From positions 1 through 24,638 of IMG/VR virus record IMGVR_UViG_3300021425_002180: a stretch of 24,638 bases of DNA. The stretch is one strand, 5' to 3'. The notes beneath the pieces are model-generated. The model saw only the letters and a list, made by a program, of their open reading frames with translations, was not told where the DNA came from and did no database searches. Positions 1 through 24,638 of this stretch are shown piece after piece. Made by a program: the position numbers and the translations under genes. Each line of letters begins with the position of its first letter. Positions within the stretch are counted from its first letter, which is position 1. The DNA comes from a virus.

Positions 1-1
1 G

Positions 2-181
2 TCTAGCTTCCAAGCAAAGGTTGGGATGACAGATGATCTAGTAAGTGCAACCCTATTAGCAATACGTATGATGGCTGTACTAAAAGACTGGGATCCTAGA
101 ATATATGATTCTTTCAACCAAGCAGAGCACGATGAAGATTATGAACCACCAATGCCAATCTTCATTAGTAGCAATTATTGA
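2..181 (+). CDS. 17: Terminase large subunit gp17, C-terminal fragment
   Basis: This is the last 59 codons of a gene that enters from the left; it ends at TGA 179-181. The large terminase is the ATP-driven DNA packaging motor and headful nuclease of T4-like phages. The visible part contains the sequence KVGMTDDLVSATLLA, which matches the gp17 nuclease-domain signature G-x-D-D-L-V; in T4 the last catalytic aspartate (D542) lies in this motif. An acidic, proline-containing tail (EDYEPPMPIF) follows. The ATPase domain lies outside the window. The stop codon overlaps the ATAAATA box of the next gene. The call rests on one strong motif and on the T4-like context. Confidence 0.8.
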   Translation, partial: SSFQAKVGMTDDLVSATLLAIRMMAVLKDWDPRIYDSFNQAEHDEDYEPPMPIFISSNY

Positions 182-187
182 TAAATA
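181..187 (+). promoter_or_regulatory. T4-late-like promoter box ATAAATA for the 193 gene
   Basis: ATAAATA at 181-187 resembles the T4 late promoter core TATAAATA. Five bases separate it from ATG 193. With T4 geometry (box at -13 to -6) transcription would start at the A of that ATG, giving a leaderless mRNA. No Shine-Dalgarno sequence precedes the ATG. Only three plus-strand ATAAATA copies were found by eye in the window, and all lie 4-5 bases before a start codon. Confidence 0.6.
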
Positions 188-192
188 CTTTT

Positions 193-1707
193 ATGAAGAG
201 TCTTGACAACATAGCAGAAGATCTATTTAATAAAATTCGCGGAAGGTTCCCTAGCGTTACTATCGGCGACGAAGCAGGAAAAGTTACTAATGATCCAATT
301 GTAGCTCGCTTTTTTGATTTTGATTACAAAGAAGGAGATAGAAATATCGGTAAAGTAAGTATTTCTATCAGTGAAGATAAACTTGCTGTTATGTATAGCA
401 ACAGTTTTGTAGAAAACGAAGATACAATTACTAGGCAAAACTGGTATAACTTTTTGAAAGAATTACGTGTGTTTGCTAAGAAAAGATTACTACAGTTTGA
501 TACTAGAGATATTACTAAATCAAACTTAGACAAGAGAGATTATAAATTCCTGGCGCAACAACGAGGCGGAGAACAAACAATGAGCGAGTCAACAATGTAC
601 GGTACAAGTAAAGTCAGCTACCAAGATATTGGTAATGCAAGACTAACTATTAAGCATACTGAAAGTGTAAACCAAGAACAATCAACAGGTAGAACAAGAA
701 AAATTGGTGCTATCTACGTAGAAAACACAGACGGTGAAAGATTTAAATATCCTTATAAACATCTAAATGGTGCAAGAGCAATGGCAAGACACGTTGCTGA
801 AGGTGGTAAGCCATATGATGATTTCGGCAAACATATTACAGGACTTTCAGAAGAACTAGCCAACCTACGCAAATTCAAAACTTATATGAATCGCTCAAGC
901 GTAATGGCAGAAGGTCTAGCAGGATATATGGGTGCTGTTGCTGAAAGACTTGAAACGATTAAAAAGACTGTGTCCGGCCTACAAAAAGAATCATTCTATA
1001 AACAAGCATTTGAATCTTATGAAGTACCTGTTGTAGAAGATGTACCAAACGATGTTGCAGAAAATTGGATCGACGAACTTACTATTCGTCAGTTTAACGA
1101 AGATCTAAAAGATGTATTTCCGTTTGTATACAAACTAGTAGGCGAAGCAACTCGTGCAGAAGAACTTACACCAGATGACTTAATGAGTGAAAAGAAAAGC
1201 TCACCAGCTGGCGGCCCTGCTTGTTGGGACGGTTATAAGATTGGTAATCCTAAAACTAAAGAAGGTAAAAACGGTAAACGTGTAAACAACTGTGTACCAG
1301 AAGGGTCGGATCCAATCACTGATGCACTAGATGACATAATGGGACAATTTTCCGATAAACCACAAGCACAGGAAAAACCACAACCAGAAAAACCAAAAAT
1401 TCCAATGACAGAATTTATTCTATCTTTGTTCGATAGAGAAGAAGGACAGTTTCCAAAAGGCGAAACAGCAGTACTAACAGCTATTGAAAAAGACTACGGT
1501 GAAGAATATATCGATCCTGCAAAGCAGTTTATTGAGCGTATTCAGGAAACATATGCTACATATGCAGAAGGTAATGCGTATGGAGATACAATCCGTAAGG
1601 CAAAAATGAATGGCGCCGAAAAAGGCGACAAAATTGATCATCCGGACGATGACGAAGAAAAGATTACAATCGAAAAAGGCGACTTATTAAGATTAGCCGG
1701 TATGTAA
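193..1707 (+). CDS. Phage protein of unknown function with a CWDGYK/NNCVP cysteine motif
   Basis: A 504-aa soluble protein with no signal peptide or membrane segment. I chose ATG 193 over the in-frame TTG at 178, because the TTG lies upstream of the ATAAATA box and overlaps the terminase stop. The N-terminal third is mixed alpha/beta. A central Ala/Glu-rich helical stretch follows, around residues 200-300. A short motif, ACWDGYK (about residues 342-348) with NNCVP (about 366-370), is of a kind I associate with structural-region proteins of marine myoviruses. It is followed by a Pro/Gln/Lys-rich linker and an acidic C-terminus. The position after terminase and the late-type promoter suggest a late, virion-related or assembly role. 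I do not recognise a defined family. Confidence 0.75.
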   Translation: MKSLDNIAEDLFNKIRGRFPSVTIGDEAGKVTNDPIVARFFDFDYKEGDRNIGKVSISISEDKLAVMYSNSFVENEDTITRQNWYNFLKELRVFAKKRLLQFDTRDITKSNLDKRDYKFLAQQRGGEQTMSESTMYGTSKVSYQDIGNARLTIKHTESVNQEQSTGRTRKIGAIYVENTDGERFKYPYKHLNGARAMARHVAEGGKPYDDFGKHITGLSEELANLRKFKTYMNRSSVMAEGLAGYMGAVAERLETIKKTVSGLQKESFYKQAFESYEVPVVEDVPNDVAENWIDELTIRQFNEDLKDVFPFVYKLVGEATRAEELTPDDLMSEKKSSPAGGPACWDGYKIGNPKTKEGKNGKRVNNCVPEGSDPITDALDDIMGQFSDKPQAQEKPQPEKPKIPMTEFILSLFDREEGQFPKGETAVLTAIEKDYGEEYIDPAKQFIERIQETYATYAEGNAYGDTIRKAKMNGAEKGDKIDHPDDDEEKITIEKGDLLRLAGM

Positions 1708-1735
1708 GCATATTTGGCTAATAAAATTGATTTTT
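1692..1735 (+). terminator. Possible Rho-independent terminator after the 193 gene
   Basis: ATTAGCC (1692-1698) and GGCTAAT (1716-1722) form a 7-bp stem with a 17-base loop that includes the stop codon of the preceding gene. T runs follow at 1730-1735 and again from about 1742. The U-tract starts eight bases after the stem, so termination is plausible but not canonical. It would separate this transcript from the gp32 promoter just downstream. Confidence 0.35.
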
Positions 1736-1758
1736 TGCAAGTTTTTTTAAGAAAAGAC

Positions 1759-1787
1759 TTGACAAGCTAAGTAGTTTAGTGTATATT
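1759..1787 (+). promoter_or_regulatory. Sigma70-type promoter of gp32, with a dyad over the -10 box
   Basis: TTGACA (1759-1764), a 17-base spacer, then TATATT (1782-1787). The expected start is near 1794, giving a leader of about 53 bases that ends in a strong AGGAGG (1834-1839), seven bases before ATG 1847. The -10 box lies inside a perfect inverted repeat with 8-bp arms, AGTGTATA and TATACACT (1778-1785 and 1787-1794). This could be an operator or an upstream-of-leader structure. It is the only one of the four sigma70-type promoters here with a real 5' leader. Confidence 0.8.
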
Positions 1788-1846
1788 ATACACTGTGCTA
1801 CAAACAAAGGCACAAAATATAGGCAACATTTATAGGAGGCATAACT

Positions 1847-2833
1847 ATGGCATCATTAGCAGAAATCCGAGCAAAGCTCAAAGAACAAGAAGCAAGCTCT
1901 TCCGGCAACCGCAGTTCAGGCGGTGGCGATAACAGCATTTACCCATTTTGGAATATTAAAGAAGGCGATAGCGCAGTGCTACGTTTTCTTCCTGATGGCA
2001 ACGCTGATAACACGTTCTTCTGGCAAGAACGACTTGTTATTAAACTCCCATTTGCAGGCGTAAAAGGTCAAACTGACTCACGTCCTGTACAAGTACAAAT
2101 TCCGTGTATGGAAATGTACGGTGAGACTTGTAACATCCTTAATGAAGTAAGAGGATGGTTTAAAGACGCAAGTCTTGAAGATATGGGTCGTAAATATTGG
2201 AAGAAACGTTCTTATATTTTCCAAGGCTTTGTAGTGGATAATCCACTAGCAGAGGACACAACACCAGAGAATCCAATTCGTAGGTTTATTATTGGTCCTC
2301 AAATCTTCCAGATCATTAAGCAGGCGCTTATGGATCCAGATATGGAAGAACTGCCAACAGATTATACTGCTGGTGTAGACTTCCGTCTTAACAAAACTTC
2401 AAAAGGCGGATACGCAGACTATTCAACATCTAACTGGGCTCGTAGAGATCGTCCACTAGGTGATGCAGAAATGAATGCGGTTAATACACACGGCTTATTT
2501 AATCTTAATGACTTCCTACCTAAAAAGCCAGGTGAAGTAGAACTTAAAGTGATGCAAGAAATGTTTGAGGCGTCAGTAGACGGTGAAGCATTTGATATGG
2601 ATCGCTGGGGTCAATACTTCCGTCCAGCAGGTATGAGTCAGGCAACTGGTGATCCAAATAAACCAAAGGCACCGGCAGCATCAACTCCGGCACCAGCGGC
2701 AACACCAGCGGCTGAGACTGCACCAGCACCACAACCAGAAGCAACTCCAGCACCAGCGGCTGAAGCGGCTCCTGCAGGTGACGGTAATGCTCAAGACATT
2801 CTAGCAATGATTAGAGCACGTCAAGGACAATAA
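1847..2833 (+). CDS. 32: gp32 single-stranded DNA-binding protein
   Basis: A 328-aa homologue of T4 gp32, which coats single-stranded DNA during replication, recombination and repair and organises the replisome. Support: a gp32-like start (MASLAEIRAKLK), the core segment IPCMEMYGETC, the stretch DMGRKYWKKRSYIFQGFVV, and GPQIFQIIKQALMDP, all typical of marine T4-like gp32. The zinc site looks incomplete: Cys87 and Cys95 are present, but the C-x2-C end of the T4 site is replaced by C-N-I-L. The C-terminus (about residues 270-312) is an Ala/Pro/Thr low-complexity linker ending in QDILAMIRARQGQ instead of a long acidic tail. It has an excellent ribosome site and its own promoter. UvsX and UvsY lie downstream, which fits the recombination-replication role. 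Confidence 0.93.
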   Translation: MASLAEIRAKLKEQEASSSGNRSSGGGDNSIYPFWNIKEGDSAVLRFLPDGNADNTFFWQERLVIKLPFAGVKGQTDSRPVQVQIPCMEMYGETCNILNEVRGWFKDASLEDMGRKYWKKRSYIFQGFVVDNPLAEDTTPENPIRRFIIGPQIFQIIKQALMDPDMEELPTDYTAGVDFRLNKTSKGGYADYSTSNWARRDRPLGDAEMNAVNTHGLFNLNDFLPKKPGEVELKVMQEMFEASVDGEAFDMDRWGQYFRPAGMSQATGDPNKPKAPAASTPAPAATPAAETAPAPQPEATPAPAAEAAPAGDGNAQDILAMIRARQGQ

Positions 2834-2840
2834 AACCAAT

Positions 2841-2924
2841 ATGTCTTTACTAGCAAAATCGAGAACAGAGATTCACGGTTTACCTGTCAACGTTCCAAAC
2901 GCTAGTAAAGACTTTGCTTTTTAG
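2841..2924 (+). CDS. Possible 27-aa small ORF between gp32 and uvsX
   Basis: ATG 2841 to TAG 2922-2924 encodes a short peptide beginning MSLLAKSRTEIHG and ending NASKDFAF. It nearly fills the 104-base gap between gp32 and uvsX, where coding density would otherwise drop. The only purine-rich site (AAGGA, 2823-2827) is 13 bases upstream, so initiation would be poor unless coupled to gp32 translation. Its two ends fall in the arms of a 12-bp inverted repeat, so the sequence may be an RNA structure and not a gene. I do not recognise the peptide. Confidence 0.35.
   Translation: MSLLAKSRTEIHGLPVNVPNASKDFAF
2843..2912. repeat. 12-bp perfect inverted repeat in the gp32-uvsX gap
   Basis: GTCTTTACTAGC (2843-2854) is the exact reverse complement of GCTAGTAAAGAC (2901-2912), with a 46-base loop. 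The loop can form a smaller internal pairing (ACAG with CTGT). TTTGCTTTTT follows the right arm. This could be a transcript-processing or attenuating hairpin setting the gp32:UvsX ratio. The loop is too long for a standard terminator. Confidence 0.6.
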
Positions 2925-2937
2925 ATAGGAGAAACAT

Positions 2938-4020
2938 ATGGCGAATAAAGCATTCGACCCAACGAAGTTTAGAACTTCACTAACTAAATCTATTACAGGT
3001 ATGAGTAGTGGATTCAATGATCCAACAGATTGGATTAGCACAGGTAACTATGCACTCAACTATCTTATTTCCGGAGACTTTAACAAAGGTGTTCCAATGG
3101 GTAAGGTAACAGTATTTGCAGGAGAATCTGGTGCAGGTAAATCATATATCTGTGCAGGTAACATTGTAAAATACGCACAAGATCAAGGCATCTTCGTAGT
3201 TCTAATTGACTCAGAGAATGCACTTGATGAGTCTTGGCTACACGCACTAGATGTAGATACAAGCGAAGAAAAACTACTTAAACTTAATATGTCAATGATT
3301 GATGACGTTGCTAAAACTATTAGTGTGTTTATGACAGACTATAAAGCAATGCCAGAAGAGGATCGTCCTAAGGTACTGTTTGTTATTGATAGTTTAGGTA
3401 TGTTGCTAACACCTACTGATGTTGATCAGTTTAACAAAGGTGATATGAAAGGTGATATGGGTCGTAAGCCTAAGGCATTGACTTCACTTGTTCGTAACAC
3501 AGTTAATATGATCGGCTCACATAACGTAGGCTTAGTATGTACTAACCACACTTATGCATCACAAGATATGTTTGATCCGGATGATAAGATTAGTGGTGGA
3601 CAAGGCTTTATCTATGCATCAAGTATTGTTGTTGCAATGAAGAAACTAAAACTTAAAGAAGATGAAGACGGCAACAAAATTAGCGAAGTGCGTGGTATTC
3701 GTGCAGGTTGTAAAGTAATGAAGACTCGTTACGCAAAACCTTTTGAAGGCGTACAAGTTAAGATTCCTTACGAAACAGGAATGAATCCATACAGTGGACT
3801 AGTAGAACTTTTTGAAGCAAAAGGTGTAATCGAAAAGAGCGGTAACCGCTTGAAGTATGTTACAAGCGAAGGCGAAGAACTATTAGACTATCGTAAAAAA
3901 TGGACTGGAGAGTTACTTGACACAGTTATGTCAGATTACTTAATTAAGGAAGCTTCTATGGTAAATACCGCTGATGACACTTCCGAAGAAGAAGTCGAAC
4001 CTGAATTAACTGAGGAGTAA
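2938..4020 (+). CDS. uvsX: UvsX RecA-like recombinase
   Basis: A 360-aa homologue of T4 UvsX, the strand-exchange protein for recombination-dependent replication and repair. The Walker A motif is GESGAGKS (residues 62-69), and the Walker B strand KVLFVIDSLGML ends near Asp151. A RecA-type L2-like region follows (HNVGLVCTNHTY, then KISGGQGFIYASSIVV). The C-terminus is acidic (DTSEEEVEPELTEE), as is usual in RecA/UvsX proteins. AGGAG (2927-2931) lies six bases before ATG 2938. The next gene begins four bases after the stop, so uvsX, the small gene at 4024 and uvsY are probably co-translated. Confidence 0.95.
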   Translation: MANKAFDPTKFRTSLTKSITGMSSGFNDPTDWISTGNYALNYLISGDFNKGVPMGKVTVFAGESGAGKSYICAGNIVKYAQDQGIFVVLIDSENALDESWLHALDVDTSEEKLLKLNMSMIDDVAKTISVFMTDYKAMPEEDRPKVLFVIDSLGMLLTPTDVDQFNKGDMKGDMGRKPKALTSLVRNTVNMIGSHNVGLVCTNHTYASQDMFDPDDKISGGQGFIYASSIVVAMKKLKLKEDEDGNKISEVRGIRAGCKVMKTRYAKPFEGVQVKIPYETGMNPYSGLVELFEAKGVIEKSGNRLKYVTSEGEELLDYRKKWTGELLDTVMSDYLIKEASMVNTADDTSEEEVEPELTEE

Positions 4021-4023
4021 CTT

Positions 4024-4254
4024 ATGGACGAAAGTCAAGTTGTTGAAGTCTGGACAATGTTTAAAGAATACATCGATAAAAAGCACATCGAACTAGCCGC
4101 AGAGAGATATGTCGATTTATGTGCCGATTATGGTATTTCAGACGAAGCATTACAAAACGCACTCGGCAACGATAGTGCATTAGATTATGCTATCAATTAT
4201 TACTTAGATATTGATAATGAAGATGTACTTGATGAAGAAATAGATTGGGATTAA
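4024..4254 (+). CDS. Small acidic protein between uvsX and uvsY, function unknown
   Basis: A 76-aa, strongly acidic protein, predicted mostly helical, ending in a Glu/Asp-rich tail (DNEDVLDEEIDWD). It has no cysteine motif or membrane segment. GAGGAG (4012-4017), inside the end of uvsX, provides its ribosome site, and the next gene starts three bases after its stop. Short acidic proteins in this position occur in related marine T4-like phages as far as I recall, without known function. Its place between recombinase and mediator suggests a replication or recombination accessory, but the sequence does not show this. Confidence 0.8.
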   Translation: MDESQVVEVWTMFKEYIDKKHIELAAERYVDLCADYGISDEALQNALGNDSALDYAINYYLDIDNEDVLDEEIDWD

Positions 4255-4257
4255 CAT

Positions 4258-4713
4258 ATGGGTTGGTATAGCGAGATATCTCGTGATGTAAGCAAGATTC
4301 CTCAAGCAGTAGCACACTATGAATCAGAGCTTACAGATGCAAAGCAAGAAGTAAAACTTGTAGGCAATGTTGAAAAGGCAGCGGCAGCAATGCCAGGCAT
4401 TGTTGAACAACGGTTTAATCAACTACAAGAGATTGAAGCTATACTCAACTATCTCAATATAGAACTGCGAAGATTGCGTAGTTCGTATTTTAAAAAATAC
4501 CTAGAAAATTATCAACGAGCTCTGTCTAGCCGCGATGTAGAAAAATATGTCGACGGCGAGGCAGACGTTGTTGACTACGAAAAGATTATTAACGAGTTTG
4601 CACTGATGCGTAACAAATGGTTAGGCGTTCTTAAAGCACTTGACCAAAAGCAATGGCAAATTACAAACGTAGTTAAGCTGAGAGTAGCAGGTATGGAAGA
4701 TGCATCATTATAA
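4258..4713 (+). CDS. uvsY: UvsY recombination mediator
   Basis: A 151-aa protein, slightly longer than T4 UvsY (137 aa). UvsY loads UvsX onto gp32-coated single-stranded DNA. The protein is mostly helical and highly charged. The C-terminal segment WLGVLKALDQKQWQITNVVK aligns in pattern with the conserved UvsY C-terminus (a Leu/Ala helix, then an aromatic/Ile stretch and R-x-x-E). Its position directly downstream of uvsX supports the assignment. The Shine-Dalgarno sequence is weak (TTGGGA about 10 bases upstream), so coupling to the preceding gene is likely. Its last 14 bases overlap the start of a glycosyltransferase gene, tying recombination and glycan genes into one transcript. Confidence 0.85.
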   Translation: MGWYSEISRDVSKIPQAVAHYESELTDAKQEVKLVGNVEKAAAAMPGIVEQRFNQLQEIEAILNYLNIELRRLRSSYFKKYLENYQRALSSRDVEKYVDGEADVVDYEKIINEFALMRNKWLGVLKALDQKQWQITNVVKLRVAGMEDASL

Positions 4714-5338
4714 TGTTCTAGTAGGCGTTGATCAAAATTATTATGATGAATGGGCAGTAAACTTATTACAAAGCATACAAAGATACAATCCTTGGCTTAA
4801 TTTACACTGTCATATAGTAAATCCCACAAAAGAAAATACTTTGAATGGCGTAAGTATTACCACAGAAAACATTACGTTTGCAAACGACGAATCAAAGATT
4901 TCTTATCTACAGAGTGTTAGATTCCTAGTAGTTGCAAACAAATTTAACAAAAATGAAAACGTTTTTACTTTAGATGCAGACACTGTTTGCACAAGAAAAA
5001 TAGGACACGTTTTTACACAACGACTTTTTGAAAAACAGCACGTCTTAAAGCACTATAAAGAAAATAGATGGCTTGCTGGATTTGTAACTTTTTTAAATAA
5101 TGGTTTTAGACAAGAGCTTGCTTCAGAACTAACTGCTGTTCCTATTAATGAATGGAAATGGGGTAGAGATCAAACAATACTTAATAAATTAGCAGAAGAA
5201 TACAAATACGAAAAATTAGATAGATTATGGATGTCTATAGGTAAAAACAAATTCAATAGTGCATTTTTAACTTTAAAAGGCGAGCAGAAGGTAACTGAAA
5301 AATATTTAAATGTTTATAGGAAGTATCTAGATGTATAA
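4700..5338 (+). CDS. GT-A-type glycosyltransferase
   Basis: A 212-aa protein with a nucleotide-diphospho-sugar transferase fold pattern. The N-terminal strand (YNVLVGVDQNYYDEWAVNLL) resembles GT8-like enzymes, and the D-x-D metal/sugar-nucleotide motif is in FTLDADTVC (Asp92, Asp94). A second acidic segment (WGRDQTILNKL, about residues 151-161) fits the acceptor/catalytic loop of such enzymes. ATG 4700 lies inside uvsY (14-base overlap), and the next gene overlaps its stop. The donor and acceptor sugars cannot be told from sequence. It is probably part of the phage's surface-glycan set. It is shorter than most cellular GT8 enzymes. Confidence 0.75.
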   Translation: MHHYNVLVGVDQNYYDEWAVNLLQSIQRYNPWLNLHCHIVNPTKENTLNGVSITTENITFANDESKISYLQSVRFLVVANKFNKNENVFTLDADTVCTRKIGHVFTQRLFEKQHVLKHYKENRWLAGFVTFLNNGFRQELASELTAVPINEWKWGRDQTILNKLAEEYKYEKLDRLWMSIGKNKFNSAFLTLKGEQKVTEKYLNVYRKYLDV

Positions 5339-6044
5339 AGTTTTTTGGTCAAATAGTCGTCCTAATTTTGGAGACATCTTAACTCCTTATATATTAGATC
5401 ATTACAATGTAAATTACGAGATGGTGCCTAAGCCAGAGCAAGGAAATGCTATGAGTATAGGTTCAATTATTCATAAAGCAATTGATGGAATGATTGTTTT
5501 AGGAAGTGGTTGTATGCATAGTAAACATCAATTAAATCCTAAAGCAGACTATCGTTTTGTTAGAGGTCCTTTAACTAGGCAACGAGTAATTGCTTGTGGT
5601 GGCACTTGCCCTAGTATATACGGCGATCCAGCTTTATTGTTACCAGAGTTTTGTAATGAAAGTAAAAAAGAATATGATGTTGGTATTGTACCTCATTATG
5701 TTGATCACGCTGACATAACTGAAAAATACCCTAATCATAAAATAATTGAACTTACTAATAACGATCCGTTAGCAGTTGCAAAAGAAATTACAAAATGTAG
5801 GTCGATTATATCCACATCGTTGCACGGTATTATTGCTGCTCACGCTTATGGAATACCAGCAGCCTGGGTTAAGTATTCAAACAAGCTAAAAGGTAACGAT
5901 ATTAAATTTAGAGATTATTATAGTTCCGTGCAATGTACAGATTACTTTAGACCTTATAAACATATTGAAGATGTAGAATTTTGTACTCCTACACTACCTG
6001 ACCTAAACAAATTAAAAGAAAAGTTTTTAGAATTAAATGACTAA
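5331..6044 (+). CDS. Polysaccharide pyruvyl transferase-like protein
   Basis: A 237-aa protein with hallmarks of the polysaccharide pyruvyl transferase family, whose members add pyruvate ketals to sugars of exopolysaccharides and cell-wall polymers using phosphoenolpyruvate. Visible motifs in order: NFGDILTPYIL (residues 12-22), IVLGSG (about 55-60), RGPLTRQ (about 79-85), GDPALLLP (about 99-106), then STSLHGIIAAHAYGIPAAWV near residues 162-181. The S-x-H-G-x-I-x-A-x-A-x-G-I-P block is the most characteristic. It starts at ATG 5331, inside the previous gene (8-base overlap). Some family members are glycosyltransferase-like with no proven pyruvyl activity, so the reaction is inferred. Confidence 0.8.
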   Translation: MYKVFWSNSRPNFGDILTPYILDHYNVNYEMVPKPEQGNAMSIGSIIHKAIDGMIVLGSGCMHSKHQLNPKADYRFVRGPLTRQRVIACGGTCPSIYGDPALLLPEFCNESKKEYDVGIVPHYVDHADITEKYPNHKIIELTNNDPLAVAKEITKCRSIISTSLHGIIAAHAYGIPAAWVKYSNKLKGNDIKFRDYYSSVQCTDYFRPYKHIEDVEFCTPTLPDLNKLKEKFLELND

Positions 6045-6684
6045 GCCCAGAGATTTATTACAATTTAGATTATTAAAGCAAGCAATACAAGAAGAAGGTA
6101 TTAACTTTAGTGCTATCGATACTAACACAAAAATAAATCATCAAAATGGTTATGTAGAATTTAACGGCAAACAGATAGGGTTAAAATATCCTAAAAGTTA
6201 CGTAGAAGAAATAAACAAATTATCAAAACAAAAAATTTATGACTTTTGTTTTATTGGACATTTTGAAGATAAAGGCAGACAAGAACTACTAGAAAAGTAT
6301 CAGTCTAAAAATAGTTATATTAAGAATAGTTTTAACGGTAGAGATCCTAAAGTAAAATATCAGTTTGATAAATCATACTATTCAATTATTAGTTCTACAA
6401 AATACGGTTTAGTACCTAATCATAAAGGTCCTTGGTACGATCACGAATATGCTTGGTCATATAGATTTATTGAATGCATATTTGCAAAATCATTACCTAT
6501 ACTTTTTAAAGAAACAAAACTAGGAAAGTTTTTCCTGAAAGATTACAATTATATCTGGGATGATGAGTTCAGCCCGTTAGCTGACGATACATATAACAAA
6601 CTAGTAGAACAAAATTATCAAAAAGCTATTAACGAATTTGTACTACAACCAGAAGAAATAAATGCTTTATACGGTATGCAATAA
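6037..6684 (+). CDS. Exostosin/GT-B-like glycosyltransferase
   Basis: A 215-aa protein resembling the C-terminal half of exostosin-like glycosyltransferases. Typical features are YDFCFIGHFEDKGRQELL (opening strand of a GT-B C-domain), SYYSIISSTKYGLVPNHKGP, then WSYRFIECIFAKSLPILF, the usual pattern in which an R-x-x-E pair precedes a strand ending in I-P-I/V. The protein is small for a complete GT-B enzyme, so the N-terminal Rossmann domain is reduced or missing. It overlaps the previous gene by eight bases (ATG 6037). Its stop TAA (6682-6684) lies inside the ATAAATA box of the next gene, so transcript end and new start meet here. Substrate unknown. Confidence 0.65.
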   Translation: MTKPRDLLQFRLLKQAIQEEGINFSAIDTNTKINHQNGYVEFNGKQIGLKYPKSYVEEINKLSKQKIYDFCFIGHFEDKGRQELLEKYQSKNSYIKNSFNGRDPKVKYQFDKSYYSIISSTKYGLVPNHKGPWYDHEYAWSYRFIECIFAKSLPILFKETKLGKFFLKDYNYIWDDEFSPLADDTYNKLVEQNYQKAINEFVLQPEEINALYGMQ

Positions 6685-6687
6685 ATA
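6681..6687 (+). promoter_or_regulatory. T4-late-like promoter box ATAAATA for the 6693 gene
   Basis: ATAAATA (6681-6687) is followed by five bases and ATG 6693, the same geometry as at 181-193. No Shine-Dalgarno sequence is present. Predicted transcription start is the A of the start codon. It overlaps the stop codon of the upstream gene. It suggests late expression of the glycan genes from 6693 to 10089. Confidence 0.6.
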
Positions 6688-6692
6688 TCTGT

Positions 6693-7466
6693 ATGAAAAC
6701 AATCGTACTTGTCACAGGTGGCTTTGATCCACTACACTCCGGTCATATTCAATACTTTAAAGATGCTAAAAATTTAGGCGACGAATTACACGTTGGCTTA
6801 AATTCAGACGATTGGCTTACACGTAAGAAAGGCAGACCCTTTATGCCTTTCAAAGAAAGATTAGCAGTAATAGAAAATTTAAGTTTAGTTGATAAAGTTA
6901 TTTCATTTGACGATAACGACGATAGTGCCTGTGGAGCAATATTTAAGACATTATCTACACACGGTACAATAGAACTTGTATTTGCCAATGGCGGCGATCG
7001 GACAGACACTACAACACCAGAATATAAAACATACGGTGACTTACCTAAGATTAAATTTGCTTGGGGAGTAGGCGGCACAAACAAAGCTAATAGTAGTAGT
7101 TGGATACTTGATGAGTGGAAAACACAAAAAACAGAACGTGAATGGGGATATTGGCGGGTGTTAGACGACAAGCCTGAAAAGGGTTACAAAGTAAAAGAAC
7201 TTGTAATTTATCCAGGCAAAAGTTTAAGTATGCAAAAACACTATTATCGTAGCGAACAATGGAGTATTTTAGAAGGCTGTGTTAAAATGCAGACAAATTT
7301 TAATAACAGAGACGAAACAGTATTTCTAGAACCAAGTTCAAGGCCGTATGACATTGATAAAGAAATATGGCATCAGGCATCAAATCCTAATGGTGTAAAC
7401 GCACACATTCTTGAGATTCAGCGAGGAGAAAAATGTGTGGAAGAAGATATTGAAAGAAGAGATTAA
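6693..7466 (+). CDS. Cytidylyltransferase-cupin fusion (nucleotidyltransferase plus sugar-isomerase-like cupin)
   Basis: A 257-aa two-domain protein. Residues 1-140 form a cytidylyltransferase-like domain of the RfaE/TagD type: GGFDPLHSGHIQYFKDA carries the H-x-G-H nucleotide-binding motif (His15, His18), and GGTNKANSSSW supplies the usual second C-terminal signature. Residues about 150-250 form a cupin like the C-terminal domain of type II mannose-6-phosphate isomerases: YPGKSLSMQKHYYRSEQWSILEG, then the second cupin strand with His227. The pair would activate a sugar or polyol phosphate as a CDP derivative and bind or isomerise a related substrate. It is preceded by a late-type box without a ribosome site. 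The next ATG directly follows its stop. The substrate is unknown. Confidence 0.8.
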   Translation: MKTIVLVTGGFDPLHSGHIQYFKDAKNLGDELHVGLNSDDWLTRKKGRPFMPFKERLAVIENLSLVDKVISFDDNDDSACGAIFKTLSTHGTIELVFANGGDRTDTTTPEYKTYGDLPKIKFAWGVGGTNKANSSSWILDEWKTQKTEREWGYWRVLDDKPEKGYKVKELVIYPGKSLSMQKHYYRSEQWSILEGCVKMQTNFNNRDETVFLEPSSRPYDIDKEIWHQASNPNGVNAHILEIQRGEKCVEEDIERRD

Positions 7467-9170
7467 ATGGAACCATTAAGAATTTATGTTGGATGGGATA
7501 GTAGAGAAGATATAGCGTTTCAAGCGTGTAAACAAAGTTTATTAGACACGGCATCTGTACCAATCGAAGTTATTCCATTAAAGCAACGACTATTAAAACG
7601 AGATGGACTTTATTGGAGAAAGTCTGATAAGTTAGCATCAACCGAATTTACATTCACAAGATTTTTAATAGCAGAGATGGCTAATTTTACAGGTTGGGCA
7701 TTGTTTATTGATTGTGATTTTATTGCTGTAGAAGATGTAAAAAAGTTGTTTGATCAAGCAGATAATAGGTATGCATTAATGTGTGCTCAACACGACTATA
7801 CACCTAAAGAAGGTGTAAAGATGGACGGTAAACAGCAATTAAACTATCCACGTAAAAACTGGTCAAGTATGATGCTTGTAAATTGCGGACATCCTAGCAA
7901 TAAAAAACTTACGAAAGATTTAGTAAATGATCCAAACATTGACGGTAAGTATCTACATAGATTTAGTTGGTTAAACGATAGTGAAATAGGCGCAATTAGT
8001 CACGAGTGGAATTGGTTAGTTGGTTGGTATAACGAACCAGATGATGGCAAGCCCAAGTTTATTCATTACACCGAAGGTGGACCGTGGTTTGAACAATATA
8101 AAGATTGTGAATATAATTTAGAATATTATCGTGCCGAACGTAAGTATTTGATGCAAGGTATAAAAGGAGCAGAAACAAAAGCAAACTTAGCAAAATCAAA
8201 AGGATCAAAGTTTGAAGAGCTTACATTACCTAAAGACACAATTGAAGCAGTAAAAACAGTAATATATACTCCTATTGATCCTACAGGAAAATATTATGGA
8301 AAAACACAGGAGCAAGCAATGAAAGTTATTCAAAATAAATTTATGAAGGGGACTGTACATAAAAATGCTGCTATTGATCCAGAAGAAGGAATAGCATACC
8401 ATAAGGACGGTCTGCAATATGACGAGTACTTACAAAGTTTTGTGATAGGTAGCGGTGGCAGATTAAGTGACTGGAAGACAGAGCAGACTACAAACACTCC
8501 GTTAATCATTAGAGGACTAGGCGGCGGCAGTAGAAAAGCTCTTAAACACTGTTGGGAAACAAATAGACTATTTTATGCCATTGATACAGGATATTTCGGT
8601 AACGAAGGCAGTAAGGCAAAGATATGGCATCGTGTAACTAAAAACGAATTACAGAATACACAGCCTATTAAAGATCGTCCTGATGACAGACTGTTAAACT
8701 GGAAATACAAAAAATTTAAAGACGAAGGTAGAAAAATTTTACTTGTTCCGCCTAGTGAAAAAGTTATGATGTTATGGGATCAACCAAGTCCAGAAGAATG
8801 GGTAAAGAAAGTTAGCGAACAATTAAAAGAATATACAGATCGACCTATTGAAATTAGATTAAAGCCTGATCGTAGACACAGAATTACAAATCAATCACTA
8901 GAGGCAGCAATGGCACTAGATGTTTATTGTGTAATTACATATAATAGTATTGCTGCATTAGAAGCACTTAATTTCGGAAAGCCTGCTATTGCATTAGGTC
9001 CTAATTGTGCTACAGCAGTTTGTAATACTAAATTATCTGAAGTTGAAAATTTAAATAAACCAGATAGAGACACAATGTATTCGTTGATGTGTCATTTAAG
9101 TTATGCACAATTTAACCGCGAAGAGATGATGAACGGGTACGCTTGGGATATTGTAAATGAAGGTAGTTAG
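7467..9170 (+). CDS. Two-domain glycosyltransferase: GT8-like plus GT-B-like domain
   Basis: A 567-aa protein. Residues 1-240 are a GT8-like GT-A domain: YVGWDSREDIAFQACKQSL at the N-terminus, ALFIDCDFI with the D-x-D motif (Asp82, Asp84), and a C-terminal KFIHYTEGGPWFEQYK, typical of LPS-type galactosyltransferases. Residues about 310-567 form a second domain containing KILLVPPSEKVMMLWDQPS, TDRPIEIRLKPDRRHR and VITYNSIAALEALNFGKPAIALG. This pattern recurs in the proteins at 9157-10089 and 11500-12354, so all three share a GT-B/capsule-synthesis-like domain. It directly abuts the preceding stop. It probably adds two different sugars to one glycan; donors and acceptors cannot be inferred. Confidence 0.75.
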   Translation: MEPLRIYVGWDSREDIAFQACKQSLLDTASVPIEVIPLKQRLLKRDGLYWRKSDKLASTEFTFTRFLIAEMANFTGWALFIDCDFIAVEDVKKLFDQADNRYALMCAQHDYTPKEGVKMDGKQQLNYPRKNWSSMMLVNCGHPSNKKLTKDLVNDPNIDGKYLHRFSWLNDSEIGAISHEWNWLVGWYNEPDDGKPKFIHYTEGGPWFEQYKDCEYNLEYYRAERKYLMQGIKGAETKANLAKSKGSKFEELTLPKDTIEAVKTVIYTPIDPTGKYYGKTQEQAMKVIQNKFMKGTVHKNAAIDPEEGIAYHKDGLQYDEYLQSFVIGSGGRLSDWKTEQTTNTPLIIRGLGGGSRKALKHCWETNRLFYAIDTGYFGNEGSKAKIWHRVTKNELQNTQPIKDRPDDRLLNWKYKKFKDEGRKILLVPPSEKVMMLWDQPSPEEWVKKVSEQLKEYTDRPIEIRLKPDRRHRITNQSLEAAMALDVYCVITYNSIAALEALNFGKPAIALGPNCATAVCNTKLSEVENLNKPDRDTMYSLMCHLSYAQFNREEMMNGYAWDIVNEGS

Positions 9171-10089
9171 TTACTTCAATGTAGTACCTGCATTAAACAA
9201 AAGCCAAGAAAAATTTGATATATTAACTAAATTTGTTCAAGGTGTAAATGCTGTAGGTGATAAAGGTATACTACATACAGATAATAATTTAATTGACGCT
9301 GATGTAGGTGTTATACAAGGTTGGCAGCACGAAATAGGAAAAAATGCACCGCATTTAAAGTTACGTCAAGCAGTTATTGACAGAACAAAAAATAAACACG
9401 TTTGCAGTGCAGATGCAAACTTATTCTTATACGCAAATAAAACTAATCAACCTCATCATTATTTACGTTATAGTTTTGACGGTATCTTTCGAAATACAGG
9501 ACAATACTTTGATGATAATCCTGATCCTAAAAGGTGGCAGCAAATCAGTAGAGACACAGGCATACAACTTAGCAATATGAAACAAACAGGTAATCATATT
9601 CTAATTTGTGCTCAGAGAGATAAAGGTTGGAGTATGGGTCAGATGAATTTAGATTTATGGCTAATCAACACTTGTACTGAAATACGTAAACACACTAATC
9701 GACCTGTTGTTGTGAGATTACATCCTAAAGATAATCAAACAAATAGAAGAGCAAGTAGCATTGCAAAATCATTAAGTCAATTTAAAGATATACGCCTTAG
9801 TCATAACAGAGATAATATAGACAGGGATTTAAAAAATTGTTGGGCAGTTGTTAATCATAATAGTAGCTCAATAGTAGGTCCAATTATTCAAGGACACCAC
9901 GCATTTATAACAGACAATAGTACTAGTCAATGTGCCGAAGTTGCACATTTAGGATTTGATAAAATTGAAAAACCGACATTGTTTGATAGACAAAAATGGT
10001 TAGAAAGAATTAGTATGTGTCATTGGAAATTTAGTGAGCTACAAGATGGAACAGCGTGGCGCCATATGAGACAATACGTTAGTTCCTAA
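9157..10089 (+). CDS. GT-B-like glycan synthesis protein (paralogue of 11500-12354)
   Basis: A 310-aa protein whose C-terminal 170 residues carry HILICAQRDKGW, WLINTCTEIRKHTNRPVVVR, LHPKD, WAVVNHNSSSIVGPIIQG and FDRQKWLERI. These match the gene at 11500 almost segment for segment and the second half of the 7467 protein more distantly. The N-terminal half is divergent. The H-P-K in R-L-H-P-K and the serine cluster N-S-S-S resemble donor-binding residues of capsule-type GT-B transferases. It starts at ATG 9157, overlapping the previous stop by 14 bases, and its 3' end overlaps a convergent minus-strand gene by 11 bases. Function is inferred from fold-like patterns only. Confidence 0.65.
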   Translation: MKVVSYFNVVPALNKSQEKFDILTKFVQGVNAVGDKGILHTDNNLIDADVGVIQGWQHEIGKNAPHLKLRQAVIDRTKNKHVCSADANLFLYANKTNQPHHYLRYSFDGIFRNTGQYFDDNPDPKRWQQISRDTGIQLSNMKQTGNHILICAQRDKGWSMGQMNLDLWLINTCTEIRKHTNRPVVVRLHPKDNQTNRRASSIAKSLSQFKDIRLSHNRDNIDRDLKNCWAVVNHNSSSIVGPIIQGHHAFITDNSTSQCAEVAHLGFDKIEKPTLFDRQKWLERISMCHWKFSELQDGTAWRHMRQYVSS

Positions 10090-10090
10090 C
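10078..10090. other. Short hairpin at a convergent gene junction
   Basis: GTTAG (10078-10082), a three-base loop TTC and CTAAC (10086-10090) form a small symmetric hairpin covering both stop codons of the overlapping convergent genes. There is no clear U-tract. It may weakly limit read-through in both directions, or may be incidental to the paired stop codons. Confidence 0.25.
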
Positions 10091-10618
10091 TACAGCCCAT
10101 ACGTGTTTAGATGTTTCAGTTTTAATAATTTCTAAATTTACATCTTGATCCATTAACTCTTTTACAAACTTATTAACACCTGTAATTTTCACATCATCAA
10201 ACACAATTATTTTACTATCTTTAACTTGTTCATAATCGTGTTTTACAGTATCGTAACTATGACCGCCGTCTATATATACAAAATCAAATACTGTTGGCTT
10301 TAGTGTATCAGTAGTATACCCCTGGAATAACTTATAATCCAAATTATTATGCTCAAGTTTAACTTTATTAAGTGTTGCTTTAGCAATCCTCATATTAGCA
10401 GGCGCTTTCCCGTTACGTTCTTTTTTGTGTAAATCAAGATCAGGATTTTGTGCATCGAACACATCATATCCATAATAGGTTAACTTTTTTACTCTTGGTG
10501 CAAATAATTCAATAAATTGTTTAGCAGATCCTCCTTTGTGTGTACCTATTTCTCCTATGAACTTGCATCTTGCATCTCCGATAATCTGTTTCATTATGTC
10601 AAACAAAAATGGTTTCAT
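10079..10618 (-). CDS. Class I SAM-dependent methyltransferase
   Basis: A 179-aa protein on the minus strand. EIGTHKGGSAKQFIEL is the glycine-rich SAM-binding motif I, and DFVYIDGGHSYDTVKHDYE is the acidic post-I/IV region typical of the Methyltransf_24 group often found in glycan and cell-surface clusters. KIIVFDDVK follows as a later strand. I chose ATG 10618, which overlaps the upstream gene's TGA as ATGA (translational coupling), over the TTG at 10630. It probably methylates a sugar or glycan made by neighbouring enzymes, but a protein or small-molecule target cannot be excluded. It converges with, and overlaps, the 9157 gene. Confidence 0.8.
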   Translation of the reverse strand: MKPFLFDIMKQIIGDARCKFIGEIGTHKGGSAKQFIELFAPRVKKLTYYGYDVFDAQNPDLDLHKKERNGKAPANMRIAKATLNKVKLEHNNLDYKLFQGYTTDTLKPTVFDFVYIDGGHSYDTVKHDYEQVKDSKIIVFDDVKITGVNKFVKELMDQDVNLEIIKTETSKHVWAVVRN

Positions 10619-11457
10619 TTTGAATTCCAATAAGCTTCACTTCTGTTAACCATTAGATCTTTATCTAAACTTTTTCCTGTGTCTTTGCGTCCGCCTTTCA
10701 TATGGTCCATCCACTTGCCTAATGGTCCATTAATTAACGGATGGCCGCCGCCGCCTGACTTTGCTTCTTTGAGATACATTTCTGCACTATAGTCGTGTGA
10801 TGGAAATTCACTGTACTTCTTTAACAGTTCACCGAACACATAACTGTCGTGCCATTCTTCTAACTTAAAGATGCCGTTCTCTGCATCTTCGTACATACGT
10901 TCAAAGTCTTCTAAGAAACTATGACACACAGGGTGATTTAGATTCATACCGTAGAAGCCACACTCTGGCCAAGTCTGCGATCCTTTACCTCTACCAACAT
11001 ATGTAATATAAGCATTTTCAGGAAGTAGCTCTTTGAACTCTTCGTAACTCCAAGGACTGTGAATAAAGCTATCTGCATCCATCCACACACACCATCCTTT
11101 AGAGCGTGTACAAGCGTCATACACAGCGTATGTTTTATTAGCAAAACGTATAGCATTCCATTTGAATTCTTTATGCCAATCTCTAGGACGTCTTGCTTTT
11201 ATATCATCTGGAGGAATTCCATTTGCTTTAGGATCATTCTTCCATTTTTCTTTAAATGCATTTAGTTTAGGCAATGTCTTTTCTGCACTTAATATTTCTA
11301 TTCTTCTTGTATCTGGATTAGGAGGTAGTATGCCTTCTGCATACACTAATAATTTAATTCTAGGATCTACTTGTTTTGCGAAACTTTCTAAAAATCTTTG
11401 TCCGTATTTTGTGTATCCGTCTGGATGAAATGTTGTAACCACAGTTATAGCTGGCAT
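10615..11457 (-). CDS. GT-A-like glycosyltransferase, minus strand
   Basis: A 280-aa protein starting ITVVTTFHPDGYTKYGQRFLESF, a usual opening of GT-A glycosyltransferases. WCVWMDADSFI carries the D-x-D motif, and WPECGFYGMNLNHP with EEWHDSYVFGELL resembles the acceptor-side region. The glycine-rich KSGGGGHPLINGP and basic KGGRKD near the C-terminus are distinctive. GAGG (11468-11465, minus strand) lies seven bases before ATG 11457, so unlike several plus-strand unit heads it has a normal ribosome site. It heads a two-gene minus-strand unit with the methyltransferase. Donor and acceptor are unknown. Confidence 0.65.
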   Translation of the reverse strand: MPAITVVTTFHPDGYTKYGQRFLESFAKQVDPRIKLLVYAEGILPPNPDTRRIEILSAEKTLPKLNAFKEKWKNDPKANGIPPDDIKARRPRDWHKEFKWNAIRFANKTYAVYDACTRSKGWCVWMDADSFIHSPWSYEEFKELLPENAYITYVGRGKGSQTWPECGFYGMNLNHPVCHSFLEDFERMYEDAENGIFKLEEWHDSYVFGELLKKYSEFPSHDYSAEMYLKEAKSGGGGHPLINGPLGKWMDHMKGGRKDTGKSLDKDLMVNRSEAYWNSK

Positions 11458-11468
11458 TTGTTTTCCTC

Positions 11469-11497
11469 GTTAAATATACTTATATGGAATATTTAAC
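11469..11497. promoter_or_regulatory. Divergent intergenic inverted repeat with a minus-strand late-like box
   Basis: GTTAAATAT (11469-11477) and ATATTTAAC (11489-11497) are perfect 9-bp arms around an 11-base centre, between two divergent genes. On the minus strand the centre reads TATAAGTA (11484-11477), one mismatch from the T4 late box TATAAATA. It would start transcription near 11471 and give a short leader with GAGG. On the plus strand I see no convincing box at the usual distance from ATG 11500. The symmetry suggests a shared operator or overlapping promoters. Confidence 0.4.
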
Positions 11498-11499
11498 CT

Positions 11500-12354
11500 A
11501 TGAAATTCAGTCTTTGGTCGCAATATGGCGCACAAAATAGTAGAGAAGTTTTTAATGCCTTTGCTCACAGTCTTGTGGCTGCTGGGCATACTGTTGTTTG
11601 GAACGATCCTGTTTCTGATGTTGATGTCATTTGGAGTGTTCTTTTCGCTGGTAGAATGGCTCAGAATAAAACTATATGGCAAAGGAACTTGGCAAAATCC
11701 AAACCGACCTTGGTCCTAGAAGTTGGCGGGATCAGCAGAGGCAAAACTTGGAAGGTAGGACTTAATGGAATCAATAGAGACGCTTATTGGGGCGATATTG
11801 ATAATGATGATAGTCGTGTCAGTTTACTGGGACTTGAAGTAAAACCCTGGCGCACAACAGGTGAATACATTCTCATATGTGGACAACACGATAAAAGTCT
11901 GCAATGGAATAATATGCCTAAAATGAGTGTTTGGGTAATGAATACAATTACTGAAATACAAAAACATACTGATAGGCCAATTATCTTTCGTCCTCATCCT
12001 AGATGCACATTACCTAGCATTGAACACGAATTTAAAAACGTTCGTAGACAAACACCTAAGCAAACACCCGGTAGTTATGACGATTTTGATATAGACTACA
12101 GCAATGTATACGCTACTGTAAGCTACAGTAGTAATCCTGGTATACACAGTGTACTAGAAGGTGTTCCAGCGTTTGTAAGCCCTAGCTCGTTAGCGTATGA
12201 CGTTGGTAACGACATAGACTTCTTTCACGACATAGAAGCGCCATTGACTCCAGATAGACAACAATGGCTTAACGACTACGCTTGGACTGAATTTACAGTA
12301 GAAGAAATTTCTCAAGGATTACCACTTAAACGCTTGACTTCTAAGTTGTTTTAA
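11500..12354 (+). CDS. GT-B-like glycan synthesis protein (paralogue of 9157-10089)
   Basis: A 284-aa protein with YILICGQHDKS, VMNTITEIQKHTDRPIIFR, PHPRC, ATVSYSSNPGIHSVLEGVPAF and PDRQQWLNDYAWTEF. These are parallel in order and spacing to the 9157 protein, and more weakly to the second half of the 7467 protein. The N-terminus (MKFSLWSQYGAQNSREVFNA) opens like a Rossmann domain. The paralogues are now separated by the minus-strand pair 10079-11457. There is no Shine-Dalgarno sequence before ATG 11500. Its last codons contain the -35 box of the next promoter. It is probably a glycosyltransferase of the surface-glycan set; the reaction is unknown. Confidence 0.6.
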   Translation: MKFSLWSQYGAQNSREVFNAFAHSLVAAGHTVVWNDPVSDVDVIWSVLFAGRMAQNKTIWQRNLAKSKPTLVLEVGGISRGKTWKVGLNGINRDAYWGDIDNDDSRVSLLGLEVKPWRTTGEYILICGQHDKSLQWNNMPKMSVWVMNTITEIQKHTDRPIIFRPHPRCTLPSIEHEFKNVRRQTPKQTPGSYDDFDIDYSNVYATVSYSSNPGIHSVLEGVPAFVSPSSLAYDVGNDIDFFHDIEAPLTPDRQQWLNDYAWTEFTVEEISQGLPLKRLTSKLF

Positions 12355-12362
12355 GTTATACT
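12334..12362 (+). promoter_or_regulatory. Sigma70-type promoter of the UvsW-Kds operon (predicted leaderless)
   Basis: TTGACT (12334-12339), a 17-base spacer and TATACT (12357-12362). Six bases then separate the -10 box from ATG 12369, so the expected start is the A of that ATG. No Shine-Dalgarno sequence precedes it. The -35 box lies inside the coding end of the 11500 gene. The surrounding CGCTTGAC is also found at the 24355 promoter. A tight run of genes to 21293 probably depends on it. Confidence 0.7.
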
Positions 12363-12368
12363 GTATGT

Positions 12369-13604
12369 ATGTTTACAGTAGAAGATTACATAGAAATTTT
12401 AGCCGGCATCCAATCCGGAGGCTCTGCAATCAAATTAGAACGTGCTGACTACAACCTTGTTACTAGTTTAGCAAGGCAAACGTTTAAAGGTGTTGCATAT
12501 ACAGATCGTCAGTTTGAACTTGCTAAAAAGAAAGTACAACACTATGAAGGTCAACTTATTGCCCAAGGCTTTAAGATTGAAGATGATGACTATAACAATC
12601 TTAGATTGCCGCTGCGAGAAATAGATCGTAGTCGTTGGATTAAAATTGTAGATGATATTGACAATGCAACAGAACATAAATCTTCAAAAGCACCTTTTAT
12701 TGCAGTTAGGTTTAGCTTCCAAAAGAAGTTAATCAGTGCATTAGAAAAAATAAGACTAACATCTTATCACTATGATAAAAAATTAAAAATACAATATTTT
12801 GAATATAGCGAACAAAATTTATTTAAAATTCTAAGTGCATTTGATGGAAAAAACTTTGAAATTGATCCTGCCGTTCAAACAATTTATGATAAAATTTTAA
12901 CATTTACTAGGGAAAATAGTTTACCTGGTGTTTATGGTTATAAATTAAAAAACTTGCCAGACTCTGCTATTAATATGCTTGAAGAAGAATTAGGTAAACC
13001 TAATGCTGATAATTTACTGTTATATCAAGACAGAAGTTTAAAATATGGTTTACATATTGATAGTGATTATAATGTAGATACAAATTCTTTAGAATGGAAA
13101 ATTGCCAAACGGAAAAATCCTAACGTTAGTCTTGATAGTGCGAATGTAAGTTTAGGTGATCTATTAATTACTTTAGAAAATTTGCAAAGAAATAGAACAC
13201 TTATTCTTTTATCGAGTCAGAACGATTCGCATTACGATAATATTGTAGAAGCTCACTCAATTATTAGAAATCTATTCAAGCCTGAAGAAGTTGCTGTAAC
13301 ATTTAGATTAGATAACAAAGACGAAGGTATTGAATTTAACAATTATATTAAAAAGCAATGTATTAATAATATGGTTGACAATAATACTAAAATCGTATAT
13401 AATACAAGTAATAAAATGCCCAAGCCACTATTAAAGTCGACTTGGACGCCTGATACGATTCTTGTATTAGGCGCTAGTGGATTTATAGGTCAAAGAAAAG
13501 TATTAGATTGTTATCCTAGTGCTGATCTTATTATACACTGTGTAGAAGGTAATTCTTCACAGGGTTATCGATCATACTTGGGGAGAGGAATAGACAAACT
13601 TTAA
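12369..13604 (+). CDS. Protein of unknown function heading the uvsW operon
   Basis: A 411-aa protein I do not recognise with confidence. The N-terminal 70 residues include RADYNLVTSLARQTFKGVAY then TDRQFELAKKKVQHYEGQL, a pattern seen at the start of several phage replication-associated proteins. The middle is Asn/Lys/Tyr-rich. The C-terminal part alternates strands and helices (NRTLILLSSQ, NKMPKPLLKSTWTPDTILVL, ADLIIHCVEG) and looks like a RecA-like or degenerate helicase C-domain, but no Walker A, DEAD box or arginine finger is visible. Its TAA overlaps the ATG of uvsW (TAATG), so translation is coupled. It may be a UvsW partner; this is inference from position. Confidence 0.7.
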   Translation: MFTVEDYIEILAGIQSGGSAIKLERADYNLVTSLARQTFKGVAYTDRQFELAKKKVQHYEGQLIAQGFKIEDDDYNNLRLPLREIDRSRWIKIVDDIDNATEHKSSKAPFIAVRFSFQKKLISALEKIRLTSYHYDKKLKIQYFEYSEQNLFKILSAFDGKNFEIDPAVQTIYDKILTFTRENSLPGVYGYKLKNLPDSAINMLEEELGKPNADNLLLYQDRSLKYGLHIDSDYNVDTNSLEWKIAKRKNPNVSLDSANVSLGDLLITLENLQRNRTLILLSSQNDSHYDNIVEAHSIIRNLFKPEEVAVTFRLDNKDEGIEFNNYIKKQCINNMVDNNTKIVYNTSNKMPKPLLKSTWTPDTILVLGASGFIGQRKVLDCYPSADLIIHCVEGNSSQGYRSYLGRGIDKL

Positions 13605-15067
13605 TGGCAAGTTGTAAACTAATAATTGAAGATGAAGTAAACATCAAGCTAGAAGGACTCGATGTAGATGTACGACGAAAACTTGCGAACGCTCTTAAGT
13701 TCGAAGTACCATATGCACGATATATGCCGCAGTATAAATTAGGACGTTGGGATGGCAAAGTTGCTTTCTTTGGCATTGGTGGTACTGGTTATGTTAATCA
13801 TCTTGACGTTGTTAGTGATGTACTTGCAAAAAACAATGTACAAATAGTCGACATTGAAGACAGGCGACATCCAATACAATTTAACTTTACTCCGGTAACA
13901 GAAAATTACTGGAAGGATCAAGGCGTTGTTTGGCCCAAGGGTCATCCGGCAGAAGGCGAAGATATTATTCTACGTGACTATCAAGTAGAATCAATTAATA
14001 ACTTTTTAAATAATCCACAGAGTCTGCAACAGATTGCAACTGGTGCAGGCAAAACAATTACCACAGCAACTCTTAGTCACATAACTGAACCTTACGGACG
14101 TAGCCTTGTTATTGTGCCTAATAAAAGTCTAGTTACTCAAACAGAAGAAGACTATATTAATTGTGGTTTGGATGTAGGGGTATACTTCGGCGACAGGAAA
14201 GAATTAGGTAAGACTCATACTATATGTACTTGGCAGAGTTTGAATATTCTAGACAAGAAGCACAAGGACGGATCAGCTGTACTATCACTAGCTGAGTTCT
14301 TAGACGGTGTAAGTACTGTTATTGTAGATGAGGTGCATCAAGCAAAAGCAGAAGTATTGAAAAACTTGCTTACACGCAACTTGAAAAATGCTCCTATTCG
14401 TTGGGGACTAACCGGTACGGTGCCCAAAGAAAAGTTTGAGTTTGAAAGTATTCACGCTTCATTAGGTCCTGTTATAGGACAAATTAGTGCTAAAGAATTA
14501 CAAGACAAAGGTGTGTTATCGCAGTGTCACGTTAATGTTGTACAGCTATTAGACACACAAGTACACACAGATTATCAATCAGAATTAAAATATCTAACAA
14601 CAAATAAAGATAGACTAGAATATATAGGCAAATTATTAAACACAGTAAAACAAGACGGAAACACCCTTATACTTGTTGACAGAATTAGCGCAGGCGAAAT
14701 GTTACAAGAACAAATACCAGGTAGTGTTTTTGTTAAAGGCGATGTTAAATTAAAAGATCGCAAGGAGGCATATGATGAAATCAATGAAGGAACTAATCAC
14801 GTCGTTATCGCCACATACGGTGTCGCGGCTGTCGGTATTAATATACCGCGTATTTTTAATCTTGTTCTCATTGAGCCTGGCAAAAGTTTTGTCCGGGTAA
14901 TTCAATCTATAGGTAGAGGCGTAAGAAAGGCAAAAGACAAAGACTTTGTACAAATTTGGGATATCACTTCAACGTGCAAATTTGCAAAGAGACATTTAAC
15001 ACAACGCAAAAAGTTCTATAAAGAAGCACAATATCCTTTCACTATAGAAAAAGTAGATTGGAACTAA
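13604..15067 (+). CDS. uvsW: UvsW-like SF2 DNA/RNA helicase
   Basis: A 487-aa protein, close to T4 UvsW in length (503 aa). UvsW unwinds R-loops and branched DNA and helps switch T4 from origin- to recombination-dependent replication. The N-terminal DNA-binding domain (residues 1-110) includes RYMPQYKLGRWDGKVAFF, typical of UvsW. Helicase motifs: a Q-motif-like LRDYQVESI (123-131), Walker A QIATGAGKTITT (143-154), DEVH (242-245), motif III GLTGT (268-272), and motif VI IQSIGRGVRKAKDK near residues 440-455. ATG 13604 overlaps the upstream stop. This and gp32/UvsX/UvsY form the recombination core. Confidence 0.93.
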   Translation: MASCKLIIEDEVNIKLEGLDVDVRRKLANALKFEVPYARYMPQYKLGRWDGKVAFFGIGGTGYVNHLDVVSDVLAKNNVQIVDIEDRRHPIQFNFTPVTENYWKDQGVVWPKGHPAEGEDIILRDYQVESINNFLNNPQSLQQIATGAGKTITTATLSHITEPYGRSLVIVPNKSLVTQTEEDYINCGLDVGVYFGDRKELGKTHTICTWQSLNILDKKHKDGSAVLSLAEFLDGVSTVIVDEVHQAKAEVLKNLLTRNLKNAPIRWGLTGTVPKEKFEFESIHASLGPVIGQISAKELQDKGVLSQCHVNVVQLLDTQVHTDYQSELKYLTTNKDRLEYIGKLLNTVKQDGNTLILVDRISAGEMLQEQIPGSVFVKGDVKLKDRKEAYDEINEGTNHVVIATYGVAAVGINIPRIFNLVLIEPGKSFVRVIQSIGRGVRKAKDKDFVQIWDITSTCKFAKRHLTQRKKFYKEAQYPFTIEKVDWN

Positions 15068-15069
15068 CA

Positions 15070-15576
15070 ATGAAAATATTAACGCTAGACAATAAACCGT
15101 TTTCTTTAACGAATATGCCTGACGAACTTGAAGACGAAGTTCAATTTGCCGTTCTTGATAACTCAGATGCAAAAGAACCAGATTTCTTTTTTATACCTTT
15201 AATTTTCTTAGAAAGTTTTAGCGCACCAGCAATGGTTTTAGAAATAAATGGTAAAGAAATAATGATGCCTATAGATTGGCACCTCGCAGTAGGTGACAGT
15301 CATAGTGGCAATGACTTAGAAGTTTTACCATTAACTAGTATTAACGATAGGGGATTCGAAGCATTTCTTTTCAATCCATTAAGCAGTTATAAGTTTGACT
15401 TTGGCGATATTAAAGTAACAAATTTTTACAATGATGTAAAATGGTATTTTCCAAAAACAAAAAACGGCCAACTATTGGCAATACCAATTGAAGATTGCGA
15501 TAAACCATTATGTGCGTACTTTATTAAAGATATCAGTAGACAGAGCGAAGTAATAGATTATACAAATTTACTATGA
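15070..15576 (+). CDS. Conserved phage protein of unknown function
   Basis: A 168-aa protein, predicted all-beta/mixed with no cysteine motif, signal peptide or membrane segment. I chose ATG 15070 (MKILTLDNKPFSL) over a TTG at 15058, because the TTG overlaps the end of uvsW and adds only four residues. Recognisable segments include FFFIPLIFLESFSAPAMVL, LEVLPLTSINDRGFEAFLFNP, WYFPKTKNGQLLAIP and LCAYFIKDIS. I recall closely similar proteins in marine T4-like phages, where they have no assigned function. Its stop overlaps the next ATG as ATGA. The position next to uvsW suggests a DNA or transcription role, without direct support. Confidence 0.75.
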   Translation: MKILTLDNKPFSLTNMPDELEDEVQFAVLDNSDAKEPDFFFIPLIFLESFSAPAMVLEINGKEIMMPIDWHLAVGDSHSGNDLEVLPLTSINDRGFEAFLFNPLSSYKFDFGDIKVTNFYNDVKWYFPKTKNGQLLAIPIEDCDKPLCAYFIKDISRQSEVIDYTNLL

Positions 15577-16112
15577 CGGATTTTATACACACTCAATATA
15601 TAGATAAAACAGTATGTGACGAGCTAATAGAGTATTTTGAAAATAATACAAAAAAGTTCGAAGGATTATCAGCATACGGAGTAGATAAGGACATAAAAGA
15701 TAGTATTGATTGTTATCTGGAAGATGAGTCTCTAACTAACAAATATGTTCAGCAACTAAGAAAGGTTGCTAACTCTTATGTTGAAAAATATCCATTTGCA
15801 GATCATTATGCTCAATGGGGAATTATTGATAGTATAAACATTCAAAAGTACGACCCAGGTGGGGGATTCAAAGTATGGCATACCGAAAGATCTGGTCCAG
15901 AAGGATTACAAGCCTCTAGGCATTTGGTCTTTATGACTTATCTAAATGACGTTGATGACGGCGGAGAAACAGAGTTCTTCCATCAACAACGTTCAATTAG
16001 CCCACAAAAAGGTCTAACAGTAATATGGCCGGCAGACTGGACTCATACACATAGAGGGGTGCCTTCGCCGACAGAAACAAAATATATTATTACCGGCTGG
16101 TTTAATTTTTAG
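15573..16112 (+). CDS. 2-oxoglutarate/Fe(II)-dependent oxygenase (prolyl-4-hydroxylase-like)
   Basis: A 179-aa double-stranded beta-helix oxygenase. The iron triad is visible: H103-x-E105 in VWHTERSG, and the distal His160 in WTHTHRG. Lys170, ten residues after it (ETKYIITGW), is placed to bind 2-oxoglutarate, as in prolyl 4-hydroxylases. GGETEF (residues 130-135) is another family signature. The usual H-x-D is H-x-E here, a variant I associate with many phage members. ATGA overlap with the previous gene shows coupling. Substrate unknown; candidates are a phage or host protein side chain, a nucleobase or a glycan. A cupin and a transporter follow. Confidence 0.85.
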   Translation: MTDFIHTQYIDKTVCDELIEYFENNTKKFEGLSAYGVDKDIKDSIDCYLEDESLTNKYVQQLRKVANSYVEKYPFADHYAQWGIIDSINIQKYDPGGGFKVWHTERSGPEGLQASRHLVFMTYLNDVDDGGETEFFHQQRSISPQKGLTVIWPADWTHTHRGVPSPTETKYIITGWFNF

Positions 16113-16126
16113 GATTGGAGATAGAA

Positions 16127-16483
16127 ATGAAAGCAGGAAAGATTTGGGGTCAAACAGAATTGATTCACGCTAACGGTGTATTAGAATTTCATCGTATTGA
16201 GTTTAACGCAGGTTACAAGTGTTCAGAACACGAACACAGATTTAAATGGAACGGATTCTTTGTTGAGTCGGGCAAGATGATTGTTCGAGTTTGGCAAGAT
16301 GATCAAGGACTAGTTGATGAAACTATTCTTGAAGCAGGTGACTTTACTCAAGTCAAGCCTGGCAAAATTCACCAGTTTGAAGGTTTAGAAGACGGAGTCG
16401 CTTTTGAACTATACTGGGCAGAATTTAATCACGATGACATTGTTCGTCGTACAGTAGGCTCCGCAACAAAAGGAAAGAAGTAA
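16127..16483 (+). CDS. Single-domain cupin
   Basis: A 118-aa cupin barrel. The first cupin motif is CSEHEHRFKWNGFFVESG, with His35, His37 and Glu47 as likely metal ligands. The second is GDFTQVKPGKIHQFEGLEDG, with His82 as the last ligand. GGAG (16117-16120) lies six bases before ATG 16127, which decides this start over the TTG at 16115. Small cupins of this kind act as sugar isomerases/epimerases, dioxygenases or metal-binding modules; nothing here picks one. It sits between an oxygenase and a transporter in the same operon. The short C-terminal tail is basic (ATKGKK). Confidence 0.8.
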   Translation: MKAGKIWGQTELIHANGVLEFHRIEFNAGYKCSEHEHRFKWNGFFVESGKMIVRVWQDDQGLVDETILEAGDFTQVKPGKIHQFEGLEDGVAFELYWAEFNHDDIVRRTVGSATKGKK

Positions 16484-16486
16484 AAA

Positions 16487-17137
16487 ATGTTTACAAAACT
16501 ATTAGACGGTGTAGACAAGACTCTAGTTAGAAATCTTGTAATTTTACACACACTAGTAATTGCAGTAAGTAATTATTTGGTTACAATTAGATTTGATTTA
16601 TTCCCAGGGGCAGACTTGCCTTTGTTTGGATCATTTCCTTTAGCGGCAGCAGCGTTTACGTTTCCAATCGTTGTTGTAGCAACTGACCTAACAGTGCGTA
16701 TGGTTGGTAAAGAAGCAGGTCGTGCAGTAGTAGCAATGGCTATTATTCCTGCTATCATTGCTTCAGTGCTTGTATTACTAGCACTAGGTGATGAACACGC
16801 ATATAGAGTTGGTTTTGCATCAGGTATTGCGTATGCTATCGGTACAATGCTTGATGTGTATGTATTCCAACATATTAGAGAGAAATGGAGTGAAGCGTGG
16901 TGGGCAGCCCCAGCAATTTCAACGATTGCGGCAAACATCATTGACACATATTCATTCTTTTATGTGGCATTTGCAGGTTCTACAGATGCAGAAGGTAACT
17001 TAACTTGGATTGGTGAAAACTGGCACGTTGTTGCACAGAATAATACATTGACTAAGATTGTAGTTGGCTTAATTGTATTCCTACCTGCATACGGAGTCCT
17101 ATTAGGATACCTAAAGAAAAAATTAGGTAAAATATAA
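16487..17137 (+). CDS. YhhQ/VUT-family transporter, likely queuosine precursor importer
   Basis: A 216-aa inner-membrane protein with about six hydrophobic segments. VVVATDLTVRMVGKEAGRAVV (split around residues 61-81) and the stretch GTMLDVYVFQHIRE with WWAAPAISTIAANIIDTYSFF are the signature regions of the Vut_1/YhhQ family. YhhQ imports 7-deazaguanine precursors (preQ0/preQ1) used for queuosine in tRNA and, in some phages, for DNA modification. The charged D-L-T-V-R-x-x-G-K motif and the acidic D in the second half are kept. Start ATG 16487 with AAGGAAAG about ten bases upstream; its stop overlaps the next ATG (TAATG). No queuosine biosynthesis or transglycosylase gene is in the window. Confidence 0.85.
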   Translation: MFTKLLDGVDKTLVRNLVILHTLVIAVSNYLVTIRFDLFPGADLPLFGSFPLAAAAFTFPIVVVATDLTVRMVGKEAGRAVVAMAIIPAIIASVLVLLALGDEHAYRVGFASGIAYAIGTMLDVYVFQHIREKWSEAWWAAPAISTIAANIIDTYSFFYVAFAGSTDAEGNLTWIGENWHVVAQNNTLTKIVVGLIVFLPAYGVLLGYLKKKLGKI

Positions 17138-17394
17138 TGGGAGAGCTTCTTCCTGGAGAAGCACTGATATACGAGCGTAGCAACGGTGTTGTGTACGCTC
17201 GTTATCAGAACAAGCCTGAGATTCCCCGCTGGGTTATAGGAGGGGATCCGGGTGCTGTAGCACGGGCACAAGGAAAGTTGTTGGACTACAGTGAATGGTT
17301 AAACTTATGCGAACTTGCAGAAACAAATATAACATTGAAAAAATTAATGGACAAACTTGTTACTACATACTATGTAATTAAGGAAGAAAAATGA
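17137..17394 (+). CDS. Small conserved phage protein, function unknown
   Basis: An 85-aa protein starting MGELLPGEALIYERSNGVVY and containing the basic/glycine segment PRWVIGGDPGAVARAQGKLL and a helical, charged C-terminus. I recall similar short proteins (LPGE-x-L-x-Y-E-R...GVVYAR) in marine T4-like phages, but no function. It is locked into the operon by TAATG with the transporter before it and ATGA with the cupin after it, so it is certainly translated with them. No metal site, signal peptide or membrane segment. Confidence 0.75.
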   Translation: MGELLPGEALIYERSNGVVYARYQNKPEIPRWVIGGDPGAVARAQGKLLDYSEWLNLCELAETNITLKKLMDKLVTTYYVIKEEK

Positions 17395-17720
17395 AATATG
17401 AAGATTGGGACATTGGGGGAGAAGTTGTTAAAGAAGACGAAAGATATATCGTAAAAGATAACACATTATTAAACAATTTAGTAGTAAGCAGTACAATGTT
17501 ATCAGCTAATAAGAGTACAACAGGACATCGACACGCCGGACAAGAAGAAGTTTATATTTTTGTTAGCGGCAGTGGACAAATGGAACTTGATCATAAAATA
17601 ATTGATGTAACAGCAGGCGATACAGTACTAATAGAAGACGGAGTGTTTCACAAAGTACACAACACAACTGACTTTGGATTAAAATTTATTTGTGTATTTG
17701 ACGGAGGGAGAAACCATTGA
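17391..17720 (+). CDS. Single-domain cupin (cupin_2 type)
   Basis: A 109-aa cupin. Motif 1 is GHRHAGQEEVYIFVSGSG, with His46, His48 and Glu52/Glu53; motif 2 is GDTVLIEDGVFHKVHN, with His87. All four usual metal ligands are present, so it should be active. AGGAAG just before ATG 17391 and the ATGA overlap give coupled translation. It directly precedes kdsA, whose TTG start overlaps its stop, so it may act on a sugar phosphate in the same pathway (isomerase or epimerase); this is inference. It differs from the cupin at 16127 and is not an obvious recent duplicate. Confidence 0.82.
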   Translation: MKYEDWDIGGEVVKEDERYIVKDNTLLNNLVVSSTMLSANKSTTGHRHAGQEEVYIFVSGSGQMELDHKIIDVTAGDTVLIEDGVFHKVHNTTDFGLKFICVFDGGRNH

Positions 17721-18484
17721 GAATTATAGCAGGACCGTGTCAGCACGAGTCATTAGAAAAAAGTTTAGAAATTGCACGTGAATGTAAACGTGTATGCGAC
17801 AAATATGGCATCGATTATTATTTTAAAGCAAGTTTTGACAAAGCAAATCGTACAAGTGTAAACGGCAAGCGTGGCGTAGGATTACACTCATTTGTAAAAG
17901 ATATCCTAGAACTAAAAGAACAACTAGGTGTAAAAACACTTACAGACGTACACGAAGTAGATCAAATACAATATCTAACTTACGTAGTCGATGTATTACA
18001 GATTCCTGCATTCTTATGCAGACAAACAGATTTAATACAAGCAGCTTGTGCAACAGACTGCATTGTAAATATTAAAAAAGGACAGTTCTTAGCACCGTGG
18101 GATATGACAGGAGTGCTAAGTAAGTGTAAAGATGCAAAAGAAGTTTGGATAACAGAACGAGGAACTAGCTTTGGTTACAACACTCTTGTCGTTGACTATA
18201 CTGGTCTTATGTATATGCTCGACAATTATGAACATCCTATTGTTTTTGATTGTACACACTCTGCCCAAAAACCCGGCGGACAAGGTACTAGTTCAGGTGG
18301 TAATAGGGATTACGTGCCTGGGTTGGCTCGTAGTGGGTCTGCTCTTGGGATCCGGAACTTTTTCTTGGAAGTCCATCCTGACCCTGATGTAGCACCAAGT
18401 GATGGTCCAAATATGCTACGCTTAGAAAATTTTGAGGAGGTAGTACGTGATATCATCAGCTATTCTTATACCCGCAAGGTATAA
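17717..18484 (+). CDS. kdsA: KdsA, 3-deoxy-D-manno-octulosonate 8-phosphate synthase (metal-dependent class)
   Basis: A 255-aa enzyme that condenses arabinose 5-phosphate with phosphoenolpyruvate to make Kdo-8-phosphate, the precursor of the inner-core LPS sugar. Family motifs run in order: IAGPC, FKASFDKANR, TDVHE, IPAFLCRQTDL, NIKKGQFLAPWDM, TERGTSFGYNTLVVD, DCTHSAQKPGG, and HPDPDVAPSDGPN. Cys8, His181, Glu218 and Asp229 match in type and spacing the metal ligands of the metal-dependent enzymes (Aquifex Cys11, His185, Glu222, Asp233). The start is TTG 17717 with GGAGGG upstream, overlapping the previous stop. The 3' end overlaps kdsB by 38 bases. It lacks the N-terminal extension of cellular forms but otherwise looks complete. 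Confidence 0.93.
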   Translation: MRIIAGPCQHESLEKSLEIARECKRVCDKYGIDYYFKASFDKANRTSVNGKRGVGLHSFVKDILELKEQLGVKTLTDVHEVDQIQYLTYVVDVLQIPAFLCRQTDLIQAACATDCIVNIKKGQFLAPWDMTGVLSKCKDAKEVWITERGTSFGYNTLVVDYTGLMYMLDNYEHPIVFDCTHSAQKPGGQGTSSGGNRDYVPGLARSGSALGIRNFFLEVHPDPDVAPSDGPNMLRLENFEEVVRDIISYSYTRKV

Positions 18485-19130
18485 CAGCACACGCTTTCCA
18501 GGTAAACCTTTGGCACTGTTAGATGGTGTGCCAATGATTAAACGAGTGTATGATGCTTGTATAGCATCTAATCTACCAACATATGTGCTTACTGATAATC
18601 AAGACATATACAATGTAATTGGTACAAATTGTCTATTAGATCATCGCGATTACAAAAACGGAACTGAAAGATGTGCAGGCGCTGTTGCTAAGTTTGATAT
18701 ATTAGATCAATACAAAAACTTTATAAACGTACAAGGCGATATGCCTGATGTAACATTGCAAATGATAGAACGATGTATTGAATGGTTACAGTATTATCCT
18801 ATTAGTACAGTGTTTACAGAAATGCCTAAAGAAATGCAAGACAATCCTGACTCAGTTAAAATGGTTAGAGCGGGTGATCAGGCTCTATGGTTTGGTAGAG
18901 GTATGACTGGGTATGGCGAATGGCACTTAGGTATATACGGCTATAAAAGAAATGCATTAGAATTATACAATGGTTTAGAAATTACTATTGAAGAACAAAC
19001 GGAAAAATTAGAACAACTAAGATGGTTAAAAAGTGGTTGGAATTTGGGCTGTTCGAGTGTATACTTTAAAGGTACTGAGATAAATTCACCAGAGGATGTA
19101 GAAGAATGGCACAGCAAGCGTTTCCAGTAA
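18447..19130 (+). CDS. kdsB: KdsB, CMP-Kdo synthetase
   Basis: A 227-aa enzyme that activates Kdo with CTP to CMP-Kdo, the donor for LPS inner-core transferases. Signatures: ILIPARYNSTRFPGKPLA at the N-terminus, NVQGDMP around residues 94-100 (usually N-V-Q-G-D-E-P), GIYGYKRNALELY, and EKLEQLRWL. Near the C-terminus the usual D-T/S-P-E-D-L reads NSPEDV, so one commonly acidic position is Asn. The start GTG 18447 is fixed by GAGGAGG (18434-18440) inside kdsA, giving a 38-base overlap. KdsC/KdsD homologues are absent here, so the host would supply arabinose 5-phosphate and the phosphatase. Confidence 0.9.
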   Translation: MISSAILIPARYNSTRFPGKPLALLDGVPMIKRVYDACIASNLPTYVLTDNQDIYNVIGTNCLLDHRDYKNGTERCAGAVAKFDILDQYKNFINVQGDMPDVTLQMIERCIEWLQYYPISTVFTEMPKEMQDNPDSVKMVRAGDQALWFGRGMTGYGEWHLGIYGYKRNALELYNGLEITIEEQTEKLEQLRWLKSGWNLGCSSVYFKGTEINSPEDVEEWHSKRFQ

Positions 19131-19561
19131 AAGATGTATTAGCGTGTATAGATAGCAATGCAAAGTCTGTATGGAATGAACTCACAGACGAACAAAAAAA
19201 GTGTGTTAACTTTTGGTTACTTAATAGATATGCTAGTTCGGTATCTGGTACACGTGAAGCACAAGAACTTGCTGTTGTAATGACTAATCAAATCTATAAT
19301 AAAAACTGGAACGAATTAGGCACAAGACATCCTAAATTACAATGGCAACTACTTTGTTCACTACACAATGCAAACAGTGATATTAGACGACACAACTGGA
19401 TTGGCTTTAAGAAGAAGACAGGAAATAACAACGGTGTTAAGCTATTACAACAGATCTATCCTAATATGAAACAAGACGAGGTAGAATTACTTGCTAGAAT
19501 ATCTACAAAAAAAGAACTCAAACAATTGGCTGAGGAGCATAGTATTGACATCAAACTCTAA
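19106..19561 (+). CDS. Possible clamp-loader small subunit gp62-like protein
   Basis: A 151-aa, mostly helical protein. NFWLLNRYASSVSGTREAQEL, RHPKLQWQLLCSLHN, HNWIGFKKK and YPNMKQDEVELLARISTKKE resemble, from memory, the family of small clamp-loader subunits of T4-like marine phages. The C-terminal KKELKQLAEEH resembles the T4 gp62 end. The gp62 subunit pairs with gp44 to load the gp45 sliding clamp. The alternative is another small replication protein; gp44, gp45 and gp43 are not in the window to confirm it. ATG 19106 lies 25 bases inside kdsB, and its own end overlaps the next gene, so it is co-translated with Kdo genes on one side and phage core genes on the other. Confidence 0.5.
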   Translation: MAQQAFPVKDVLACIDSNAKSVWNELTDEQKKCVNFWLLNRYASSVSGTREAQELAVVMTNQIYNKNWNELGTRHPKLQWQLLCSLHNANSDIRRHNWIGFKKKTGNNNGVKLLQQIYPNMKQDEVELLARISTKKELKQLAEEHSIDIKL

Positions 19562-20237
19562 GCCATACGTATGCGAATATTGCAACACAGGGTATACAAG
19601 AGAAAAAACTCTTGCTGCTCATATGTGCGAGAAAAAACGTAGAGCTTTACAAAAAGATGAAAAGCGGGTACGACACGGATTTTATGCATTTCAAAGGTTT
19701 TATAAACTAAGTGCAGGATCTAAAAAGGAGAAATCGTATGAGGATTTCTGTGCTAGTCCTTACTATAATGCTTTTGTTAAGTTTGGCAGTTTTCTCAATA
19801 ATGTCAAACCTCTCTACCCTGAACGATATATTGATTACGTTGTTACAAGCGGCGTTAAATTAGATCATTGGTGTAGAGACGAGATGTATGAAAAATATGT
19901 TCTTGAATTTATTTTGAAAGAAGATGTTACAACAGCACTTGAACGCAGTGTTGAAACAATGTTAGAATGGGCGGCAGAAAACGAACCAGCACCTTGGACG
20001 CATTACTTTCAGCACGTTAGTTTGAATAGAGCTGTATGGCACATTAAGGACGGAAAGATATCACCTTGGCTATTGCTTAATTGTAAAAGCGGAAAACAAA
20101 TGTTAGGAAACTTCAATGACGAACAACTAGAAATGGTATATCACGTTATTAATCCGCAACATTGGGCAATGCGTTTTAATCGTCTCCCTAACGATGTACA
20201 GCTAGTTAAAGATGTAGCAAAGGAAAGTAATTTATGA
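19545..20237 (+). CDS. Zinc-finger protein of unknown function
   Basis: A 230-aa protein from TTG 19545. I prefer this start to an upstream TTG at 19491 because GAGGAG (19532-19537) lies seven bases before it. Residues 10-28 form a C-x2-C-x12-H-x-C finger (YVCEYCNTGYTREKT, then AAHMC), the C2H2-like type. It is followed by a basic KKRR segment, ASPYYNAFVKFGSFLNNVKP, GVKLDHWCRDEMYEKYV, and HVSLNRAVWHIKDGKISPWL. I recall homologues in marine T4-like phages without a function. The finger plus basic stretch suggests nucleic-acid binding. It overlaps the previous gene's end by 17 bases and the deformylase start as ATGA. Confidence 0.8.
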   Translation: MTSNSKPYVCEYCNTGYTREKTLAAHMCEKKRRALQKDEKRVRHGFYAFQRFYKLSAGSKKEKSYEDFCASPYYNAFVKFGSFLNNVKPLYPERYIDYVVTSGVKLDHWCRDEMYEKYVLEFILKEDVTTALERSVETMLEWAAENEPAPWTHYFQHVSLNRAVWHIKDGKISPWLLLNCKSGKQMLGNFNDEQLEMVYHVINPQHWAMRFNRLPNDVQLVKDVAKESNL

Positions 20238-20731
20238 AATTAATACATTATCCAAATAAAATTTTAGAAACAAAGTGTAAAGATGTAAACCTTGAAGACC
20301 CGGGTTTTAATCCAAAAGAGCTTAAAAAAGAAATGGTTGATTTTATGCTTACTAACGGCGGTATTGGATTAAGTGCTAATCAAGTAGGTCTTGATATAAA
20401 GGTATTTGTTATGGGCGATAGTGTTAAGAACAGTACAATGTGTATTAATCCTACAGTTTTACAACACACAGAAGAAACTGTGTTAGATGTTGAAGGCTGC
20501 TTGAGTTTTCCAAATACATTTGTCAAAGTTAAACGTCCTAAAGAAATACTTGCACAGTACTGGGACGAAAATCTAAAAGAATGTGTAGTAAAGATTGAAG
20601 GCTATAGCGCCAAGTGTTACTTGCACGAACTTGATCATCTATTAGGTATTACTATGAAAGACCGTGTTAGTAAAATGAAATGGGATATGGCACAGAAGAA
20701 AGCACGTAAATTGGAGAAACAGTTTGCCTGA
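20234..20731 (+). CDS. def: Peptide deformylase
   Basis: A 165-aa enzyme that removes the N-formyl group from new proteins. All three motifs are present: GIGLSANQ (residues 43-50, usually G-x-G-L-A-A-x-Q), EGCLS (87-91, Cys89 binding metal) and HELDH (131-135, His131 and His135 binding metal, Glu132 catalytic). It is complete apart from the short C-terminal helix of bacterial enzymes, as in other phage deformylases. AAAGGAAA precedes ATG 20234, which overlaps the upstream stop. Phage deformylases are thought to help keep up protein synthesis during infection; here it is co-transcribed with phage replication genes. Confidence 0.94.
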   Translation: MKLIHYPNKILETKCKDVNLEDPGFNPKELKKEMVDFMLTNGGIGLSANQVGLDIKVFVMGDSVKNSTMCINPTVLQHTEETVLDVEGCLSFPNTFVKVKRPKEILAQYWDENLKECVVKIEGYSAKCYLHELDHLLGITMKDRVSKMKWDMAQKKARKLEKQFA

Positions 20732-21293
20732 TATTGATATTGACTTTGCAGATAGAGGTATTATTTTAAGTAAAATACAACATCGTATTGCAAAACTAGA
20801 CACTGATAAAAAACATAACACAGGCGTATATGTAACTGAATGTCCACATAATCCTGTGGACAACTTGTCTACTATTGATTATAAAACAGCAGAAGACAGG
20901 GGCTACTTTAAACTAGACTTCCTTAATGTAAGCATATACAAAGATGTTAAGGACGAAACACATCTAACAAAATTAATGGAAAGGGAACCACTATGGGAAC
21001 TATTGGAGCACGAAGACTTCAGCGAAAAAGTCTTTCATCTAAACGGGCACAGCAATCTATTGAAACTATTGAAGCCCAACTCGGTCGAACAATTAGCAGC
21101 GACACTAGCTATAATACGTCCAGCAAAGAGGCATCTCGCGGACAAAGATTGGCAAACGATAATGAAAGAAGTTTGGACAAAGCCAACAAACGGTGATTAC
21201 TATTTTAAGAAAGCACACGCTGTAAGTTATGCAATGGTGTGCGTAGTGCATATGAATTTATTAGTTGAAGAATTTAACGCTTCGACTTCTTAA
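20724..21293 (+). CDS. Miniature DnaE-like (C-family polymerase palm) protein
   Basis: A 190-aa protein with motifs of the bacterial Pol III alpha subunit (DnaE) in the right order but greatly compressed. PDIDIDFADR (residues 2-10) matches the catalytic P-D-x-D-x-D-F of DnaE (E. coli Asp401 and Asp403). FKLDFLNVSIYKDV (Asp65) matches the K-F-D-F-L-G-L segment with the third catalytic aspartate. VEQLAATLAIIRPAKRHL matches the DnaE stretch ending in R-P-G, and FKKAHAVSYAMVCVVHMNLL matches F-N-K-S-H-A-x-x-Y-A. PHP, fingers, beta-binding and tau-binding regions are absent. TTG 20724 with GGAG eight bases upstream. I recall similar proteins in marine T4-like phages with no assigned role. Confidence 0.75.
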   Translation: MPDIDIDFADRGIILSKIQHRIAKLDTDKKHNTGVYVTECPHNPVDNLSTIDYKTAEDRGYFKLDFLNVSIYKDVKDETHLTKLMEREPLWELLEHEDFSEKVFHLNGHSNLLKLLKPNSVEQLAATLAIIRPAKRHLADKDWQTIMKEVWTKPTNGDYYFKKAHAVSYAMVCVVHMNLLVEEFNASTS

Positions 21294-21298
21294 CTAAT
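21260..21298. terminator. Hairpin at a convergent junction, likely bidirectional terminator
   Basis: ATTAGTTGAAGAA (21260-21272) pairs with TTCTTAACTAAT (21287-21298) as a 12-bp stem with one bulged G and a 14-base loop. It covers the stop codons of the plus-strand mini-DnaE gene and the minus-strand gene at 21274-21645, which overlap by 20 bases. T-rich sequence follows on the plus strand (TTTTT from about 21306). It is well placed to end the long plus-strand operon. Confidence 0.45.
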
Positions 21299-21645
21299 TG
21301 TACGTTTTTACGTTTTACTCTTTTAACTGAAAGATTATTAATATTAGTGCAAGGTCCGATTGTAACCTTGACATCTTTTGAATTCATAGTAACTAAACTA
21401 TATTTGAAATATTCCATTTCTTTCATTAGAAATATATTAATGGGGATTAACCGATTAGACTCCCACCACCAAACTTCTCCTAAATCAAGAAACGCTTTCT
21501 TTTCCTCTGTTGATTTTAAATTAGTGTACACATACATTGATGTAACCCATTGATCCTGATTCGCGATGATGCCGACATACTCTTGGCCGCCGTAAACTAC
21601 AACGCTGATAAAGGGGAAATTTTCTTCTATATCTTTTGTTAACAT
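21274..21645 (-). CDS. Conserved phage protein of unknown function, minus strand
   Basis: A 123-aa protein beginning MLTKDIEENFPFISVVVYGG, with GGQEYVGIIANQDQWVTSMY, LGEVWWWESNRLIPINIFL, VTMNSKDVKVTIGPCTNIN, and a very basic C-terminus (KRVKRKNVQLVKKSKR). The fold looks beta-rich in the first half, perhaps Sm-like; this is a guess. I recall similar proteins in marine T4-like phages without a function. The basic tail suggests RNA or DNA binding. ATG 21645 diverges from the plus-strand gene at 21666 with only 20 bases between start codons. It has no clear ribosome site; CTAAATAT on its strand (from 21690) is a possible late-like box. Confidence 0.75.
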   Translation of the reverse strand: MLTKDIEENFPFISVVVYGGQEYVGIIANQDQWVTSMYVYTNLKSTEEKKAFLDLGEVWWWESNRLIPINIFLMKEMEYFKYSLVTMNSKDVKVTIGPCTNINNLSVKRVKRKNVQLVKKSKR

Positions 21646-21654
21646 TCTTATCCG

Positions 21655-21661
21655 ATAAATA
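21655..21661 (+). promoter_or_regulatory. T4-late-like promoter box ATAAATA for the 21666 gene
   Basis: ATAAATA (21655-21661), then four bases, then ATG 21666. Transcription by T4 late geometry would start within one base of the start codon. No Shine-Dalgarno sequence is present. It matches the elements at 181-187 and 6681-6687 and lies in the 20-base gap between divergent genes. Confidence 0.6.
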
Positions 21662-21665
21662 CAAT

Positions 21666-22442
21666 ATGCAACTTATACCCAGATATTTAGTCAAAAACAA
21701 AACTACGGTTATTGCTAATGAAGCAGGGTTTCTTACGGAGTATAGAGCAGTGTACACACGACAACTAAAAGTATTTACAGGTATTGATAACGTACTGGAC
21801 TTTAAACTGGTTAATGCAGATCAAAAACCTATTGATCTAGCAGGATACTCCAGTATTAAATTTCAAGCGTTTGATGAAAACAAAAATTTAATTATAGAAC
21901 ACGATGGTGTAAATGTTAATCAATCAAAAGGATTGTTTAAAGTTACAATCGGTGAAAATGATCTATTAAATGTCAAGAGTCAGTATTTAAGTTATAGTAT
22001 CTATCTTGTAGATGCTAACAGTAATAATGTAATTACATATACCGATGCACACTTTGGAGGTTGTGGTACAATATATATAGACACTTGTCAATATCCTGGT
22101 CCTAGAGATACTTATAGTGTATCTACATTTACTGAAGTAACAGAAGACACCCCGTATTGGACATCTGAAACACTAGATGCAGAACCGGGTATTAACGGCA
22201 ACGAAGCATTACACACTGCTGTATATTATACAGATAATTACATAGGCGATATTATAGTACAGGCAACGCTCGATAATGACGTAATTGACGGCACAACTTG
22301 GGCTGATGTAACATCGCTAACACTCAATGGTGCAGAAACAGAGCCAGTAGTTGTAAACTTTAATGGAGTGTTTAGTCATTTAAGATTTAAAGCCACAGCA
22401 AATCCTGCAAATAAAATAAGTAAAATATTAGTCAGAAACTAG
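21666..22442 (+). CDS. Predicted virion/baseplate protein with a BppU-like N-terminal domain
   Basis: A 258-aa, beta-rich protein from ATG 21666; an upstream TTG at 21636 would start before the promoter box. Residues about 40-120 (VFTGIDNVLDFKLVNADQKP, LAGYSSIKFQAFDENKN, KGLFKVTIGENDLL, SYSIYLVDANSNN) resemble the N-terminal domain of baseplate upper proteins, in which a polymer-style 'D-L-x-G-y-x-x-x-F' pattern repeats. The C-terminal part (residues 190-258) looks like a beta-sandwich, with VVNFNGVFSHLRFKATANP near the end. The late-type promoter box fits a structural role. The exact virion position is unknown. Confidence 0.6.
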   Translation: MQLIPRYLVKNKTTVIANEAGFLTEYRAVYTRQLKVFTGIDNVLDFKLVNADQKPIDLAGYSSIKFQAFDENKNLIIEHDGVNVNQSKGLFKVTIGENDLLNVKSQYLSYSIYLVDANSNNVITYTDAHFGGCGTIYIDTCQYPGPRDTYSVSTFTEVTEDTPYWTSETLDAEPGINGNEALHTAVYYTDNYIGDIIVQATLDNDVIDGTTWADVTSLTLNGAETEPVVVNFNGVFSHLRFKATANPANKISKILVRN

Positions 22443-22471
22443 TTGACAACGCAACAATATTACTATATAAT
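22443..22471 (+). promoter_or_regulatory. Perfect-consensus sigma70 promoter of the receptor gene (predicted leaderless, dyad)
   Basis: TTGACA (22443-22448), 17 bases, TATAAT (22466-22471), then six bases and ATG 22478. The -35 box abuts the stop codon of the previous gene. The expected start is the A of the ATG, and no Shine-Dalgarno sequence exists. ATATTACTAT (22457-22466) and ATAGTAATAT (22470-22479) are perfect 10-bp inverted arms that cover the -10 box and reach into the start codon, a likely operator or structural switch. Confidence 0.85.
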
Positions 22472-22477
22472 AGTAAT

Positions 22478-24220
22478 ATGAAAAATAAAATAATACTGAC
22501 TATAGTCGTAACTTTTGTTGCGGCTTTTTTTACGACTACTATAAAATCTGAACCGTTAGAAGTTTGGATTTATGCAGAAAGAACACCATCTTATCTAGCA
22601 CCGGTTACTTATTCATACGAGATTGTAGAATCTGAAGATATTAAAGATGTAGCAAATTTAGATATTGTAACTAGCGGTCCAAAAGGACAAGTAAGCTCAT
22701 TATATATTAGAGGTGCTGACAGTGATCAAAATTTAATAACACTCAACGGCATACCTATCAAAGATCATTCTAGTCCAACAGGAACAGATGATATTGGACA
22801 GCATAATTTTACAGGAATAAGTTCTGTAGAAATTATAAAAGGTCCTATGAGCAGTGTATACGGGGCAAATGCTTCTGGAGGTGTTATAAACTTAATATCA
22901 GATGTATCATATAATTCTTATGCTACATTAAGTGTAGGTTCAAATAATTCAAGTACAAAGAAAGTACAAGTGTCTGATATCAGCAACAGGCTTGCATATA
23001 CTATAAGTGCAGAGCAGCAATCAACAGATGGCATAAGTGTATATCCTGGAGGCAGTGAAACTGATCCATATGACAGTACAAACTATAATTTAAATTTTAT
23101 GTACTACGGTGATATTGCAAACTATAGATTGAATTTTATTAACGAATTAAATAATTCTAATCTAGACGGAATGACTGATACAGAAGACTATACTGGTAAA
23201 TGGCATTGGACTAACTTGCAATTTGATGCGAACACAAATAATAGTAGGTTTGCTTTTAATAATTCTAATCACAATAGAACATACACAAAAGACGGATTGC
23301 TTGAAGGAAATTACAAAAGTAATACTAATACTTTTCTTGCTTCGCATATATTAAATTTTAACAAAGCTGATGTTACAATAGGAGCAGAACACGAAAATGT
23401 TGATGCAAACTTCTTAACTAATATTAGAGGAGCGTTTCCGTATACTAGCAGTGTTGATAAAACTAGAAACACAAATGGAATTTTCGTTAATACAAATATA
23501 CTAACTGAAGATAATTTTATAATATCAACAGGTCTAAGATATGATAGCATAGACGAGTTTGGTAATAAAGTTACCGGTAGATACGGCTTGCATAAAAACG
23601 GTTATAGAGGAAGTGTATCTCTCGGTTACCGTATACCTACATTATATGAGATGTATGGTCAAGACAACTATGGATTCAATGGTAATCCAAATCTTAAAGA
23701 AGAAGACACTATAGGATTAGAACTAGGTTACAATAATGATATATTTGATACAGCAGTATTTGTAACCCAAGAATCTAATGCAATTATATATGACGGAACA
23801 TACGTTAACGACGCAGATAAATCTTACACTAAAGGTATAGAAACATCAATTAACCATAGTATAGATGATTATTTTATTACAGGCAATGTTGCATTTACTG
23901 ATGCACGTAAGTCAAACGGCGAACAGAAACTACGCCGCCCTAAACTTACAAGCAATGTAAAAGTAGCTAGAATTATAAACGGCATAGAATACAGCACAAA
24001 GGCAAACTATTACGGCAAACACAAAGATATTGACAGCAAAACATTTGCTACAATTGACAAAAGTTCAGTTATAACTTATGATGCTGAATTAAAGCATTTA
24101 AAAGATAATGTAGAAATATTTGCTGGCATATATAATATAAGTAATAAGGAATACGAAAGACCCGACGGTTACAGTCAATTAGGACGTAATTGGAAAGCAG
24201 GGTTCAAAGTATACTTTTAA
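22478..24220 (+). CDS. TonB-dependent outer-membrane receptor (BtuB-like), phage-encoded
   Basis: A 580-aa protein, near the size of E. coli BtuB (614 aa). Residues 1-24 are a signal peptide (lysines, a hydrophobic core IILTIVVTFVAAFF, then TTTIKS). EPLEVWIYA (25-33) resembles a TonB box. The plug spans about 40-142: SSLYIRGADSDQNLITLNG, SSVEIIKGPMSSVYG and ANASGGVINLI are classic. About 12 residues around the usual L-x-x-x-P-G-V element appear missing. The rest is a 22-strand-type barrel rich in Asn, Asp and Tyr, ending NWKAGFKVYF with the terminal Phe needed for outer-membrane insertion. The ligand is unknown; BtuB-like proteins take up cobalamin, others siderophores. It could also alter phage adsorption. 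Its leaderless perfect promoter and AT-rich codons match the phage. Confidence 0.88.
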   Translation: MKNKIILTIVVTFVAAFFTTTIKSEPLEVWIYAERTPSYLAPVTYSYEIVESEDIKDVANLDIVTSGPKGQVSSLYIRGADSDQNLITLNGIPIKDHSSPTGTDDIGQHNFTGISSVEIIKGPMSSVYGANASGGVINLISDVSYNSYATLSVGSNNSSTKKVQVSDISNRLAYTISAEQQSTDGISVYPGGSETDPYDSTNYNLNFMYYGDIANYRLNFINELNNSNLDGMTDTEDYTGKWHWTNLQFDANTNNSRFAFNNSNHNRTYTKDGLLEGNYKSNTNTFLASHILNFNKADVTIGAEHENVDANFLTNIRGAFPYTSSVDKTRNTNGIFVNTNILTEDNFIISTGLRYDSIDEFGNKVTGRYGLHKNGYRGSVSLGYRIPTLYEMYGQDNYGFNGNPNLKEEDTIGLELGYNNDIFDTAVFVTQESNAIIYDGTYVNDADKSYTKGIETSINHSIDDYFITGNVAFTDARKSNGEQKLRRPKLTSNVKVARIINGIEYSTKANYYGKHKDIDSKTFATIDKSSVITYDAELKHLKDNVEIFAGIYNISNKEYERPDGYSQLGRNWKAGFKVYF

Positions 24221-24221
24221 T

Positions 24222-24347
24222 ATGAAACACTTAATAAAACATCCAATGTTTTGGCCCGGACTACTAGTAGCATCTCCTGTTCTTTACTATATCATATATA
24301 GATTAGGTTTAGAACTTTGGTGCATAGCATACGGATTAATCTACTAA
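24222..24347 (+). CDS. 41-aa membrane protein co-transcribed with the receptor
   Basis: ATG 24222, one base after the receptor stop, to TAA 24345-24347. The peptide starts MKHLIKHPMFWPGLLVASPV and continues with YYIIYRLGLELWCIAYGLIY. It has a positive N-terminus, then one long or two short hydrophobic segments, so it is predicted to be an inner-membrane protein. No Shine-Dalgarno sequence is visible; translation probably follows from the receptor by re-initiation. Function unknown. Small phage membrane proteins often block superinfection or alter the host envelope, but nothing here shows that. A new promoter starts eight bases after its stop. Confidence 0.65.
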   Translation: MKHLIKHPMFWPGLLVASPVLYYIIYRLGLELWCIAYGLIY

Positions 24348-24354
24348 AAAACGC

Positions 24355-24383
24355 TTGACATTACACTTATATGATTGTATAAT
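24355..24383 (+). promoter_or_regulatory. Perfect-consensus sigma70 promoter of the primase gene (predicted leaderless, dyad)
   Basis: TTGACA (24355-24360), 17 bases, TATAAT (24378-24383), six bases, then ATG 24390. The expected start is the A of the ATG; there is no Shine-Dalgarno sequence. TATGATT (24370-24376 plus strand) and AATCATA (24381-24387) form 7-bp inverted arms around GTAT, again centred on the -10 box. CGCTTGAC is shared with the promoter at 12334. Confidence 0.85.
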
Positions 24384-24389
24384 CATAAT

Positions 24390-24638
24390 ATGAGTGTAGT
24401 AAACGATATAGTTCTGACATACTTGCCGGCCAAGCGTAAGCAAACGCCAAGTGGCTGGCTATCATTTAATGCTCCGTGTTGCCATCATAATGGTCACAGT
24501 GCAGACACTCGCGGCCGCGGTGGCTTAATAAGCAACCCGGATGGAGGCGTTAGTTATCACTGTTTTAACTGCGGCTTCAAGGCATCCTGGCAACCGGGCA
24601 GAAACTTCTCTCATAAGTTGCGTAAACTACTCCAGTGG
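24390..24638 (+). CDS. 61: gp61 DNA primase, N-terminal fragment
   Basis: The first 83 codons of a gene that runs off the right end. gp61 makes RNA primers and works with the gp41 helicase. The zinc-binding domain is clear: APCCHHNGHSADTRGRGG (Cys30, Cys31, His33/His36 region), then YHCFNCGF (Cys58, Cys61). The segment SGWLSFNAPC before it and WQPGRNFSHKLRKLL after it match marine T4-like gp61 as I recall it. The catalytic TOPRIM-like part is outside the window. GC content seems slightly higher here than in the receptor before it. Starts at ATG 24390 behind a leaderless-type promoter. Confidence 0.88.
   Translation, partial: MSVVNDIVLTYLPAKRKQTPSGWLSFNAPCCHHNGHSADTRGRGGLISNPDGGVSYHCFNCGFKASWQPGRNFSHKLRKLLQW

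Follow-up and report, generated by a model that had tools for sequence, protein, structure and literature searches.

The receptor gene and its neighbours

The 24,638-nucleotide viral contig analysed here (the window) carries at 22478..24220, on the plus strand, an open reading frame of 580 codons that is intact, has no internal stop and encodes a TonB-dependent receptor of the BtuB type, assigned from the reading of the frame, Pfam, TIGR01779, PDB comparison, an AlphaFold2 model and Foldseek. The perfect promoter announced in the original prediction is indeed there: an exact sequence match to the sigma-70 consensus, TTGACA-17-TATAAT, stands at 22443..22471 on the same strand, and as its TATAAT ends 6 nt 5' of the ATG, the receptor mRNA is probably leaderless. 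Three exact copies of this promoter occur in the window, and seven sites with one mismatch or fewer, against 0.59 expected; nearly all displayed members of the window's own clade keep the layout of promoter and ATG, with small changes in the hexamers.

The receptor had been placed between a phage structural gene and primase, and the PHROG matches agree with it. A virion structural-like protein (21636..22442, plus strand; PHROG 14467, 1e-9) is the upstream neighbour and forms the fixed left border of the slot; the right border is the N-terminus of a DNA primase (24390..24638, plus strand; PHROG 47, 5e-8), which has its own promoter at 24355-24383 and runs off the contig. Directly 3' of the receptor comes a conserved micro-ORF of 41 aa with a single transmembrane segment (MKHLIKHPMFWPGLL...YRLGLELWCIAYGLIY; 24222..24347, plus strand). 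The span 22443-24347, ascribed originally to the receptor as a whole, has to be divided, the receptor stop being at 24220 and position 24347 being the stop of this micro-ORF, which had been left unnamed.

The protein starts with a signal-peptide-like segment (residues 1-24, 22478..22549, plus strand), recognised by sequence inspection and alignment and closed in the receptor's relatives by an AxA-type site. The TonB-box-like LEVWIYAER follows directly (residues 26-35, PLEVWIYAER, 22553..22582, plus strand) and aligns with DTLVVTANR of E. coli BtuB. The plug domain (residues 57-136, 22646..22885, plus strand) matches Pfam PF07715 with E=1.2e-14, and the 22-stranded beta-barrel (residues 148-579, 22919..24214, plus strand), delimited by DSSP on the AlphaFold2 model, matches TonB_dep_Rec_b-barrel PF00593 with E=9e-23. 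The two Pfam scores exceed the gathering score. Signal peptide, TonB box and terminal Phe had been listed together: the C-terminal residue is Phe and the positions of the other two look right, while the box is divergent in sequence when set against the BtuB consensus and is variable within the family. For this reason the idea that a kept TonB box favours transport, correct as to position, carries little weight.

Among NCBIfam models TIGR01779 (BtuB) ranks first for the window receptor, with E=3.7e-39. Its 134.8 bits do not reach the curated cut-off of 599.7 bits, which E. coli BtuB exceeds with 903 bits; riboswitch-controlled Bacteroidia receptors score 181-265 bits and miss it too, so that the cut-off is narrow. 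In a phmmer search of the PDB E. coli BtuB was ranked first as well, over residues 55-573 of the receptor (E=1.9e-17). The structure prediction proposed as a check was built on 25 family sequences and gave a model with mean pLDDT 80.4 and pTM 0.82, in which DSSP finds the plug and 22 barrel strands; the best 12 Foldseek matches in the PDB were E. coli BtuB in all 12 cases, with TM 0.79-0.80 for the best of them. A BtuB fold is thus predicted, in agreement with the domain and family matches and with the claim of a 580-aa BtuB-like receptor with a plug.

Farther upstream, a Vut_1/YhhQ-type queuosine precursor transporter is encoded at 16487-17137 (TIGR00697, 95 bits, above the cut-off). It is present in nine other records of the window's clade too, in many of them 5 kb from the receptor, and record L013 has a uroporphyrinogen decarboxylase (HemE) nearby in its place. 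KdsA- and KdsB-like genes of KDO synthesis, recognised by eye at 17717-18484 and 18447-19130, lie near several glycosyltransferase-like genes and may form with them a set for LPS modification. The window has no tRNA genes.

Phage context and selection

UvsX, UvsW and SSB genes are also found in the window. For UvsX and UvsW the nearest sequences, at ~52-66% identity, are those of jumbo phages: Phosso and Atu_ph07, with Vibrio 2.275.O for UvsX and PA5oct for UvsW; at this distance the matches do not point to a particular host. The Gp23 capsid gene of T4 type is situated not on the 24.6-kb window but on a syntenic 115-kb relative (G013); the attribution to a T4-like phage is right at the superfamily level.

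Separate contigs show the same succession of structural gene, receptor, 41-aa ORF and primase. The search for homologues led to relatives in phage contigs, among them 16 IMG/VR contigs in which the surroundings of the receptor have the same gene order and the receptor identity is 56-100%, and more distant ones on contigs as long as 328 kb, Gp23 being present on several of these. Misassembly or host contamination, in which a bacterial receptor gene would have been joined to phage DNA, was named at the outset as a possibility, and such contamination is real: in the GenBank phage set the sequences that match the receptor resemble bacterial contigs. Against it stand the 16-fold synteny and the large contigs with Gp23, by which we rule out a chimeric or contaminated contig, and the scan of 84,980 cellular genomes, which used two short motifs only, could miss diverged cellular relatives, and returned a single full-length one; the probability left to an artefact is practically nil. 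The single cellular sequence lies on an 8.5-kb contig of a Flavobacteriaceae MAG (L020; NAT163, contig C54), which looks like phage DNA binned with its host. In 50,697 records of isolated phages neither the receptor nor its partner DUF6580 was found, bacterial-looking contigs apart.

Phylogeny, suggested as a check for host-like origin, puts all 51 phage receptors into one clade with support of 0.996, its phage-only status being limited by the sampling of cells, mostly Bacteroidia with E. coli and one Desulfocicer. The dN/dS of the receptor is 0.055-0.17 in eight pairs, and the protein is therefore under purifying selection. According to our analysis, several T4-type phage lineages, many of them large, encode receptors of the vitamin-B12 type.

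Membrane partners and B12 riboswitches

DUF6580 (PF20221) occurs in 21 records of the receptor family and adjoins the receptor in every one of them, in most with an overlap. It lies 3' of the receptor in the groups L015-L018 and L025-L029/L042, and 5' of it in the groups L020, L036-L041 and L045-L049. Its model (pLDDT 79) looks like an ECF S-component, an inner-membrane transport protein, the five best PDB matches in Foldseek being such components with weak E values of 0.13 or higher. Among Bacteroidia, DUF6580 is present in 78 of 119 genomes, and of 20 regions read 5 show a B12 context, with a riboswitch next to genes recognised by eye as BtuB, BtuF-like or Cob-type; as the others do not, DUF6580 alone is not proof of a B12 role. 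Our literature search, in which subscription papers and preprints were few, found no paper naming this family. On a 171-kb phage contig (L255, 3685-5776) it is adjoined by genes that look by eye like TctA and TctC transporter genes.

Some of the cassettes in relatives have a B12-sensing RNA in front of them. AdoCbl-II (B12) riboswitches were detected in 14 phage records, directly 5' of DUF6580 and/or the receptor: L046, a phage contig of 115 kb, has a full-length one (78 bits) immediately 5' of the receptor, and 13 of 37 further phage records from a second round of scanning, seeded with DUF6580 and L046-type receptors, have others of 58-93 bits, each directly 5' of one or both genes. In three of these 13 the stretch read contains DUF6580 but no recognised receptor. 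Four of the AdoCbl-II-bearing contigs have Gp23, and one Gp23 contig of 242,646 bases shows the order riboswitch-DUF6580-receptor. Near the L046 cassette (10729-12699) there are genes for a PstS-like phosphate-binding protein and for a protein that by eye resembles a porin. In the receptor tree the riboswitch-bearing members bracket the window's clade; no riboswitch was found in the window, even at E<=1, or in the members of its clade that were scanned.

A closely similar known arrangement is chromosomal. In Bacteroidia a BtuB-DUF6580 pair stands under a cobalamin riboswitch (RF00174), together with CobU/T/S/C-like or BtuF-like genes, and in 149 Bacteroidia genomes sampled the best cellular matches of the phage profile, among them receptors of such operons, have a cobalamin riboswitch directly upstream in 10 of 11 cases. 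The two systems share a pair of membrane partners and B12 riboswitch control; they differ in that the cellular operons reside on chromosomes, use the standard Cobalamin RNA instead of AdoCbl-II and in some cases include periplasmic or corrinoid-salvage genes, whereas the phages have the membrane parts only.

The window's own lineage is built in another way. No DUF6580 is present in its clade or in the L030/L044 clade; the 41-aa ORF follows the receptor in all contigs of the window's clade whose DNA covers the place, and a 36-aa homologue in the L030/L044 clade stands directly upstream with a 17-bp overlap with the receptor start. The micro-ORF has no Pfam or PHROG match, by which we reject its identity with a known family; it forms a separate small one. 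This family occurs also on phage contigs without a window-type receptor; four of them have, or to judge by an identical micro-ORF probably have, another protein with a plug domain, of 508 aa. The micro-ORF motif KLGLELWC(I/L)AY overlaps this unrelated 508-aa protein in L174 (3222-3338/3308-4834) and L177 (5077-6689), and is seen with no receptor in view in L167, L169 and L185.

In five related phages (L284, L285, L291, L292 and L297), whose structural gene is 51-57% identical to the window's, the pre-primase slot holds a predicted outer-membrane protein of ~120 aa and DUF6580. The small protein, seen in these records and L293 near 2362-3447, has a signal peptide and a terminal Trp, overlaps DUF6580 and is probably an outer-membrane barrel. 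With such a pair in related phages the place between structural gene and primase looks like an exchangeable uptake cassette. It seems quite likely to us that diverse T4-type phages carry a corrinoid-uptake cassette of this exchangeable kind, composed of a receptor or ~120-aa barrel and an S-component or 36-41-aa membrane protein, in some cases under its own B12 riboswitch, and that the window would be one exchange variant.

Probable corrinoid uptake and its alternatives

Since its clade has neither DUF6580 nor a riboswitch, we infer the ligand of the window's lineage from homology and from aligned calcium-site residues, and a corrinoid appears most likely because the slot looks exchangeable and riboswitch-bearing members bracket the clade. 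The calcium-site aspartates of BtuB, which we take to be D179, D193, D195, D230 and D241, were compared by sequence alignment across 51 phage receptors. D195 and D230 are kept in all 51 and D241 in 50; the D193 column has Asp or Glu throughout, Glu in most, and the D179 column is Ser in all phage receptors, as it is in 6 of 13 cellular riboswitch-linked ones. The D195 column, E or S in four outgroups, separates B12-linked receptors from these outgroups, and D230 and D241 do so less cleanly. Compared with E. coli BtuB (TIGR01779, PDB 1nqg/2gsk), the phage receptor shares plug, 22-strand barrel and, in the alignment, the place of the TonB-box-like segment, and the alignment shows three of the five calcium-site aspartates with one further Asp-to-Glu; it differs in an identity of ~20-25%, Ser for Asp179, the divergent TonB box and its coding by phages in a clade of their own.

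From these data we consider it likely that the window gene serves the phage as an auxiliary gene for nutrient uptake and codes for a corrinoid (B12) receptor of the BtuB type. The energisation, direction and benefit of transport we infer as follows. Host RNA polymerase would transcribe the receptor gene from its own sigma-70 promoter during infection, and the product would be exported and inserted into the host outer membrane as a BtuB-type TonB-dependent transporter, would bind cobalamin or a related corrinoid outside the cell and, powered by the TonB-ExbBD of the host, would import it into the periplasm. No TonB gene (TonB_C domain) was found in 21 phage records, and host TonB would therefore be needed. 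DUF6580, in the same operon of many sister lineages, may act next at the inner membrane, and in some lineages the AdoCbl-II riboswitch would switch off the operon at high B12. The window's lineage has no riboswitch, and its partner position is taken by the 41-aa membrane protein; here the inner-membrane step may fall to the host or to this small protein.

The benefit would be the lifting of B12 limitation in the infected cell, possibly by way of methionine synthase and QueG, and in some lineages B12 may perhaps also feed phage-encoded B12-binding radical-SAM enzymes. Of 47 records, 9 encode such proteins (E<=0.001); in L020, L036, L045 and L046 radical-SAM proteins lie close to the receptor, and for several of them the B12-binding score is weak. 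We rejected a B12-dependent ribonucleotide reductase as the explanation of the uptake, since the three RNR loci detected are NrdA with NrdB, class I.

The receptor may also be a true TonB-dependent transporter whose ligand in the window's clade is another one (heme, a siderophore, a queuosine precursor or another cofactor), corrinoids being imported only in the lineages with DUF6580 or a riboswitch. The lack of both in this clade speaks for it, as do the queuosine precursor transporter 5 kb away in many members and HemE in one of them; however, Vut_1 is absent from several members and is not adjacent to the receptor. The heme family model TIGR01785 also matches, with 72.9 bits against its cut-off of 316.9, more weakly than TIGR01779, and BtuB is the best match both by sequence and by fold. 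Heme receptors have a conserved His between the FRAP and NPNL motifs, and no such His is present between the FRAP-like and NPNL motifs (YRIPTLYEMYGQDNYGFNGNPNL) of the window receptor or its aligned relatives. As the calcium-site columns are, moreover, equally conserved in the window's clade and in the riboswitch-linked members, we find a different ligand unlikely, if worth keeping in mind.

BtuB-type receptors are classical receptors of phages and colicins, and the protein could accordingly be imagined as a decoy or a means of superinfection exclusion without transport, which captures or blocks rival phages, colicin-like toxins or the host receptor; the sugar-modification genes also present in the window region would fit to it. 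But such a function has no need for an S-component partner, a B12 riboswitch, a conserved calcium site or a plug, all of which the family keeps, and we consider it quite improbable. A defence role was rejected on the lack of any match to known defence families in PADLOC. The original prediction had offered import of cobalamin or iron, masking of host receptors and sequestration side by side: transport, with cobalamin as the ligand, is best supported, by the B12 riboswitches of the relatives and the ECF-S-like partner, and nothing found favours iron or heme import, masking or sequestration.

Corrinoid uptake remaining the preferred reading, our analysis suggests that these phages make the infected cell take up vitamin B12. 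Relatively few groups of marine prokaryotes make cobalamin, and much of the ocean is poor in B vitamins (PMC13079714). A virus that installs a B12 receptor, in some cases with a B12-sensing RNA, would alter by infection what the cell takes from its surroundings, and, if this is true, a vitamin-uptake system with its own sensor would have evolved inside viruses; DUF6580 would acquire a testable role in corrinoid transport.

The remark that no described system of this kind was known has to be corrected, as the megaphage Mar_Mega_1 has a TonB-dependent receptor of the SusC type, proposed to raise carbohydrate uptake (PMC9723777). Both are TonB-dependent receptors encoded by marine phages; the Mar_Mega_1 receptor is of another type, and neither a partner nor a riboswitch has been reported for it. 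A SusC of an uncultured marine phage (805 aa, 13% identical to the window receptor) was the sole other TonB-dependent receptor among our Foldseek matches in a viral structure library. In phage Skadi, a gene annotated as a TonB-dependent receptor stands between those for tail and capsid and has been interpreted as a hint to the receptor of this phage (PMC10504331). Viral cobS and cobT are well known (PMC8940887, PMC9301287), and the viral B12 genes reported in the literature searched are of this biosynthesis type; in the same literature, with few subscription papers and preprints, we found no report of a phage B12 receptor, B12-uptake system or cassette, or B12 riboswitch.

Pelagimyophages carry the curli pore genes CsgG/CsgF (PMC7029224), for which cofactor import has been suggested (PMC9599517). 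These are likewise phage-encoded outer-membrane pores with a suggested role in cofactor import, and differ in being unrelated proteins and passive pores with no ligand evidence. The glutamine riboswitch of phage Melnitz (PMC9004378) shares with our systems the regulation of marine phage genes by a ligand-sensing RNA; its ligand is another one, while AdoCbl-II matches the presumed substrate of the transporter that it controls. In our own records, L042 (7440-7962; also L025-L029) has 5' of the receptor a glutamine riboswitch, an ORF of ~50 aa and a manA-RNA-like element (RF01745; in L042 47.5 bits, below the cut-off of 55.2) with its own promoter-like and terminator-like sequences, and a freshwater-2 RNA (RF02980) is located just 3' of the receptor-DUF6580 pair in L028 (10248-10322) and L029 (10219-10298).
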